Assembly (NCBI GenBank): GCA_020073615.1
Contig: JAIQEX010000004.1
Span: 1-64,000, forward strand
Direction of reading: 5' to 3'
From: Terriglobia bacterium
GTDB taxonomy: Bacteria; Acidobacteriota; Terriglobia; Bryobacterales; Bryobacteraceae
DNA length: 64,000 bases
Every line of letters starts with the position of its first letter. The stretch's first letter is position 1. Positions 1 through 64,000 of the stretch are shown here, piece by piece. The position numbers and the translations under genes are program-made. The notes below the pieces were generated by a model, which saw only the letters and a list, made by a program, of their open reading frames with translations, had not been told where the DNA came from and did no database searches.

Positions 1-79
1 CGAGATCTTGCGCCATTCGAACCAGGAAAGTTATAGAAAAGAAAAGGAGAACGGCGGGTCTGGACGCGATATGGAAATT

Positions 80-103
80 TGGCTCCCCAGGTAGGACTCG
101 AAC
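80..103 (-). repeat. 3' end of a tRNA gene (tRNA-Asn-like), probable att-site remnant
   Basis: Read on the minus strand, these 24 bases give the TTCGA loop, the 3' half of a T stem (CCTAC), the 3' half of an acceptor stem (CTGGGGA) and G plus CCA. From memory this matches the 3' end of bacterial tRNA-Asn. The rest of the tRNA is missing: the bases before TTCGA do not pair with CCTAC, and no TCCCCAG 5' acceptor strand lies within about 90 bases. Such 3' tRNA ends are the usual core sequence duplicated when an integrase-driven element inserts. I infer an attachment-site remnant; no integrase gene is visible inside the window. Confidence 0.6.
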
Positions 104-145
104 TTCGAACGAAGCTGCAAACCTTCGCTTTGCCCGCCCGCCACC

Positions 146-1006
146 CTACGGCGCCGGCTCCACGTGCACCAGCACGTCCGCCACCCAATCCAGGCTTTCC
201 ACGATGCGCAACTGCACCTTGTGCGCAATCTCGTGAGACTGCCTGACGGTCATCTCGGGATCCACCTCCAGGTGCAGATCCACGTGGTACCGCAGGCCCG
301 TCTTGCGCGCAAAGCATTTCTCCACGCCGCGCACGCCCGTGACCGTATATGCCGCCGCGCGAATCTGTTTCATGTGGCGCTTGTCGGGCATGGTATCCAT
401 CAATTGCAGGGCCGTGTCGCGCGCCACGCGCACGCCCACCAGCACCACGATCAGCCCTACGATCGAACCGCCGTAGCGGTCGGCATCGAGGAAGCGCACC
501 GGATCGCTGCGGGTCAGGCCGACCGCCACCAGCGCCGCCAGGGCCGAGCCCGTATCCATGGCGTCGTTCCACGCGTCGGCGGTCAGCGAGATGCTCTTCA
601 GCTTGCGGCCGTAACGGAACTTGAAGGTGGCCAGACCCGTCTTCGCCACCAGCGAGGCCAGCAACGGCCACACTACGAACGCCGCCGGAGGCGTTCGCGC
701 CTCGCCCAGCCGCTGCAAGGAGCCATAGGAGATCAGCGCACCGCCGGCGGTGAGCGCCAGGCCGATCAGCAGGCCCGTCAATATCTCAATGCGCCCGTGC
801 CCGTAAGGATGGTCTTCATCGGGGGGCTTGGCCGCCAGCGTCAAGCCGAGCAGCACGAAACCGGAGGCGAACACGTCGCTCGCCGATTCGAACCCGTCGG
901 CCATCACTGCCGTGGAATGGCCCGCCATGCCCGCGTAGATCTTAGCCACCGCGAGGGCGCCCGAAACCACCATCCCGACCGCCGCGACGCGCTGCCCGAT
1001 GTGCAT
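146..1006 (-). CDS. Cation diffusion facilitator family efflux protein
   Basis: A 286-residue inner-membrane cation/proton antiporter of the CDF family. It has about six hydrophobic segments, the HPYGHGR signature near residues 66-72 and a cytoplasmic C-terminal domain with HVDLHLEVD. The likely start is the ATG at 1006, because the upstream in-frame stretch lies over the aceE 3' end and looks like shadow sequence. It sits 26 bp downstream of aceE on the same strand and may be cotranscribed. The metal-site motifs are not the classic zinc H-x-x-x-D pair: TM2 reads E40-x-x-x-D44 and TM5 reads N147-x-x-x-D151. That leans towards Mn or Fe rather than Zn, but the substrate is inferred. Confidence 0.9.
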   Translation of the reverse strand: MHIGQRVAAVGMVVSGALAVAKIYAGMAGHSTAVMADGFESASDVFASGFVLLGLTLAAKPPDEDHPYGHGRIEILTGLLIGLALTAGGALISYGSLQRLGEARTPPAAFVVWPLLASLVAKTGLATFKFRYGRKLKSISLTADAWNDAMDTGSALAALVAVGLTRSDPVRFLDADRYGGSIVGLIVVLVGVRVARDTALQLMDTMPDKRHMKQIRAAAYTVTGVRGVEKCFARKTGLRYHVDLHLEVDPEMTVRQSHEIAHKVQLRIVESLDWVADVLVHVEPAP

Positions 1007-1032
1007 GTGGTTTCCCCGGCGGCCGCCGGCCG

Positions 1033-3708
<2,676 letters not shown>

Positions 3709-3791
3709 TTATGCTCTTATTATAATGAAACCGGGCAGGGGCCTTCTCCGCGGGCGGGTACAATGTGTATGAACGCACCGCGCCGCGGGGG

Positions 3792-3819
3792 TTGCAAAGT
3801 CCGCAATTTATCGTATAAG
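3792..3819 (+). promoter_or_regulatory. Candidate sigma-70 promoter for the LysW-like gene
   Basis: TTGCAA at 3792-3797 and TATAAG at 3814-3819 are separated by 16 bp. The region is AT-rich against a high-GC background. A very strong Shine-Dalgarno sequence (GGAGGTGAT, ending two bases before the ATG) follows at about 3833-3841. Assigned by eye only. Confidence 0.45.
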
Positions 3820-3843
3820 TGTAATATTTTGGGGAGGTGATCC

Positions 3844-4062
3844 ATGGTCACGTGTCCGGTATGCGATGGCGCAATCGATGTGGATGAAGAAGACGTCGAC
3901 GAGGGCGACACGGTCAGTTGTGACGAGTGTGGCGCGGACCTGAGAGTGGTGGGCACCGGTCCTCTGGAATTGGAATCGGCCGAACAACTCGAGGAAGAGG
4001 AAGAGATCGAAGAGGGCTTCCTCGAGGACGAAGAGGAAGAATCGGATGAGGACTGGAAATAA
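3844..4062 (+). CDS. LysW-like zinc-ribbon protein with long acidic tail
   Basis: A 72-residue protein. The N-terminus has two CxxC pairs (C4/C7 and C26/C29) in the arrangement of LysW, the carrier protein of lysine/arginine biosynthesis in Thermus and archaea, followed by G-PLEL as in LysW. The remainder is an extremely acidic stretch ending S-D-E-D-W-K. True LysW proteins end E-D-W-G-E, and the terminal Glu is the amino-acid attachment site. Here the last residue is Lys, so the known carrier chemistry is not possible as such. No lysX, lysY or lysZ neighbour is present. The strong ribosome binding site supports real expression. Role unknown; a zinc-binding acidic adaptor is the safest description. 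Confidence 0.8.
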   Translation: MVTCPVCDGAIDVDEEDVDEGDTVSCDECGADLRVVGTGPLELESAEQLEEEEEIEEGFLEDEEEESDEDWK

Positions 4063-4123
4063 GCGGGCGCGCGCGCGTGTAACGGCCCGTATCGCCGCGG
4101 CGTCGAATGGTCAGGAGGCTCGC

Positions 4124-4480
4124 ATGAGCAGGTTCGCTCCGGTTTTGCTGGCGCTCCTGGTTTTCTGCGTCCCCGCCGGCTTCGCCCAGAAAAAGAGCAA
4201 GGGCGACCAGAATACGCGCACCGTGCAAGGCGTTGTCACCGCGGCCGACGATACCGCCGTGGCGGGAGCGATCGTGCAACTGGAAGACACCAAGACCAAG
4301 ACGGTACGTTCCTTCATCACCCAGGAAAAAGGAGCGTACTACTTCCACGGCCTGAGCCCCGATATCGATTACGAACTCCGCGCCAACCACCAGGGCGCCT
4401 CCAGCGGCACCAAGACCCTGAGCTCTTTCGATTCGCGCAAGGAAGCCATCATCAACCTGAAGCTGAACCCGAAGAAGTAG
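4124..4480 (+). CDS. Secreted protein with carboxypeptidase regulatory-like (beta-sandwich) domain
   Basis: A 118-residue protein. A signal peptide covers about residues 1-21, ending A-G-F-A-Q. The rest resembles one carboxypeptidase-regulatory-like fold: V-Q-G-V-V-T at the start, A-G-A-I-V-Q-L in the middle, G-A-Y-Y-F-H-G-L and Y-E-L-R-A later, as in domains found at the N-termini of TonB-type proteins in acidobacteria. Here the domain stands alone. Start at the ATG at 4124, because AGGAGG lies at 4113-4118; the longer frame from 4046 would bury the signal peptide. Probably periplasmic; no enzymatic residues are evident. Confidence 0.75.
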   Translation: MSRFAPVLLALLVFCVPAGFAQKKSKGDQNTRTVQGVVTAADDTAVAGAIVQLEDTKTKTVRSFITQEKGAYYFHGLSPDIDYELRANHQGASSGTKTLSSFDSRKEAIINLKLNPKK

Positions 4481-4503
4481 TGGTTGAGTTGGCCTCCGGA
4501 CAT

Positions 4504-4639
4504 TCACCTCGGAGACGCGGAGGCCGCGCGGAGCGGCAAAGAGGATTCCTGGATGAACCGCACGAATCGGGCCTCCCTGACGATGCCGGTTCTACATCTT
4601 CTCCGCGTAGTCTCGGCGCTCTCCGCGCCTCCGCGGTGA
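4504..4639. repeat. Imperfect inverted-repeat element (CGGAG-rich arms)
   Basis: The left arm begins TCACCTCGGAGACGCGGAG and the right arm read backwards begins TCACCGCGGAGGCGCGGAG. The arms of about 40 bases share a repeated CGGAG-N-CGCGGAG theme and flank about 55 bases of unrelated centre. It fills the convergent gap between the small secreted gene and rarA. A similar element is at 7671-7790. It may be a small mobile palindromic unit; a role in transcription termination between convergent genes is also possible. Confidence 0.55.
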
Positions 4640-4652
4640 GTGGGAGACTACG

Positions 4653-5966
4653 TCAGGTCGCCTTCTTCTCCCTGATCCTGCGGATCTCCTCCAGCCTCTC
4701 CGCAATCCGCTTCTCCACCCCGCGGTCTGTCGGAAAATAATATCGGCGGCCCGCCAGCGAGGGCGGCAGGCACTCCATATCGGTGACCGCGTCCGCAAAC
4801 TTATGGGCATGCTGATAGCCCTCGCCGTATCCCCACTCTTTCATGCTCCGCGTCGGCGCATTGCGCAGGTTCATGGGCACGGGCTCGGCGATGGTCTTCT
4901 CCACGTCCTGGGCGGCCGCGCCCATGGCCCGGTACGCCGCGTCGGATTTCGGCGCCGCGCACAGGTAGATGGCGGCTTGGGCGAGCGCCAGGTCGCCCTC
5001 CGGGATCCCCAGGAAATGCACCGCCTGCATGGCCGCCACCGCCTGTTCCAGGGCGCGCGGGTCGGCTAGGCCGATGTCTTCGCTGGCCATGCGGATCAGG
5101 CGGCGCGCAATGTACAGCCGGTCCTCGCCCGCCTCCAGCATGCGCGTGAGCCAGTACAAGGCCGCATCCACCTCGCTCGAGCGCACCGATTTGTGCAGCG
5201 CCGAAATCAGGTTGAAATGCTCTTCCCCGCCCTTGTCGTATAACAGCACTTTGCGCTCGATGGCGTCCTGCACGGCCGCTTCGGTCAACTGCGCGGAGCC
5301 TCCCGAGCCAACGGCTGCCGCGGCCGCTTCCAGCGTGTTATAAGCCTGGCGCGCGTCGCCGTTGGCGTAAATGGCGATCTGCTCCAGCAACTCGCCGGTG
5401 GCCTCGAGCCCTACCACCGGCAGCGCGCGCCCCAGCAGCGTCACGATCTCCGGCACCGTGAGCCCGCGCAGCGCATAGACGCGCGAGCGCGAGAGCAGCG
5501 CGGCAATCACTTCGAACGACGGGTTCTCGGTGGTGGCGCCGATGAGAATGATATCGCCGCGCTCGACATACGGCAGAAACGCGTCCTGCTGCGCCTTGTT
5601 GAAGCGGTGGATCTCGTCGATAAACAGAATCGTGCGCCGGCCCATGCGGCGCAGGCGCTCGGCATCGGCCATCACCGCTTTGATTTCCTTGATGCCGCTC
5701 AGCACCGCGCTGAAGGGGATGTACTCGCAGCGCGTGATGCGCGCGATGAGCTTGGCCAGCGTGGTTTTGCCGACGCCCGGCGGCCCCCACAGGATGATCG
5801 AGCTCAGCTCGTCGCGCTCGATCTGCCGGCGCAGGGGCTTCCCCTCCCCCAGGATGTGCTCCTGGCCGACGAAGTCCTCCAGTTTTTGCGGTCGCATGCG
5901 CTCGGCCAGCGGCCGCTTGCCGCCCGCCGGCTCCGCTTCGGGCAGCGTGGTGTCGAACAGGCTCAC
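4653..5966 (-). CDS. rarA: Replication-associated recombination protein A (RarA/MgsA AAA+ ATPase)
   Basis: A 437-residue clamp-loader-like AAA+ ATPase that acts at stalled replication forks. Walker A GPPGVGKTT is at residues 61-69 and Walker B D-E-I-H at 117-120. The C-terminal MgsA-type domain has the expected R-N-A-P-T and YFPTDRGVE segments near the end. Length matches the family. The start is a GTG at 5966 that overlaps the stop of the upstream methyltransferase gene by 4 bp (GTGA), so the two genes are translationally coupled. The longer in-frame extension upstream is antisense-type shadow inside the methyltransferase. Confidence 0.95.
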   Translation of the reverse strand: MSLFDTTLPEAEPAGGKRPLAERMRPQKLEDFVGQEHILGEGKPLRRQIERDELSSIILWGPPGVGKTTLAKLIARITRCEYIPFSAVLSGIKEIKAVMADAERLRRMGRRTILFIDEIHRFNKAQQDAFLPYVERGDIILIGATTENPSFEVIAALLSRSRVYALRGLTVPEIVTLLGRALPVVGLEATGELLEQIAIYANGDARQAYNTLEAAAAAVGSGGSAQLTEAAVQDAIERKVLLYDKGGEEHFNLISALHKSVRSSEVDAALYWLTRMLEAGEDRLYIARRLIRMASEDIGLADPRALEQAVAAMQAVHFLGIPEGDLALAQAAIYLCAAPKSDAAYRAMGAAAQDVEKTIAEPVPMNLRNAPTRSMKEWGYGEGYQHAHKFADAVTDMECLPPSLAGRRYYFPTDRGVEKRIAERLEEIRRIREKKAT

Positions 5967-6769
5967 GGCCGCAGCGCCCTCTGGCGGCGGGCCTCGTAAA
6001 GCAGGATGCCGGCCGCCACCGCGGCGTTCAGCGATTCCACTCCCACCGTGGGGATGGAAATATCGAGCGCCGCCGACCGCAGTTCGCCGCCCACGCCGTG
6101 CGCTTCGCTGCCGATAATGATCCCGCACCGCGCCGTGAGATCGACGTCGGCCAGGGAACGCGCCGCCGCCCCGGCGTGCGCCGGAACGCCGGCGTACAGC
6201 GCCACCTTGTTCTGCTGCAGGGCGGCGCGCGCCAGAGCGGGGTCCACGCCATGCAGGAACGGGATGCGGAACACCGAGCCCGCCGACGCGCGCAGCGTTT
6301 TCGGATTGTACGGGCTCACCGTGCCTTTGAGAAACATCGCGCCCGTGGCGCCGAAGGCTTCGGCGGCGCGCAGGATGGCGCCGGCATTTCCGGGGTCCTG
6401 CAAGCCGTCGAGCACCACCACCAGCGACCGGCCGCGGAACAACTGCTCCAGCTTCCACTCCGGCGGCTTGACCAGCGCCATCACGCCCTGGCTGGTCCCG
6501 GTATCGGAAACCCGGCGCAGCAGCGCATCGGCCACCACCACCACGCGGATGCCCGACAGGCGGCGCACGTGCGCCTCCGCGGCCGACCGCACCGACTCGG
6601 CCACCAGCACCGCCTTCACTTCGCAATCGCTGCGCAGCGCCTCTTCGAGCAGGTGGAACGTCTCCGCCACGCACCACCCCTCCTGCGTGAGGCCGCCGCG
6701 CACGATGGCGCGCCGCACGTCCTTCAGCAGCGGATTGGCCGCGCTCGTGATCGTCTCGGCCTTGGGCAT
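5963..6769 (-). CDS. TrmH/SpoU-family RNA 2'-O-methyltransferase
   Basis: A 268-residue SAM-dependent RNA ribose methyltransferase of the SPOUT class. An N-terminal substrate-binding domain (about residues 1-100, beginning I-T-S-A-A-N-P-L) precedes the knotted catalytic domain. The family motifs are visible: D-P-G-N-A-G-A-I-L-R-A-A, G-S-E-A-H-G-V and S-L-N-A-A-V-A-A-G-I-L-L-Y-E. Exact RNA target is not deducible. Start at the ATG at 6769; the ORF could run further upstream but that overlaps the divergent gene. The stop overlaps the rarA start. Confidence 0.92.
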   Translation of the reverse strand: MPKAETITSAANPLLKDVRRAIVRGGLTQEGWCVAETFHLLEEALRSDCEVKAVLVAESVRSAAEAHVRRLSGIRVVVVADALLRRVSDTGTSQGVMALVKPPEWKLEQLFRGRSLVVVLDGLQDPGNAGAILRAAEAFGATGAMFLKGTVSPYNPKTLRASAGSVFRIPFLHGVDPALARAALQQNKVALYAGVPAHAGAAARSLADVDLTARCGIIIGSEAHGVGGELRSAALDISIPTVGVESLNAAVAAGILLYEARRQRALRP

Positions 6770-6806
6770 CCGATTACAATGGTTCTGAACGATCAGAATA
6801 CCGCAG

Positions 6807-7394
6807 ATGAAACGTGTCGTATGGAACGCGGCCGCCGTCGCTCTGGCCGCGCTGCTCGTTTCGATCGCCTGGTTCTCGGCGCGCATCGAACAGCAATCCA
6901 CGCGCGATGAGGCCCAACCGGCCGACGTGATCCTGGTGCTGGGCGCCGCCGAGTATCGCGGCCGCCCGTCCCATGTGCTGCGCGCGCGTCTCGACCACGC
7001 ACTCGAGCTCTACACCGCCTCGCTCGCCCCGCGCATTCTCACCACCGGCGGCGCGGGCGGCGACCCGGTGTTCACCGAAGGCGGCGTGGGCCGCTCCTAC
7101 CTCATCGGCCGCGGCGTGCCTTCGGAAGCGATCATCGTGGAAACCGAGGGCGAAAGCACGGTCGAATCCACCGCCATGGCCGGCGAAATCATGCGCCGCA
7201 TGGGCCTGCATTCGGTCATCGTGGTGAGCGACGGCTACCACATCTACCGCGTGAAGAAGATGCTGCAATTCCGCGGCCTCAACGTCTACGGCTCGCCGCG
7301 CAAGGAGCACAATCCCGAACCGCTCCATGAACGCTGGAACTATGTCAAACAGGCCATCGGCTACCTGCTCTGGCGCGCCGGGGTGGCGGTGTAG
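6807..7394 (+). CDS. YdcF/SanA-like membrane-anchored DUF218 protein
   Basis: A 195-residue protein. One N-terminal hydrophobic anchor (about residues 5-23) is followed by a DUF218 domain, recognised by A-D-V-I-L-V-L-G-A-A, G-R-P-S-H-V-L-R-A-R-L, T-G-G and V-V-S-D-G-Y-H near residues 140-146. Members have been linked to envelope integrity (SanA, ElyC). Divergent from the methyltransferase with a 37 bp gap, so the promoters overlap. No close functional partner nearby. Confidence 0.85.
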   Translation: MKRVVWNAAAVALAALLVSIAWFSARIEQQSTRDEAQPADVILVLGAAEYRGRPSHVLRARLDHALELYTASLAPRILTTGGAGGDPVFTEGGVGRSYLIGRGVPSEAIIVETEGESTVESTAMAGEIMRRMGLHSVIVVSDGYHIYRVKKMLQFRGLNVYGSPRKEHNPEPLHERWNYVKQAIGYLLWRAGVAV

Positions 7395-7670
7395 GATAGG
7401 ACGGTGTGGTGCGGGCGCCTCGGAGTACCCTGCGGGTCCGGCGCGGGGAGTTGAGATAAGGCCGAACTCGTCTGCTGGAGGGTATCTCTGCCCGCGGCAC
7501 AGACTCCAGAATGGCGTTGTTGGACCGCCGGCCAACATCAGTCCGAGTCGGCGACTTATCGGGGGTAATCCTGCGGCTTGCGCCCATGATCAACCCCGGG
7601 GGGTTGCCCAGGTGATGGAAAGGGCCGAACAAGCCGACACCCGTTGACAGGTCCAGCTAGCGAGGTGTCC
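7395..7670. other. Intergenic region without a convincing gene
   Basis: About 275 bases between the YdcF-like gene and the inverted-repeat element. Short open frames exist on both strands but none looks like protein. Several GC-rich complementary patches are present, for example around 7590-7615, so a structured transcript is possible, but I recognise no known RNA class (RNase P, SRP, 6S and tmRNA were considered). Confidence 0.4.
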
Positions 7671-7790
7671 CACCACCGAGGCGCCGAGCCGCCGAGAAAA
7701 GAGCGAAAACCCAGCGGCAATTCGAGCGCGGGTGGGCCGGGAGCGCGGAGAATTCTCTGCTCAACTCGGCGCCTCGGCGCCTCGGCGGTA
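7671..7790. repeat. Imperfect inverted-repeat element (CGCCGAG-rich arms)
   Basis: The left arm (7671-7700) reads CACCACCGAGGCGCCGAG and the right arm (about 7760-7790), read backwards, TACCGCCGAGGCGCCGAG, with further CGCCGAG copies in both. About 60 bases separate the arms. The design is the same as the element at 4504-4639, with CCGAG instead of CGGAG units. It abuts the 3' end of larB. Confidence 0.6.
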
Positions 7791-7801
7791 GACTGCGGTC
7801 C

Positions 7802-8548
7802 TTACAGCCGGTTGATCAGGCTGGCGACGTAGCCCGCGCCGAAGCCGTTATCGATATTCACCACCGTCACGTTGCTGGCGCAACTGTTCAGCATGCCGAG
7901 CAGCGCCGCGAGGCCGTGAAAGCTGGCGCCGTAACCGACGCTGGTGGGAACGGCGATCACCGGGCACGAGACCAGCCCGCCGATGGCGCTCGGCAGCGCG
8001 CCCTCCATGCCTGCGCAGACCACGATGACACGCGCGGCGGTGAGCCGCTCGCGGTTACTCATCAGGCGGTGAATGCCGGCCACCCCGATATCGTGGATGG
8101 TTTCCACCTGGTTGCCCATCACCTCGGCCGTGATCTGCGCTTCTTCGGCCACGGGGATATCGCTGGTGCCGGCGGAAACCACGGCGATGGTCCCCTTGCC
8201 GTGGACCGCGCGGTCGCGCCAGAAACGAATGGCGCCGGAAAGCGGGAAGTACTCGCCGCAGGCCAGTTTCTCCGTCACCGCCGCGCCGCATTCCCGGTCG
8301 GCCCGCGTGATGAGCACGTTCTGCGAGTTCTCCAGCAGCCGCTCGGCAATGGCCACCACCTGTTCGGGAGCCTTACCGCGGGCGAAGATCACCTCCGGGA
8401 TGCCGTGGCGCAGCGCGCGATGGTGATCCACCTTGGCAAACCCCAGGTCTTCGAAGGGCATGTGGCGCATACGGGTCATGGCCGCGTCGATCTCGATGGC
8501 GCCCGAGCGCACCTGCTCGAACAACGACCGAAGCTGGTCCTGATCCAT
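7802..8548 (-). CDS. larB: LarB: pyridinium-3,5-biscarboxylic acid mononucleotide synthase
   Basis: A 248-residue protein that carboxylates and hydrolyses nicotinic acid adenine dinucleotide, the first step in making the nickel-pincer nucleotide cofactor of lactate racemase (LarA) and related enzymes. The C-terminal two thirds are PurE-like: [32 protein letters not shown] and [12 protein letters not shown]. The N-terminal G-F-A-K-V-D-H-H-R is also typical. larC, larE and larA are not in this window, so the pathway must be completed elsewhere. Confidence 0.93.
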
Positions 8549-8735
8549 GAGGCCAGAATATCAGAACGCGCCGGGCAGGCTCGCCGGCAGCGGCGGGCCT
8601 CGGGTTGGGCGGTGTCTCGGGCATGCCCATATCTTTTGGTCACAGATGTTACGAAAGTACCGGGTGCCTTAGCCAGATTGGGCCTTTCGGTCTATTGTGA
8701 GAAACCATACGGAAACGCATCATAGAAATCGACAT

Positions 8736-9131
8736 ATGGAAATGAGCATGAATTCGGATACGGGCCTGGACGATGTCAGCGCCAATTTCGGAGGCGAAAG
8801 CGAGCGTCGTGGGAACAGCCGCTTTCCGGTTCGAGAAGAGCTAAAGTACCGGGTTTTGCACACCAACCTGGAGGAGACGGACGGTATCGGCACGACGTTG
8901 AATATCGGCAGCCGGGGAATCCTCTTCAGCACGGAAGGCAAACTGCCGGTAGGTCGCATGGTGGAATTGTCCGTGAACTGGCCGGCGCGGCTGGACGGAA
9001 TCTGCCCGCTAAAATTCGTAGCGTTTGGCCGGGTGGTACGCTCGGAGGCTGGAAAGGCGGCGGTGCGGATTGAGCGCTACGAGTTCAAGACGCGCGGCAA
9101 CGGATCGGCTGCGGCCGCCGGCCGAATGTAG
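8736..9131 (+). CDS. PilZ-domain protein
   Basis: About 131 residues. The N-terminus is followed by E-R-R-G-N-S-R-F-P-V and, after a gap, N-I-G-S-R-G-I-L-F, the general layout of PilZ domains (R-x-x-x-R, then N-x-S-x-x-G), here with G-S-R in the second motif. PilZ domains commonly bind cyclic di-GMP. The C-terminus ends in a short Ala-rich tail. Start uncertain: ATGs at 8736, 8742 and 8748 are close together and none has a strong ribosome binding site. Free-standing; no chemotaxis or cellulose genes nearby. Target unknown. Confidence 0.8.
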   Translation: MEMSMNSDTGLDDVSANFGGESERRGNSRFPVREELKYRVLHTNLEETDGIGTTLNIGSRGILFSTEGKLPVGRMVELSVNWPARLDGICPLKFVAFGRVVRSEAGKAAVRIERYEFKTRGNGSAAAAGRM

Positions 9132-9159
9132 ACTTCACAAGGTTCACAAGGAGGAGGAC

Positions 9160-9189
9160 TTGCCGTCCCGTTCGGGTTCTCGGTATACT
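9160..9189 (+). promoter_or_regulatory. Candidate sigma-70 promoter
   Basis: TTGCCG at 9160-9165 and TATACT at 9184-9189 with an 18 bp spacer, located 22 bases before the ATG of the small protein at 9212. Assigned by eye. Confidence 0.5.
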
Positions 9190-9211
9190 GGCTTTTTCGC
9201 TGAGACGTTTT

Positions 9212-9478
9212 ATGACGGCGAGAGACGAATTCGATCCACTGGCGCCCCAGCGGGAGGCTGCTTTTTTCTACGGGCTTTTTCTGAGAGGCCATGACAGCGA
9301 GACCCTCCGCCAGGACATCGACGTGCCCCGGTCGATGATGGACAAATGGATGAAGGCCCACGACTTCGAGGCCTCATTCCGGGAAAACCTGCAACGCGTG
9401 TACGCCTATCGCAAGCAAGTGCTGGCCATCTTTGACGGTTTGATTTCCAACGAACAACTCCGCACCCGGGTGCAGTAA
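9212..9478 (+). CDS. Small conserved-looking protein with helix-turn-helix character
   Basis: 88 residues, function not recognised. The middle segment (about residues 28-50, S-E-T-L-R-Q-D-I-D-V-P, then M-M-D-K-W) reads like the helix-turn-helix of a small DNA-binding protein, followed by a helical region. A good promoter lies directly upstream, which supports a real gene. It stands alone between the PilZ gene and the convergent bshC. Confidence 0.6.
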   Translation: MTARDEFDPLAPQREAAFFYGLFLRGHDSETLRQDIDVPRSMMDKWMKAHDFEASFRENLQRVYAYRKQVLAIFDGLISNEQLRTRVQ

Positions 9479-9536
9479 TCGGCAGCTCTCGGCGAATCGG
9501 CTGCCCCGCGCTGACGGGGCTGACAGGCCGACGGCT

Positions 9537-11111
9537 TTATATCACCAGCACGCCGTGGTCCGGACAGTCCAGTTGGATGGCTTCGTAGATCTTGCCGACC
9601 AGGTCCAGCCCGTGCCTGGCCACAAATGGCAGGATGGAGTAGAGGCGCTCCTGCAGGTGACCCTCGGGATATACCAGGCCGTAGAGCGAGCGTGCGTCCT
9701 GGGTGGCTCGCGCATCGCGCCGCAGGGCCTCGCGAGCCGCTTTGCCTTCCACCTTGCCGAACTGATAGTTGATTTTCCGCAGGCTGCGCTCCAGGGCCGC
9801 GGCCAGCGTGGGATCGAACGCGCCCAGTTCCCGGCGGAGGCGCCCGGCGGCTTCATCCACCTGCGCGGTGGTTTCGCGCATCGCTTCGGCGAGTGATGGC
9901 GGAATGAGTTTCGCGGAGAGGCGCGCGCGCAAGGTTTCCTCCCCGTGGAAGAAATCCGCCAGGCACAAGCCGTACCGCTCCATTTGCCGGTGGCTGCGCG
10001 CGTCCAGAATGGTGAAGCCGCTGCGTGGCACGGCCACCGGCATGCGCCCCAGAATGGCGCGGTAGGCCACTTCCGACTGCGCCAGGTAAGCCATCTCCGC
10101 GGGACCCACAATGGCCGCCACCGAGGGCAGAATCGAATCCTGCACCACCGGCCGCAGCAGGGCGTTGGGAGAGAGCGCGTCCGCGCGGTCCATCAACTCC
10201 TCGGAGGTGAAGCGGCGGCCGTTGCGTGCGTACTCCCGCTGCCGGCGGCGCAGGGTCAGGCGTTGGCCGTCTTCGAGCAGGAAGAACAACGACGTGCCGT
10301 CTTCCAGGTGCACCTGCGCGTGGTATCCGGCGCGAGTCAATTCGCCGTTGCGCGCGAGCACCTGCGCGGTCAACTCCGGCGCCGCCTCCACGGCGGTACG
10401 CATCGCCGGTGCGGCGAGACGGCGAAAGGCGGGCAGCATGGGGTCCACCTGGAGGATGTCGAATCCCGCCAGGAGGCGCCGCAGCAGTTCGCCGAACGAC
10501 CGGCCCATGGTGCTGCCCGCGCGGTAGGTTTCTGCGGCGAGTTGGGCCGCCTCTTCGCTGAACGGCAAGCCGAGCATGGCCGCGCGCAGCTCGTCGATGG
10601 GAGGCTCCGCCAGCACCACATCGCCCACCGGCTGCGCGCCGGCGGAGCGCGCCATTTCCACCTTCGCGGGCTGGTGTTCGGAATTGAAGACCCACGCGTG
10701 GTTGACTTCCGCAAAATCGTGATCTTCCGTGGCCAGCCAGAATACGGGCACCGCCGCGATGCCGGCATCGGTCAGCCACGCGGCCAGCCGGGCGGCATGC
10801 AGCGCCTTGTAAATGGTGTATGCCGGACCGGAAAACAGCCCCACCTGCTGGCCCGTGACCACCGCCACGGTGCCCGGCTGCGCCAGCCGCTCGAGCGACG
10901 CACTTTCCGGATTCTGTATGCGCAGCGCCGCGATTAAATCCGCGCGCCGTTCCGCAGTCATTTGGATCTCATCGGCGGCCGCCCGGTAGGAAGCGAGATC
11001 GCGATGCGGGTGCCGGTAGAAAGGAGCGGTGCGATCGGGGTGATACAGCACGTCCGCGAACAGCGCCGAAAGGTGCGGCAGATCGGACTGGCGGACGCAG
11101 GTACAGTGCAT
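9537..11111 (-). CDS. bshC: Bacillithiol biosynthesis cysteine-adding enzyme BshC
   Basis: A 524-residue protein thought to ligate cysteine to glucosaminyl-malate in the last step of bacillithiol synthesis. Family landmarks: T-G-Q-Q-V-G-L-F-S-G-P-A-Y-T-I-Y-K near residues 85-105, F-W-L-A-T-E-D-H-D-F-A-E-V, and a C-terminal coiled segment with K-I-N-Y-Q-F-G-K-V-E-G-K. It ends with the typical D-H-G-V-L-V-I. Length is normal. The other bsh genes are not in the window. Bacillithiol is the main low-molecular-weight thiol of Firmicutes and some other phyla, and its presence here fits acidobacteria. Confidence 0.93.
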   Translation of the reverse strand: MHCTCVRQSDLPHLSALFADVLYHPDRTAPFYRHPHRDLASYRAAADEIQMTAERRADLIAALRIQNPESASLERLAQPGTVAVVTGQQVGLFSGPAYTIYKALHAARLAAWLTDAGIAAVPVFWLATEDHDFAEVNHAWVFNSEHQPAKVEMARSAGAQPVGDVVLAEPPIDELRAAMLGLPFSEEAAQLAAETYRAGSTMGRSFGELLRRLLAGFDILQVDPMLPAFRRLAAPAMRTAVEAAPELTAQVLARNGELTRAGYHAQVHLEDGTSLFFLLEDGQRLTLRRRQREYARNGRRFTSEELMDRADALSPNALLRPVVQDSILPSVAAIVGPAEMAYLAQSEVAYRAILGRMPVAVPRSGFTILDARSHRQMERYGLCLADFFHGEETLRARLSAKLIPPSLAEAMRETTAQVDEAAGRLRRELGAFDPTLAAALERSLRKINYQFGKVEGKAAREALRRDARATQDARSLYGLVYPEGHLQERLYSILPFVARHGLDLVGKIYEAIQLDCPDHGVLVI

Positions 11112-11165
11112 GTCGAGGATCAGCTTAGCAGATGATTCCCCGTGCCCGGAAGATTCATGGGGCGA

Positions 11166-12494
11166 TCATCCGGCGGGCAGGTAGCGCGAGATATCGTTGT
11201 AAATTACGAAGGCGACCAGCGCCATGATGCACACGAAACCGACCTTAAACACTGCTTCCTTCACATTCAGGCTGAGGTCGCGCCGCATGGTCATCTCCAC
11301 CAGCAGCATGAGGATCGTCCCGCCGTCCAGCACGGGGATGGGCAACAGGTTGAACAGCGCCAGTTGCAGGCTGACCATGGCCATCAGCGCGAGATACTCC
11401 GTGGCGCCCTGGCGCGCGGCGTCGCCCGAGAGCTGAATCATGCCGATGGGCCCGGTGAGGTTCTTGGTGGACATGCGGCGCTCCACCATGCCCTTGAGGA
11501 CCTGCACCATGAGGAACGCGCCGGTCCAGTTCTGGCGCAGCGATTCCCGCAGGGCATCGGGCAAGGCCAGCCTGGTGGTGGTGATGTGCAGCTTGGGCAC
11601 GTGCCCCACGCCGATCATCCAGCGCGCGGGCCCGTCCAGCTTGGCGTAAACCGGCTGCACGGTGACCGTTTGCCTCTGGCCGTTGCGCTCGAATTCGATG
11701 TCGATCGGCCGGCCGCCGCTCGATTTGGTAAGCTCCTGGAACTTGATGCGGGAATGAATCGGCTGGCCGTTGACGGCCACCAGCACATCGCCCTTCTTGA
11801 GTCCGGCCTTGTCCGCCGGGTAGCCCGGCTCGATGGACTCCAACTGGACCTCGCCGCGCTCGTCCCAGCCGGCCGAGCCGACGCCGAAACGCTCGCTCAG
11901 AATCGGCGTCACCGTGGTGTCGAACCGCTGTCCGCTGCGGTCGATGGTGAGGTGCATGGGCCGGTACGCGCTGGTCAGCTCTTTGAGGCCGACGTCCTCC
12001 CAGGTGGGATTGTTCTTGCCGTCCATCTTCACGATGCGGTCGCCGTCCTGAATGCCCGCCTTGGCGGCGGGCGAATCGGGCATCACATGGCCGATAATCG
12101 CTTCCATGTCGGCATCCGACACCTTCTGGTACTTCACCATGTAGAGGCCGGTCAGCAGTCCCACGGCCAGCACCACGTTCATGAACGGGCCGGCAAAAGC
12201 GATGAGCAGCCGCTGCCAGCGGGGCTTGGCCAGGAAGGCGCGCGGATCGTCGATGCCCGCATCCGTTACTTGCTCGCCGGCCATTTTCACGTAGCCGCCA
12301 AACGGGATCAGGGAGAAACGGTAGTCCGTCTCGCCGCGGCGGAAGCCGAACAGGCGCATGCCAAAGCCGAAGCTGAAGGCGTCGATCTTGACGTCGAAAT
12401 AGCGGGCGACCCAGAAGTGGCCCATCTCGTGGATGTTGATCATGACGCCGATCAGCACCAGAACCCACAGTATGTCTTCCAGAAAAACAAGCAT
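11166..12494 (-). CDS. rseP: RseP-type intramembrane zinc metalloprotease (site-2 protease)
   Basis: A 442-residue membrane protease that cleaves transmembrane anchors, such as anti-sigma factors. H22-E-M-G-H26 in the first membrane helix is the zinc site, two PDZ domains occupy roughly residues 110-300, and N-L-L-P-I-P-V-L-D-G-G near the C-terminus supplies the third ligand. Start at the ATG at 12494, 7 bp after the dxr stop. The dxr-rseP order is a classic bacterial arrangement. It may process anti-sigma factors for ECF sigma factors such as the one at 18918, but no anti-sigma gene is seen here. Confidence 0.95.
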   Translation of the reverse strand: MLVFLEDILWVLVLIGVMINIHEMGHFWVARYFDVKIDAFSFGFGMRLFGFRRGETDYRFSLIPFGGYVKMAGEQVTDAGIDDPRAFLAKPRWQRLLIAFAGPFMNVVLAVGLLTGLYMVKYQKVSDADMEAIIGHVMPDSPAAKAGIQDGDRIVKMDGKNNPTWEDVGLKELTSAYRPMHLTIDRSGQRFDTTVTPILSERFGVGSAGWDERGEVQLESIEPGYPADKAGLKKGDVLVAVNGQPIHSRIKFQELTKSSGGRPIDIEFERNGQRQTVTVQPVYAKLDGPARWMIGVGHVPKLHITTTRLALPDALRESLRQNWTGAFLMVQVLKGMVERRMSTKNLTGPIGMIQLSGDAARQGATEYLALMAMVSLQLALFNLLPIPVLDGGTILMLLVEMTMRRDLSLNVKEAVFKVGFVCIMALVAFVIYNDISRYLPAG

Positions 12495-12501
12495 AGGAAC
12501 C

Positions 12502-13695
12502 TTAAGCCGTCACCGCGCCGGCCGCGCGCGCGGTCACCAGCTCGCGGGCCAGCGCCCGCGACTCGCGGTCGATCTCCAGAATTTCGCCCACTGTGCGCGG
12601 GCTGCGCGGCGGCATCCGCGCCAGCGCCTCGGAAACAATCTCGTATATGGACGTAAAGCCGATTCTCTCCCGCAGGAATGCGTCCACAGCTATCTCATCG
12701 GCCGCATTCAGGGTGCAGGTGGCCGCTCCACCAGCCTCCTGGCACTGGTACGCCAGTTTGAGCAGCGGGAACTTGCCGAAATCGGGCGGCAGAAACTCCC
12801 ATTGCCGGGCCTCCGCCCAGTCGATCTTCGGAACCGGCGCCTCCAGCCGGTCGGGGTAAGCCAGCGCATATTGGATGGGCATGCGCATGTCGGTCGCCGA
12901 TATCTGCGCAAGCACACTGCCATCGCGGTACTCGATCATGGCGTGCACCGTGGATTGCGGATGGATCACCACGTCGATCTGGGATGGAGAGAAATCGAAC
13001 AGCCAGCACGCTTCGATCACTTCGAAGCCTTTGTTCATGAGGGTGGCGCAGTCGATGGTGATGCGCTCGCCCATGCGCCAGGTGGGATGGTTGAGCGCCT
13101 CGCGCGGCGTCACCGATGCCAGCGCTTCGGTGGGCGTGTTGCGGAACGGCCCGCCGGACGCCGTGAGGATGAGCCTGGTCACCTCGGTACGGTTGCCCGC
13201 CCGCAGGCACTGGTGCGCGCCATTGTGCTCGCTATCCACCGGCAGCAACTCGGCCCCGTGTTCCCGGACGGCATCCATGACCAGCCTTCCGGCCGAGACT
13301 AGAACCTCCTTGTTTGCCAGCCCCACCCGCTTTCCCAGCCGGACCGCCGCGTAGGTGGCCTCCAGACCGGCCACTCCTACAATCGCCGAAATAACGGTAT
13401 CCACCTCCGCTGCGGCAGCCACTTGAACGCGCGCCTCATCCCCCCAGAGCAGTTGCGGCCACTCGGCCCGCGGCAGTCCTGCCTCGAGCAGCCTCTCTGA
13501 TAGACGGGCCACACCGTCGGACGTTGCTACCACGGCCACCTTTGGGCGGAATTCCAGGATCTGCGAAGCCAGCACGTCCACATTCCGCCCGGCCACCAGG
13601 GCATACACCTGATACTGGTGGCGGCTGCGCCTCACGACGTCCAGCGTATTGGTTCCGATGGATCCGGTTGAACCCAGAACGGTGAGAGTCCTCAT
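12502..13695 (-). CDS. dxr: 1-deoxy-D-xylulose 5-phosphate reductoisomerase
   Basis: A 397-residue enzyme that makes 2-C-methyl-D-erythritol 4-phosphate in the MEP isoprenoid pathway. NADPH motif G-S-T-G-S-I-G is at residues 8-14, the metal/substrate motif P-V-D-S-E-H-N follows, then A-S-G-G-P-F-R and T-W-R-M-G-E-R-I-T-I-D-C-A-T-L-M-N-K-G. Start at the ATG at 13695 rather than 13734, since residues before M-R-T-L-T-V do not belong to the family. It is translated just ahead of rseP. uppS at 37133 is a later consumer of the isoprenoid supply. Confidence 0.96.
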   Translation of the reverse strand: MRTLTVLGSTGSIGTNTLDVVRRSRHQYQVYALVAGRNVDVLASQILEFRPKVAVVATSDGVARLSERLLEAGLPRAEWPQLLWGDEARVQVAAAAEVDTVISAIVGVAGLEATYAAVRLGKRVGLANKEVLVSAGRLVMDAVREHGAELLPVDSEHNGAHQCLRAGNRTEVTRLILTASGGPFRNTPTEALASVTPREALNHPTWRMGERITIDCATLMNKGFEVIEACWLFDFSPSQIDVVIHPQSTVHAMIEYRDGSVLAQISATDMRMPIQYALAYPDRLEAPVPKIDWAEARQWEFLPPDFGKFPLLKLAYQCQEAGGAATCTLNAADEIAVDAFLRERIGFTSIYEIVSEALARMPPRSPRTVGEILEIDRESRALARELVTARAAGAVTA

Positions 13696-13792
13696 TTCAG
13701 CGGGGTAGGCCTCCAGGCCTGCCCTTTCTTCCAAGGGGCATCAGCCATCATATCAGGTATTGCCCGGCCCACCGCAGGCCCAGTGAAATCAT

Positions 13793-13856
13793 GAAATCCA
13801 CGGTGCTGCCGCCCGCACCAGACCGAAATCCACGGTGCTACCGCCCGCACCGGACC
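13793..13856. repeat. Two tandem copies of a 32 bp unit
   Basis: Units 13793-13824 and 13825-13856 are identical except for two transitions. They begin GAAATCCACGGTGCT and end GACC. They lie about 100-160 bp upstream of the dxr start. No spacer separates them, so this is not a CRISPR array. It could be a protein-binding site in the dxr leader or a slipped duplication. Confidence 0.8.
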
Positions 13857-13882
13857 GCCGCTGCTGCTTTTGTTTTTCTTTT

Positions 13883-13990
13883 TTGGAAGACCCTCTTGCC
13901 CTTTCGGGCGCCGGGGAGGATTGCTTCAGGGGTCTTTATTTAGAGGTTAGTCTCGCTTTGGTGGGAGTTGCCTCCCCGGCTTACTTCCAA
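13883..13990. other. Palindromic structured element, candidate ncRNA, leader structure or miniature element
   Basis: Three nested or adjacent perfect stems are visible: an outer 7 bp stem TTGGAAG (13883-13889) with CTTCCAA (13984-13990), a small hairpin GCCC-TTTC-GGGC (13898-13909), and a 10 bp stem GCCGGGGAGG (13910-13919) with CCTCCCCGGC (13971-13980). A 51-base centre lies inside the long stem. The whole gap 13696-14035 is AT-richer than its surroundings. No T-run directly follows on either strand, so it is not a standard terminator. Strand and function are unknown. Confidence 0.55.
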
Positions 13991-14035
13991 TAATAGTAGA
14001 TTCTGAATTTGGAATCAACAAAAATCTGTATTTTT

Positions 14036-14929
14036 TTATGAAGATTTTACTTCGACCCCCGCAAGTTCTTCCAACATGTTGATTGTAGAGCACATATCAT
14101 CGTCCCCATGGCCCGCCGAGATAGCGGTCTGGAAGAGCTGATGTGTGAGCGATGTCACAATTAGGGGAACGCCGAGCTGTTTTCCCGAGTCGAGCATGAG
14201 CCCGATGTCCTTGTGCATCCATTTTGTGGAGAAATTCGTCGAAAAATCCCGGCGCAGGACGAACGGCGCCTTATAGGCGATCAGCCCCGACTTGGCGGCG
14301 CTGTTTTCCAGGATTTCGAGCATGAGCTGCGGGTCTACACCTCCCTTGGTGGCCAGCACCATGCCCTCGTTGAAGGCCATCAAGATGTTGCAGAGAATCA
14401 GGTTCTGCGTCAGCTTCGCCTGCAGCCCCAGACCCGCTTCGCCGCAATAGTAGAGCCGCTTGCCCATGGGCTCGAACAACGGCTTCACCTTTTCGAAGAC
14501 CGCCCGGTTGCCGCCCACCATGAAAGTAAGGTTGCCGCTCTGAGCACCTGGAGTGGAGCCCGTGCAGGGTGCGTCGAGAAACTCAACACCTCGGGCCGCG
14601 AGGGCCTTACCGATCTGGCGGCTTTCGCTGGGACTGATGGTACTGGCGTCCACCACCACGGTGCCGGGTCGCGCGCCCTGGATAATCCCGTCGGGCCCGA
14701 GGATGATCTCCCTGGACATGGCGGTATCGCCTACGCAGAGGAAAACGCACTCCGCAGATTCGGCAACCTGCTTGGGAGACTCGCAGAAGGCAGCCTTCTC
14801 CTCGGCCGCGAGTTGGCGCGCCTTGCCGGCGGTGTGGGACCAGACCGCCACTTCGTGTCCTGCGCGCAGCAGGTTACGCGCCATGGGATAGCCCATCAGC
14901 CCGAGGCCCAGAAATCCTAGTTTGGCCAT
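14036..14929 (-). CDS. NAD-binding beta-hydroxyacid dehydrogenase (3-hydroxyisobutyrate / glyoxylate reductase family)
   Basis: A 297-residue oxidoreductase. The N-terminal Rossmann motif G-F-L-G-L-G-L-M-G-Y-P-M-A is at residues 5-17, D-A-P-C-T-G-S substitutes for the usual D-A-P-V-S-G-G substrate motif, and the catalytic lysine segment G-L-Q-A-K-L-T-Q-N is in the middle. The C-terminal all-helical domain includes K-W-M-H-K-D-I-G-L-M-L. Exact substrate is not deducible. The true start is the ATG at 14929; the longer frame belongs to antisense shadow of the next gene. Confidence 0.9.
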   Translation of the reverse strand: MAKLGFLGLGLMGYPMARNLLRAGHEVAVWSHTAGKARQLAAEEKAAFCESPKQVAESAECVFLCVGDTAMSREIILGPDGIIQGARPGTVVVDASTISPSESRQIGKALAARGVEFLDAPCTGSTPGAQSGNLTFMVGGNRAVFEKVKPLFEPMGKRLYYCGEAGLGLQAKLTQNLILCNILMAFNEGMVLATKGGVDPQLMLEILENSAAKSGLIAYKAPFVLRRDFSTNFSTKWMHKDIGLMLDSGKQLGVPLIVTSLTHQLFQTAISAGHGDDDMCSTINMLEELAGVEVKSS

Positions 14930-14946
14930 AGACAGGGATTGTACCG

Positions 14947-15918
14947 CTACGCGAAGAAGGCGCGCCAGGTTGTGACCGCCAGGGCGTGCGTTACCATGCC
15001 CGCGCGAATACTGCCGGCCTGGTTGCGCGCGCGCCCGCAGAACCAGCCGAGCACGGCCACGATCAGCGACCACCGCCAGTTGGGGAAGCCGCGGAAGCCG
15101 AGATGCACCAGGCCGAACGCCGCCGAGGCGATAGCCAGCGCCGCTTTGCGATTCCACCGCCATTCCTCGAGCCACTGTTGCAGCACGCCGCGGAAGAAGA
15201 ACTCTTCGGAAAGGGCCACCACCCAGAGCGTTCCCAGGAACGTCGCGGCGATGTACCAGATCGGCCTGGGGGCGCCGAAACGCACCGCCTTGAGCAGCAA
15301 CGCAAGAGGAAAACCGATGGCCGCAAAGTACAGGTAGTGCAGCGCGCCGATGCGCCACTCCTTCCAACTTGGCGCCAGGCCGAACCCGGTCTCGTGCACA
15401 CGGCGCTCCACCATCAGCGCCATCACCGCCATGACGATGAGCGATAGATGCCCCAGGACGATCAGATTCTTCAGGTCCTTGAACCCGGCATAGAGGGGCG
15501 CATAGACGGGATCGAAATATTTCCCCAGCAGCACGCACGGGACCAGCGCCAGGAAGGCAATGTCGAACACCGGCGCCACCGGCAGCACCCGGTACCACAG
15601 GCCGAGCGCCAGGGCGAGTGCCAGCAGGCGCACCAGGCTGGCCCACTGGAACGCAACCGCGCCGCCGCAGCAGACCAGGTAGGGAGCCACGGCCGCGGCC
15701 GCCAGGAAAACGGGGAGGCGGCCGCCGCCAAACCGCTCCCGGAGATCGGGAAAGGCCGGGACCAGATAGAATGGGTATTCCACGAGGAAAGCGGCCAGCG
15801 CCGGCAGGGCCGCCCAGATTGGAATGCCTCTCGCCCGCGCATACAGCACGCCCGCGGCGCCCAGCGCTGTCCAGCCCCACAGGAGAGCCGCCCGGAAGCC
15901 GCCGGGCAATTTCGTCAT
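14947..15918 (-). CDS. CPBP-family intramembrane protease
   Basis: About 323 residues with eight or so hydrophobic helices. The CPBP (Abi) signature E-E-F-F-F-R-G lies about two thirds along, followed by F-G-L-V-H-L-G and, near the end, M-V-T-H-A-L, which together carry the glutamate and histidine catalytic residues of Rce1-like proteases. Start is 15918 or the nearby 15927. It is 17 bp upstream of the dehydrogenase gene on the same strand. Target proteins unknown. Confidence 0.85.
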   Translation of the reverse strand: MTKLPGGFRAALLWGWTALGAAGVLYARARGIPIWAALPALAAFLVEYPFYLVPAFPDLRERFGGGRLPVFLAAAAVAPYLVCCGGAVAFQWASLVRLLALALALGLWYRVLPVAPVFDIAFLALVPCVLLGKYFDPVYAPLYAGFKDLKNLIVLGHLSLIVMAVMALMVERRVHETGFGLAPSWKEWRIGALHYLYFAAIGFPLALLLKAVRFGAPRPIWYIAATFLGTLWVVALSEEFFFRGVLQQWLEEWRWNRKAALAIASAAFGLVHLGFRGFPNWRWSLIVAVLGWFCGRARNQAGSIRAGMVTHALAVTTWRAFFA

Positions 15919-16645
15919 TGGCCTCATTCTAGCATTCGCGCTCGCGGCGCCCGGCGCGCGGCCTTCCGCGGCCTCCGACGACCCTCCCGCGAACCTGGCA
16001 AAACTCGTGGCCGCGCGCGAGACCGAATCCGAGACCGAGCGCAACCAGTACATGTACCGGCAAACCGTCACCATCCACGAACTGGACGGCCGCGGCTCGA
16101 CGCGCGGAGAATATCGCGAGGTCCGGGACATCATCTTCTCGCCCGAGCGCGAGCGCACCGAAGAGGGCATCGGCAAGCCGTTGAACACCCTGAAATCCCT
16201 GCAGCTCACCGCGGAGGATTTCCGCGATATCCGCGACATCCAGCCGTTGGTGCTGACCGCGGACCGGCTGTGGAATTACGAGACCAGGTTCCGCGGCGAC
16301 GAGGTCATGGACGACGTGGATTGCTGGGTGCTCCAAGTGCGCCCCCGCCAGATTCTCGAAGGGCAGAGATTTTTCGAGGGCATGATCTGGGTGGACAAGA
16401 AGGAATACAACATCGTGCGCATGGAGGGCAAAGCGGTGCCGGAGATGCGCTCCATGAAATCGGAGAACCTGTTTCCGCGCTTCACCACCATCCGCAAACC
16501 GGTCGATGGCAAGCACTGGTTCCCGGTCTACACCTATGCCGACGACACGCTCGAGTTCCGCACCGGCCCGTTGCGCGAGCGGTTGAAGATCGAATACAGC
16601 AACTACAAGCGATTCGGCGCCGAATCCACTTTCACGCCGCGATAG
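15824..16645 (+). CDS. Secreted outer-membrane lipoprotein-sorting-like protein
   Basis: Up to 273 residues. A signal-like hydrophobic stretch (V-I-G-L-I-L-A-F-A-L-A-A) starts near residue 31 of this frame. The mature part has Y-M-Y-R-Q-T-V, D-I-I-F-S-P-E, F-F-E-G-M-I-W-V-D and H-W-F-P-V-Y-T-Y-A-D-D-T, shared with the gene at 24870-25661, its paralogue in this window. The fold resembles LolA/LolB-type lipoprotein carriers. The only standard start is the ATG at 15824, which overlaps the divergent protease gene by 95 bp; a non-standard later start is possible. Function unproven. Confidence 0.75.
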   Translation: MPLARAYSTPAAPSAVQPHRRAARKPPGNFVIGLILAFALAAPGARPSAASDDPPANLAKLVAARETESETERNQYMYRQTVTIHELDGRGSTRGEYREVRDIIFSPERERTEEGIGKPLNTLKSLQLTAEDFRDIRDIQPLVLTADRLWNYETRFRGDEVMDDVDCWVLQVRPRQILEGQRFFEGMIWVDKKEYNIVRMEGKAVPEMRSMKSENLFPRFTTIRKPVDGKHWFPVYTYADDTLEFRTGPLRERLKIEYSNYKRFGAESTFTPR

Positions 16646-16892
16646 CCCCAGATCCGGCTACTACGCCGCGCACCATTTGCCTGGCCCGCACACCAGCGGC
16701 CCTCCGATCCGGCTATTCCGCCGGCGCGGCGAGTTGTTGGAACAAAGACGCAAAGCACAGCCGCGAACTGCTTCCATTGTGATCCTATTTACAAACAGCC
16801 GTTTCTTCCCAGTACTCCCGCAGTACAGTTGGCTTGCTTTGGCACTGGCGTACAGCCTGTTTCCGTGCGATAACTACGGAAGGTCTGAGAAA

Positions 16893-17165
16893 ATGAACTA
16901 CCGGCATCTGGCGCTGTGCTGCCAATGCGGCACGGTTCCCGAACATCTCGACGAGGTCGGCTTCAGCGACGATCATCAGTTAGTCATCCATTGGTGGTGT
17001 ACGGCATGCCAGCGCTTAGTGTACACTTCCAAACCGCTCGCCGAATGCTGGCGCGACTGCCCCAACCCGGCAAGCACTCTGGAGGCGGCGCTGCAAAAAC
17101 TGGAAGCCGCGTATGCCGCCGAAGACGCCAGCTTCCTGCGACAGATGGGCGTGAAAGCTAGCTGA
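16893..17165 (+). CDS. Small zinc-ribbon-like protein
   Basis: 90 residues, function not recognised. Cysteines are arranged as C-C-Q-C near residues 9-12 and W-W-C-T-A-C near residues 37-42, suggesting one metal-binding ribbon, followed by a helical C-terminus. Start at the ATG at 16893, which follows an A/G-rich stretch. The longer frame upstream crosses a stretch that does not resemble protein. The 16646-16892 gap contains two copies of a GATCCGGCTA-type phrase and nothing else recognisable. Confidence 0.65.
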   Translation: MNYRHLALCCQCGTVPEHLDEVGFSDDHQLVIHWWCTACQRLVYTSKPLAECWRDCPNPASTLEAALQKLEAAYAAEDASFLRQMGVKAS

Positions 17166-17297
17166 AGGTCCCGCCCAGGTGCTTCCGTCTCCGCCTTCTG
17201 CCGCGCCCTCCCGCTGCCCGGTCCCGCAGGCTCGGAGGAAGCAGAAACTCCTGATCCAAACGTTAAGGGCGGTGGTTAGGCTGGAATGGGCGCCGGG

Positions 17298-18692
17298 TCA
17301 ATTGGCGTACATGCGAATGATGCGCTCGATGGCGCGGCGGCATACCGCGCAGAAGCCCACTTCGTCGCGCGTGAACATGATGCAGTCCTGCTGCGGGCGG
17401 TAGTAGCCGCGGGCCTCGTACATGGCGCCTTCGAAGGCGCCCACTTTCCCCGCGTTGGGAGGAGCGGCCAGCAGTTGCGTGATGCGCTCGCGCTCCTCGC
17501 GGAACAGCGTTTCCATCACGTCTTCCGGGCGGTGTTGGGCGCGAATCTCATGGCGGCGCTTCTGGATCTCCCGCTCCATCTGCTCGAACGGCAGCTTGGG
17601 CCAGGGCGTCGGCAACCCGACGCCGGGGCTTAGCAGCGGCTTCCACTTGGCGGCCTGCGGATCGGCGGTAACGTTGGGCTCCCAGGGCTCGGGGCGCTCG
17701 GCGGGGCTGCCGTAGGCCACGTCGGAGGTGTAGTATTCGTCCGCCAAGCCGGCGAAGTGGTGGCCGAACTCGTGAACGAACACATAGGGCGTAAAAGCGT
17801 TGTCGGCGGCCACGGTGGCGTACAGGTTGAAGATCCCACCGCCGCCATACTTGCGGTCGTTCACCACGATTTCGATGAATTCATAGGGCGCCGCCGAAGC
17901 GATGCGCCGCAGCCGCCGGTTGTCGAACGACAGGACGTATCGTTCCGACCCGAAAGCATCATAGGAGGCGCCCAGCGGGGAGTGGCGGTACACGCCATCG
18001 GAAGGCCGCGAGACGCCGCTCTCTTCCGCCGGAACATCGATCGCCCATACGTTGAAATCCGCGCGGTGCTCCTTGAAAGGCGGCACGGCGAAAAGGAGCT
18101 GGGCGGTGCGGCGCGCGTCGCGGTGCCACTTCTCCATTTCGGAGGCGGTGTATCCGTCGCCCAACAGCAGGAGGTCGACCTTGTCGCGCGGCGCTCCGCT
18201 CTGGACCACGGGCCAGACGTTCAGCCTGGGCGGCAGGCTGCGGTCGATGGCCGGGTCCGCGGGATCGGCCATCACCGACCAGACATCGTGAAACTCGCCG
18301 CGCGCATCGCGCTTCTGAATGACCACATCCACCGGAGTAGCGGGCGCGGGAAAGCGGACGCTTTCGGAAAAAACGCGGCGTACCTGCTTCGCTTCATCGG
18401 TGGTTTCCCACTCGCCGAAGATGGTGGCGAAGCCGCGCGAATACAGGCGGCGGTGGTTGGCGCGATCCAGCACCTGGAAGCGATACTTGCCGAGATTGGT
18501 GTCGTCGATCCAGCGATCGAGCGGTCCCGGCCAAGCGCCCTCGAGAACCATACCGTCGAGTGCGAACTGCTCCTCGGAGGCGGTCCCGGTGTGCACGTAA
18601 TCGACGCGCAGGGTCCGCGGCGCGGCGGGCTGGGCGGAAGCGGAAGCCACCGCGGCCGCCATCAGCCAAAGATACCGGTTATTTCGATTCAT
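17298..18692 (-). CDS. Secreted M64-family (IgA-peptidase-like) metallopeptidase
   Basis: 464 residues. A signal peptide (residues 1-20, ending A-S-A-Q) is followed by a beta-rich N-terminal domain and the M64 catalytic domain. The zinc motif H-E-F-G-H-H-F-A-G-L-A-D-E fits HExxHxxGxxD, and L-L-L-L-G-D-G-Y and S-F-D-N-R-R-L precede it. The C-terminus has a conserved C-A-V-C pair in G-F-C-A-V-C-R-R-A. Start at the ATG at 18692; a far longer frame without stops runs across the ECF sigma gene on the other strand and is not credible. Confidence 0.9.
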   Translation of the reverse strand: MNRNNRYLWLMAAAVASASAQPAAPRTLRVDYVHTGTASEEQFALDGMVLEGAWPGPLDRWIDDTNLGKYRFQVLDRANHRRLYSRGFATIFGEWETTDEAKQVRRVFSESVRFPAPATPVDVVIQKRDARGEFHDVWSVMADPADPAIDRSLPPRLNVWPVVQSGAPRDKVDLLLLGDGYTASEMEKWHRDARRTAQLLFAVPPFKEHRADFNVWAIDVPAEESGVSRPSDGVYRHSPLGASYDAFGSERYVLSFDNRRLRRIASAAPYEFIEIVVNDRKYGGGGIFNLYATVAADNAFTPYVFVHEFGHHFAGLADEYYTSDVAYGSPAERPEPWEPNVTADPQAAKWKPLLSPGVGLPTPWPKLPFEQMEREIQKRRHEIRAQHRPEDVMETLFREERERITQLLAAPPNAGKVGAFEGAMYEARGYYRPQQDCIMFTRDEVGFCAVCRRAIERIIRMYAN

Positions 18693-18917
18693 ATCGGAGT
18701 CGCATCCCACATGATATCTCCCGGCGGCTTGCCGGCGGTCACGCTGCGTGCGCGGGCTCTCTGATGTGTGGAGTACCTCAACAACTCCGCGTGACGAGCG
18801 CTGGAACTGCCGGTGCGTTCCTGACGCTGCTGCTGCCGTTGATCCGGGAGAAGTGTATCCTTTCGGCCACCGTTTTCGTCCTGTGTACGGGACCGGAGTT
18901 TGGATGGTAAAGTGCCC

Positions 18918-19490
18918 ATGACAGCGGCGGGCGACACAACCGAGGCGGGCGGCCTGTTCACCGCCTACCACGACCGGATCTATCGCTATGTCGCCGGCAT
19001 GGTGCAAGACCCGTCGGAAGCGGAAGATCTCACGCAGGACACATTTCTGCGTGCGTATCGCGGCCGCGAGTCGCTGCGCGATCCCAACGCCGTTCGCGGC
19101 TGGCTGTACCGCATCGCGACGCATGTCTGCCTCGACCGCTTGCGCCAGCGCGTGCCGCAGGTTTCGATCGACGGCGAAGAGGGCGCCCGCCAGGTGGCAT
19201 CGGTCCGTTCGGAATCGCCATCGGCCCTGGAGATTACCGAGCGAGAGGAGACCAGCGCCTGCGTGCAGCGCTGCCTGGATTTTCTTCCCGACAGCTATCG
19301 CGCGGTGATTCTCCTGCATGAGGCGCATTCGCTCACGGCGGCCGAGATAGCCGGCCTTCTGGGCGTGAGCCTGGCCACCGTCAAAATCCGGCTGCATCGC
19401 GCCCGCCGCAAGCTGCAAACCGTGATGGAGATCGGCTGCGCCATCTCCAGCAGCAGCCGCGGCGTGCCGTGCTGCCAGCCCAAGCCCTGA
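18918..19490 (+). CDS. ECF-type RNA polymerase sigma factor
   Basis: 190 residues. Region 2 (about residues 18-75) has the core-binding and -10 recognition pattern ending D-L-T-Q-D-T-F-L-R-A-Y, and region 4 (about 115-165) has the helix-turn-helix L-T-A-A-E-I-A-G-L-L-G-V-S-L-A-T-V-K-I-R-L-H-R-A. The last 20 residues carry three cysteines (G-C-A-I-S and P-C-C-Q), an extension that could act as a metal or redox switch. No anti-sigma gene is adjacent. Start at the ATG at 18918; the frame also opens earlier with TTG. Confidence 0.92.
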   Translation: MTAAGDTTEAGGLFTAYHDRIYRYVAGMVQDPSEAEDLTQDTFLRAYRGRESLRDPNAVRGWLYRIATHVCLDRLRQRVPQVSIDGEEGARQVASVRSESPSALEITEREETSACVQRCLDFLPDSYRAVILLHEAHSLTAAEIAGLLGVSLATVKIRLHRARRKLQTVMEIGCAISSSSRGVPCCQPKP

Positions 19491-19559
19491 GCAGCCGCCG
19501 GTGTATCCCTTTGCTCGTCCGTTTCGTCCTGGTAATGCCTGTTCACGGGGGTCATTACC

Positions 19560-19805
19560 ATGTTTCGAAAGAATGTCGGCGGCGCGGACCGGGCGGTGCG
19601 CCTGGTGCTGGGCCTGATCCTTTCCCCGGCAGGACTCCTGCTGCTCTCGGCAAAGCACAGCTACGGTCTGATCGTCCTGATTGCCGGCCTGGCCGGGCTG
19701 TTCACTGCCCTGACGGGGTTCTGCGGGTTGTACCTGCCATTCCGCTTTTCGACAGCACGAAGGGAGAAGGTAGGACAGCCGGTGTCCCCCTTTCGCAGCG
19801 CCTGA
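19560..19805 (+). CDS. DUF2892 inner-membrane protein
   Basis: 81 residues with two hydrophobic helices and the DUF2892 opening F-R-K-N-V-G-G-A-D-R-A-V-R-L-V-L-G. The loop G-F-C-G-L-Y keeps a cysteine at a position often conserved. This family is frequent next to rhodaneses and Fe-S or sulfur-metabolism genes. It lies 69 bp after the ECF sigma gene and 22 bp before sufU on the same strand, which suggests one transcription unit. Confidence 0.85.
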   Translation: MFRKNVGGADRAVRLVLGLILSPAGLLLLSAKHSYGLIVLIAGLAGLFTALTGFCGLYLPFRFSTARREKVGQPVSPFRSA

Positions 19806-19827
19806 GGGATCGCCGGAGGCGCCACTT

Positions 19828-20277
19828 ATGCCGGAGTTGGACGAGCTTTACCCCGCCGCCATTCTCGAGCATCACAAACGCCCGCATAACTTCCACGCCA
19901 TGGAAGGGGCCACCTGCCAGGCCGACGGCTACAACCCGTTATGCGGCGACCGGCTGACCTTGTATCTCGATATTCAGGGTGGCGTGATTCGCGATGCCAG
20001 TTTCCGGGGATCGGGCTGTGCCATCTCGCAAGCGTCGGCGTCCATGCTGACCGACGTGGTCCAAGGCAAGACGGCCGGCGAGGCGGAGAACGTTTGCGAT
20101 TCCTTCGGCCGCCTGATCGATCCCGAGACCGGTCCCGGAATTGATCGAGGCTTGCCGAGCCAGTTGGCGGCCTTCGCATCGGTGCGCCGGTTCCCCGCGC
20201 GCATGGCATGTGCCGGCCTGGCGTGGCAGACCCTGCATCTTATGCTGCACTCTGCCGACGACGGATTGGCTCCGTAG
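19828..20277 (+). CDS. sufU: SufU-type iron-sulfur cluster assembly protein
   Basis: 149 residues. Zinc/sulfur ligands of the family are present: C39-G-D41, C64 in G-S-G-C-A-I-S and C128 in R-M-A-C-A-G-L-A-W. SufU accepts sulfur from the cysteine desulfurase SufS. The central region carries the extra stretch that separates SufU from IscU. A ribosome binding site (CGGAGG) precedes the ATG. No sufBCDS genes are in the window; the link to an ECF sigma factor hints at regulated Fe-S supply. Confidence 0.9.
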   Translation: MPELDELYPAAILEHHKRPHNFHAMEGATCQADGYNPLCGDRLTLYLDIQGGVIRDASFRGSGCAISQASASMLTDVVQGKTAGEAENVCDSFGRLIDPETGPGIDRGLPSQLAAFASVRRFPARMACAGLAWQTLHLMLHSADDGLAP

Positions 20278-20315
20278 GGCTCTCCACTACGAGCGCTGGT
20301 ACGACCGGCGCATTC

Positions 20316-20621
20316 CTATCGTGACAGTAGGGCGCTAACTTCCTCGAGAACGCGCCTGGCGGTCGCCAGCGCCACTATCGCTTCACTTTCGTCCAGTTCG
20401 CGCGGGGCGCACTGGTCCCAGTTCATTCAGGTCGTGCGTCTTGCGGAAGGCCGTATCGTGAAATGTGAGAAACGCCTTGGCGGCTTTCTCACCGCCTGCT
20501 GGCTGTAAAAAACTGACCTGGACGGCTCCTCCGATGCCAGTAAGCGGGCGGCGTTGAGGTCCTTCCGGGCCTGCGCAAGCCAACGCGCAGCCTCGTCACG
20601 CCGCGACTCTTCGGGCGTCAT
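20316..20621 (-). pseudogene. HEPN-domain protein disrupted by two compensating frameshifts
   Basis: The gene starts at the ATG at 20621, overlapping the MNT gene by 26 bp. The first frame gives A-R-K-D-L-N-A-A-R-L-L and S-V-F-Y-S-Q-Q-A-V. From about 20512 the homology continues one frame over as E-K-A-A-K-A-F-L-T-F, then T-H-D-L-N-E-L. From about 20415 it returns to the first frame with Q-C-A-P-R-E-L-D and ends at the TAG at 20316-20318. The pattern fits a one-base loss and a one-base gain in a G-run. With both repaired the protein is a normal-length HEPN domain (about 100 residues). Sequencing error cannot be excluded. Confidence 0.75.
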
Positions 20622-20928
20622 AGAGCACTTTTCCCTCTCGCAGGATCGTTGCCGGCAGGGACGCTTTCACATGAGCGGCGCGCATATCGAAGTCGCTTGC
20701 CGGCCATCGCACTACGTCGGCAGCCGTGCCCAGATCCCATAGAGCGCGATGCACACCTGGCCGGTAAAGAGCCGGAGGCGCATCGTCCGGCAAGACCACG
20801 CAGAAATCGAGATCGCTGTCCGGACCGCCGTCTCCGCGGGCGGCGGAGCCGCACAGATAGATCCGCTCGGGGTGGTAGTAGTCCACCAGACGGCGCGTAA
20901 TCTCCGCGATGGCTTGGTCCTGGGTCAT
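20596..20928 (-). CDS. Minimal nucleotidyltransferase (MNT) domain protein, HEPN partner
   Basis: 110 residues. The nucleotidyltransferase motif G-S-A-A-R-G-D is at residues 27-33 with the catalytic D-S-D-L-D at 37-41. In MntA/HepT-type modules the MNT protein adenylylates and silences the HEPN partner. The frame is intact and overlaps the downstream HEPN gene. It sits between sufU and an ADOP permease gene, both unrelated. Confidence 0.88.
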   Translation of the reverse strand: MTQDQAIAEITRRLVDYYHPERIYLCGSAARGDGGPDSDLDFCVVLPDDAPPALYRPGVHRALWDLGTAADVVRWPASDFDMRAAHVKASLPATILREGKVLYDARRVAA

Positions 20929-20961
20929 CCCCCTCTATTGTGTCACTGAAACCCGCCGGCG

Positions 20962-23490
20962 CTATTCGTACCGCAGGCAGCGCATCAGGTCTACGGCGAT
21001 GGCGCGGCGGGCTGGTCCGAGCGACGCCAGCAGGCCGGCGCCGGCCAGGACCACGATCACGGCCGCGAAGCTGAGTGGGTCGGAGGGGCTCAAGCCGGGA
21101 ACGAGGAACAGCGATAGCGGCCTGGTCACGATCAGGGCAATCGCGAAACCAAGCGCCGACCCAACAGCGAGCAAACGGCCTGCCTCCAGAAGAATCATGC
21201 GGGAGATTTCGCGGCCGGTGGCTCCGACGGCTATGCGGATGCCGATTTCCTGCGTGCGCCCGGTGACCGAATAAGCCAGTACACCGTAAAGGCCGATGGC
21301 CGCGAGCAGCAGGCCCAGCAGTCCAATGCCGCCCATGAGCACCGCGCCGATCCGGGAGGGCAGAAAGGCGAGCCCCACGCTCGAAAAGAGAGTCGCCACC
21401 TCGAGCCCGGCGGCGGGCTCGAGGCGCCGCAGGACCTGCCGCACGGCGGCCAGTTGAGCGGCCGGCGGCGTCGCGGAGCGGAGCACGAACTGCAGGCGGG
21501 GCCGGTCCTCTTCGATCTGCGTGAAGGGCTGATAGAGCTGCGGGATGTCCCCTTCGCCGATGGTCAGGTTTTTCGTTCCGCGCACCACGCCGACGATCTG
21601 GTACGGTGCCTTGCCCGCTCCCCAAAGGAACCGGCAGCCCACGGGATCTCGAGCCCCGAGGTATCGCTTTACGAAGGCGGAATTGACCATCACGGCCGGG
21701 GTCGCCTCGTACCAGTGGAAGGCGCGGCCGGCGAGGATCGGGATGTCCATGGCGCGAAAGAAACCCGGCGAGACGGCGTTCCAGTGGAAGGCGGCCTCCC
21801 GCTCCTCGCCGTTGTCGGTGAAGGTCAGTCCGCTGTTGAATTGCGTGTTGTCCGTGAAGGGAACGATGCGCGCGGCGGCCGCGGCTTCGATGCCGGGAAT
21901 CGCTTCCAATTGCCGCAGCGCCTGTTCCACGTACAATTCGATGCGGCGCTTATCGGCGTACCGGGCGGGTGGCAGGTGGACCTCGGCACGCAGGGTCCTC
22001 CGCACATCGAAGCCGGGACTGATGGCGGCGGAGTGCAGCAGGTTTTCGAGAAACAAAGCGCCCGCGGCGAGCACCACGAAGGAGACGGCAATCTGGGCGA
22101 CCACGAGGCCGCGGCGAAGGCGAAGCTTGCGCGCGCGGTGGAGGTCGCGGGTGAGGGAGTCCTTGACCGACTGCCAGGCGGGCGTGAGTCCGCTGGCAAT
22201 CGTGGTGAGGATGGCCAGGATCGCGGCATACGCGACCACCCGCCAGTCGGGTTCGATATGGAGCCGGAAGGGCATAGGAATGGGAAGCGGCACGGAGGCG
22301 AGAAATCGCGCCACGCCCAAAGCCAGGGCAAAGCCGAGCGCCGTACCGGCGAGCGACAGCACGAGGCCTTCGGCAAGCAGTTGCTGGAAGAGGCGCCCGC
22401 GGCTGGCGCCGAGCGAGAGGCGGATGGCAATCTCCCGCCGCCGGGCCGAGGATCGGGCGAGCAGAAGGCCGGCCACATTGATGCAGGCGATGAGCAGCAC
22501 CAGTCCCACTACGGTCAGGAGAACCGCGAAGAACAGGCCGGCCGTCATCATTTCCTCAACGTCACCGAGGCGCGCCAGCCCCCCAATCGCGGTCATCTTC
22601 ACACTGGCGCGGTACTTGTAGGGTTGGGGAAATGCTCCGTCGAGCCGTCCGGCAAGGGTGCGCAGAGCGGCGCGCGCCTCGCCCACCGACATGCCGGGCT
22701 TGCGCCGCGCGTAGATGGCGAGCGGCGTGTCGTCCAGGTAGCGCGGTACATACACGTCGGGCGAAAAGCCATAGCCGATGAGGGTTCGGTGGGCCTCCGG
22801 AAGGATGCCGATGACCGTATAAGCGCGGCCGTCCAGCTGCATGGCGCGGCCCAGGATCGAGGGGTCGCCGTGGAACTGTTTGCGCCAGAACTGGTGGCTG
22901 AGAACGGCAACCTCACTGGGGTCGCCCGCCATCCAGCCGCGGCCGCGAGCCACGGGAATGCCCAGGGCAGTGAAATAGTTCTTGGTTGCCTCGACGGCAA
23001 AGACGGGATGTGTCTCCCGGCCATCGTTCCAGTTGAGATACGTCTCCTCGTTTTCTCCGGCCACGTCCTGGAACACATTGCTTTGGCGAAGGAACTCCAC
23101 CACCTTGGGGTCCGCGTGGCTGTTGCCGCCCAGACGAACGTACGTCACCGACCGGGCATCGGTAACCGAAGGCTCGCTGAGAAGGAACTCGACGGCAATG
23201 GAAAACATGGCGGTATTGACGCCGATCCCCAAGCCCAGGGAGAGCAGCGCGCTCAGTACCAGACCGGGACTGCGCCCCAGCGCGCGCGCGGCGTAGGCGA
23301 TGTCGCGCCAGAGGTTCTCGACCCAGTTGAAGCGCCAGAGGTCGAAAGCCTGTTCCTTGATCGCCGCGGTATTGCCCAAAGGGATGGAGTTGCCCTGCGC
23401 GGCCGCCATTTCGCGGTGGAAGGCGAGCTCGCTTTCCAGGTCGCGATTCAGCCGGCGGCGGCGAACAAGCTTGAGAAACAAGCGGCGCAT
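20962..23490 (-). CDS. ADOP-type ABC transporter permease (MacB-like, duplicated)
   Basis: 842 residues. A cytoplasmic N-terminus (R-R-R-R-L-N-R-D-L-E-S-E-L-A-F-H) is followed by a MacB-like periplasmic domain and FtsX-type permease unit, and then a second such unit, giving about eight membrane helices. Landmarks: L-L-I-A-C-I-N-V-A-G-L-L-L-A-R-S in the first half and R-T-Q-E-I-G-I-R-I-A-V-G-A near the end. No ATPase gene is adjacent, which is why this acidobacterial group is called orphan. The PadR gene lies 6 bp upstream and probably controls it. Substrate unknown. Confidence 0.92.
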   Translation of the reverse strand: MRRLFLKLVRRRRLNRDLESELAFHREMAAAQGNSIPLGNTAAIKEQAFDLWRFNWVENLWRDIAYAARALGRSPGLVLSALLSLGLGIGVNTAMFSIAVEFLLSEPSVTDARSVTYVRLGGNSHADPKVVEFLRQSNVFQDVAGENEETYLNWNDGRETHPVFAVEATKNYFTALGIPVARGRGWMAGDPSEVAVLSHQFWRKQFHGDPSILGRAMQLDGRAYTVIGILPEAHRTLIGYGFSPDVYVPRYLDDTPLAIYARRKPGMSVGEARAALRTLAGRLDGAFPQPYKYRASVKMTAIGGLARLGDVEEMMTAGLFFAVLLTVVGLVLLIACINVAGLLLARSSARRREIAIRLSLGASRGRLFQQLLAEGLVLSLAGTALGFALALGVARFLASVPLPIPMPFRLHIEPDWRVVAYAAILAILTTIASGLTPAWQSVKDSLTRDLHRARKLRLRRGLVVAQIAVSFVVLAAGALFLENLLHSAAISPGFDVRRTLRAEVHLPPARYADKRRIELYVEQALRQLEAIPGIEAAAAARIVPFTDNTQFNSGLTFTDNGEEREAAFHWNAVSPGFFRAMDIPILAGRAFHWYEATPAVMVNSAFVKRYLGARDPVGCRFLWGAGKAPYQIVGVVRGTKNLTIGEGDIPQLYQPFTQIEEDRPRLQFVLRSATPPAAQLAAVRQVLRRLEPAAGLEVATLFSSVGLAFLPSRIGAVLMGGIGLLGLLLAAIGLYGVLAYSVTGRTQEIGIRIAVGATGREISRMILLEAGRLLAVGSALGFAIALIVTRPLSLFLVPGLSPSDPLSFAAVIVVLAGAGLLASLGPARRAIAVDLMRCLRYE

Positions 23491-23496
23491 AGGGCA

Positions 23497-23829
23497 TCAC
23501 CTCGCGAGAACACGGTCGACGGCAGAGGAAAGCCGGCTCCAGGTTTCCTGTTGCCGGGCGATGAGTTTCCTGCCACGCCGGGTGATCTCGTAATACTTGG
23601 CCTTGCGGTTGTTCTCCGAAACACCCCACCGGGCGGAGATCGCGCCATCGAGCTCGAGGCGGTACAGAGCGGGATACAGCGAGCCTTCCTCGACGGTGAG
23701 CACGTCGTCGGAGAGTAAGTGGATGGTCTGGGCAACCGCGAAGCCGTGCAGCGGGCCGCGCTGCAACGCGTGAAGAATGAGCAGGTCGAGCGTGCCTTGG
23801 AGCAGTGCGGGCTCCCCCGATTTGGCCAT
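23497..23829 (-). CDS. PadR-family transcriptional regulator
   Basis: 110 residues. A winged-helix N-terminal domain with L-L-Q-G-T-L-D-L-L-I-L-H-A-L, G-P-L-H-G-F-A-V and E-G-S-L-Y-P-A-L-Y-R-L-E is followed by a short helical dimerisation tail. Start at 23829 is favoured over the ATG at 23835, because AGGAG lies nine bases before it. PadR genes next to ADOP permeases are typical of acidobacteria. An operator-like palindrome overlaps its promoter, so autorepression with control of the permease is inferred. Confidence 0.92.
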   Translation of the reverse strand: MAKSGEPALLQGTLDLLILHALQRGPLHGFAVAQTIHLLSDDVLTVEEGSLYPALYRLELDGAISARWGVSENNRKAKYYEITRRGRKLIARQQETWSRLSSAVDRVLAR

Positions 23830-23849
23830 GACCATCTTCTCCTATGACG

Positions 23850-23889
23850 ATCTAGGGGGAGTATACCGGCGATTGCCCTAGATTGTCAA
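23850..23889 (-). promoter_or_regulatory. PadR promoter with overlapping palindromic operator
   Basis: On the minus strand TTGACA (23889-23884) and TATACT (23865-23860) are spaced by 18 bp, a near-consensus sigma-70 promoter. A perfect inverted repeat, ATCTAGGG at 23850-23857 and CCCTAGAT at 23876-23883 with an 18 bp centre, brackets the -10 box. Its position is ideal for repression by PadR. Confidence 0.7.
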
Positions 23890-23968
23890 GGGAAAGGCGC
23901 CGGGGCCGGACGCCTGCGCCGGGAAGCCCCACGGAGTGCCGCCTCGCGCGTCTGACTCCGCTGGACAG

Positions 23969-24406
23969 TCATTCGATGTCGCCTCAAACCCGCGAAGCCG
24001 GGCACGCGCGGTTACTCCGTCCGCCCCCTGCCGGGGCGGCTTTCCGCCTTCCAACGCTACGCTCAAGATCCTGATAGCCGAGGCCTACCACGTCTACGAT
24101 TTCCAGATCTCCGGCGGACCGAAATGCCTCGCCACCGAGCGCTACGACATAGAAGCGAAACTGGCGGAAGGCGCTCATCCCACCAGCGTGCAATTGCGAG
24201 GCATGCTGCAAGAGCTGCTGGCCGAGCGGTTCAACCTGGCAATTCATCGCGAGACCAAAGACCTTCCCGTCTACGCTTTGACAGTCTCCAAGGGCGGGCC
24301 CAAATTCCAGAGATCGCAGGATCCCGGGGGACAGCCGTATTACCGCCTGTTCCAGAGAAGGCAGATCACCGCGCAGCGGGCACCCCTGGCGTGGCTCGCC
24401 AATGAT
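23969..24406 (+). pseudogene. Truncated TIGR03435-family (Solibacter-type) gene
   Basis: In one open frame the segment reads S-F-D-V-A-S, then T-L-K-I-L-I-A-E-A-Y, D-F-Q-I-S-G-G-P, E-R-Y-D-I-E-A-K, L-L-A-E-R-F-N-L and P-V-Y-A-L-T-V-S-K-G-G-P-K, the core signature of the large Solibacter family TIGR03435. There is no signal peptide or start codon in a sensible place, part of the region after F-D-V-A-S is missing, and the C-terminal half stops abruptly near I-T-A-Q-R-A-P. It is a fragment of a once full-length gene, flanked by a PadR promoter and a convergent small gene. Confidence 0.75.
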
Positions 24407-24433
24407 CCTGCCCGGCGGGGGTTCCGGCGCACT

Positions 24434-24763
24434 TCAAGGATTGACGATCAGGTAGATAAGCCGCGACTTCAGATCGAGCGGCACGTTATTCGGCGGGATC
24501 ACGGCCGTACCCGTGTACGCGGTGATCTGCATGTTAAATCGCCCCAGGGCCGATAGCAGCTTATCGTGAAACTCGGAAAGCTTCTGCTCATATTCGGCGC
24601 CGCCGGCGTTCGTTATGGTCACGATCCGTTGGCCTATCGCCTGATTCCTGGCCGCGATTTCAATACTCCCCTGATTCGCGGTGTCATGGATCCACGCCAC
24701 CTGAAAGATATCCAGCTTTTGCGCCTTCTGATCGGTGGTAACGAGCGCGATAACCTGGGTCAT
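24434..24763 (-). CDS. Hypothetical protein
   Basis: 109 residues, no family recognised. Alternating hydrophobic segments (V-I-A-L-V-T-T, L-D-I-F-Q-V-A-W, S-I-E-I-A-A-R-N) suggest a small alpha/beta protein, with a Gln/Lys-rich middle. Start at the ATG at 24763: a GGAGGGACAGCA ribosome binding site lies just before it, which is the main reason to believe the gene. The codon pattern beyond 24763 deteriorates. It lies downstream of the lipoprotein-like gene on the same strand. Confidence 0.55.
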   Translation of the reverse strand: MTQVIALVTTDQKAQKLDIFQVAWIHDTANQGSIEIAARNQAIGQRIVTITNAGGAEYEQKLSEFHDKLLSALGRFNMQITAYTGTAVIPPNNVPLDLKSRLIYLIVNP

Positions 24764-24869
24764 TGCTGTCCCTCCTGGTCGAGTATCCGCACGAAGCGTC
24801 CGCAATCCCGCGCCGCGACCGGCTCGCACACCACCACGGCCGTGCAGGGTCACGTGTCAAGCCGCGCGC

Positions 24870-25661
24870 TCACTTCTTTTTCGGCGGTGGGGGCGGCGCC
24901 GTCTTGTCGTCCACGATGTCGCCGTACTTGATGGTCGACTTCCCTTCGTACCGCTTGTAGTCCTGATACTTCACCGTCATCCGTATGCGCTGCGCCTCGC
25001 CGTCCGGGAAGTGCAGCGTATCGTCGGCGTGGGTGTAGGTCGGGAACCAGTACTTGCCGTCGATCTGCTCGCGGTAGGTTTCGAATTTGGGAAACTGGTT
25101 GTTCTTGGAGACGATGCCCACGCCCTTGCCGTAGGTCTTCACGATCTGCAGGTCGCGGTCGTCCACCCAGATCTGGCCCTCGAAGTAGCGCTTGTCCTTG
25201 ACCATCTTCTTGGGTTTCACCGAAAAGGTGTAGCAGCCCACCTCGTCCACCTTCTCGCGTCCCAGATAAGCGATGTTGTACTCGGGAATTTCCGAAGTGG
25301 TGAGCACGAAAGGCTGCACGTCGCGCAGGTCCTGGGCGTCTTGCGGCGTCAACTGGATGTGCTGCAGGTTCACCACCGGCGCCCACACCACCTTCTCCAT
25401 GCGCCTGCCCTCCGGACTGAAGATGATGTCGTCCACTTCCTCCCACTTGCCGATTTCGGGATTGCCGCCGGCGTCCAGTTCCTGCATCTTCACCGTCTGG
25501 CGATAGGTGTAGTTGTTGCGCGCCTCGCGGAATTCCGCCTCCTTGGCGGCGAACTTCTTGATGATCTCCTCGGCGTTGACGGTATCTTTGTTGTCGCCGT
25601 CGGCCGGCCAGGCGGGCACACAGATTGCCGCCACGGCCACCAGCATCAGGATTTTGTGCAT
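24870..25661 (-). CDS. Secreted outer-membrane lipoprotein-sorting-like protein
   Basis: 263 residues. A signal peptide (residues 1-20) is followed by N-Y-T-Y-R-Q-T-V, D-D-I-I-F-S-P-E-G, R-Y-F-E-G-Q-I-W-V-D and Y-W-F-P-T-Y-T-H-A-D-D-T, matching the paralogue at 15824-16645 across most of its length. The C-terminus ends in a Pro-Lys-rich tail. A periplasmic carrier or sensor of the LolA-like fold is inferred. It lies 75 bp downstream of the acyl-CoA dehydrogenase gene. Confidence 0.82.
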   Translation of the reverse strand: MHKILMLVAVAAICVPAWPADGDNKDTVNAEEIIKKFAAKEAEFREARNNYTYRQTVKMQELDAGGNPEIGKWEEVDDIIFSPEGRRMEKVVWAPVVNLQHIQLTPQDAQDLRDVQPFVLTTSEIPEYNIAYLGREKVDEVGCYTFSVKPKKMVKDKRYFEGQIWVDDRDLQIVKTYGKGVGIVSKNNQFPKFETYREQIDGKYWFPTYTHADDTLHFPDGEAQRIRMTVKYQDYKRYEGKSTIKYGDIVDDKTAPPPPPKKK

Positions 25662-25736
25662 GGGTTCCCTCGAATAATACGTATACAGATATTCTAGCAG
25701 GGGCGGGCCCTGGGACCACCCTGTTGATGGACGAGT

Positions 25737-26912
25737 TTACTTGCCCAGCAGTTTCTTGGCGATGGTCAGAAGCTGTATGTTGCTGGTCCCTTCGTAGATA
25801 CGCCCGATCTTGGCGTCGCGGTACAGCTTCTCCACCGGGTAATCCCTGGTAATGCCCACCCCGCCATGCACTTCGATGGCCTGGGACGCGGCCTTCTCGG
25901 CGATCTCCGAGCTGTAATACTTGGCCATGGCAGCTTCCATCAGGAAGGGCATTCCGGCATCCCGCAGCCGCGCCGCGTTGTACACCAGCAGGCGCGCCGC
26001 TTCAATTTCCACGGCCATCTTCGCCAGCGTGAACTGCACCCCCTGGAACTCCCCGATGGCTTTGCCGAACTGCTTGCGGTCGCGCGCGTACGCCGTGGCG
26101 TGCTCGAGCGCGCCGCGCGCCAGGCCAATCATCTGCGCGCCGATGGCGATGCGCCCTTCGTTCAACGTCTCGATGGCGATCTTGTACCCTTGCCCGACGT
26201 CGCCCATGACGTTTTCGCGCGGCACGCGGCAACTGTCCAGGATCAGCTCGCAGGTCGAGGACGCCCGCAGCCCCAGCTTGTCCTCCTTCTTACCCACCTG
26301 GAAGCCGGGAAACTCGCGCTCCACCAGGAACGCCGTCACACCCCGGTATCCCGCCTCCGGGCGGGCATTGGCGAACAGCAGGAAAAAGCCGGCCTCGGCC
26401 GCGTTGGTGATCCACAGCTTGCGGCCGGTCAGCAGGAAATGATCGCCGTGGTCTTCGGCGCGCGTCGCCATGGCGAAGGCGTCGGAGCCCGATCCCGCTT
26501 CGGAAAGGGCGTACGACGCCACCATGTTGGCCGCCAGGCGCGGCAGGTATTTGGCCTTCTGCGCCGCCGTGGCCCATTTCAGCAGGGCGTTGTTGCAGAT
26601 GGTGTTTTGCACGTCCACCACCACCCCCGCCGAGGGGTCCACCGCGGAAAGCTCCTCCACCGCCAGAATCGCCTGGAAGAATGTGCCGCCCTGCCCGCCG
26701 TACTCCTCGGGAATCTCGATCCCCATGAGACCCATCTCGAAAAACTGCTTGATGAGGTCCTTGCGGAATACTCCCGCCTCGTCCATCTCGCGCACGTGCG
26801 GCCGGATCTCCTCGCGCGCGAACTGGCGCACGGTCGTCTGGAAGAGCTTCTCGTCTTCGGTGAGCGCGGTCAGGGGCAGTGGCGGCGCTTCTATGCGTTC
26901 AATTGCCGGCAT
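25737..26912 (-). CDS. Acyl-CoA dehydrogenase
   Basis: 391 residues, the usual length. FAD-dependent oxidation of acyl-CoA to enoyl-CoA, probably a short- or branched-chain substrate. Signatures: Y-A-L-S-E-A-G-S-G-S-D-A in the middle domain, F-Q-V-G-K-K-E-D-K-L-G-L-R-A-S, and the C-terminal D-A-K-I-G-R-I-Y-E-G-T-S-N-I-Q that contains the catalytic Glu. It starts 10 bp after the alanine dehydrogenase stop, so the two are probably cotranscribed and serve amino-acid catabolism. Confidence 0.95.
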   Translation of the reverse strand: MPAIERIEAPPLPLTALTEDEKLFQTTVRQFAREEIRPHVREMDEAGVFRKDLIKQFFEMGLMGIEIPEEYGGQGGTFFQAILAVEELSAVDPSAGVVVDVQNTICNNALLKWATAAQKAKYLPRLAANMVASYALSEAGSGSDAFAMATRAEDHGDHFLLTGRKLWITNAAEAGFFLLFANARPEAGYRGVTAFLVEREFPGFQVGKKEDKLGLRASSTCELILDSCRVPRENVMGDVGQGYKIAIETLNEGRIAIGAQMIGLARGALEHATAYARDRKQFGKAIGEFQGVQFTLAKMAVEIEAARLLVYNAARLRDAGMPFLMEAAMAKYYSSEIAEKAASQAIEVHGGVGITRDYPVEKLYRDAKIGRIYEGTSNIQLLTIAKKLLGK

Positions 26913-26922
26913 GTAGAGAAGC

Positions 26923-28035
26923 TTACTCCACGGCGGCCAGTTCGCGCCACTGCCGGCCCTGCGATTCCGCCACGCCCACGTGCGTCACGTAGCCGTTGTA
27001 CGTGTTCACGCCCTCGCGCAGCGCGGCGTGCTGCTCGCAGGCGCGCTCCAGCCCGTGGTTGGCCAGTTCCATCAGGTACGGGAACGTGGCGTTGGTGAGT
27101 GCCAGCGTCGAAGTGTGCGGCACCGCCGCCGGCATGTTCGACACGCAGTAGTGCAGCACGCCGTCCACGAAGTAAATCGGCTCGGTATGCGTGGTGGCGT
27201 GCGAGGTCTCAAAACAGCCGCCCTGATCGATGGCCACATCCACCACCACCGCTCCGCGCTTCATGGTGGCGATCATCTCGCGCCGTACCAGCTTGGGCGC
27301 CGAAGCTCCGGGAATCAGCACCGCGCCCACCACCAGGTCCGCGGTCTTCAGGTTCTCGCTGATGGTCCACACGTTGGACGCCAGGGTCACCACTTGGCCG
27401 TTGAAGATATCGTCCAGCTCGCGCAGCCGGTTCAGGCTGCGGTCGATGATGGCCACATGCGCGCCCATGCCGATGGCGATCTTGGCCGCGTTGGTCCCCA
27501 CGATCCCGCCGCCCAGGATCACCACGTTGCCCGGCGCCACGCCCGGCACGCCGCCCAGCAGCATGCCCCGCCCGCCGTTGGGCTTCTCCAGATACTGCGC
27601 GCCCACTTGCACCGACATCCGCCCCGCCACTTCGCTCATGGGCGTCAGCAGGGGCAGCGAACCATCCGCTTCCAGAATCGTCTCGTAGGCCACACCGCTC
27701 ACGCGCGTGGCCAGCAGCCGGTCCGTCAATTCCGGCAGCGGCGCCAGGTGCAGATAGGTGAACAGGATCAGCCCCGGACGGAAATATCCATACTCGGACG
27801 GCTGCGGCTCTTTCACCTTCACGATGAGGTCGGCCTTGTGCCACACCTCCGCCGCGTTCTGCAGAATGGCCGCGCCAACCTGCATATACTCGCGATCCGT
27901 GATGGAGCTGCCTTCCCCGGCATGCGTTTCCACCAGCACCTCGTGCCCCGCTTCGCGCAGCGCGGCGACGCCGCTTGGCACCAGCCCGACGCGCGTCTCG
28001 TGGTCTTTTACTTCCTTGGGTACGCCAATGATCAT
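26923..28035 (-). CDS. ald: Alanine dehydrogenase
   Basis: 370 residues. It interconverts L-alanine and pyruvate with NAD. N-terminal [15 protein letters not shown], a central NAD-binding segment [11 protein letters not shown], and [19 protein letters not shown] near the C-terminus are diagnostic. Ribosome binding site GGAAGGG precedes the ATG at 28035. It lies between the heptad-repeat genes and acyl-CoA dehydrogenase; pyruvate made here feeds the pyruvate dehydrogenase encoded at 1033. Confidence 0.96.
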
Positions 28036-28062
28036 TGAAGCCCTTCCGCAGATTAGATTAGC

Positions 28063-28078
28063 ACCACTACGTCGTGGT
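28063..28078. promoter_or_regulatory. Short inverted repeat upstream of ald
   Basis: ACCAC (28063-28067) and GTGGT (28074-28078) with six bases between them, 28 bases before the ald start and ten bases after the upstream stop. It is a possible operator or weak terminator hairpin; too short to be certain. Confidence 0.25.
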
Positions 28079-28087
28079 TGGAACCCC

Positions 28088-28426
28088 TCAGGGCGTCGTG
28101 CCGCCGTTGCCGCCCTTGCGCATGGAGTCGAGCCAAGATTGCATCTTCGTCTCGGTGACCTTCTGGGCTTCGGACAATTCCTGGAGCGATGAGATCAGGA
28201 TGTTGATGCGATTCCCCTGTTCGTCCAGGGCGCGCATGCCTAACTGGGCCAGCCTGTTTATGCGCCGCTCGTTCCGGGCCCAGCGCCTGTCGTTCTCGGC
28301 CCAGCGCTTGTCGTTCTCGGCCCGGCGCTTGTCGCTCTCAGCCCAGCGCTTGTCGCTCTCGGCCCAGTTTGCCTCATGCCTGGCCTGCATCTCCAGGATA
28401 AACTGCATGGTCCGTTCGACGTCCAT
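28088..28426 (-). CDS. Small coiled-coil protein with a 21 bp coding repeat (copy 2)
   Basis: 112 residues. The N-terminus ([18 protein letters not shown]) is identical for 18 residues to the adjacent gene at 28491. Residues about 20-54 are five heptads of the type W-A-E-S-D-K-R, encoded by 21 bp units at 28270-28367. The C-terminal part ([13 protein letters not shown], then [10 protein letters not shown]) is also shared. A long parallel coiled coil is likely. Function unknown; arranged between the KGD gene and ald. Confidence 0.75.
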
Positions 28427-28490
28427 AGGTTGAGCTTACCTCGCGCCTCTTGCGCCGCGCCACCATGCGCACGCGCTGCGATGAGTCCCC

Positions 28491-28856
28491 TTAGAGTTCG
28501 TGCGTCGTGCCGCCGTTGCCGCCCTTGCGCATGGAATCGAACCAGGCCTGCATCTTCGTCTCGGTGACCTTTTGGGCTTCGGACAACTCGCGCAGCGATT
28601 GTTGCAATTCCGCCTGGGATGCGATCAGAATGTTGATGCGATTTCCCTGTTCCTCCAGAGCGCGCATGCCCAACCGGGCCAGTCTGTCGATGCGCCGATC
28701 CATCCTGGCGGAGCGCGCCTCATTCTCGGCAAAAGCGGCTTCATATTTCGCGTGGGCGGCCTCGTTCCTGGCATGGGCGGCTTCGTACTCCGCATGGGCG
28801 GTCTCATGCCTGGCCTGCATCTCCAGGATAAACTGCATGGTCCTTTCGACGTCCAT
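28491..28856 (-). CDS. Small coiled-coil protein with a 21 bp coding repeat (copy 1)
   Basis: 121 residues, a tandem duplicate of the gene at 28088. The same N- and C-terminal parts flank a repeat region of different sequence, heptads of the type A-H-A-E-Y-E-A, from 21 bp units at 28734-28817. The start at 28856 lies 53 bp inside the end of the KGD reading frame, so it is coupled to it. The bases just upstream of both ATGs are also the same, so the duplication included the leader. Function unknown. Confidence 0.75.
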   Translation of the reverse strand: MDVERTMQFILEMQARHETAHAEYEAAHARNEAAHAKYEAAFAENEARSARMDRRIDRLARLGMRALEEQGNRINILIASQAELQQSLRELSEAQKVTETKMQAWFDSMRKGGNGGTTHEL

Positions 28857-31800
28857 AGGTTGAGCTTACCTCTTGCGCTGCGCCACCACGCGCACGCGCC
28901 CGGTTTCGGAGATCTCGCCCCGGGGTCAACGCATCGTGGACGATCTCGGCCTGCTCCTGCTGATGGCGCTTGCCCGAGCCCGATGCCGGGCTGGCGCTCT
29001 CCGGCCGGCCCACGTAGCGGACCTCGCGGTGCGTGGCTTCGAGCAGCGGCTGGATCTGCTCTTTCATGAAGCGCCACGGCCCCATGTTGCGCGGCTCCTC
29101 CTGCACCCATACGACCTCGGCGGTCTCCGGATAGCGCGTCAGAATCTCCGCCGCCTGGTCCGCCGCAAAGGGATACAACTGCTCCACGCGCGCCAGCGCC
29201 ACGTGCTCCGCCTTGCGCTCCTCGCGCGCCGCCAGCAGGTCGTAGTAAATCTTGCCCGAGCAGAAGACCACGCGCGAACAGGCGTTCTCGGCGTCTTCGC
29301 CCAGGATCTCGCGGAAGCCGCCGCTGGTGAATTCGCCCGGCGCCGAAACCGCGCGCGGATGCCGCAGCAGGCTCTTGGGCGTGAACACCGCCAGCGGCTT
29401 GCGCGTGCCGCGCCGGTCGCTCCCGCCGTACATCTGGCGCCGCAGCAGGTGGAAGTATTGCGCCGGAGTGGTGCAGTTGCACACCAGCATATTGTTTTCC
29501 GCGCAGAGCACCAGGAACCGCTCCACGCGCGCGCTGGAGTGCTCCGGCCCCTGCCCTTCGTAGCCGTGCGGCAGCAGCATCACCAGCCCGCTCGGCTGGC
29601 CCCATTTCGATTCCGCCGAGGAGATGAACTGGTCAATCATGATCTGCGCCCCGTTGGCGAAATCGCCGAACTGCGCCTCCCAAATCACCAGCGACAGCGG
29701 ATCGGCCACGCTGTAGCCGAACTCGAAGCCCAGCACGGCGTACTCGCTGAGCGAGCTGTCGAACACTTCGAACCGCGCCTGGTCGGGCGAGACGTGCGCC
29801 AGCGGCACGTAGCGCCGGCCCGTTTCCGAATCGTAGAACGCCAGGTGCCGCTGGCTGAAGGTGCCGCGCCCGGAATCCTGCCCGCTCAGCCGCACCGGCG
29901 TCCCTTCCAGCACCAGCGTGCCAAATGCCAGCGCCTCGCCGAATGCCCAATCCAGGCTGCCCGCTTTCTCCAGCACGCCGCGCCGCCGCTCGACGAACCC
30001 GCGCAGCTTGGGATGCAGGTGGAAATTCTCGGGGAAGTGCGTCGCGGCCCGGATCACGCGCTCCACCACCTGCCGGTTCACCGCCGTCCGCGGGCAGAAG
30101 CTCCCCACGTCCTCGCTCGCCACGGCGCTCAGTTCCTGCACTTCGTAGCGTTCGGCCTTCTTCTGCGCCGCGTCGTAAGCTTCGCCCAGCCGCTGGGAGG
30201 CGGCCGTGCGCATGGCCTGCGCCTGTTCGGCGCTCACCACGCCCTCGCGCACCAACCGCTCGCTGTAGAGCGCCGCCACCGAGGGATGCTCCTTGATCTT
30301 GCGGTACATGATGGGCTGCGTATAACTCGGGTCGTCGCCTTCGTTGTGGCCGTGCCGCCGGTAGCAGAACATGTCGATCACCACGTCCTTCTTGAACTGC
30401 TGGCGGTAATCGAAGGCGATCTGCACGACGCGGATGGCCGCTTCCGGGTCGTCGCCGTTTACGTGGAAAATGGGCGCCTGCACGCCGCGCGCCACGTCGG
30501 TGGAATAGGGCGTCGAGCGCGCTTCCTCGGGCGTGGTGGTGAAGCCGATCTGGTTGTTGATGATCACGTGGATGGTGCCGCCGGTCGAATAGCCGTCCAA
30601 TTGCGCCAGGTTCAGCGTCTCCCACACCACGCCCTGGCCCGCGAAAGCCGAGTCGCCGTGCACCAGCACCGGGATCACGCGCTCCCGCCGCGTGTCGCCC
30701 AACCGGTCCTGCTTGGGCCGTACCAGGCCTTCCACCACCGGGTCCACAGCCTCCAGATGGCTGGGATTGGGCGAAAGCGATACCGCGATCGCGCGGTTGC
30801 TCTCCATTTCCCGCACGCCGGTTGCCCCCAGGTGGTACTTCACGTCCCCCGACCCCTGCGTGCTCGAGGGATCAATGTCGCCTTCGAACTCCGAGAAGAT
30901 CTGCTTCAGGTCCTTGCCCAGCACGTTGGCCAGAATGTTCAGCCGGCCGCGGTGGGCCATCCCCATCACGATTTCGTTTACCTCGCTGGCCGAAGCCTGC
31001 TCGAGGATCTCTTCCAGGATGGCCAGCGCCGTTTCGCCCCCCTCCAGCGCGAACCGCTTCTGCCCCACGAAGCGCGCGTGCAGGAAGTGTTCGAACTCCT
31101 CGGCCGCAATCACGTTGCGCAGAATGCGCACGCGCGTCCGCGGGTCCAGCGGCCAGTTGTTGGCTTCCGGCTCCATGCGCCTTTGCAGCCACAGCTTCTG
31201 CTCGGGCACCTGAATGTTCATGTACTCGCAGCCGATTTTGCCGCAATACGTCTGGCGCAGCGTTTCCAGAATCTCGCGCAGGGTCGCGACCGGTTTCGGC
31301 GCGCCTTCGCCGATGGCTTCGCCCAGGCTGCCGGTGAGGAATTCACGGTCCAGGTCCCAAATGGTCAAGCCGTAGGTTTCCGGATCGAGCTCGGCATGAT
31401 AGCTGGGCTCCGAGCCCAGCGGGTCCAGGTCCGCGATCAGGTGGCCGCGCACGCGGTAGGCGTTGATCATCTGCATGATCCCCGCCTCCTTGGCGATCTC
31501 CGCAGTGCGCGCGCCGGTCATCCCCGGCAACAGCGGCTGGCGGTCGGTCTCCCAGTGCACCGGCTGGTGCGGCATGCGCAAGTGCTCGAAGACCTCTTCG
31601 TAGAAGCTGTCCTTGCCATCGAGCAGCGCCTGGATCCGGCCCAGGAACGCACCCGATTCCGCGCCCTGTATGATGCGGTGGTCGTAGGTGCAGGTGAGGG
31701 TCATCACCTTGCTGAGGCCCAGGATGGCGCGCGTCTCTCCCGCGGCGCCCTGGTATTCGGCGGGGTAGTCTATGGCCCCGGCGGCGACGATGGCCCCCTG

Positions 31801-32514
31801 GCCGGGCATCAGCCGCGGGGACGATGCCATGGTCCCCACGGTGCCCGGATTGGTGAGCGAGATGGTAGTGCCCTGGAAATCGTCCGGCGTCAGTTTCGCG
31901 GCGCGGGCGCGCGCCACCAGGTCGTCGAACGCCGTCACATATTCCTGAAAATTCAGCGCGCCCGCATTTTTTATATTGGGCACCATCAGGCTGCGCGTGC
32001 TGTCTTTGCCCGCCACATCGATGGCAATGCCCAGGTGCACGCGCGCCCGAACCACGCGATACGGCTGCCCGTCCTTTTCCGCGTAAGCGCAGTTCAGCGA
32101 GGGCATTTCCTCCAGCGCTTTCAAAATGGCCCAGCCGATCAGGTGTGTATAGGAGACCTTGGCGCGGCCTACGAGCGTGCGGTGCTGGTTGATGATGCGC
32201 CGGTTCTCGTCCATCACCTTCACGGCGATGGTGCGCTGCGAAGTGGCCAGCGGAATGGCTAGGCTGGCCGCCATATTCCCGGCGATGCGTCCCGCCGCCC
32301 CGCGCAACGGCTGGAGTTGCTCGCCCGGCGCGGCTTCGGCTGCCGCTTGCAAGGGCGCGCCCGCTTTGGCGGGTGGCGGCGCGCCTCCGTTGCCGGCCTC
32401 GAAAAGATGCTTCCAGCTTTCGTCCACCGTCGAGCGGTCGTGCAGATACTGCTGATACAGTTCGTCTTCGAGCCAGCTATTGATGCCCATTTCCGGATCG
32501 GGTTTGAGCGGCAT
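28804..32514 (-). CDS. kgd: 2-oxoglutarate dehydrogenase E1 with fused E2-like domain (KGD/SucA type)
   Basis: 1236 residues. An N-terminal segment (N-S-W-L-E-D-E-L-Y) is followed by an E2 succinyltransferase-like domain (about 80-330) with T-Y-D-H-R-I-I-Q-G-A-E-S, then the ThDP-dependent E1 (about 360-1190). This layout is known from actinobacterial KGD, which acts in the TCA cycle as decarboxylase and dehydrogenase. No lipoyl domain is present. The end after H-Q-Q-E-Q is about 45 residues longer than usual and overlaps the downstream gene by 53 bp, with a sequence that looks like read-through of the duplicated leader. Confidence 0.95.
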   Translation of the reverse strand: MPLKPDPEMGINSWLEDELYQQYLHDRSTVDESWKHLFEAGNGGAPPPAKAGAPLQAAAEAAPGEQLQPLRGAAGRIAGNMAASLAIPLATSQRTIAVKVMDENRRIINQHRTLVGRAKVSYTHLIGWAILKALEEMPSLNCAYAEKDGQPYRVVRARVHLGIAIDVAGKDSTRSLMVPNIKNAGALNFQEYVTAFDDLVARARAAKLTPDDFQGTTISLTNPGTVGTMASSPRLMPGQGAIVAAGAIDYPAEYQGAAGETRAILGLSKVMTLTCTYDHRIIQGAESGAFLGRIQALLDGKDSFYEEVFEHLRMPHQPVHWETDRQPLLPGMTGARTAEIAKEAGIMQMINAYRVRGHLIADLDPLGSEPSYHAELDPETYGLTIWDLDREFLTGSLGEAIGEGAPKPVATLREILETLRQTYCGKIGCEYMNIQVPEQKLWLQRRMEPEANNWPLDPRTRVRILRNVIAAEEFEHFLHARFVGQKRFALEGGETALAILEEILEQASASEVNEIVMGMAHRGRLNILANVLGKDLKQIFSEFEGDIDPSSTQGSGDVKYHLGATGVREMESNRAIAVSLSPNPSHLEAVDPVVEGLVRPKQDRLGDTRRERVIPVLVHGDSAFAGQGVVWETLNLAQLDGYSTGGTIHVIINNQIGFTTTPEEARSTPYSTDVARGVQAPIFHVNGDDPEAAIRVVQIAFDYRQQFKKDVVIDMFCYRRHGHNEGDDPSYTQPIMYRKIKEHPSVAALYSERLVREGVVSAEQAQAMRTAASQRLGEAYDAAQKKAERYEVQELSAVASEDVGSFCPRTAVNRQVVERVIRAATHFPENFHLHPKLRGFVERRRGVLEKAGSLDWAFGEALAFGTLVLEGTPVRLSGQDSGRGTFSQRHLAFYDSETGRRYVPLAHVSPDQARFEVFDSSLSEYAVLGFEFGYSVADPLSLVIWEAQFGDFANGAQIMIDQFISSAESKWGQPSGLVMLLPHGYEGQGPEHSSARVERFLVLCAENNMLVCNCTTPAQYFHLLRRQMYGGSDRRGTRKPLAVFTPKSLLRHPRAVSAPGEFTSGGFREILGEDAENACSRVVFCSGKIYYDLLAAREERKAEHVALARVEQLYPFAADQAAEILTRYPETAEVVWVQEEPRNMGPWRFMKEQIQPLLEATHREVRYVGRPESASPASGSGKRHQQEQAEIVHDALTPGRDLRNRARARGGAAQEVSSTYGRRKDHAVYPGDAGQA

Positions 32515-32594
32515 GGAGTGGGGCGCTTTCTTATTTCATGATAGCGTGCGCCGCAACAACCACTGGGCTTGGGCGGTATAGTAAAATCCTCGCC

Positions 32595-34109
32595 ATGCTG
32601 GTGCGCGGCTTCATTTTCCTAATCGCGGTAGCCGCGCTTGGGGCCTCCAGCCGGACAGCGGTTCCCGCGGTCGAAGCGAAGCCGCACCCTTGCCGCGTCC
32701 CCGGCGTGCCCGGGCAGGGGCTTTGCGCCAGCTACCCGGTTTGGGAGGATCGCGAGCGCGGCGCCGGACGGAAAATCGGGCTGCAAATAGTCATTCTGCC
32801 GGCGCTCGGCGGCAATCATGCGCCCGACCCGCTATTTATCCTGGCGGGCGGTCCCGGCGCGGCGGCCACGGAAATGATCCCCGGATTTTCGCGCAACCGC
32901 GCGCTGCGCGAGCGGCGCGACCTGGTATTTGTCGATCAACGGGGCACCGGCGGATCCAATCCGCTCGATTGCGATTTCTATGGCGACCCGCCCGACCTGC
33001 GGACCGTGGCCGGCGTATCGTTTCCCGTGGAAGCCATTCGCCGCTGCCGGGAGCGCCTGTCGGCGATCGCCGATCTCGGGCTCTACACCACTGCCCTTGG
33101 CATGGACGATGTCGACGAGGTGCGCCGGTGGCTGGGCTACGGCAAGATCGATCTATGGGGCGGGTCGTACGGGTCCATGGCCGCGCAGGTTTACCTGCGG
33201 CGGCATGGGGCGAGCGTGCGCACCGTGGTGTTGGCGGGCGTGGCGCCGGTGGATGAGCTGATCCCGCTGCATCACGCGCGGGCGGGCCAGCGGGCGATGG
33301 ACCTGCTGTTCGCGGCGTGCCGCGCCGATGCGCCATGCCGTGCCGCTTATCCGAAACTGAGCGACGAATTCCGGGCTGTATTCGAGAGCGTGCGCTCGGG
33401 CGTGGAGGTGGCGGTGCACGATGCCGAGGGCCGCGCGGTGCGCGTGCGACCGGGCGTTTCCGCGCTGGCGGAAGGCATTCGCCACTATCTGTACGGCGGC
33501 AATGTGGGCGCGTTGCCAGGCATGATCCACCGCGCGGCGGCCGGCGATCTGGCGCCGCTCGTGCAAACGGCCATCGCCGCGGAGCTCAATCTCATGCGGG
33601 GCATTTCACTGGGGATGCTGCTCTCGGTGACGTGCGCCGAACAGATTCCCTACATAGACGACGCCACCCTGGCGCGCGAGACCGCAAATACGTTCCTGGG
33701 CGGCCTGCGGGTGCAGGAACAGCGGGCCGCATGCCGCGAATGGGTACAGGGTGCGGTGCCCGCCGATGTGCACCGGCTGGTGCAGTCGAATGTGCCCGTG
33801 CTGCTGATCTCCGGAAATCGCGACCCGGTGACGCCGCCCGAATTTGGCGAACGGGTGGCGAAGCAGTTGCCGAACAGCCTCCACGTAGTGTTCCCGGAAG
33901 CCAGCCATGGCAACTGGGGCGCCTGCGGCAGACAGATCGAGGCGCAATTCATCGAACGCGGCGCGGTACAGGGGCTGGATGTTTCGTGCGCGGCGGCGCG
34001 GACGCCGCCGCGCTTCGTCATCGAGCCGGGCCATGCGGCTCAGCGCCGCTTTCCCGCCGCGATTCCGCCGCCACCGGCGGGCCTTTCGGCTGGAGGTAGC
34101 GCCCCGTGA
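32595..34109 (+). CDS. Secreted S33-family alpha/beta hydrolase (aminopeptidase-like)
   Basis: 504 residues. A signal peptide of about 20 residues is followed by an alpha/beta hydrolase with oxyanion H-G-type segment G-G-P-G, D-Q-R-G-T-G, nucleophile elbow G-G-S-Y-G-S, an Asp in G-N-R-D-P-V-T and a His in A-S-H-G-N, as in tricorn-interacting/proline iminopeptidase relatives. The last 30 or so residues (after P-P-R-F-V-I) are low-complexity and may be out-of-family sequence next to a decayed gene. Start at the ATG at 32595, six bases after a possible TATAGT-directed transcript start. Confidence 0.85.
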   Translation: MLVRGFIFLIAVAALGASSRTAVPAVEAKPHPCRVPGVPGQGLCASYPVWEDRERGAGRKIGLQIVILPALGGNHAPDPLFILAGGPGAAATEMIPGFSRNRALRERRDLVFVDQRGTGGSNPLDCDFYGDPPDLRTVAGVSFPVEAIRRCRERLSAIADLGLYTTALGMDDVDEVRRWLGYGKIDLWGGSYGSMAAQVYLRRHGASVRTVVLAGVAPVDELIPLHHARAGQRAMDLLFAACRADAPCRAAYPKLSDEFRAVFESVRSGVEVAVHDAEGRAVRVRPGVSALAEGIRHYLYGGNVGALPGMIHRAAAGDLAPLVQTAIAAELNLMRGISLGMLLSVTCAEQIPYIDDATLARETANTFLGGLRVQEQRAACREWVQGAVPADVHRLVQSNVPVLLISGNRDPVTPPEFGERVAKQLPNSLHVVFPEASHGNWGACGRQIEAQFIERGAVQGLDVSCAAARTPPRFVIEPGHAAQRRFPAAIPPPPAGLSAGGSAP

Positions 34110-34134
34110 TGGTGCTCGGGGTCAAGTCCGCACT

Positions 34135-34773
34135 GCCGCGGCGTCCGCACCCGCGTGGTCCCCGGACGGCCGGCAGATTGCATTCACGTGCCGGGCCGGC
34201 GGCGCCACCGAAGACATCTGCGCCATCGGTAGCGCGGGAGGACAGCCGCGCCAGCTCACAAAGGATCCGGCGCGAGATACCATGCCGGCCTGGTCGCGGG
34301 ATGGCCGCTGGGTCTACTTTGCGTCGGACCGCAGCGGCGACTTTCAGATCTGGAAAACGCGGCCGGATGAGACCGGACGAGCCGTCCAAGTGACCAGGAA
34401 CGTCGGGTTTGGTGCGATAGAATCGGCGGACGGCCAATTCCTGTACTATGCTAAGAACCTGATGTCGAGTCCCATCTGGCGCGTGCCGGTGCAGGGCGGA
34501 GACGAAGTGCCGGTCGCACCTGAGGTCCGGTCTATTCGATTGCCGCAGAATGCCGCGGTCTCGGGCGACGGAATTTATTTCGCTTCCTCCCCCGATCCCG
34601 CGCGGCAATTCGAACTCCGATTCTATTCCTTCTCCACCCGGAGGACCAGGCCGGTTGCCCGCATCGAAGGCGGGCTTGGAAACGGCATGGCCCTCTCACC
34701 GGATGGACGTTCCCTGTTGTTTTGCGTCGAACAGCGGACTGGCGACCTCGTCATGGTGGAGAATTTCCGGTAG
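34135..34773 (+). pseudogene. 5'-truncated PD40/TolB-like beta-propeller gene (regulator-type)
   Basis: About 210 residues of C-terminal propeller: A-W-S-P-D-G-R-Q-I-A-F, G-G-Q-P-R-Q-L-T, S-R-D-G-R-W-V-Y-F-A-S-D-R-S-G, I-W-R-V-P-V-Q-G-G and the ending L-V-M-V-E-N-F-R, characteristic of acidobacterial winged-helix plus PD40 regulators. The DNA-binding domain and the first blades are missing. The frame extends back only through antisense-type sequence of the peptidase gene, so it has no proper start. The deletion point lies close to 34110-34135, right after the peptidase stop. Confidence 0.75.
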
Positions 34774-34780
34774 GGGGTTC

Positions 34781-35170
34781 ATGATGCTCTCTTCGTCCAA
34801 ACTCACCGCCTTCGTCAGCACCACCAACGCCGGCCGCGCGCGTGCCTTCTACCGCGACACGCTCGGCTTGCGCCTGGTTTCCGAGGACAATTTCGCCCTC
34901 CAGTTCGACTGTGGCGGCACGCCCCTGCGCGTGAGCATCGCGCCCGACGTGATTCCGGCCAAATACACCGTGCTCGGCTGGGGAGTGGAGGACATACGGG
35001 CGACGCTCCTGGCACTGCAAAATGCCGGTGTCCGCTTCGAGCGTTTCGGCTTCATGCAGCAGGACGAGCTGGGAATCTGGACCGCACCCGGCGGCACGCG
35101 GGTGGCATGGTTCAAGGATCAGGACGGCAATCTGCTTTCCATCTCGCAGCACCCCGCGGCCGCGGTTTAG
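34781..35170 (+). CDS. VOC (glyoxalase/bleomycin-resistance) superfamily protein
   Basis: 129 residues. Two beta-alpha-beta-beta-beta repeats typical of VOC folds, with R-A-F-Y-R-D-T-L-G-L in the first and D-Q-D-G-N-L-L-S-I-S-Q in the second. Metal ligands are not complete by eye, so an enzyme activity is not assigned. Start at the ATG at 34781 with AGGGGG a few bases before it; a longer upstream frame passes through the propeller relic and is not used. Confidence 0.82.
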   Translation: MMLSSSKLTAFVSTTNAGRARAFYRDTLGLRLVSEDNFALQFDCGGTPLRVSIAPDVIPAKYTVLGWGVEDIRATLLALQNAGVRFERFGFMQQDELGIWTAPGGTRVAWFKDQDGNLLSISQHPAAAV

Positions 35171-35177
35171 CCGGCTG

Positions 35178-36059
35178 CTACCGGAAGACCACCTGGCGCA
35201 GGCGCTCCAGTTGCCGGCGCGCGATCTCGGCCCACTGGCCGGAACGGTCGAGCTTGAGGTAGGCCTTCCAGTGCTGCACCGCTTTGAGCGCATCGCCGGT
35301 GCGCTCGCACAGCAGCGCCAGGTTGAAGTGGGCGTCGGCGTAGCTGGGGCTCAGATCGAGCGCGCGGCGGTAATGATCAAAGGCTTCGCCGACCCGGCCC
35401 TGTTCGTCGTAGAGATTCCCCAGGTTGAACTGTGCGAGGGGATATCCGGGGTCGGCCGCGACGGCTTCGCGGTAATACTTCTCGGCCTCGGCGAACTTGC
35501 GCTGGCGATAGTAGATGGTGCCGAGGTTGACCAGCGCGCCGGCCGCGCTGGGATTGAATTCCAGCGTCTTGCGATACGCTTCCGCCGCCTGCTCGATGGG
35601 GGCGCCGGTCTCCTCGAGTTCCAGTCCCCTCTGAAACCAGATTTCCGATTCGCGCACGCGGTTGATGGCGGGCTTGCGCTCGGGAAAAGCCTTGACGCCG
35701 CCCAGCGCGGCAGCGTCGAAATCGAACAGGATCTGGCCGCTGATGGCTTCCATCTTCTGGCCCGCAACATGGACAGCGATCGTTTTGCCGTCGGACACGA
35801 TGCGCAGCTCGGAGAGGGGCTGCTTCACCCAGTCCAGCTTCTGGCGGAGCGACACTAGGGCGCGGCCGATGTGGCGGGCCTGGATGCGGTTCTGGCGCAG
35901 CTTGATCAGGGTCTGGATGGCGATCAGGTCCGAGAAGGAATAGGATGCGGCGGCGCGGATCAGCTCCTGGCGCTCCCAGTTGCGGAGTTGGCGCTCGGAG
36001 AGGCCGAACTGGCGGCGCACTTCGGCGCGCGAGTATTCCTCCTTGGGCTTTGGGAGCAC
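35178..36059 (-). CDS. MerR-type DNA-binding domain fused to TPR repeats
   Basis: 293 residues. Residues about 10-75 form a MerR helix-turn-helix (Y-S-R-A-E-V-R-R-Q-F-G-L-S-E-R-Q-L-R-N-W-E). A linker with an F-D-F segment follows, then about four TPR units (L-G-T-I-Y-Y-R-Q-R-K-F-A-E-A-E-K-Y, then L-G-N-L-Y-D-E-Q-G, then H-F-N-L-A-L-L). No cysteine effector site is seen, so it is not a classic metal sensor; the TPR part suggests protein contacts. Ends 8 bp from the convergent VOC gene. Confidence 0.85.
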   Translation of the reverse strand: MLPKPKEEYSRAEVRRQFGLSERQLRNWERQELIRAAASYSFSDLIAIQTLIKLRQNRIQARHIGRALVSLRQKLDWVKQPLSELRIVSDGKTIAVHVAGQKMEAISGQILFDFDAAALGGVKAFPERKPAINRVRESEIWFQRGLELEETGAPIEQAAEAYRKTLEFNPSAAGALVNLGTIYYRQRKFAEAEKYYREAVAADPGYPLAQFNLGNLYDEQGRVGEAFDHYRRALDLSPSYADAHFNLALLCERTGDALKAVQHWKAYLKLDRSGQWAEIARRQLERLRQVVFR

Positions 36060-36156
36060 GCGAATATTCTACCAGGAGACCTCCGCGGGCACCCGCTTCC
36101 ATGCTTTATGAGGAAAAGTACTTGAAAATACGCGTGAATCGGGGTAAGATCGGGAC

Positions 36157-36753
36157 ATGGCGACACCCCGCCCGGAACCGGTGGAACTGCATGCGCGCGC
36201 GATGGACAACCTGCGCTACATCCGCCAAACTCTGGAGCGGGCCGGCGAGTTCACCGCGGTGCCCGGGGTGGGTGGCATGCTGATGGGGTCGACGGCGCTG
36301 GTGGCCGCGTGGATTGCCGGCGCGCAGACCGGGTCGTGGCGCTGGATGGCGGTCTGGCTGGCGGAAGGCGGAGTGGCGCTGGCCATCGGCGTCTTGGGGG
36401 CGGCGTTGAAATCGCGGCGGGTCAGGATTCCGCTGCTCTCCGGACCGGGACGCAAGTTCCTGGCCGGCTTTGCCCCGGCCCTGCTGGCGGGGGCGCTGCT
36501 CACCCTGGTGTTCTTTCGGGCGGGGATGCCCGCGCTTCTGCCGGGAGTGTGGCTGCTGCTCTACGGGGCCGGCGTGGTTTCGGGCGGCGCCGCCTCGGTT
36601 CGCGTGGTGCCGTTGATGGGGGCGTGCTTCATGGCGGCGGGCGCCGTGGCGCTGCTGCTGCCGGCGGCATCGGGCGACGTGCTGCTGGCGGCCGGCTTCG
36701 GAGGGCTGCATATCGTGTTCGGAACGATCATCGCGGTGAAGTATGGCGGGTAA
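36157..36753 (+). CDS. Integral membrane protein paired with a wHTH regulator
   Basis: 198 residues with about six hydrophobic helices after a cytoplasmic N-terminus (R-A-M-D-N-L-R-Y-I-R). No transport motif is seen. The stop overlaps the start of the following regulator gene by 11 bp, a pairing that I take as a small signalling module. Family name not known to me. Confidence 0.7.
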   Translation: MATPRPEPVELHARAMDNLRYIRQTLERAGEFTAVPGVGGMLMGSTALVAAWIAGAQTGSWRWMAVWLAEGGVALAIGVLGAALKSRRVRIPLLSGPGRKFLAGFAPALLAGALLTLVFFRAGMPALLPGVWLLLYGAGVVSGGAASVRVVPLMGACFMAAGAVALLLPAASGDVLLAAGFGGLHIVFGTIIAVKYGG

Positions 36754-37120
36754 ACAGAATACCGCGCGCCGCGAAAAAGAACGGAGGATGGAGCCCGGTC
36801 CCACCGGCGCCCCGGCGGTGGCCGGCGCGTCGAAGCTCGACCGGCTCATCCACGAACGGCTTCGTTTGGGAATGTTGAGCGCGTTATCGGTGAACGAGCC
36901 GCTCACCTTCAATGAGCTCAAGAAACTGCTCGACACCACCGACGGCAACCTGAGCGTGCACGCCCGGAAGCTGGAAGAGGCGGGTTACGTGGCGTGCAGC
37001 AAATCGTTCCAGGGGCGCATGCCCAAGACGGAATACCGCATGACGGCGGCGGGACGGCGCGCGCTGGAGCGGTACCTGGACCACATGGAAGCGCTGATCC
37101 AGGCGATGCGGGACAAGTGA
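36743..37120 (+). CDS. Winged-helix transcriptional regulator
   Basis: 125 residues. The winged-helix core has L-I-H-E-R-L-R-L-G-M-L-S-A-L, then F-N-E-L-K-K-L-L-D-T-T-D-G-N-L-S-V-H and the recognition turn K-L-E-E-A-G-Y-V. This resembles the HTH_34/ArsR-like group found in front of or behind small membrane proteins. It overlaps the upstream membrane gene and probably regulates this pair. Start at 36743; the ATG at 36788 has a ribosome site too close to use. Confidence 0.82.
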   Translation: MAGKQNTARREKERRMEPGPTGAPAVAGASKLDRLIHERLRLGMLSALSVNEPLTFNELKKLLDTTDGNLSVHARKLEEAGYVACSKSFQGRMPKTEYRMTAAGRRALERYLDHMEALIQAMRDK

Positions 37121-37132
37121 GGCTCTTTTTTT

Positions 37133-37843
37133 ATGGCTTTTAACTTTACCAATCAAAGTACTCTGCATGCAGGCATCATCATGGACGGCAACGGGCGTTG
37201 GGCCCTGGGGCGCGGGCTGCCGCGCGCGGCCGGCCATCGCGCCGGCGTGGCGACGGTGGAGCGCGTGGTGGAGGCGGCGCCGGGCGCGGGCATCGGCGTC
37301 CTGACGCTGTTTGCCTTTTCCTCGGACAACTGGCGCCGGCCGCCCGCGGAGGTGGACGCGCTGATGCGCATGTTGAGCTCCTACCTGGAAAAAGAGGTGG
37401 GCCGCTGCGTGGAAAAGGGCGTTCGGCTGCAAGCCATCGGACGGCGCGACCGCCTGGCGCCCGGGCTGTGCCGGGCCATCGCACAAGCGGAAGCGGCCAC
37501 TCGTTCCGGGACCGGCCTGTGGCTGCGCATCGCCATCGACTATTCCGGGCGCGACGCGATTCTGGCGGCCGCGCGCGGCCTGGCGAACCTGTCTCGGGAA
37601 TCGCTGGAACTGGCCTTGGGGCCGCCCGTGGATCTGCTGATTCGCACCGGCGGCGAGCACCGGCTCAGCGATTTTCTGCTGTGGGAGAGCGCCTACGCGG
37701 AACTGGTCTTCTCGCAGCGCATGTGGCCGGACTTCGGGCCGGAAGACCTGGAAGCGGCGGTGCGGGAATTCCGCGGCAGAGTGCGCCGGTTCGGGGGCAT
37801 ACCCGCGCCAACGCCTCGGCGGCAGGAGGCATGGCTGGATTAG
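37133..37843 (+). CDS. uppS: Isoprenyl transferase (undecaprenyl diphosphate synthase family)
   Basis: 236 residues. A cis-prenyltransferase that builds the C55 lipid carrier of the cell wall. D18 in M-D-G-N-G-R-W-A is the catalytic site; [10 protein letters not shown] and [20 protein letters not shown] follow. The leader before the ATG is T-rich with no clear ribosome site. In most genomes the gene is linked to cdsA and dxr; here dxr lies some 24 kb away. Confidence 0.93.
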
Positions 37844-37882
37844 CGCTGCCGGGTCATACGGAGGGGCGCGGCGTATCGCGCC

Positions 37883-38737
37883 TTACCCGCCCGCCGCCGC
37901 CCGCACGCGCCGCTCGACATCGGCGCGGAACCGGTCTACAAACCCCAACACATAATCCGCCGCCGAGAGGCTCGCATCCTGCACCAGCGGCGTCAGGTCC
38001 ATGGCAAAGCTCAGCGCGGCCGCTTCATCGGTGCCATGCGAGGCGAAGTAGGTGGCGTGCGCCAGGCGCCGGCCGGCAGTCGCCAGGTCGTAGCGCTTGC
38101 CGCCGCTCACCTGGGAATCGAATACGCCCACCAGGGCCGCGGCGATGTTGGAACGCTCCGCCACCGGCAGGGCCTGCTTGTCCTCGTCAGGCAGCCAGTC
38201 CAGGTCGCGCCACACCTCGCAGCCGTAGACACGTTGCGGCTTCACGTCGTCCCGCGCACCGCGCAGGGCCGCAATGGCGCGCATGGCCACGCCGACGTGG
38301 GTATCGTGCTTGTCCGCCAGGTTGTGCAGGTACACCACCTCGGGCCGGGCCGCGCGCAGGATCAGGCTGAGGTCCTCCACCACCGCGGTGTTCTTCGAGT
38401 CCTTCACCGCGGCGCTGGGAAAGCCCAGTTGGATCTGGCAGGCGTACTCGCCCACATAGGCCGCCTTGCGCTGTTCCACCAGGCGCACCTGCTGCATCTC
38501 CTGGTCGGTGTAATCGCCGTAGATTCCCGCCCGCGGGCTGCCCGCGCCGTTGGTTACCACCACGCCGGTGAACCACTTGTCCTGGCGGCCGAAACACTCG
38601 GCTACGCCGTGGTAGGCCATGATCTCGATATCGTCCTGGTGCGCGGAAATGCACAGGTGCGTGGTGCGCGCCAGCGCCGCCTCCGGCGCCACGCCGTCGG
38701 GAACAAAAAAGTCCGCGCCCGGATTATGAAATTGCAT
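37883..38737 (-). CDS. PIG-L/LmbE-family deacetylase
   Basis: 284 residues. The zinc motif of this family appears as A-H-Q-D-D-I-E-I-M-A (His, Asp-Asp) with H-N-L-A-D-K-H-D-T-H as the second histidine site. Such enzymes remove N-acetyl or related groups from sugar amines. Start at the ATG at 38737, overlapping the upstream kinase gene by 14 bp, so the two are coupled and may act on the same sugar. Confidence 0.88.
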   Translation of the reverse strand: MQFHNPGADFFVPDGVAPEAALARTTHLCISAHQDDIEIMAYHGVAECFGRQDKWFTGVVVTNGAGSPRAGIYGDYTDQEMQQVRLVEQRKAAYVGEYACQIQLGFPSAAVKDSKNTAVVEDLSLILRAARPEVVYLHNLADKHDTHVGVAMRAIAALRGARDDVKPQRVYGCEVWRDLDWLPDEDKQALPVAERSNIAAALVGVFDSQVSGGKRYDLATAGRRLAHATYFASHGTDEAAALSFAMDLTPLVQDASLSAADYVLGFVDRFRADVERRVRAAAGG

Positions 38738-40151
38738 GTATCTTCTCCTGTACTCCAATGGCCGGCAAACTGGCCGCGGCAATGGCCTGTCCGTGCCGCT
38801 TCTCTTTCTCGTCGGGAATGTGAAAACGGACGCGCTCCGCCACCTCCGGGAACTCCGCCCGCAGCACCTTCTCCGCCACCGCCAGAATCCAATCTCCGCC
38901 CTCGCCCGACATCACGCGCCCCAGCACCAGCAGGTTGCGGAAGTCGTATAGATCGGCGTAATGCGCGATGTTGTAGCCGAAATAGACGCCGATGGTCTCG
39001 TAGATTTTGCGCGCGCGCGCATCGCCCGCCCCCGACAGCTTCTGGACGTGCTCCAGCTTTACGGGGAGCGGCATATCCGCGGGAAGCTCGATGCCTGCCG
39101 GCGCGAGCAGGCGCCCCACGGCCTGCTGCGAGAAATACTGCGCCCCCACGCCGCGGTCGCCCGACCACTCGTCGGCCGGCGCATTGTCGCGGTAGTCCAC
39201 GGGCACGAATGCCAGCTCATTCAACCAGGTCGTGATCCTGCCTTCCGGCGTGACGAACCCCGACGCCAGGCTGCTGCCCATGGCAATGCCCAGCACGGCA
39301 TTGTCGCCGAGCGCCATGGACCCGGCCAGCGCCGTCACCTCGCCATCGTTCACCACGTCGAACGGCACCCCGCCCCACGCCGCCTGTAGTTCGAAAAACA
39401 GGCGCCGCACGCGACTGTCGAACAGGGGCTGCGGCACCCCGCGGTAGAGCGAGCCCACGCGCACCTCGTTGGCCACGTAGACGCCGGCGGCGCTGCCTCC
39501 GATGGCGTCGACGCGCGGCAACCGGGCGGCCGCACGCCGCAGCGAATCGTCGATGCCTTCGTAGTGATACTGCGGGTCCGCCTGCGCGCTTGGGCTCCAC
39601 GGAACTTCTTCGCTGAAGATCACCGTCCCGCCGGCCACGGCGGCGCACTTGCGATCGCTCGCTCCCAGGTCGAAACCGATGCGATAGCCCTCCAGGTGGC
39701 GGCCCAGCGCCGCCGCGGTCTCTTTCTCCACCGGCGCCTTGTCGAATGCCGTGCTCGCAATGGTCATCGGCCGCCCGTACACGCGCTCGCCCATGAACTG
39801 GTAGTCGAACGCGCGCGCGCCCTCGGGCCCATACACACTCCGCAGGTAGCCGGCGAGGCGCGGCGCTCCCGCAATGGTGACGCGCCATCCGCCTTTCTGC
39901 CACAACAGAAATTTCAACAACCGCTCTACATAAAGGTTGTTGATCGCCACGCAGGCATCTTCATCGGGCAGGATCCTGGTGCGGTAGAGCGACACCGAGC
40001 CGTCGCTCCGCTCGAGAGCGATCGCCAGGTTCTGGCCGCCTCCGCTCTCGTGGACCATGGCGCGGTAAGCCCGGTTCCACAGCGCCGCCGGAGCGAACTC
40101 CGGGTCCAGAACCGGGCGGAACCGCGGCCACAGGGAAATGGTTGGGGTCAT
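38724..40151 (-). CDS. ROK-like sugar kinase/ASKHA protein, large variant
   Basis: 475 residues. The ASKHA phosphate-1 loop appears as G-F-D-L-G-A-S-D-R near residue 155 and again V-V-N-D-G-E-V-T-A-L-A-G and G-I-A-M-G-S-S-L-A-S-G later, which fits a ROK-type fold preceded by an N-terminal domain of about 140 residues. Zinc-binding ROK cysteines are not evident. Upstream of the PIG-L deacetylase, divergent from xylulokinase. A role in amino-sugar or glycoside metabolism is inferred. Confidence 0.75.
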   Translation of the reverse strand: MTPTISLWPRFRPVLDPEFAPAALWNRAYRAMVHESGGGQNLAIALERSDGSVSLYRTRILPDEDACVAINNLYVERLLKFLLWQKGGWRVTIAGAPRLAGYLRSVYGPEGARAFDYQFMGERVYGRPMTIASTAFDKAPVEKETAAALGRHLEGYRIGFDLGASDRKCAAVAGGTVIFSEEVPWSPSAQADPQYHYEGIDDSLRRAAARLPRVDAIGGSAAGVYVANEVRVGSLYRGVPQPLFDSRVRRLFFELQAAWGGVPFDVVNDGEVTALAGSMALGDNAVLGIAMGSSLASGFVTPEGRITTWLNELAFVPVDYRDNAPADEWSGDRGVGAQYFSQQAVGRLLAPAGIELPADMPLPVKLEHVQKLSGAGDARARKIYETIGVYFGYNIAHYADLYDFRNLLVLGRVMSGEGGDWILAVAEKVLRAEFPEVAERVRFHIPDEKEKRHGQAIAAASLPAIGVQEKIHAIS

Positions 40152-40223
40152 AATCGTCTACCCTTCATGGTGGTCCCGGCAACGCGCGTGTGTCCAGTTC
40201 ACAACCGTTATTGGCTTTGTTAC

Positions 40224-40240
40224 GGCGGTTCGTTACCGCC
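40224..40240. promoter_or_regulatory. Hairpin/operator-like inverted repeat in divergent promoter region
   Basis: GGCGGT (40224-40229) and ACCGCC (40235-40240) with a five-base centre lie in the 137 bp gap between two divergent sugar genes. It could be an operator for both. No regulator gene is next to it. Confidence 0.35.
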
Positions 40241-40288
40241 ATCGAACATAGTTGTTTTGAGGGAGTTGCGGTGGCACCATAGAGGACT

Positions 40289-41776
40289 ATGTGGCTCGGT
40301 GTGGATATCGGCACGGGAAGCTCCCGCGCCCTTCTGGTGGACCAGCGCGGCCGCGTTTGCGCAGGATATACCGCGGCCCACGAGGAAATGCGCATGGAGC
40401 GCCCCCTGTGGGCCGAGCAGCGCCCCGAAAACTGGTGGGACGCCGCCGTCGCCGCCATCCGCGGCGCGCTCGCGGCGGGCGGCATCTCCGGCGGCCAGGT
40501 CAAGGGAATCGGCCTCTCCGGCCAGATGCACGGCCTGGTGATCCTCGATGACGGCGGCCGCGTCATCCGTCCGGCGCTGATCTGGTGCGACCAGCGCAGC
40601 CAGGCGCAAGTGGACGCGGTCAACGCGAAGATCGGCCGTGAGAACGTCCTGAAGTACACCGCCAATCCCGTGCTCACCGGCTTCACGCTGCCCAAACTGT
40701 TGTGGGTGCGCGACCATGAGCCGCGGAATTTCGAGCGGGTGCGGAAGCTGCTCCTGCCCAAGGATTATGTCCGCTTCCGGCTGACCGGCGAATTCGCCTC
40801 GGAGGTCTCCGATGCCTCCGGCACCGCGCTTTTCGACGTGGTCGAGCGGCGCTGGTCGTGGCCCATGGTTGATGGCCTCGGACTGGATCGCGCCATCCTG
40901 CCGCGTTGTTACGAATCGAGCGACATCACCGGCGAGATCACGAGAGAAGCCGCGCAGCTCACCGGGCTCCAGGCCGGCACCCCCGTGGTAGGCGGCGCGG
41001 GCGACCAGGCGGCCAGCGCCGTGGGCAACGGCATCGTCGAACCGGGAATCGTCTCTTGCACCATCGGCACTTCCGGCGTGGTATTCGCGCACATGGAACA
41101 GGTGGCGTACGACCCGGCGGGCCGCGTCCACACTTTCTGCCACGCCGTACGCGACCGGTGGCACGTCATGGGAGTCACCCAGGGCGCCGGCCTGAGCCTG
41201 CAATGGTTCCGCAACCAACTGGCGCCGGGCACGGCCTACGATGCGCTCACCGCGCTGGCCGCGCAATCCCCGCCCGGCGCCCAGGGCCTCTTCTGGCTGC
41301 CCTACCTGATGGGCGAGCGCACGCCGCACCTCGATGCCGCCGCGCGCGGCGGCTGGATCGGCCTCACCGCCAGCCACACTCGTGCCGACCTGGTCCGGGC
41401 GCTGCTCGAAGGCGTCTCCTACAGCCTGCGCGACTGCCTGGATATCGTCCAGGAATTGGGCGTGGCCGCGAACTCCGTGCGCGCCTCGGGCGGCGGCGCG
41501 GTGAGCGCCTTCTGGCGGCAGTTGCTGGCCGACGTGCTCGACCAGCGCGTGGTCACGCTCGAGACGCAGGAGGGCTCGGCCTACGGCGCCGCCCTGCTGG
41601 CGCTCGCCGGCACCGGCGAATACGCCTCCGTACCCGAAGTGTGCCGCGCCGCCATTCGCGAAACGGGCTCGGTCTCGCCGGAGCCCGCCTCGGCCGCCTT
41701 CTATGAGAAGGGTCACCGCATTTACCAGGCGCTCTACCCGGCGCTGAAGCCGATTTACGGCGCAATCGGCTCCTAG
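40289..41776 (+). CDS. xylB: Xylulokinase
   Basis: 495 residues, a FGGY-family kinase. G-V-D-I-G-T-G-S-S-R-A-L is at the N-terminus, G-L-S-G-Q-M-H-G-L at about 75-83, and the ATP-binding G-G-A-G-D-Q-A-A-S-A-V-G-N-G and W-R-Q-L-L-A-D-V segments later. The G-Q-M-H-G motif is typical of D-xylulose kinases. Divergent from the kinase/deacetylase pair and probably coregulated with them; no xylose isomerase is in the window. Confidence 0.92.
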   Translation: MWLGVDIGTGSSRALLVDQRGRVCAGYTAAHEEMRMERPLWAEQRPENWWDAAVAAIRGALAAGGISGGQVKGIGLSGQMHGLVILDDGGRVIRPALIWCDQRSQAQVDAVNAKIGRENVLKYTANPVLTGFTLPKLLWVRDHEPRNFERVRKLLLPKDYVRFRLTGEFASEVSDASGTALFDVVERRWSWPMVDGLGLDRAILPRCYESSDITGEITREAAQLTGLQAGTPVVGGAGDQAASAVGNGIVEPGIVSCTIGTSGVVFAHMEQVAYDPAGRVHTFCHAVRDRWHVMGVTQGAGLSLQWFRNQLAPGTAYDALTALAAQSPPGAQGLFWLPYLMGERTPHLDAAARGGWIGLTASHTRADLVRALLEGVSYSLRDCLDIVQELGVAANSVRASGGGAVSAFWRQLLADVLDQRVVTLETQEGSAYGAALLALAGTGEYASVPEVCRAAIRETGSVSPEPASAAFYEKGHRIYQALYPALKPIYGAIGS

Positions 41777-41908
41777 TACTGCCGGGCGCCGAAGCGCAAG
41801 CCGTGAGCTCCCCGCGGCAAACCTGCGCTGCGATACCTCGCGGCGCATGGCCGTGGAACCCTCGCCAGACCCGACCCCGCAACCCCGTTTCCTCTATAGT
41901 AGTCGGAG

Positions 41909-42550
41909 GTGGAAGAGCCATTCGAGCAGGAGGGAATTCGCGGGGTCTGGCATCTGCCGGATCAGCCAAATGGCGATGGGCTGGCGCTGACGCACGGCGC
42001 CGGGTCGAACTGTAACGCTCCGTTGCTGGTGAGCATGGCGCGGGCCTTCGCCGAAGCCGGCTACCAGGTGCTGCGCTACGATCTGCCTTTTCGCTGTGAG
42101 CGGCCGAAAGGGCCGCCGTTTCCCGCCGGCGCGGCGCGCGACCGCGAAGGCGTCGTGCGCGCGGTGGAGATGGTAAGGCAGCGGGCGAGCGGGCGCGTCT
42201 TTGCCGGCGGGCATTCTTATGGCGGACGGCAAACCGCCATGGCAGCGGCCGAGCGTCCGGAACTGGCGGCGGCACTGCTGCTGCTGTCGTATCCTTTGCA
42301 TCCGCCGCGCAAGCCGGAGCAGAAGCGGACCGCCTTCTTTCCGGAGTTGCGGACGCGGGTGCTGTTCGTGCACGGCACCGCCGATCCGTTCGCCACGCTC
42401 GAAGAACTGCGCGCGGCCATGACGCTGATTCCGGCGCCCACGGATCTGCTGGCGGTCGCGGGCGCGGGGCACGATCTGAAACGCGCGGCCGACCTTGCGC
42501 CCGAGATCCTCACGCGGTTCCTCGCACTGCTCTGCTATTCTGAGAAATAA
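41909..42550 (+). CDS. Alpha/beta hydrolase of the KANL3/Tex30 type
   Basis: 213 residues. T-H-G-A-G-S-N opens the fold, the nucleophile elbow is G-G-H-S-Y-G-G-R, and the catalytic triad Asp and His are in H-G-T-A-D-P and A-G-H-D. Members of this group are dienelactone-hydrolase-like enzymes of unclear substrate. The start is a GTG at 41909 with a GGAG very close before it; the exact start is uncertain. Ends 14 bp before trpE(G). Confidence 0.82.
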   Translation: MEEPFEQEGIRGVWHLPDQPNGDGLALTHGAGSNCNAPLLVSMARAFAEAGYQVLRYDLPFRCERPKGPPFPAGAARDREGVVRAVEMVRQRASGRVFAGGHSYGGRQTAMAAAERPELAAALLLLSYPLHPPRKPEQKRTAFFPELRTRVLFVHGTADPFATLEELRAAMTLIPAPTDLLAVAGAGHDLKRAADLAPEILTRFLALLCYSEK

Positions 42551-42564
42551 TTCCCGCCAGGGTC

Positions 42565-44739
42565 ATGCTTATGCGCGAATACCGCTATACGACTCCCCAC
42601 GGGATCCAGGTCGCGCGCACCGTCTCGAAGGCCGGTTTCCGGAAGGGCCTGAAGCACGTGCAGCGCGATCTGGACCGGCACCGGGGTATCTATCTCTCCT
42701 CGGGGTACGAGTATCCCGGGCGGTATTCGCGCTGGGATATCGCCTCCACCTGCCCGCCGCTGGAGATCGCCGCCTGGGACCGCCGCGTGGAATTCCGCCC
42801 CCTCAACGAGCGCGGCCGAAGGATCGCGGAGTTGCTCGAACCGGTGCTGGCCGGCCATCCGCACTGGGAGACGTTCGGGCTCGAGGAGGGCACGCTGGCA
42901 GGAGTGCTGAAGCCTTTGCCGAAGCTGTTTCCGGAAGAGGAGCGCAGCAAGCAGCCCTCGGTGTTCTCGATTCTGCGCGCGCTGGTCGAGGAGTTTCGCG
43001 GCGAGGAGGATTCGCGCCTGGGCCTGGTTGGCGCGTTCGGCTACGACCTGCTGTTCCAGTTCGAGCCCATCGAAAAGAAATTCCCGCGTAGCGGCCATAA
43101 AGATCTGCACCTGTTTCTCTGCGACGACATCTGGTTCATGGACCGCAAGAAGGAGCAGATCGAGCGCTACCGGTACGAGTTCGAGCGAGAGGGCGTCTCC
43201 ACGCGCGGCCTGGCGCGCGATGCCGGGGAGATCGCGCGGCCTCCCAAATCAAAACCCGGCGAAATTGTCTCGGACCACACGCCCGAGGAGTACATGGCCA
43301 ACGTGGAGCGGGTGCGCGAAGGCATGCGTCGCGGCGATTACTACGAAGTGGTGCTGCGCCAGACTTTCCGCACGCCCTATGCGGGCAAGGCGTCGGAACT
43401 GTTCGAACGGGTGCAGCGCGCCAGCCCCAGCCCCTATGAGTTCTTTCTGCAATTCGGCGACGAGCAACTGCTGGGGGCATCGCCCGAGATGTTCGTGCGG
43501 GTGGAGGGGCGGCGCGTCGAGACCTGCCCGATTGCCGGCACCGCGCAGCGGACCGGCGACCCGCTGCGCGACGCCGACAACATCCGCGAGCTGCTGAAAT
43601 CGGCCAAGGAAGAGTCCGAGCTGACCATGTGCACGGATGTGGACCGCAACGACAAGTCGCGGGTGTGCGAGCCGGGCAGCGTGAAGGTGATCGGGCGGCG
43701 GCTGATTGAATCGTACGCCGGCGTGTTCCACACGGTGGACCACGTGGAAGGGACGCTCCAGGAAGGCTTCGATGCGCTGGATGCGTTCCTCAGCCACATG
43801 TGGGCGGTGACGGTGATCGGCGCGCCCAAGAAGGCCGCGGCGCAGACCGTGGAGGCGCTGGAGAAGGACGCGCGCGGCTGGTACGGCGGCGCGGTGGGCA
43901 TGCTCTCGCTCAACGGTGACATCAATACCGGCATCCTGATCCGCACCACCTATCTGCGCGGCGGCGTGGCTTCCTACCCGGTGGGCGCGACCCTGCTCTT
44001 CGATTCGGTACCGGCCATGGAGGAGCGCGAGACGCGCTTGAAAGCCACCGGATTCTTCCGCACGCTGGGCGCGGAAGAGCCGGCGCACCGCGTGGAGCGC
44101 GAGGCGGAGCGTGGGCCGGCGGGCGCGGGCACCAGGCTCCTGCTGGTGGATAACGACGACTGTTTCATACACACGCTGGCCAACTACGCGCGACAGACCG
44201 GAGCCGAAGTGGTGACGTATCGCGCGGGGTTTCCGGCGGAGCTGATTGCGCAGGTGGCGCCGAGCCTGATCCTGATTTCCCCGGGCCCGGGCCGGCCGGC
44301 GGATTTCGGCGTGCCCGGCCTGGTGAAGACCGCCGTCCGTTTGGGCGTGCCCCTGTTCGGCGTTTGCCTGGGACTGCAAGGCATTGTGGAGGCGTTCGGC
44401 GGCGAGTTGGGCGTGCTCGATTACCCCATGCACGGCAAGCCCTCGACGGTGCGCCACCGCAATGTCGGAGTCTTCGAAGGTCTGCCCGAGGAGTTTCCCG
44501 CCGGCCGCTATCACTCGCTCTATGCGCGGCGCGAGACCTTCCCGGCGTGCCTCGAAGTGACCGCGGAATCGACCGATGGCGTGATTATGGGCGTGCGCCA
44601 CCGGGAACTGCCCATCGAGGCGGTGCAGTTCCATCCGGAGTCGATCCTCACGGCCGAGGGCGGCCATGGGCTGAAGCTCATGGAAAACGCCGTGAAGCTG
44701 GGCAGGACAGTGAGGGCTTTCAAACCTGCTATACTGTGA
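42565..44739 (+). CDS. trpE(G): Fused anthranilate synthase TrpE(G)
   Basis: 724 residues. Residues about 1-520 are the chorismate-using component: E-E-R-S-K near 160, C-P-I-A-G-T-A-Q-R, D-V-D-R-N-D-K-S-R and G-G-A-V-G-M-L-S-L. Residues about 530-724 are a class I glutamine amidotransferase with the nucleophile in F-G-V-C-L-G-L-Q-G and the His-Glu pair in Q-F-H-P-E-S-I. This fused form is known from rhizobia and related bacteria. No other trp gene follows, so tryptophan synthesis genes are dispersed. Confidence 0.93.
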   Translation: MLMREYRYTTPHGIQVARTVSKAGFRKGLKHVQRDLDRHRGIYLSSGYEYPGRYSRWDIASTCPPLEIAAWDRRVEFRPLNERGRRIAELLEPVLAGHPHWETFGLEEGTLAGVLKPLPKLFPEEERSKQPSVFSILRALVEEFRGEEDSRLGLVGAFGYDLLFQFEPIEKKFPRSGHKDLHLFLCDDIWFMDRKKEQIERYRYEFEREGVSTRGLARDAGEIARPPKSKPGEIVSDHTPEEYMANVERVREGMRRGDYYEVVLRQTFRTPYAGKASELFERVQRASPSPYEFFLQFGDEQLLGASPEMFVRVEGRRVETCPIAGTAQRTGDPLRDADNIRELLKSAKEESELTMCTDVDRNDKSRVCEPGSVKVIGRRLIESYAGVFHTVDHVEGTLQEGFDALDAFLSHMWAVTVIGAPKKAAAQTVEALEKDARGWYGGAVGMLSLNGDINTGILIRTTYLRGGVASYPVGATLLFDSVPAMEERETRLKATGFFRTLGAEEPAHRVEREAERGPAGAGTRLLLVDNDDCFIHTLANYARQTGAEVVTYRAGFPAELIAQVAPSLILISPGPGRPADFGVPGLVKTAVRLGVPLFGVCLGLQGIVEAFGGELGVLDYPMHGKPSTVRHRNVGVFEGLPEEFPAGRYHSLYARRETFPACLEVTAESTDGVIMGVRHRELPIEAVQFHPESILTAEGGHGLKLMENAVKLGRTVRAFKPAIL

Positions 44740-44816
44740 ACGTACACGAAGTCGATCCGCAATCTTTCTCCCCTCACCGGTAGCCGGCTCGCTGATTTCC
44801 TTCCACAAAACGAAAA

Positions 44817-46046
44817 ATGAAAAGTTTCACCGAACTCACTCTCTCCGCCGTCTTACAGAAAAATCTGGTCAAGCACGGCTTTACTCAACCTACACCTGTA
44901 CAGGCGCTGGCCATCGAGCCCGCGCTGGCGGGCAACAATGTCGTCGCCACGGCGCAAACCGGCACGGGAAAGACGCTCGCCTTCGTTCTTCCGATGATTC
45001 AATCGCTGCTCCAGGAGCCGCGGCCGAGCGGCCTCCGCGCCCTGGTGCTGAGCCCCACGCGGGAGCTCGCCATACAGACTCACGAAACCTTCACCAAAAT
45101 GGCGGCGGGCACCGGCCTGCGGGCCGCGATCGTGGTCGGCGGGCTCGGCGAAAACCCGCAATTGCAGTCCATTCGCAAGGGCGCGCAAGTGGCCATCGCC
45201 ACGCCGGGGCGGCTGTGCGATTTCCTCACGCGCAATCTGGTCAGGCTCGGCGCCGTCAGCCTGCTGGTGCTGGATGAGGCCGACCGCATGCTGGATATGG
45301 GCTTCCTGCCGAGCATCCGGCGAATCATGGCCGAAACCCCGGCGGGCCGCCAGACGCTGTTCTTCTCGGCCACCATCGAATCGTCGGTCAAACACCTGGT
45401 GGAAACGCACGTGCCCCACGCCGTGCGAATCGAAGTGGGCTCCACCACCAAGCCCATCGAGCAGGTGGACCTGCACTTCTACGAAGTCGAGCAGGATCGC
45501 AAACTCGGGCTGCTCGAAGACATGCTGCGACAGGAGGCGGGCTCGTTCCTGGTGTTCGCGCGGACCAAGCACGGCGCCGACCGGCTGGCGAAGAAGCTGG
45601 CGCAAGGCGGCGTGAAGACGGCGGCCATCCACGGCGACCGCAGCCAGAGCCAGCGCAACATGGCGCTCGCCGGATTTCAGGAAGGGCGCTACCGCGTCCT
45701 GGTGGCCACCGACGTGGCGGCGCGCGGCATACACGTGGAAGGCATCTCCCACGTGGTGAACTACGACTTGCCGCAAGTGCCCGAGGACTTCATCCACCGC
45801 GTGGGCCGCACGGGGCGCATGGGCGCGGCGGGAACGGCATCGACCTTCGGCACGCGCGCGGAGCGCAGCGAAGTTTCCCGGATCGAGCGGACCTTGGCCA
45901 TACGGCTGGACCGGCGCAACGTGTCCGCGGATGTGGCGCGCGAGCAGGGCGGGATGGCCGGACTGGTGGAACTGCCGGCCCCATCGCGGCGCCCGGCCCG
46001 ATTGGTATTCTCTTCCCGCCGGCGTCCCGTGCGCCGCGCGGTGTGA
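44817..46046 (+). CDS. DEAD-box ATP-dependent RNA helicase (RhlE-like)
   Basis: 409 residues. All core motifs are seen: Q-motif F-T-Q-P-T-P-V-Q, A-Q-T-G-T-G-K-T, P-T-R-E-L-A, D-E-A-D, S-A-T, and in domain 2 F-A-R-T-K-H-G-A-D-R-L and H-R-V-G-R-T-G-R. The C-terminal tail is short and basic. Likely works in ribosome assembly or mRNA turnover, often at low temperature. Start at the ATG at 44817, 77 bp after trpE(G). Confidence 0.94.
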   Translation: MKSFTELTLSAVLQKNLVKHGFTQPTPVQALAIEPALAGNNVVATAQTGTGKTLAFVLPMIQSLLQEPRPSGLRALVLSPTRELAIQTHETFTKMAAGTGLRAAIVVGGLGENPQLQSIRKGAQVAIATPGRLCDFLTRNLVRLGAVSLLVLDEADRMLDMGFLPSIRRIMAETPAGRQTLFFSATIESSVKHLVETHVPHAVRIEVGSTTKPIEQVDLHFYEVEQDRKLGLLEDMLRQEAGSFLVFARTKHGADRLAKKLAQGGVKTAAIHGDRSQSQRNMALAGFQEGRYRVLVATDVAARGIHVEGISHVVNYDLPQVPEDFIHRVGRTGRMGAAGTASTFGTRAERSEVSRIERTLAIRLDRRNVSADVAREQGGMAGLVELPAPSRRPARLVFSSRRRPVRRAV

Positions 46047-46103
46047 AGTTCCGCTTTCAGCGATCGGCTCTCCGCTTTCGGTCTCCCCGGCGGGGCGGCG
46101 CTT

Positions 46104-47624
46104 TCAACCAGTCACCGCCAGTTCATACAGGTACTCCACGTGGGACCGCACCGCTCCGTCGATTCCCTGAACCTTCGGATTGGCCGACTCCATCACGTAG
46201 TACTCGTCCGGCGCGTGGGCTCCGCTGCCGTGTCCCAGACCGAAGTGGCCCGCCGGCAGCCTCAGCGGTTCACCGGTGAACACATAGCCCGGCCAGGAGC
46301 CGGCCAGCCGCGGCCAGAAGACCGGGTCGAGACCGTGGCGCCGGTACACCGCGGCTTGCGCCCGGATCAGGCTGGAGGCGGCGGGCGTGGTGGTCGGATC
46401 GTATCCGCCCGTCATGTTCACCTCGATGTCTCCGAATCCACGACGGGCCAGATGCGCTTTGAGCGCGGCGAGGGCGCCGGCGGCAGTCATGTCCGGCACC
46501 AGCCGCAGATCCAGCTTCGCCGCCGCGCGGTGCGGCAGAATGGTCTTGCCGCCCGGCCCGGTGTATCCGCCAACCAGCCCCTCGATATTCACCGTAGGGC
46601 GTCCGGCGAGCAGCTCCAGGGACTCCAGCCAATCCACGTCGTGGACCCAATGCTCCACGCCCATCTGCCGTTTGGCGACTTCCTCGCTCTGGCGCCGCGC
46701 CCCTTCCCGAATCAGCGCTTTCTCATCGGCCGTAAGCGGGCGCGCCTGGTCTGCGAAACCTTCGATGGCCGGCGTGTGGCCGTCGGGCGCCACCAGGGTC
46801 GCGAGCGCCTGCACCAGGTGCCACGCGGGGCTGTCTACGCGCGCCTCATTGCTCGAGTGCAGATCCTGCCGGGGCCCGCGATGCCAGCGCTCGCCGCTCG
46901 CCACCAGCTCCAGCTCGACGACCCCCTTGGCTCCCAGGTTGATGGTCACCGAGCCATCCAGCGCCTGCATCGGCATGGGCATATATATGCCCGAGCACTT
47001 GCCGAGCGCCGCCAGAGTCTCCGGATTCCGGATCACCTGCGGGAAGTGCGGCGAGCCGATCTCTTCCTCGCCCTCCGCCACAAATACGAGGTTCACGGGA
47101 AGTTTCCGGCCGGCGGCCCGGAAGGCGTGCAGGGCGGCGAGCCACGTCGCTTCCGGTCCCTTTTGGTTGACCGCGCCGCGGCCGATCAGCACCTTTCCGA
47201 GTCCGGGCTTGTCCACTAGGGCCGCGTCGAACGGCGGCGACGACCATTCCGCGGGATCGGCCTGCTTGACGTCGTACATGAAATAAATGCCGATGGTTCG
47301 CGCCGCGCCCGCGTCGAGCGTGGCGAAGACGCCCGGGTGCCCATCGGTCGGCGCTTTGGCCACCTTGCCGAATCCGGCCTCGCGCAGCAGGCGTATCATG
47401 TGGTCGCACCCCTCGGTCATGCCCCGGTTCTCGGCGGCGATCGAGGGTTGCCGGATCCAGTCCTGCAGCCGATGGATCGCTTCGTCATGGCGCTTCTCGA
47501 TCTCCGCCTGAATCGCCTTCAGATCGGCCTCATCGGCCGCAGGCGCGCGCCGCGCGGAAGCCCACACCGCCGCGGCGGCGGCCGTCCGCTCAAAAAATTG
47601 CCGCCGGCTCAATGGTGAAAACAT
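46104..47624 (-). CDS. Secreted M20-family metallohydrolase with altered metal ligands
   Basis: 506 residues. A Tat-type signal (S-R-R-Q-F-F, then an Ala-rich stretch) is followed by an M20 fold. The E-G-E-E-E-I-G segment at residues 184-190 supplies the catalytic Glu. The first ligand, normally G-H-x-D, reads F-M-Y-D-V with M116 in place of His, and the bridging Asp of D-x-K-G is N153 in V-N-Q-K-G-P. Another H-S-S segment and the C-terminal G-A-H-A-P-D-E are present. It may bind one metal, or use different chemistry, or be a sub-family with its own ligands. Confidence 0.85.
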   Translation of the reverse strand: MFSPLSRRQFFERTAAAAAVWASARRAPAADEADLKAIQAEIEKRHDEAIHRLQDWIRQPSIAAENRGMTEGCDHMIRLLREAGFGKVAKAPTDGHPGVFATLDAGAARTIGIYFMYDVKQADPAEWSSPPFDAALVDKPGLGKVLIGRGAVNQKGPEATWLAALHAFRAAGRKLPVNLVFVAEGEEEIGSPHFPQVIRNPETLAALGKCSGIYMPMPMQALDGSVTINLGAKGVVELELVASGERWHRGPRQDLHSSNEARVDSPAWHLVQALATLVAPDGHTPAIEGFADQARPLTADEKALIREGARRQSEEVAKRQMGVEHWVHDVDWLESLELLAGRPTVNIEGLVGGYTGPGGKTILPHRAAAKLDLRLVPDMTAAGALAALKAHLARRGFGDIEVNMTGGYDPTTTPAASSLIRAQAAVYRRHGLDPVFWPRLAGSWPGYVFTGEPLRLPAGHFGLGHGSGAHAPDEYYVMESANPKVQGIDGAVRSHVEYLYELAVTG

Positions 47625-47746
47625 GGGTGTACTCTAGCAGATTCTGAGCGACGGTTCAGGAAAAGGACCGTGCCCGCCGCCGCCTCAGCTCAGCCAACCG
47701 ATTCTGCCTCCGCCATGGTTCGCTGTGGCTCCCAAAGAACCATGAG

Positions 47747-50224
47747 CTATTCGCAGCGCAACGCGCTATTGGGATCGAGGCGGATGGCGCGGAGCGCGGG
47801 GATATACGAAGCGAGCAGCGCGACGATAGAAAGAAGCACAGACGCGCCGGCGAATGTGATTGGGTCCGTGGCGCCGACTCCGAAAAGGAGACTGGACAAA
47901 AGGCGCGTGATGACGAAGGATGCGGCAACGCCGATGGCCACGCCGAGAACCGCGAGCCGGGCGCCTTCGCCCACCATCAGAAGCAGAACGTTGCTTCGCT
48001 GCGCGCCGAGCGCCATGCGAATGCCGATCTCCTGGGTGCGGCGCGTGACCGAGAAGGCCACAACGCCGTAAATGCCAACCGCCGCAAGGGCGAGCGCAGC
48101 GGCGGCAAATAATCCTACAAGAAGAAGCAGAAAACGGCGATCCGCGAGCCAGCCGCCCATTTCCTTCGCGAAGGTGGAGAATTTGACGGGAACATCGGGA
48201 GCGAGATCGTGGAAAATGCCGCGCGCGGCGGAAACGATCTCTCCGGGCGGTGCGGCGCTGCGCATCAGGATGGTGGGCGTTGAATTGGCGTTCATTCCGC
48301 GTTGGCGGTAATCGACGTAAATGATCGGACTCGGGGGAAAATCCAGGCCGCGCGCGCGAACATCGCCGGCGACGCCAACGATCGTGAGCGGCTTCGAGTT
48401 GCCGTCCATATTACCGAAATAGATCGCCTGACCGATGGGGTCCTGATTGGGCCAGCGCTGGCGAGCCAGGGATTCGCTGACCACCGCAACATGCGGCGAA
48501 TTCCAATCGTCCTGTTCGCCGAACATCCGTCCGCGGATCAGCGGAATGCCCATCGTGCGGAAGTACGCTTCCCCAGCGACGCAATAATCGGCGTGTCCGA
48601 CTTGCGAAGGATTTTGATGAAGCCGGTTCCATTCATCGACATTGGCGGGCGGCTCTTGGCCATGGAGTATCAGGAAATCTCCGCCGGCCAGATTGTCGCC
48701 GGCCGCGACGGGAAGCGCGCCGGCCAAGCCCACCGTCTGCGCGCCGGGAATTGCGTGAAGCCGGGTCAGTATGTCTTCCAGTAGATGGACCTGCCGCGCA
48801 ATGGCGGACTGATCCATCGCGAATGCTTGCCCTTGCGGATTGGGAGGCGAAAACTCCATGGTTATCAGGTTTTGTGGGCTGAATCCAGGACTCGTGGAAA
48901 TGAGCCGCAAGAAGCTGCGGCCGAGAAGGCCCGCTCCGGCCAGGATCACCAGCGTCGTGGCAATTTCGCCGACTACCACAAAGCCGCGGAACCGCTGGCT
49001 GGCGCCCGCGCCAGTGTAACTGCGGGAGCCGGCAGTCAGTGCTTCCTGGAGATCGCCCGCAGCGGCGCGCCAGGCGGCAAAGAGCCCGAGCGAAACGGCG
49101 ACCGATACAATTGCGGCCAAAGCGAACAGCAGCACCGATGGGTTAATGGCGATACCCTGCTGCCGCGGCAGATTCGCCGGGAGAATTGCTGGAAGCATGC
49201 CGACCGCCCAAGCCGCTATCAAAATGCCGAGTACACCTCCGGCCAAGGAAAGCCAAAATGACTCCGCGAGGAACTGCTGAATGAGACGGCCGCGCCCAGC
49301 CCCCAGGGCGGCACGCAGGGCCAATTCTCTGCGGCGGGCGGAGTTGCGCGCCAAAAGCAAGCCGGCGACATTGGCGCATGCGACCAGGAGCAAGAGGCCG
49401 ACGGCTGCCAGAAGCGTCAAGAGAGCGGTCCGCACATCTCCCACCATTGCGTCGGCAAGAGGCACTACCGCGGCATCGTTGAGGTCAACCTGTTTTCCGT
49501 ACCGGTCTTGGATGCGGCGGGCAAGCGCGCTGAGATTCGCGCGTGCCTGGGCCACGGTAATCCCATCGCGGACGCGGCCGAGACCTCGCCCATTGTGCCC
49601 TGTGCGGCTGGGAAGTTCCGGAAAGAGCTCGCGCGGAATCCACGCGGCGGCGCGGGGCGGAAAATCAAAACTCTCCGGCATCACACCGACAACGGGATAG
49701 ACCGCTCCCTCCATCCTCAAGTGGATTTTGGAGAGATCCGTTGTGCCACCGAGGTATCGCTGCCAATAGCGATAGCTGACGATCGCTGCCGGCGCGCCGT
49801 GGAGGCGCTGCTCCTCGGGAGCAAAAGCGCGGCCGCGAAAGGGCTCGACACCGAGGGCTTGAAAGAAGCCGCTGGAGACTTCGGCGATGTTGACTTGCAC
49901 CGGCTCGCTGCCGCCGGAAACAGATACCAGCAGATCTTCCCATACCGCCAGGCCCGCGAACGTGCTGTTCTGAGTACGAAGATCGTCGAAATTCGGGTCC
50001 GCCAGGTTCATTCGGTGACCGTCAGGAGCCTGTTCCCACACGCGCACGATCTTTTGCGGATCCGGATAAGGAAGCGCGCGCAGCAGAACGGCGTCCACAA
50101 CAGAAAAAATTGCCGTGGATGCGCCGATGCCGAGCGCCAGCGTCAGTACTGCGGCTGCGGCAAATCCGGGAGATTTTGTGAGCACCCGCAAGCCATAGCG
50201 CAATTCGCGAAGCAACGTTTCCAT
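47747..50224 (-). CDS. ADOP-type ABC transporter permease (MacB-like, duplicated)
   Basis: 825 residues, the second ADOP in the window. N-terminal L-L-R-E-L-R-Y-G-L-R-V-L-T-K-S-P-G-F lacks the long cytoplasmic leader of the first. Two FtsX-type permease units, L-L-V-A-C-A-N-V-A-G-L-L-L-A-R-N in the first and R-T-Q-E-I-G-I-R-M-A-L-G-A near the end, give the usual layout. Start at the ATG at 50224. No PadR or ATPase gene is adjacent. Substrate unknown. Confidence 0.92.
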   Translation of the reverse strand: METLLRELRYGLRVLTKSPGFAAAAVLTLALGIGASTAIFSVVDAVLLRALPYPDPQKIVRVWEQAPDGHRMNLADPNFDDLRTQNSTFAGLAVWEDLLVSVSGGSEPVQVNIAEVSSGFFQALGVEPFRGRAFAPEEQRLHGAPAAIVSYRYWQRYLGGTTDLSKIHLRMEGAVYPVVGVMPESFDFPPRAAAWIPRELFPELPSRTGHNGRGLGRVRDGITVAQARANLSALARRIQDRYGKQVDLNDAAVVPLADAMVGDVRTALLTLLAAVGLLLLVACANVAGLLLARNSARRRELALRAALGAGRGRLIQQFLAESFWLSLAGGVLGILIAAWAVGMLPAILPANLPRQQGIAINPSVLLFALAAIVSVAVSLGLFAAWRAAAGDLQEALTAGSRSYTGAGASQRFRGFVVVGEIATTLVILAGAGLLGRSFLRLISTSPGFSPQNLITMEFSPPNPQGQAFAMDQSAIARQVHLLEDILTRLHAIPGAQTVGLAGALPVAAGDNLAGGDFLILHGQEPPANVDEWNRLHQNPSQVGHADYCVAGEAYFRTMGIPLIRGRMFGEQDDWNSPHVAVVSESLARQRWPNQDPIGQAIYFGNMDGNSKPLTIVGVAGDVRARGLDFPPSPIIYVDYRQRGMNANSTPTILMRSAAPPGEIVSAARGIFHDLAPDVPVKFSTFAKEMGGWLADRRFLLLLVGLFAAAALALAAVGIYGVVAFSVTRRTQEIGIRMALGAQRSNVLLLMVGEGARLAVLGVAIGVAASFVITRLLSSLLFGVGATDPITFAGASVLLSIVALLASYIPALRAIRLDPNSALRCE

Positions 50225-50914
50225 CCACGCCTCCGATGGGGACCGCCTTCCGGGCGACCTCAAGCGATCATACTGCAAACGTCCATTCCCGCGCGGCGCA
50301 GAGTTCTCGCCACACCGCTTGCGCCGGCCGATGCCGCGGTCCGCTCCGGCGCAACGCGCGCCGGCGGTTCTGCCGGGTCCTCTTGGCTGGTTCTGCAAGT
50401 GCCGCCGCACGCCGCAAGCGCGTCTCCGGGCGCTTGCTTGGAACCCGATCCTCCCACAGTGGTCCGCGCGTATTACCGGCGAAAGAAAACTCCAGTTCCC
50501 GCCGATGTATCGAAGCCCACTCCCGAATCAGGCGGAGCGTCTTCGACCGGGTGAGTCCGGCCGCCACCTTCCCCGTCAGATCGAACCCTGCCGGTGATCG
50601 TCACGACCGCCATCGGCACAGTCTCAGTTTACCGTGTCCGTTGGAACTGGCAGGTGAGGCCATGCGCTGCGGCGCGGGCTTCCGGATTCAGGGCGGGTCC
50701 GGGCTGAATAAGTGAAGGATCCACCCAGCCAGGATGGAGGTCCGGATTTGGGTTGCCGGGACAGCTTTGAGGTGCGTCCGCCCGCGCCAGGGCGGTGCCG
50801 CGCCGGCTACAGAAAGGTGGGAAGATGTTTTGGGGATTCTAAAGACCTTGCAAGCGCGTTAAGCTATCGGACAACTCCCCCGATGAGATTATTAGCAGCA
50901 GAGGCTTTCGAAAG
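50225..50914. other. Gene-poor gap with decayed sequence
   Basis: No intact gene is supported in this 690-base stretch. On the minus strand, about 50475-50590, a short stretch reads G-F-D-L-T-G-K-V-A-A-G-L-T-R-S-K and L-R-L-I-R-E-W-A-S-I-H-R-R-E-L-E, the C-terminal half of DUF4160-like proteins, which usually pair with DUF2442. The N-terminal half is absent. The rest shows nothing recognisable. Confidence 0.55.
50475..50590 (-). pseudogene. DUF4160-like fragment
   Basis: The frame gives L-R-L-I-R-E-W-A-S-I-H-R-R-E-L-E preceded by F-D-L-T-G, resembling the end of DUF4160 proteins. It lacks the N-terminal half and has no start of its own. Assigned by memory of the family. Confidence 0.45.
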
Positions 50915-51874
50915 GTGCTTCCGCAGAAACCACCAAGCCGACGTCCGGCGCCGAAGCCGCGTGCATCGCGGCCAATAACGACGATTCCCAGTCTATTCGC
51001 GGGTGACGGCCGGGTCCATCGCTTCGACGCCACGGAACAGGGGCGGATCGAGGACCTCTTTAGCGCAGGTGCCCGTACGTCCGCCCTGATCTGCGGGGAT
51101 ACCGATGCCGTCCTGTCAGTCCTGCCCGAATGCAGTTTCCAAAGCTGCATCACCTCTCCGCCATATTGGTCGCTCCGCGATTACAACATCCCCGGCCAGC
51201 TTGGACTTGAGGACTCGGTCTTCGCCTATATCGAGCACCTGGCCAGGGTGTTTTCCCAGGTGCGGCGGGTATTGAAGGACGACGGCACGCTCTGGCTTAA
51301 CATCGGCGACTCCTACACTTCCGGGGGCCGCACCTGGCGTGCTTCCGATAAGAAGAATCCGGTGCGCGCCATGGACGTGCGCCCTCCGACTCCTGCAGGC
51401 CTGAAACCCAAAGACCTGATTGGCGTGCCATGGCTGCTGGCCTTCGCTCTCCAGAAGGAGGGCTGGTACCTCCGGGCTGACATAATCTGGAACAAGCCCA
51501 ACTGTCAGCCGGAGAGCGTGAAGGATCGCCCCACACGGAGCCACGAGTACGTTTTTCTATTCAGCAAAAGCGAGCACTACCGCTATGACCCCGCCGGGGT
51601 GCGCGGCCCAAACGGCCGCAACATCCGCACGGTTTGGGACATCCATACGCGCCCCTATCCCGAGGCCCATTTTGCCACCTTTCCTCCAGCGCTGGTGGAG
51701 CCCTGCATCAAACTGGGATCGAGCCCTCACCAACTCATCCTCGATCCCTTCATCGGCTCCGGCACAACGGGCCTCGTGGCGCTGAAGCTGGATCGCCGAT
51801 TCGTGGGGATCGAGTTGAACCCATCCTATCTGCAAATTGCCGAAAGCCGCCTGAATGGGGATCTCATCCGGTGA
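50915..51874 (+). CDS. DNA N4-cytosine (or N6-adenine) methyltransferase of a type II R-M system
   Basis: 319 residues. Motif IV is T-S-P-P-Y-W-S-L-R-D-Y, the S-P-P-Y-W form usual in N4-cytosine methyltransferases, and motif I is D-P-F-I-G-S-G-T-T-G-L-V-A near the C-terminus, so the order is that of beta-class enzymes. Target-recognition region lies between them. The start is a GTG at 50915 with a weak ribosome site. It overlaps the endonuclease gene by 4 bp (GTGA). Open throughout. Confidence 0.9.
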   Translation: MLPQKPPSRRPAPKPRASRPITTIPSLFAGDGRVHRFDATEQGRIEDLFSAGARTSALICGDTDAVLSVLPECSFQSCITSPPYWSLRDYNIPGQLGLEDSVFAYIEHLARVFSQVRRVLKDDGTLWLNIGDSYTSGGRTWRASDKKNPVRAMDVRPPTPAGLKPKDLIGVPWLLAFALQKEGWYLRADIIWNKPNCQPESVKDRPTRSHEYVFLFSKSEHYRYDPAGVRGPNGRNIRTVWDIHTRPYPEAHFATFPPALVEPCIKLGSSPHQLILDPFIGSGTTGLVALKLDRRFVGIELNPSYLQIAESRLNGDLIR

Positions 51875-52838
51875 GCGTGACGCCGCTGAGCCCTTCGCGC
51901 CAGGTGATCTTCCATCAGATGCTGGTTGCGGCGCGCAGGACCGCGCTTATGGACGCTTTGAGCGAAGCGTTGGGCATGATCGATCCCAATCTGCTGAAGC
52001 AGCAAATCTCCCGCTATGTGCCGAAGGACGCTCAAAAACTCCTCGCCGCCGCAGGCATCCGCGACGAGCATGTGTTCCCGGTTCCCGCCATTCTGGAGCG
52101 GCAGCCCACACTGATTGGCTATTACCGCCTCCTGCTCGGTATCTCCCAGAAGCGTTTCTACCGCAAGGGCACCGATATGGGGCAGTTCAAGAGCATGGAA
52201 TCCCGCGGTCTTCTCAATCCGAGGAAGCTGCCGGATCTGGACAACTATTGCGCCGTCATGGCCCGGCATCTCGCAGAGTTGGTGCGTCAGATTTCGCCCA
52301 GGATCACGGCACGGGACGTTTCCGAGCTGCCCTTGCTTACCCTGGGCGCGCAGCTCTATGGCAGCAACAACAATGCCATCGGCAGGAGAGCGACTCTCGA
52401 CGTTTTTGTTTCGGTGGCGGAGATCGTGAAGGATTTCATCGTCAGCCAGCACGCCAAGAAGATCACGCTCATCAACGCATCGAGCGCAAAGTGGTTCTCA
52501 CGCTCAGCACCGACCCGGACATCCGCATCCAGGAGGAGTTTGAAGGTAAGCTGCGCAACAAGGTGGCCATCGAGATCAAGGGCGGAACCGGCGTAAGCAA
52601 TGCCCACAACCGCGCGGGCGAAGCGGAGAAGCCCCACCAAAAGGCCAGGAAGCAGGGTTTCAGGGACTTCTGGACACTCATTTCCAAGTCCGGCCTGAGC
52701 ATGGAGAAACTGCAGCAGGAATCGCCCACTACGAATTCATGGTTTGACGTCGCACAGGTTTTGGCGCGCGATGGCGCCGATTGGCACGACTTCCGCAGCA
52801 GGTTTGCGGGGGAGGCCGGTATTCCCCTGGATTGAGCC
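51871..52838 (+). pseudogene. Type II restriction endonuclease (XcyI-like), frameshifted
   Basis: Starts at the GTG at 51871, overlapping the methyltransferase stop. The first frame codes G-Y-Y-R-L-L-L-G-I-S-Q-K-R-F-Y and runs to K-K-I-T-L-I-N-A near 52480, then degenerates and stops at 52596. The homology continues one frame over with R-K-V-V-L-T-L-S-T-D-P-D-I-R-I-Q-E-E-F and E-I-K-G-G-T and N-A-H-N-R-A-G-E-A to the end at about 52835, fitting a one-base deletion near 52485-52495. The acidic E-x-K catalytic site lies after the shift, so the product is probably inactive. XcyI-type (CCCGGG) naming is from memory and tentative. Confidence 0.65.
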
Positions 52839-52840
52839 TC

Positions 52841-53944
52841 TCACTTCTTCTCCATCCAACTCGCCCAGTACTCCTTCCATTCCACCTGTTCCCCCGCGGG
52901 CAGCACATGGATGGGGTTTAACCCGTCGAGCATCACGGCGTACTCGTCGGTGTGCGTTTTCTTGTGCTGGTTGGCCAGCGCCTTGGGATGCGGTCCGTGG
53001 TGGATGCCGCGCGGGTGTAGCGTGCAGTATCCCGGCTTGATGTTGTCCTTGCTGAAAAAATCGCCGTCGTGGTAGAAGATGAACTCGTCGTAGTCGGTGT
53101 TGCGGTGGAAGAACGGAACGCGCATGGCCGCGGGGTCCTGCTCCAGCGGGCGCGGCAGGAACGTGCACACCACGGCGCCTTCGGTCTGAAACGTGGAGTG
53201 GGCGCTGGGCGGCAGGTGGCCGCGGTGGCTCATGATGGGGCGTATGTCGCGCATGTTGATCTTCCACACCGTAAGATCGCCCTTCCAGCCGACCACATCG
53301 ATGGGGTTGAACGGGTAGACCACCTTCGAGATCTCGTCGTCCACCTTGATGCGCACCTCCCATTCGCGATTGTCGTCGAGGTGCGGCGCGGGCTCGGGGG
53401 TCGTTACCACGCCGGGGTCGTAGAGCGCGTGGTGGCCGATGAGGCCCTTGTCGGGCGGCTCGAACTCGGTGCGCGATTGGATGATGAGGAAGAAATTGTC
53501 CTGCGTCTCCGGCAGCAGGCGGTAGGTGACCGCGCGCGGCACCACCAGATAATCGCCGGGCTCGAAGGCGAGCGGTCCGAAATCGGTCTCCATGGTTCCC
53601 TTGCCGCGATGCACGAAGATCAGCTCGTCGCCATCGGCGTTGCGGTAGTAGAACGGCATCGGTTGCGAGCGCCGCGAAACGTACAGCGTCACATCGTGGT
53701 TGCCCAGGAAGGCGACGGGCATGCCCTCGGGATCGTGGCAATCCGCCGGCGCCAGCTTGTTCAAATCGAACAGGTGCGGCCGCAGCTTCCCCTCGAAGCG
53801 AATCCAGCCCGTGGGCGGGTGCGCGTGATAGAGATGCGCGCTCTTGCCGTAGAAGCCCTTGCGCCCGTGCTCCTCTTCGTAGGTGCCCTCCGGGATGCCG
53901 ACATGCGCCTGCGATGCGAATTTCCCCTTCTTGAGTGGGTACAT
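52841..53944 (-). CDS. Homogentisate 1,2-dioxygenase-like protein
   Basis: 367 residues. A double cupin of the HmgA type. The iron-ligand and substrate segment appears as H-P-R-G-I-H-H-G-P-H-P near residue 311, with D-Y-D-E-F-I-F-Y and an N-terminal D-L-N-K-L-A-P-A-D-C-H. The enzyme opens homogentisate in tyrosine and phenylacetate degradation. It is shorter than the classical 430-residue form, so a related substrate is possible. It is transcribed in the same direction as, and downstream of, the AmmeMemoRadiSam genes, 114 bp after them. Confidence 0.88.
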   Translation of the reverse strand: MYPLKKGKFASQAHVGIPEGTYEEEHGRKGFYGKSAHLYHAHPPTGWIRFEGKLRPHLFDLNKLAPADCHDPEGMPVAFLGNHDVTLYVSRRSQPMPFYYRNADGDELIFVHRGKGTMETDFGPLAFEPGDYLVVPRAVTYRLLPETQDNFFLIIQSRTEFEPPDKGLIGHHALYDPGVVTTPEPAPHLDDNREWEVRIKVDDEISKVVYPFNPIDVVGWKGDLTVWKINMRDIRPIMSHRGHLPPSAHSTFQTEGAVVCTFLPRPLEQDPAAMRVPFFHRNTDYDEFIFYHDGDFFSKDNIKPGYCTLHPRGIHHGPHPKALANQHKKTHTDEYAVMLDGLNPIHVLPAGEQVEWKEYWASWMEKK

Positions 53945-54058
53945 ACGCCCTCCAATTACAGGATACTTGCGATGCGGCGCAAGGGGGTATAGACTTTCCC
54001 CAATCAGGGAGGGTACACGGTGTCGCGACTACCGTGGTTCTAATCGACGGGCCCTCTT

Positions 54059-55471
54059 TCAGCGGCCCGGCCGTCCGAAAACTTGCGCTTCAAAAACGGA
54101 GAGCCGTGCTTGGGGATCGCGCCAGGCATGCGGGCCGAGCAGGCACTTGCGTGCCAGCGCGCGCAGGAACGCCTCGGCGGTCCACCCATAATGCGCCGCC
54201 ACCTGCGGCAGCAGCAGACCGCAATGTCCGTTCAGACTGAGAAAGGCGCCATGGCGGCCGATGCGAAAACCTTCGCTGCCCCGCATGGCGCGGAAGGGCG
54301 TGAGCACGGAGATTTCGATATCGGCCGGCCCTTCAATGGCGACGCCCGGCTGGAAACGGGAATCGTCCAGCGCCGCCGCCAGCGCCAGGTGTCCCACTTC
54401 TTCGGACAGCGGCAGGTGCCCCGCGCAATTGCCCACGCAGCCGAGCAGTTCTTCGCCGCGGTGCAGGCTCACGAAAACCCCGCGCCGGGCGCAAAGCGCG
54501 GCCGACCCGTGGCGTGCCGCCACGGGCTGGCGGGTTCCCGTATCGCGCAACCGCCGGAGCGTCTCGCCGGCGCTATCGAGCAGCGCTTCCCGGTCCGGTG
54601 CTTCCAACTCGAAGGCGGAGCGTGGAAAGTAACCCAGGGCTGCATAGCTGACCGAGTGGCTGTAGTCGCCCGTAATTTCGCCGGAGGTCTGGTAGTCCAG
54701 GGTGGCCTGGTAAATGGTGTCGCCCGCGATGCGGTTGAGCACGTCCAGCAACAACGCGATGGGCCCCGATCCGCACACCGTGGCGCCGTTGGCGGAGAGG
54801 GTCTCCAGGAACCAGGACGAGTCCAGGCTGCCGGCCGCATCGATGCACTCGAAATCGAGCGCCCGCAGGCGCGCCGGGACGGCGGCATCGTCGGGGAAAG
54901 GCACGTAAGAGAAGCCGCGCCCGTAGTGCGTGAAGTCGCTCGACGCCACGAAGACCACTCCGGGGCGCCACACCGCGGCCAGCCGGCCGGCGGCCGCGTG
55001 CCGCTCGTCCTCGCTCATGTGTCCGACGTACAGCGGGGTGACGCAGCCGTGAGGCACCGCTTTTTGCAGGAACGGCAACTGGATTTCGAAGGAATGATCG
55101 CAGACGCGGCCCTCCGCCACGCGGTTAAACGGGCCGGCGAACTCGCGGTCGATGGCTACTTCGCCGAATGGCGTAGCGATCGCTTCGGTGTCCGGCGCCG
55201 CGATGCCATTCAGGCGGCCGTGGTGCGGAAAGGCCAGCACCACGATCCGCTCCGGCCGCTGTTGCTGGAGCGAGCGGTAAACCGCGGCGGCCACGGCGCC
55301 GGAATACCACGGAGCGGCGTGCGGCACGACGAACCCCATACCGCCCGCGGTGAGAAAAGGGCCGGTGCGCGCCCGCGATTCTTCGAAGCGCTCCTCCAGC
55401 AGGCGTTCCAGGTCCGCGGCGGAATCCGGATACCAGGGGCCGCTAAAGGGCGAAATGTGGACAGCACTCAT
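54059..55471 (-). CDS. Fused AmmeMemoRadiSam protein B (Memo-like) and A (AMMECR1-like)
   Basis: 470 residues in one chain. Residues about 1-265 are a Memo domain, a LigB-type dioxygenase fold with V-P-H-A-A-P-W-Y-S-G, D-H-S-F-E-I-Q-L-P-F-L-Q and S-S-D-F-T-H-Y-G, carrying the expected histidines. Residues about 290-470 are AMMECR1 with L-L-G-C-V-G, where the family motif is L-R-G-C-I-G (Arg replaced by Leu). The two are usually separate genes. The function of this system is not settled. The start is 3 bp after the radical SAM stop. Confidence 0.93.
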   Translation of the reverse strand: MSAVHISPFSGPWYPDSAADLERLLEERFEESRARTGPFLTAGGMGFVVPHAAPWYSGAVAAAVYRSLQQQRPERIVVLAFPHHGRLNGIAAPDTEAIATPFGEVAIDREFAGPFNRVAEGRVCDHSFEIQLPFLQKAVPHGCVTPLYVGHMSEDERHAAAGRLAAVWRPGVVFVASSDFTHYGRGFSYVPFPDDAAVPARLRALDFECIDAAGSLDSSWFLETLSANGATVCGSGPIALLLDVLNRIAGDTIYQATLDYQTSGEITGDYSHSVSYAALGYFPRSAFELEAPDREALLDSAGETLRRLRDTGTRQPVAARHGSAALCARRGVFVSLHRGEELLGCVGNCAGHLPLSEEVGHLALAAALDDSRFQPGVAIEGPADIEISVLTPFRAMRGSEGFRIGRHGAFLSLNGHCGLLLPQVAAHYGWTAEAFLRALARKCLLGPHAWRDPQARLSVFEAQVFGRPGR

Positions 55472-55474
55472 GGC

Positions 55475-56578
55475 TCATCCGCAGCGAATGTGGACCAGGC
55501 CCGCATCCGCTTCCCGATGGCGCGGCAGCGCGCCCCAAACGCCCGGAATCGCGGCCCCGCAGCCCGGGCAATTTCCGCCGACGGCCATGCGGTTGCGCAA
55601 CACGCGGAATCCACGCCGTTCGACGACCGTGACGCCGCAGGAAGGGCAGCGGGTGTTTTCCAGGTCCGCCGTCTCGCCGGGCAGGTTGCCGGCGTAGACG
55701 TAGTGGAGTCCCGCGGCGCGCCCCAGCGCGGCCGCGCGCGCCAGCGTTTCGGGCGGCGTGTTCTCCGGCCCCAGCATTTTGTAGTCCTGGTGGAACGCCG
55801 TGACGTGCCACGGGATGGCGGGCGAGATGCCGGCCAGGAACTCCGCGATCGCGCGCAGCTCGCCATCGGAATCGTTGAACCCCGGGACGACCAGGGTGAC
55901 GACCTCCAGCCAGAAGCCCATCTGGTGAATGCGGCGAATCGACTCCAGGATCGGCGCGATTCTTCCTCCCAATTCGTGGTAGCGCCGGTCGTCGAAGCTC
56001 TTCAGGTCCACCTTGTACAGGTCCACCCAGGGGCGTATGAACTCCAGCACCTCCGGGGTGGCATTGCCGTTGGAGACGAAACCGGTGGCAAGGCCCGCGG
56101 CCTTGGCCTCCCGAAACACGGCCACGGCCCATTCGGCGGTGATCAGCGGTTCGTTATACGTGCTCACCACGCTCGCCGCGCCCTGGCGCACGGCCAAGCT
56201 CACGATCTCTTCCGGTTCGGCCGTCTGGAAATCCAGCGTCGAGCGGTAATCGCGCAAGGCCTGGGAGGAGACCCAGTTCTGGCAGTAGCCACAATGGAGG
56301 TCGCAGCCGAGCATGCCGAAGCTCAGCGCGCGCGTGCCGGGGAGGGCGTGAAAGAAAGGCTTCTTCTCGATGGGGTCGCTATACACCGCGTTGACGTAGC
56401 CGAAGGGCGCGTAGAGTTTTCCGTCGCGGTTATAGCGGACCTTGCAGACCCCGGCAAAGCCCGGGCCGATGGGACAGCGGTGGCCGCAGGCGAAGCACTC
56501 CACGCGCTTGCGGTCCAGCGGCCGGTATAATTGCGCCTCGCGGGTCTGGCGGCCGAGCTGTTCAGCCAGAGTCTGCAT
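55475..56578 (-). CDS. AmmeMemoRadiSam radical SAM enzyme
   Basis: 367 residues. The 4Fe-4S/SAM motif is C92-x-x-x-C96-x-x-C99 in G-C-D-L-H-C-G-Y-C-Q-N. An N-terminal cysteine group (C28, C31, C35, C45) is typical of the family, and a C-terminal zinc ribbon (C-P-S-C, C-P-G-C) ends the chain. A substrate radical reaction is certain by class; the substrate is unknown. Start at the ATG at 56578. It is followed 3 bp later by the fused Memo/AMMECR1 gene, so the pair is one operon, perhaps with the dioxygenase gene. Confidence 0.94.
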   Translation of the reverse strand: MQTLAEQLGRQTREAQLYRPLDRKRVECFACGHRCPIGPGFAGVCKVRYNRDGKLYAPFGYVNAVYSDPIEKKPFFHALPGTRALSFGMLGCDLHCGYCQNWVSSQALRDYRSTLDFQTAEPEEIVSLAVRQGAASVVSTYNEPLITAEWAVAVFREAKAAGLATGFVSNGNATPEVLEFIRPWVDLYKVDLKSFDDRRYHELGGRIAPILESIRRIHQMGFWLEVVTLVVPGFNDSDGELRAIAEFLAGISPAIPWHVTAFHQDYKMLGPENTPPETLARAAALGRAAGLHYVYAGNLPGETADLENTRCPSCGVTVVERRGFRVLRNRMAVGGNCPGCGAAIPGVWGALPRHREADAGLVHIRCG

Positions 56579-56700
56579 GGCCTTTCCGAGAGAAGGATCT
56601 GAATTTATTATAGCGCCGCGGGGCGGGCGCTCTCGTCTCGGGGCGATTGCGAGCCGCGCACCCGGTAGGGCTAGAGTAGAGTGATAGCGAGGCAACCCTC

Positions 56701-58044
56701 ATGACTACTAGCAGACGCCATTTCCTGGGCGCCGCCGCGGGACTCGCCGGGGCGATCGAGCTCGCGGCCGCGCAAAGCAACACGCCCGTTTCTCCCAACG
56801 ACCGCATCCGCATCGCGCTCCTCGGCGCGGGTGGCCAGGGAAGCAACGATACCCGCAACGCGCTCTCCCTGGGCGGCGTGGAACTGGCCGCGGTGAGCGA
56901 CGTTTACGACGGCCGCCTGAGGCGCGCCCGGGAGGTCTGGGGCGACCACGTCTTCACCACGCGCGATTATCGCGAGGTGTTGGCGCGGAAAGATATCGAC
57001 GCGGTCATCATCGGCGCGCCCGACCACTGGCACCGGCAGATGGCCATTGACGCCATGAGCGCCGGCAAGGACGTCTACTGCGAGAAGCCCATGGTGCAGC
57101 GCGTGGACGACGGCAAGGACGTGGTTGAGGCGCAGCAGCGCACCGGACGCATCCTGCAGGTGGGCAGCCAGCGTGTCAGCTCCGTCATTTATCGGAAGGC
57201 CAAAGAACTGCTTGCCGCAGGCGCCATTGGCGAGCTGAACGTGGTAGAGGCCTGGGTGGATCGCGGCACCGCGCTCGGCGCCTGGCAGTATTCCATCCCG
57301 CCCGATGCCTCGCCCGCCACCATCGATTGGCACCGTTTTCTGGGACGCGCGCCCAAAGTGCCCTTCGACCCGGTGCGTCTCTTCCGCTGGCGCAACTATC
57401 GCGACTACGGCACCGGCGTGGGCGGCGACCTCTTCGTGCACCTGTTCTCGGGGCTGCATTTCGTCACCGGCGCCACCGGTCCCACACGCGTTTACGCCAC
57501 GGGCGGCCTCCGTTTCTGGAAAGACGGCCGCGACGTGCCCGACGTCCTGGTGGGCCTGTACGACTATCCGGCCGCGGCCGGCCACCCGGCCTTCAACCTC
57601 TCGCTGCGCGTGAATCTGATCGACGGCGCAGTGACGGAAAACCCGGGATTCCGGTTCATCGGAAGCGAGGGGTTACTGAGCATCGCGAGCGATGGCGTTA
57701 CGCTCTCCAAAAGGCCGCGCGAGACCGAGCCGGGCTACACCATCGACACCTTCCCCAAGGCGCTCCAGGACCAGTTTTTGAAGGAATACCGCGAAAAATA
57801 TCCGCCGCGGCCGCCTGCCGGCGCGGACCTGCAACAGGCGGAGGAGAAGTTTATGCCGCCGCGCGGCTACAGCGACTCACTCGACCATCACCGCAACTTC
57901 CTCCATGCGGTCCGCACGCGCCAACCGGTGGTCGAGGATGCCGTGTTCGGCTTCCGCGCCGCCGCTCCCGCACTGCTTTCGAACATCAGCCACTTCGAGC
58001 AGCGTGCGTGCCTGTGGAACCCGGAGACCATGACCGTGGGGTAG
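56701..58044 (+). CDS. Gfo/Idh/MocA-family oxidoreductase with Tat signal
   Basis: 447 residues. A twin-arginine signal (S-R-R-H-F-L-G-A-A-A-G) begins the chain. The Rossmann motif L-G-A-G-G-Q-G-S-N follows and the family segment C-E-K-P-M-V-Q is near residue 130. Exported sugar dehydrogenases of this type are common in acidobacteria. It is followed 6 bp later by a ThuA gene, which suggests joint work on a sugar substrate. Divergent from the radical SAM gene. Confidence 0.92.
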   Translation: MTTSRRHFLGAAAGLAGAIELAAAQSNTPVSPNDRIRIALLGAGGQGSNDTRNALSLGGVELAAVSDVYDGRLRRAREVWGDHVFTTRDYREVLARKDIDAVIIGAPDHWHRQMAIDAMSAGKDVYCEKPMVQRVDDGKDVVEAQQRTGRILQVGSQRVSSVIYRKAKELLAAGAIGELNVVEAWVDRGTALGAWQYSIPPDASPATIDWHRFLGRAPKVPFDPVRLFRWRNYRDYGTGVGGDLFVHLFSGLHFVTGATGPTRVYATGGLRFWKDGRDVPDVLVGLYDYPAAAGHPAFNLSLRVNLIDGAVTENPGFRFIGSEGLLSIASDGVTLSKRPRETEPGYTIDTFPKALQDQFLKEYREKYPPRPPAGADLQQAEEKFMPPRGYSDSLDHHRNFLHAVRTRQPVVEDAVFGFRAAAPALLSNISHFEQRACLWNPETMTVG

Positions 58045-58050
58045 GCCCTT

Positions 58051-58845
58051 ATGAAGTCCCGGATCATCTGCGCGCTCCTGTTGGGAACCGCCTTGGTCGC
58101 GCCCGCGCAGGCGCCACGAGCCAGGCTCCAGGCGTTGATCGTCACCGGCCAGAACGGTCACGACTGGCGCGCCACCACGCCGGTGCTCCGCAGATTGTTG
58201 GAGGACACGGGCCGCTTCGAGGTACGGGTGACCGAGGAGTTTCGCGGCGCGGGCCCGGAGACGATTGCGCCTTATGACGTGGTGATTTTGAATTACTACG
58301 AGAAGAAGATGCCCGAGCTTCGCTGGGGCGAACGGGCCGACACCGCGCTGGTGAACTACGTCCGCGGCGGCAAGGGGCTGGTAGTGTATCACTTCTCCTT
58401 GGCGGCCTTCGAGGGCTGGAACGAATTCGAGAAAATGTGCGGCGCCAACTGGCGTCCTAATAACGGCCACCACTCGGCGCGCCACGATTTCACGGTCGCC
58501 ATCCAGGACAAGGAGCATCCCATCACCCGCGGCATGCCGGCCACCTTTCCGCAGGCCAACGACGAACTCTACGCGAACCTGAAATGGCAGCCCGAGGGCA
58601 GCTACCACGTGCTGGCTACCGCCTGGGACGATCACTCGCGGTACAAGCCCGATGAGAAACAGCCGCTTCCGGGACGCGGGCTCGACCAGCCCATGTTGTG
58701 GACGGTGAACTATAGCAGGGGGCGTGTCTTCGTCACCGCGCTGGGCCACGATCCCGACGCCATGAAGTCCGCAGGGTTCATCGCCACCCTCACGCGCGGC
58801 ACCGAATGGGCGGCCACCGGGGGCGTGACACTGCCGCCTCCCTGA
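58051..58845 (+). CDS. Secreted ThuA-domain (glutamine-amidotransferase-like fold) protein
   Basis: 264 residues. A signal peptide of about 20 residues precedes a ThuA fold with V-T-G-Q-N-G-H-D-W, V-I-L-N-Y-Y and K-G-L-V-V-Y-H-F and a C-terminal S-R-G-R-V-F-V-T-A-L-G-H. ThuA proteins are associated with trehalose and keto-sugar use. It forms an operon with the preceding oxidoreductase. Confidence 0.9.
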   Translation: MKSRIICALLLGTALVAPAQAPRARLQALIVTGQNGHDWRATTPVLRRLLEDTGRFEVRVTEEFRGAGPETIAPYDVVILNYYEKKMPELRWGERADTALVNYVRGGKGLVVYHFSLAAFEGWNEFEKMCGANWRPNNGHHSARHDFTVAIQDKEHPITRGMPATFPQANDELYANLKWQPEGSYHVLATAWDDHSRYKPDEKQPLPGRGLDQPMLWTVNYSRGRVFVTALGHDPDAMKSAGFIATLTRGTEWAATGGVTLPPP

Positions 58846-58879
58846 GGAACTGCTCCGCGCCTCGCTCGTTCCGCGGCCG

Positions 58880-61800
58880 CTACCGCTTCCCGATTTCAGC
58901 CAGCAGCTCCTTGACCGCGGCGTCCAGTTGCGAGTCCCGTCCGGTGTACGATTCGCCGATGGGGCGCGTAACGGCGATATCCACGGGCCGCGGATTGTTC
59001 TCCATGTTCTTGCCATCGGCGCCGGTGATGAGCGTGCCGGGCAGGCGCATGACGGTGCCATCGACCAGGTCCATCGAGCCGGTGTAGATGATCCAACCCG
59101 CGGTCGGCTCGCCCACCACCTTGCCCAATTTCAGAGTGCGATAGCCTTCGGTGAAATCCTCGGCGTCGGAGAGCGAATGCTGATTGACCACCAGGATGGT
59201 GGGCAGCTCGAGCGAGCGCTGGCCCAGCATGGTGCGCGCCGGACCAGCCGGCCCGTCGCGCGTGGTCATGGTCAGGTACGGGCGGCGCGCCAGCACATCG
59301 AGCGCGTAGGCATTCACGAAGCCGCCGTTGTTGTTGCGGATGTCGATCACCACGCCGTCGCGCGCGCGGTTCTCGGCGTCGAGATCCACGTAGAGCTGGG
59401 TGAGAGCCTGTTCCGACATGTCGCGAATGTGCACGTAGCCCAGGCGGCCGTTGCTGGTGCGCGCCACGTAGGCGCGGTTGTCCTCCACCCAATGGCGATA
59501 GATCAGGTCGGCGAGCGAACCCACGGGAAGCACGGTCACGTCCTTCCCGCCGACATCCAGCACGACGCGCTTGTCCACCTTGTGCTGCAACTGCTCGTCG
59601 AGGTTCCCATGCGCGCCCAGACGGACGCCGTCCACCGCGCGCAGCTCCTCGCCGGCCTTGATCCCCGCGAGCGCGGCGGGCGAACGCGGCAGCACCGCGG
59701 TGATGCGCAGAGTGCCGGACTTCTCGTATTCGGCGCGATCAAAGGTCAGGCCGAGCTGTCCGGCCACGGCGCGCGGCGCGGCTTCCCCGCCCCCGGCCGG
59801 CGGCGCCGACACGCCGGAATGCGACGAGTTCAGCTCGCCGACCATCAACCGGAGGATGCGCCGCATTTCGTCGGGCGTGCGCGAGCCCTCGATGAGCGGC
59901 GCGTACGTGCGCTTGATCGCGTTCCAATCGGCGCCGTGATATTTGGCATCGTAGAAGCTGTCGCGCTGCCCGGCCCAGGCCTCTTCGAACACCGCCAGCT
60001 TCTCCTGGTCGAAATTGACGTCCATCTCGGCGTTCACGGCCACGGCCCTGGTCTGGCGCGTGTCGATCGTGAGGGCCTGCACGCGCCCGGCTTCCAGGTA
60101 ATAGATCTCCTTGGAATCGGGCGAGAACTGGAGATGACTCTTGGCGCCCGGCGTGGTAGTCAACTGCCGGGCGTTGCGCTCCGCGCCCCCGCGCCCACCG
60201 CCGCGTCCGCCGCTGCGGCCGGCTTCTTCGAGCGGGTATAAATACAGGTTCGACTGCCCGGCCACCGCGGCCGAAACCAGCAGCCACTTGCCATCGGGGC
60301 TGATCTGCGCGTTGGCGGCGTTGAGACCGATGGGCAGCATGGCGAGCCGCTCGCGGATGCCCTCGAATTCGATTTCGACCGGCTTCACCGGGGGCTTGGC
60401 GTCCGCCGCAGCGCCGCGTCCGCCGGTGCGCGGCGGCTCGGGTTTGAACAGCTCCTCGAAGCGCTCCTCGGCGAACTTCGGCTGGTGCGGCACCAGGTCG
60501 ATGCGCGCCACCTGCGGAGGCTCGGTGCGCTGGCCGGTCTCGTAGAGCAGAAACTTCCCGTCCGGACTCCACAGCATCGAGCTGGCGCTGACATTGGCCA
60601 GGAAGCTGATGGGCCGGCCCGCGCCGCCGCTGGCCGGCACCACGTAGACGTTGCGTAGCGCCCGGTCGCCTGAATTGGCGTAAGCGATCCACTTGCCGTC
60701 GGGCGACCAGGCGAATCCGCCGCCCCGCCCGCCGCCGCCGATGAAGCCGGAGGCGAGCACGCGCTCCTGTTTGCCATCGACATCGATCACGCGCAGCTCT
60801 TTGCGGTCGCGCACGAAGGCGACGCTCTTGCCGTCGGGGGAGAATTGCGGGCCCTGGTCGGGGGCCCGGTCGCGCGTCAACTGCGTTTCGGCGCGGTGCG
60901 CGAAGTCGTAGAGGAAGATGTGGGTGACCGCGTCGCGCGGGCTCAGATAGGCGATGCGCATGGAATCGGGCGCCCACACCACCTGCGATTCGGGAGCCGG
61001 CGTGTGGGTCACGCGGACCGCATCGCCTCCGTCGCGCGCCGACGCCGCGAAGATCTCGCCATGGGCGACGAGGGCGATTTTGCGCGCGTCGGGCGACAGC
61101 CGCAAATCGGTGAACGTGTTGAGCGTGAGATGGGCCACCGCCGGACCCGCCGCCGAGCCCACCAGCGTGATGGGGAGCGCATACGCCTCGCCGCTCTTGA
61201 TATCGAGCTGCCAGATCTTGAAATCGCGCTCGAACACGATCGCCTTGCCGTCGTAGCCGATGGACGGCCACAGCACGCGTCCATCGTTGAATTTGGTCAC
61301 CTGGCGCGGTTTTCCGCCGAGGGCGAGCGCCCAAATATTCTGCGCGCCGCCGCGGTCCGACATGAAGTAGAGCTGGCGGCCATCGGGCATCCACATGGGC
61401 CAGGCGTTGCGGCCGTTCAAATCGACCAGGCGCTCATACGCCGCCGGCGAGCCTTCCTTGCGCAGCCAGATTTCCGATTCGTCCAGGTGGCTGTGACCGT
61501 GGCGCCACCACTGCTGATCGCCGTTGCCGCGCGCCGCGAAGGCGAGCGTGGCGCCATCGGGCGCGGGCGCGGCTTGAAATTCGTTGGTGAAGCGATCGGC
61601 GCTCACCGGCATCGGCGTGCCGCCCTCGGCGCTCACGCGATAGAGATCGTTCTTGCGCCCGACATCGTAGGTGCCGGTTGAGAAGTAAATCCAGCGGCCG
61701 TCGCGCGACCAGGCGTCGAGCTGGTCCAGCCCGTCGTCGAAGGTCAGCCGCTTGAGCTCGCCCGAGGCCAGAGTCAGGACGTAAATATCGCCGTTGCCGG

Positions 61801-62041
61801 TACGTGTGGAGATGAATGCCAGGCGCGTGCCATCGGGCGAATACAGCGGGCGGGATTCGTCGGCCGGATGCGAGACCAGAAGGTGGGCCTCCCCGCCCTT
61901 GGCCGGCGCCACCCAGATATCGCCGCCCGATACGAAGGCAATCTCGGGACGCGTGGGGCACAGGGCCGGCTCCGTCATGTAGGGCACGCCCGCGGCGAGC
62001 GCAGCCGTGGAGAGGGCGAACAACAGCAGGCAAGTACGCAT
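58880..62041 (-). CDS. Tricorn-like protease (PD40 beta-propellers plus PDZ and S41 serine protease)
   Basis: 1053 residues. A signal peptide is followed by about 650 residues of PD40/WD40-like propeller repeats (S-P-D-G-T-R-L-A-F, W-S-P-D-G-K-W-I-A-Y, and others), then a PDZ domain (about 750-840) and an S41 protease domain with the catalytic Ser in N-Q-H-S-L-S-D-A-E-D-F and the neighbouring D-I-R-N-N-N-G-G. Such proteins degrade peptides outside the cytoplasm. The start at 62041 leaves 206 bp to the hemerythrin gene. Confidence 0.93.
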   Translation of the reverse strand: MRTCLLLFALSTAALAAGVPYMTEPALCPTRPEIAFVSGGDIWVAPAKGGEAHLLVSHPADESRPLYSPDGTRLAFISTRTGNGDIYVLTLASGELKRLTFDDGLDQLDAWSRDGRWIYFSTGTYDVGRKNDLYRVSAEGGTPMPVSADRFTNEFQAAPAPDGATLAFAARGNGDQQWWRHGHSHLDESEIWLRKEGSPAAYERLVDLNGRNAWPMWMPDGRQLYFMSDRGGAQNIWALALGGKPRQVTKFNDGRVLWPSIGYDGKAIVFERDFKIWQLDIKSGEAYALPITLVGSAAGPAVAHLTLNTFTDLRLSPDARKIALVAHGEIFAASARDGGDAVRVTHTPAPESQVVWAPDSMRIAYLSPRDAVTHIFLYDFAHRAETQLTRDRAPDQGPQFSPDGKSVAFVRDRKELRVIDVDGKQERVLASGFIGGGGRGGGFAWSPDGKWIAYANSGDRALRNVYVVPASGGAGRPISFLANVSASSMLWSPDGKFLLYETGQRTEPPQVARIDLVPHQPKFAEERFEELFKPEPPRTGGRGAAADAKPPVKPVEIEFEGIRERLAMLPIGLNAANAQISPDGKWLLVSAAVAGQSNLYLYPLEEAGRSGGRGGGRGGAERNARQLTTTPGAKSHLQFSPDSKEIYYLEAGRVQALTIDTRQTRAVAVNAEMDVNFDQEKLAVFEEAWAGQRDSFYDAKYHGADWNAIKRTYAPLIEGSRTPDEMRRILRLMVGELNSSHSGVSAPPAGGGEAAPRAVAGQLGLTFDRAEYEKSGTLRITAVLPRSPAALAGIKAGEELRAVDGVRLGAHGNLDEQLQHKVDKRVVLDVGGKDVTVLPVGSLADLIYRHWVEDNRAYVARTSNGRLGYVHIRDMSEQALTQLYVDLDAENRARDGVVIDIRNNNGGFVNAYALDVLARRPYLTMTTRDGPAGPARTMLGQRSLELPTILVVNQHSLSDAEDFTEGYRTLKLGKVVGEPTAGWIIYTGSMDLVDGTVMRLPGTLITGADGKNMENNPRPVDIAVTRPIGESYTGRDSQLDAAVKELLAEIGKR

Positions 62042-62247
62042 TGGCCGATTTTAACTGCAATCGCCGCCGCGGGGGAATGGCAGGCGGCGGCCTTGCCCAC
62101 CCGGCGCGCCAGTGGCGATCCAGGTCTGGGAACTCGGAGCGCGCGCGATGCAACGATTCCGGCCCGTGGCCTTCCGCCGCCCGCGCCGTGACGAAAGTCA
62201 CCGGCTAGCCCTTAAAACTCGCGTAGCATGCAAGAAGGAGGGAAGCA

Positions 62248-62805
62248 ATGCCCATCGTCATCGGAGCCAGGCCCGAGAGTCCGTTCACCAACCCGATCGG
62301 CCTGCTCGGCGATTGCCACCGCCGCATCGAGCGATTTCTGGATATTTTGGTCCATGTCGCCGAACATGCGCGGGGCGAATCGCTCACCGGCGAGCAGCGC
62401 AGCGCGTGGGACACGGCCCTCCGCTACTTTCGCGAGGCGGCGCCGAAGCACACCGCCGACGAGGAGGAGAGCCTCTTCCCCCGCCTGCGCGCGATCGACA
62501 CTCCGCAAGTCCGGGCGCTACTGGAACGAGTAGCTTCACTCGAAGCAGACCACGCGTCCGCAGAAGCCATCCACGCCGAGGTGGACATTCTGGGCTGCGC
62601 GTGGCTGCGCCAGGGCACCCTGCCGCCGGAGCAAGCGGCGCGCCTCATCGCCATCCTCGCGCAACTGCGCGATCTATATCGCCGTCACATCGCGATCGAA
62701 GATCACGAAGTATTTCCGCTGGCAACCGCGGCCCTCTCCCCTTCCGATCGACAGGCCATCGGCCACGAGATGGCCTCGCGCCACGGCCTGAAAACCTCAG
62801 TTTAG
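62248..62805 (+). CDS. Hemerythrin HHE-domain protein
   Basis: 185 residues. Histidines of the di-iron site lie in D-C-H-R-R-I-E-R-F, K-H-T-A-D-E-E-E, E-A-D-H-A-S-A-E-A-I-H, and R-R-H-I-A-I-E-D-H-E-V-F-P. Such cytoplasmic proteins sense or carry O2 or NO. A strong ribosome site (AAGGAGGG) precedes the ATG. It stands alone, ahead of the DUF433 pair. Confidence 0.88.
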   Translation: MPIVIGARPESPFTNPIGLLGDCHRRIERFLDILVHVAEHARGESLTGEQRSAWDTALRYFREAAPKHTADEEESLFPRLRAIDTPQVRALLERVASLEADHASAEAIHAEVDILGCAWLRQGTLPPEQAARLIAILAQLRDLYRRHIAIEDHEVFPLATAALSPSDRQAIGHEMASRHGLKTSV

Positions 62806-62898
62806 ATTTAGAGACCGCGGCCGGCAACAGTCCGAGATGGACGTTTCGTCCAAGCGGGATCGTACCGGCGGTCGCCCAATCAACGATAAACTAACAGT

Positions 62899-63126
62899 AT
62901 GGACTGGAGCCTTTGCTGCGCTGTCGACCGAAACCCCGGAAAGCTGGGCGGGACATGGTGCTTCCGAAGTACCCGCCTGCCGGTTGCCTCGCTGTTCGAA
63001 CACCTCGACCGCGGCTCGACCATAGACGAGTTCTTGGAGTGGTTCCCGTCTGTCTGTCGAGAGCAGGTGCATGACGTTCTTGCCTTCGCCAAGCATTCCC
63101 TCGATCAGCCCACGGCGGTGGCGTGA
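62899..63126 (+). CDS. DUF433 antitoxin-like protein
   Basis: 75 residues. The DUF433 pattern is seen as A-V-D-R-N-P-G-K-L-G-G, T-R-L-P-V-A-S-L-F-E-H-L and F-L-E-W-F-P-S-V. These small proteins pair with DUF5615 toxins. The stop overlaps the next gene by 4 bp (GTGA). Confidence 0.85.
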   Translation: MDWSLCCAVDRNPGKLGGTWCFRSTRLPVASLFEHLDRGSTIDEFLEWFPSVCREQVHDVLAFAKHSLDQPTAVA

Positions 63127-63448
63127 AGATCCTGTTCGACGCCAACACCCCGGCCCCACTTGCCCGGTTCCTGCGAGGACATCATGTGGAGCGCGCGGAC
63201 GAACTGGGCTGGCAGGGTCTGGAGAACGGCGCGCTGCTTGATGCAGCCGAGCAAGCGGGGTTCGATCTCCTGCTCACCTGTGATCAGAATGCCCCGTATC
63301 AGCAGAATTTCGCGAGCCGTAAACTGGCTGTCGTCATTCTGTCCTGAATCACTGGCCAACGCTGCGGCAAATTGCCGCCCAAATCGCCACGGCCGTCGAA
63401 TTCGTGCAACCCGGGCAGATCGTGCGCGTCGATGTTGCGCTGTTGTAG
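63123..63448 (+). pseudogene. DUF5615 PIN-like toxin, frameshifted
   Basis: Starts at a GTG overlapping the DUF433 stop and reads K-I-L-F-D-A-N-T-P-A-P-L, L-L-T-C-D-Q-N and V-V-I-L-S, ending early at the TGA 63345-63347. One frame over it continues with N-H-W-P-T-L-R-Q-I-A-A-Q-I and V-D-V-A-L-L to a TAG at 63446-63448, which is the usual DUF5615 end. A one-base deletion at about 63344 explains this. The shortened form (74 residues) keeps the acidic D7 and D-Q region but loses the C-terminal third. Confidence 0.75.
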
Positions 63449-63668
63449 ACGCGGTTCGCCCTGAGCGGTCGCCAGCGAAAAGAGGCATCGCGGGAGACTT
63501 CAAAGCTGGGCCCTCGCCGCAAAGACCGGCGACTCCACGTGACAGGGCCCCATCGGAGCCGCACCCTTGTTCCTCTCACAAAATGCTCCGGACCGGCCTT
63601 GCCCGCCAGAGCTCGAGTGCAAAACTAAGTTCAACGAGATTAACAGGTCTGAAAACATCGCTTTGCTA

Positions 63669-63674
63669 TATAAT
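63669..63674 (+). promoter_or_regulatory. Possible -10 element
   Basis: TATAAT at 63669-63674, 70 bases before the ATG at 63744. No good -35 at the proper distance; TTAACA at 63640-63645 is too far (23 bp). Tentative. Confidence 0.35.
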
Positions 63675-63743
63675 AGATGCCAGCGGGGAAGCCGAAACGC
63701 AAGCCTTGGTACAGGCCGAAAGGGACTTTAGCGGGCGAGCCCA

Positions 63744-64000
63744 ATGAATTCTACTGACGAGTCAAATGGCTTTGTGAATACCCCACCGAGGACTCTGGCT
63801 GCGTTGATCTTGTGGCTGCTCCTCGCAGCCCCCCTTCTGGCGGGCGATCCCATTGTAAATGTCACGAACCAAAACAGTGGGCTGGCCGCTGTGCAACAAA
63901 TCGTCCAAGTTGGAGCGACGACAAAAGACTGTGTCCTCACGATGCCCCTGGATGGCACCATGGTCGGCAAGACTATCAAAGTAATCCTTGCCGCCGGTAG
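63744..64000 (+). CDS. Secreted hypothetical protein, truncated by the window end
   Basis: The visible 85 residues start at the ATG at 63744, have a signal-like hydrophobic stretch (T-L-A-A-L-I-L-W-L-L-L-A-A-P-L-L-A-G) and then V-N-V-T-N-Q-N-S-G-L and M-P-L-D-G-T-M-V-G. No family recognised. The frame is open to the last base, so the 3' end is outside the window. Confidence 0.6.
   Translation, partial: MNSTDESNGFVNTPPRTLAALILWLLLAAPLLAGDPIVNVTNQNSGLAAVQQIVQVGATTKDCVLTMPLDGTMVGKTIKVILAAG

Follow-up and report, generated by a model that had tools for sequence, protein, structure and literature searches.

We uncovered, in the 64-kb stretch of DNA analyzed here (the window), a compact locus in which an ECF sigma factor with a cysteine-bearing tail is followed by genes for a YgaP-like transmembrane protein and the Fe-S scaffold SufU. 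We narrowly favor the interpretation that this protein is a one-component ECF sigma factor, which senses a thiophilic metalloid (likeliest As(III)) by means of the cysteines C115, C174 and C186 and drives two predicted promoters, P1 and P2. The conserved cysteines, the promoter sites and the gene context together lend sequence-level support to this one-component reading. Few sigma factors that detect metals through a sensor of their own have been studied (CorE and CorE2). If the interpretation is correct, a family that combines just three conserved cysteines with a defined promoter and a setting of arsenic genes would constitute a minimal one-protein sensor-activator, would link metalloid stress to the control of an Fe-S assembly gene, and would point to a function of SigZ that can be put to the test. 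It would also furnish an otherwise unremarkable locus with a concrete regulon prediction, namely two promoters in a 7-Mb genome.

The mechanism we propose is as follows: a built-in sensor would be formed by C115, where sigma-4 begins, together with C174 and C186, which both lie in the short hairpin predicted at the C-terminus; its three thiols would capture a thiophilic metalloid, As(III) being the likeliest. Ligand binding would pin the tail to sigma-4 and enable the factor to engage core RNA polymerase or promoter DNA. Once active, the factor would read TGTATCC-16 nt-CGTC and amplify its own gene via P1, and activation of P2 would yield YgaP_TM and SufU, a local response of sulfur or Fe-S repair. 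Promoters of this kind would, in relatives, serve genes for AhpD-like CMD and DGC proteins and, once, arsD-arsA. The presence of three near-invariant thiols and the gene context point to As(III) as the ligand; we further infer that the switch is activating upon ligand binding, that C115 lies close to the tail in three dimensions, and that the role of SufU is the repair of sulfur or Fe-S damage. A trithiolate site on the regulator, as in the As(III) repressors of the ArsR family, is presumably the same ligand chemistry as that proposed here. The ArsR family has a fold unrelated to that of sigma factors, and its repressors are released by As(III).

The sigma factor locus

The features of the locus are the following:

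18854-18880, + strand: promoter P1 (predicted), TGTATCC-16 nt-CGTC, upstream of the sigma gene; matrix score 23.6, best in the window
18918-19490, + strand: ECF sigma factor gene, 190 aa (Pfam and NCBIfam models, alignments)
19260-19262, 19437-19439 and 19473-19475, + strand: codons of C115, C174 and C186, the conserved cysteines of the sigma factor
19437-19481, + strand: cysteine tail, residues 174-188, with a beta-hairpin (174-178/184-188) predicted by two AlphaFold2 runs
19502-19528, + strand: promoter P2 (predicted), TGTATCC-16 nt-CGTC, downstream of the sigma stop codon and ahead of YgaP_TM; matrix score 17.6, second in the window
19560-19805, + strand: YgaP-like transmembrane protein (YgaP-like_TM, PF11127), 81 aa (Pfam); predicted target
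19828-20277, + strand: SufU, 149 aa (TIGR01994); predicted target

The sigma factor passes the model TIGR02937 (91.7 bits, cut-off 42.9) and displays the Pfam domains Sigma70_r2 (4.4e-20) and Sigma70_r4_2 (1e-16), with no Pfam match for a sigma-3 domain. Its top NCBIfam scores, against SigW (PRK09641; 115.7 bits), PRK11922 (113.1 bits) and SigZ (108.5 bits), each lie below the cut-off of the respective model. Its cysteines are found at positions 71, 115, 119, 174, 185 and 186. YgaP-like_TM is, we take it, the family once named DUF2892. SufU exceeds the cut-off of TIGR01994 (132 versus 92.5 bits), and its cysteines 39, 64 and 128, which are embedded in NPLCGD, SGCAIS and MACAGLAW, presumably correspond to the canonical ligand positions. 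Thus, a preliminary description of the locus as a cluster of an ECF sigma factor, a small membrane protein and an Fe-S scaffold is borne out by these models (Pfam, TIGR01994), as are its further statements that the sigma factor has three cysteines in its last 20 residues (C174, C185 and C186) and no anti-sigma partner: an anti-sigma domain was not found in the four neighboring proteins scanned (the M64 peptidase, YgaP_TM, SufU and the nucleotidyltransferase).

The M64 (IgA) peptidase gene (17298-18692, - strand) is divergent from the sigma gene, with the same presence and orientation in the related locus L009. On the other side, a gene for an MntA-like nucleotidyltransferase (20383-20621, - strand; 33.8 bits against a cut-off of 60) adjoins a HEPN-like ORF recognized by eye (20596-20928, - strand), which is apparently broken by a frame change; the two seem to be a decayed HEPN/MNT pair.

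Conserved cysteines in a sporadic family

At least ten other proteins align with the window's sigma factor through the tail among the 80 loci retained from a bacterial genome scan. A profile (A1) built from these ten and the window's protein was run on 297 genomes of the window's phylum, on groups of 345, 250 and 246 genomes, and on a draw of 247 genomes that overlaps the 345-genome group, with each group outside the window's phylum including its seed genome. These samples are draws rather than censuses, and just the best few candidates per genome (mostly 8-13) were scored. Within the window's phylum, nine of the 297 genomes match the profile through the tail at >150 bits, with a broken copy in one further genome (G245); the next-ranked matches end before the tail and score at most 143 bits. 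In the other groups, matches at E ≤1e-43 came from 16 of 345, 16 of 250, two of 246 and 12 of 247 genomes when the seeds are counted in. True family members are therefore sporadic across genomes. When plasmids were searched by tblastn with the L016 sigma factor, the best 25 of 2370 records were ECFs with at most 35% identity, and the matches listed from a PDB search were ordinary ECFs matching just to about the end of sigma-4.

Some genomes contribute more than one of the 55 family loci (L013/L202, L016/L203, L186/L187 and L009/L133), the pair L016/L203 being two copies in Sporomusa silvacetica; the set also contains the near-copies L174/L177, the broken copy L132, and L133, which a contig end truncates. 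When 54 members were aligned (all but L132, with the window's protein included), C115, located where sigma-4 begins, and C174 are cysteines in all 54, and C186 in 51, the exceptions being two proteins with G (L130 and L131) and one cut by a contig end. Generic ECFs in a joint alignment have a cysteine at each of these positions in 0 of 23 rows, versus 11 of 11 family rows. The tail conforms roughly to the consensus C-x-F-x2-D-E-x-N-x-L-x-C-[ED]-P-K. As aligned, C115, C174 and C186 are conserved across phyla, and with counts of 54, 54 and 51 in 54 rows chance was rejected as the origin of the tail. C185 is a cysteine in just three of the 54 members, pointing to a lineage-specific residue, and a general importance for it was rejected. 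Hence, the tail triad of the preliminary description survives for C174 and C186 and fails for C185, and C115 had escaped it.

The hairpin recurs in two AlphaFold2 runs with different alignments, with pTM values of just 0.43 and 0.62 and pLDDT of 72-79 in the last two ten-residue blocks. Because of the predicted hairpin register, C174 and C186 would lie near each other on the same face. In an unrooted tree, the generic ECFs fall on one side of a branch (support 100/98) and L191 groups with the window's clade (98/81).

In its logic of one-component sensing, the window's sigma factor resembles CorE, the closest known system. According to the consulted portions of PMC3107203 and PMC8999054, CorE and CorE2 of Myxococcus xanthus (formerly ECF44, now ECF238) are copper- and Cd/Zn-responsive ECF sigma factors that control metal-stress genes, and CorE has a 38-residue Cys-rich C-terminal domain with four invariant cysteines (C181, C184, C192 and C194) and a CXC in its linker. 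Set against that description in PMC3107203, the tail in the window's protein is shorter (about 16 residues) and its two conserved cysteines, in place of four, are spaced as C-x11-C, with one further cysteine at the start of sigma-4; there is no CXC in the window's protein, the single C115 being conserved in that region, and the gene context is one of arsenic and sulfur without copper. A linked anti-sigma factor is lacking in CorE and likewise among the four neighbor proteins scanned here. In the consulted portion of PMC8999054, ECF41 sigma factors also combine a C-terminal extension with the lack of an anti-sigma factor, as in the window's sigma factor, but their extension is a SnoaL-like domain. 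Among the titles and abstract beginnings surveyed, none announced a sigma factor that senses arsenic; the family may already bear a group number in the 2021 ECF classification (Casas-Pastor et al. 2021).

A promoter motif and its predicted regulon

A cross-phylum promoter motif, TGTA[A/T]CC-16 nt-CGTC, occurs at loci of relatives. Its version TGTAACC-16 nt-CGTC was found upstream in seven of 11 loci (L192-L201 and L132), whereas five shuffles gave at most three; with one mismatch allowed, the motif is present in many further loci and twice in the window. A matrix trained on 11 sites of nine distant loci, namely eight of the L192-L201 group and L132, which comes from a distant genome of the window's own phylum, was applied to both strands of the 64-kb window. 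Here the sites at 18854 (P1; 23.6) and 19502 (P2; 17.6) lead, with the third site scoring just 10.8, and both P1 and P2 are present in L009. Sites scoring at least 15 anywhere in the locus occur in 32 of 46 non-training family loci versus six of 70 control ECF loci, a contrast that narrows at a threshold of 10 (38 of 46 versus 31 of 70). Some unrelated ECF loci have high scores (L037, 25.7; L071, 22.0; L078, 21.9), and therefore similar promoters exist elsewhere.

Across the 6.96-Mb genome, the pattern TGTAWCCNTTN{12,14}CGTC, whose W at position 5 was widened after the relatives' sites were known (the matrix test being the blind one), has just two matches, which are P1 and P2; the reversed pattern has none. 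Given that these two are the sole pattern matches in the genome and the top matrix sites in the window, the sigma factor probably activates its own gene and YgaP-SufU. In a second species of the genus the pattern matches four times (the reversed control once): at the equivalents of P1 and P2, ahead of a CMD-sigma operon, and 177 bp upstream of a gene of the Rrf2 family (superfamily model 116.9 bits, cut-off 73.3), for which the top subfamily models, IscR and the SUF regulator, score below their cut-offs.

Among 80 genomes, the strict motif ([CT]TT, 27 nt) is present in 23 of the 49 with the sigma factor, and hence missing from 26, versus one of the 31 without it, where G081 and G262 (tail without C186) and G245 (broken copy) were taken as sigma-bearing. 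In the sigma-bearing genomes, 21 of the 31 strict matches are no farther than 2.5 kb from the sigma gene, and 12 of these 21 are outside the training loci. The looser pattern has 55 matches in the 49 sigma-bearing genomes (24 of them near the sigma gene) and 16 in the other 31. Upstream footprinting of six acidobacterial sigma genes revealed no common block; in L011, L012 and L013 the matrix site lies farther upstream. Restricted to the Negativicutes group, a dyad search was barely above noise (best 4 of 17, shuffles at most 3). Between P2 and the YgaP_TM start codon there is also an inverted repeat, GGTAATG...CATTACC (19533-19559), which may be due to chance, as one arm differs in L009.

In the window's wider lineage, the site precedes YgaP_TM-SufU in the window and L009, YgaP and sigma in L011 (score 17.0), and YgaP_TM-SufS-sigma in the distant, motif-bearing L130, whose enzyme is SufS-like. 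In L012 it lies before a gene for a 96-aa membrane protein, with YgaP and sigma behind it, and in L013 before such a gene with sigma behind it. In L191 the site is followed by CMD and then by a fragment of a class-V aminotransferase (cysteine-desulfurase family; Pfam), and in L014 (site at 2257) by an OsmC-like protein. Sites remote from the sigma gene lead CMD-arsD-arsA in L260 (ArsD, 125 versus 90 bits; ArsA_ATPase, 312 bits), two CMD genes in L258, DGC genes in L252, L255 and L256 (Pfam), and a gene for a glutaredoxin-domain protein in L254 (Pfam); the remote matches L257 (G361) and L259 (G795) lack a convincing target.

The OsmC-like protein of L014 (2343-3041 of that Planctomycetota contig) has a Cys-rich N-terminal extension, and L124 (2171-3886) codes for a protein kinase with a Cys-rich N-terminal stretch, preceded by a LiaF-TM-like gene (below cut-off) that has a predicted site at 1635; the kinase is a possible target of this type of sigma factor.

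Arsenic and thiol neighborhoods and the nature of the signal

Neighbors were counted over the 55 family loci by ORF clustering and phmmer, with ORF-based gene calls for the fetched loci. They include CMD proteins (34 loci), which are AhpD-like and mostly have a CxxC and a Cys-rich end, as well as DGC (17), ArsR-like (16), ArsM (15), ACR3 (10), ArsC (8), ArsE (8) and ArsP (5) proteins. CMD genes are also neighbors of ECF41 sigma factors. At least one of ArsM, ACR3, ArsE, ArsC and ArsP is encoded in 25 of the 55 family loci, versus one of 70 generic ECF loci (mostly Acidobacteriota; mean length 10.1 kb versus 9.9 kb for the family) and one of 40 preset regions from 13 family-set genomes, eight of them from the class of G358 (Fisher p 1.1e-6 for the latter comparison). 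The arsenic and CMD queries were drawn from family loci, having been chosen for their recurrence there, and hence the query-supplying loci match themselves; dropping the five such loci leaves arsenic markers in 20 of 50. CMD was found in none of the 70 generic ECF loci and one of the 40 preset regions, and curated models confirm examples of ArsM, ACR3 and ArsD.

The five arsenic markers are missing from 30 of the 55 loci, and 17, the window among them, have neither an arsenic marker nor CMD. No such marker was found up to about 6 kb from the window's sigma gene or in L009-L014 (of which L014 spans just 3.3 kb). Consequently, the arsenic reading of the window's locus is carried over from its relatives, and for the window and L009-L014 a thiol or reactive-sulfur signal is a serious rival and Fe-S sensing a lesser one.

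The former would entail a sensor of reactive sulfur, disulfides or peroxide, in which thiol stress drives the cysteines into disulfides or polysulfides, thereby switching the factor, and the regulon (YgaP, SufU, CMD, OsmC and DGC) effects thiol repair. It would account for the CMD genes, many with a CxxC, in 34 of the 55 loci, for the OsmC-like (L014) and glutaredoxin-domain (L254) thiol proteins behind sites, for YgaP_TM among the targets and neighbors and the SufS-like enzyme in L130, and for a window locus that holds sulfur genes and no ars marker. However, it sits poorly with three near-invariant cysteines rather than two, and thiol stress alone would not explain the enrichment of ArsM, ACR3, ArsC and ArsD; overall we regard it as rather unlikely. 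The preliminary description had instead envisaged that the tail senses Fe-S or redox status directly and controls Fe-S assembly in a linked three-gene cluster. The control of an Fe-S assembly gene gains support from the cognate-looking P2 before YgaP-SufU, with YgaP-SufS-sigma in the distant L130, and direct sensing by cysteines, with no anti-sigma gene nearby, is plausible given three such residues conserved across phyla. As for linkage, YgaP_TM is near the sigma gene in six of the 55 loci and SufU in two, and all three genes are together just in two loci, both of the window's genus; SufU was accordingly rejected as a family-wide partner, although promoter sites tie the genes where they are linked.

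What is not supported is Fe-S as the general signal, for the relatives point to arsenic or other thiophilic stress: with arsenic genes in 25 of 55 family loci versus one of 70 and one of 40 in the controls, the general signal is probably not Fe-S. An Fe-S or iron sensor, with the cysteines ligating a cluster and the factor governing Fe-S assembly, could appeal to SufU (behind P2) and possibly the Rrf2 gene of the second species as predicted targets in the window's lineage, to the SufS-like enzyme in the L130 operon, and to the class-V aminotransferase fragment behind a site and CMD gene in L191. Yet beyond the rarity of SufU linkage, clustered cysteine-desulfurase-type ORFs are found in just four of the 55 loci and the broad association of the family is with arsenic genes, and we consider such a sensor improbable. 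We place still less weight on the cysteines being structural, for example as a Zn site joining sigma-4 and the tail, with control left solely to how strongly the factor itself is expressed or to an anti-sigma factor encoded elsewhere: their invariance and the predicted autoregulatory promoter P1 would suit this, but generic ECFs manage without the site, which goes with a thiol or metalloid gene context, and the scanned neighbors include no anti-sigma factor.

The metalloid-sensor reading can be extended to a wider scenario, which we advance tentatively and rate as possible rather than probable: the family would be a cross-phylum group of As(III)-sensing sigma factors needing neither an anti-sigma factor nor ArsR, SigZ would be a metalloid sensor too, and the window's lineage would have been rewired from arsenic detoxification to a sigma-YgaP_TM-SufU regulon for Fe-S and sulfur repair. 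The window's protein is the sole one of the genome's 35 ECF-like matches with E <1e-25 to the SigZ model (TIGR02959), against which its 108.5 bits fall short of the curated cut-off of 168.65; a control search with this model recovers the Bacillus subtilis SigZ. From 119 genomes we obtained 11 SigZ-like loci (L205-L215), six of them over the SigZ cut-off. By regular expressions and eye, the equivalent of C115 is present in ten of the 11 proteins and a CC at the C174 position in all 11, with the difference that eight of the 11 tails end in CxxC. In the unrooted tree all 11 SigZ rows group on a separate branch (100/100), whose placement beside Negativicutes family members is weak (35/72). The promoter motif had no match in the 11 SigZ loci, within a reach of about 1.5 kb on each side. 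DUF2703, which according to the consulted portion of PMC6514093 belongs to an arsenic cluster of Rhodococcus, adjoins the sigma gene in six of the loci (L205-L208, L210 and L211), and ArsM is encoded in L209, an ACR3 fragment in L212 (263 versus 283 bits) and ArsP in L215; these neighbors suggest an arsenic link for SigZ.
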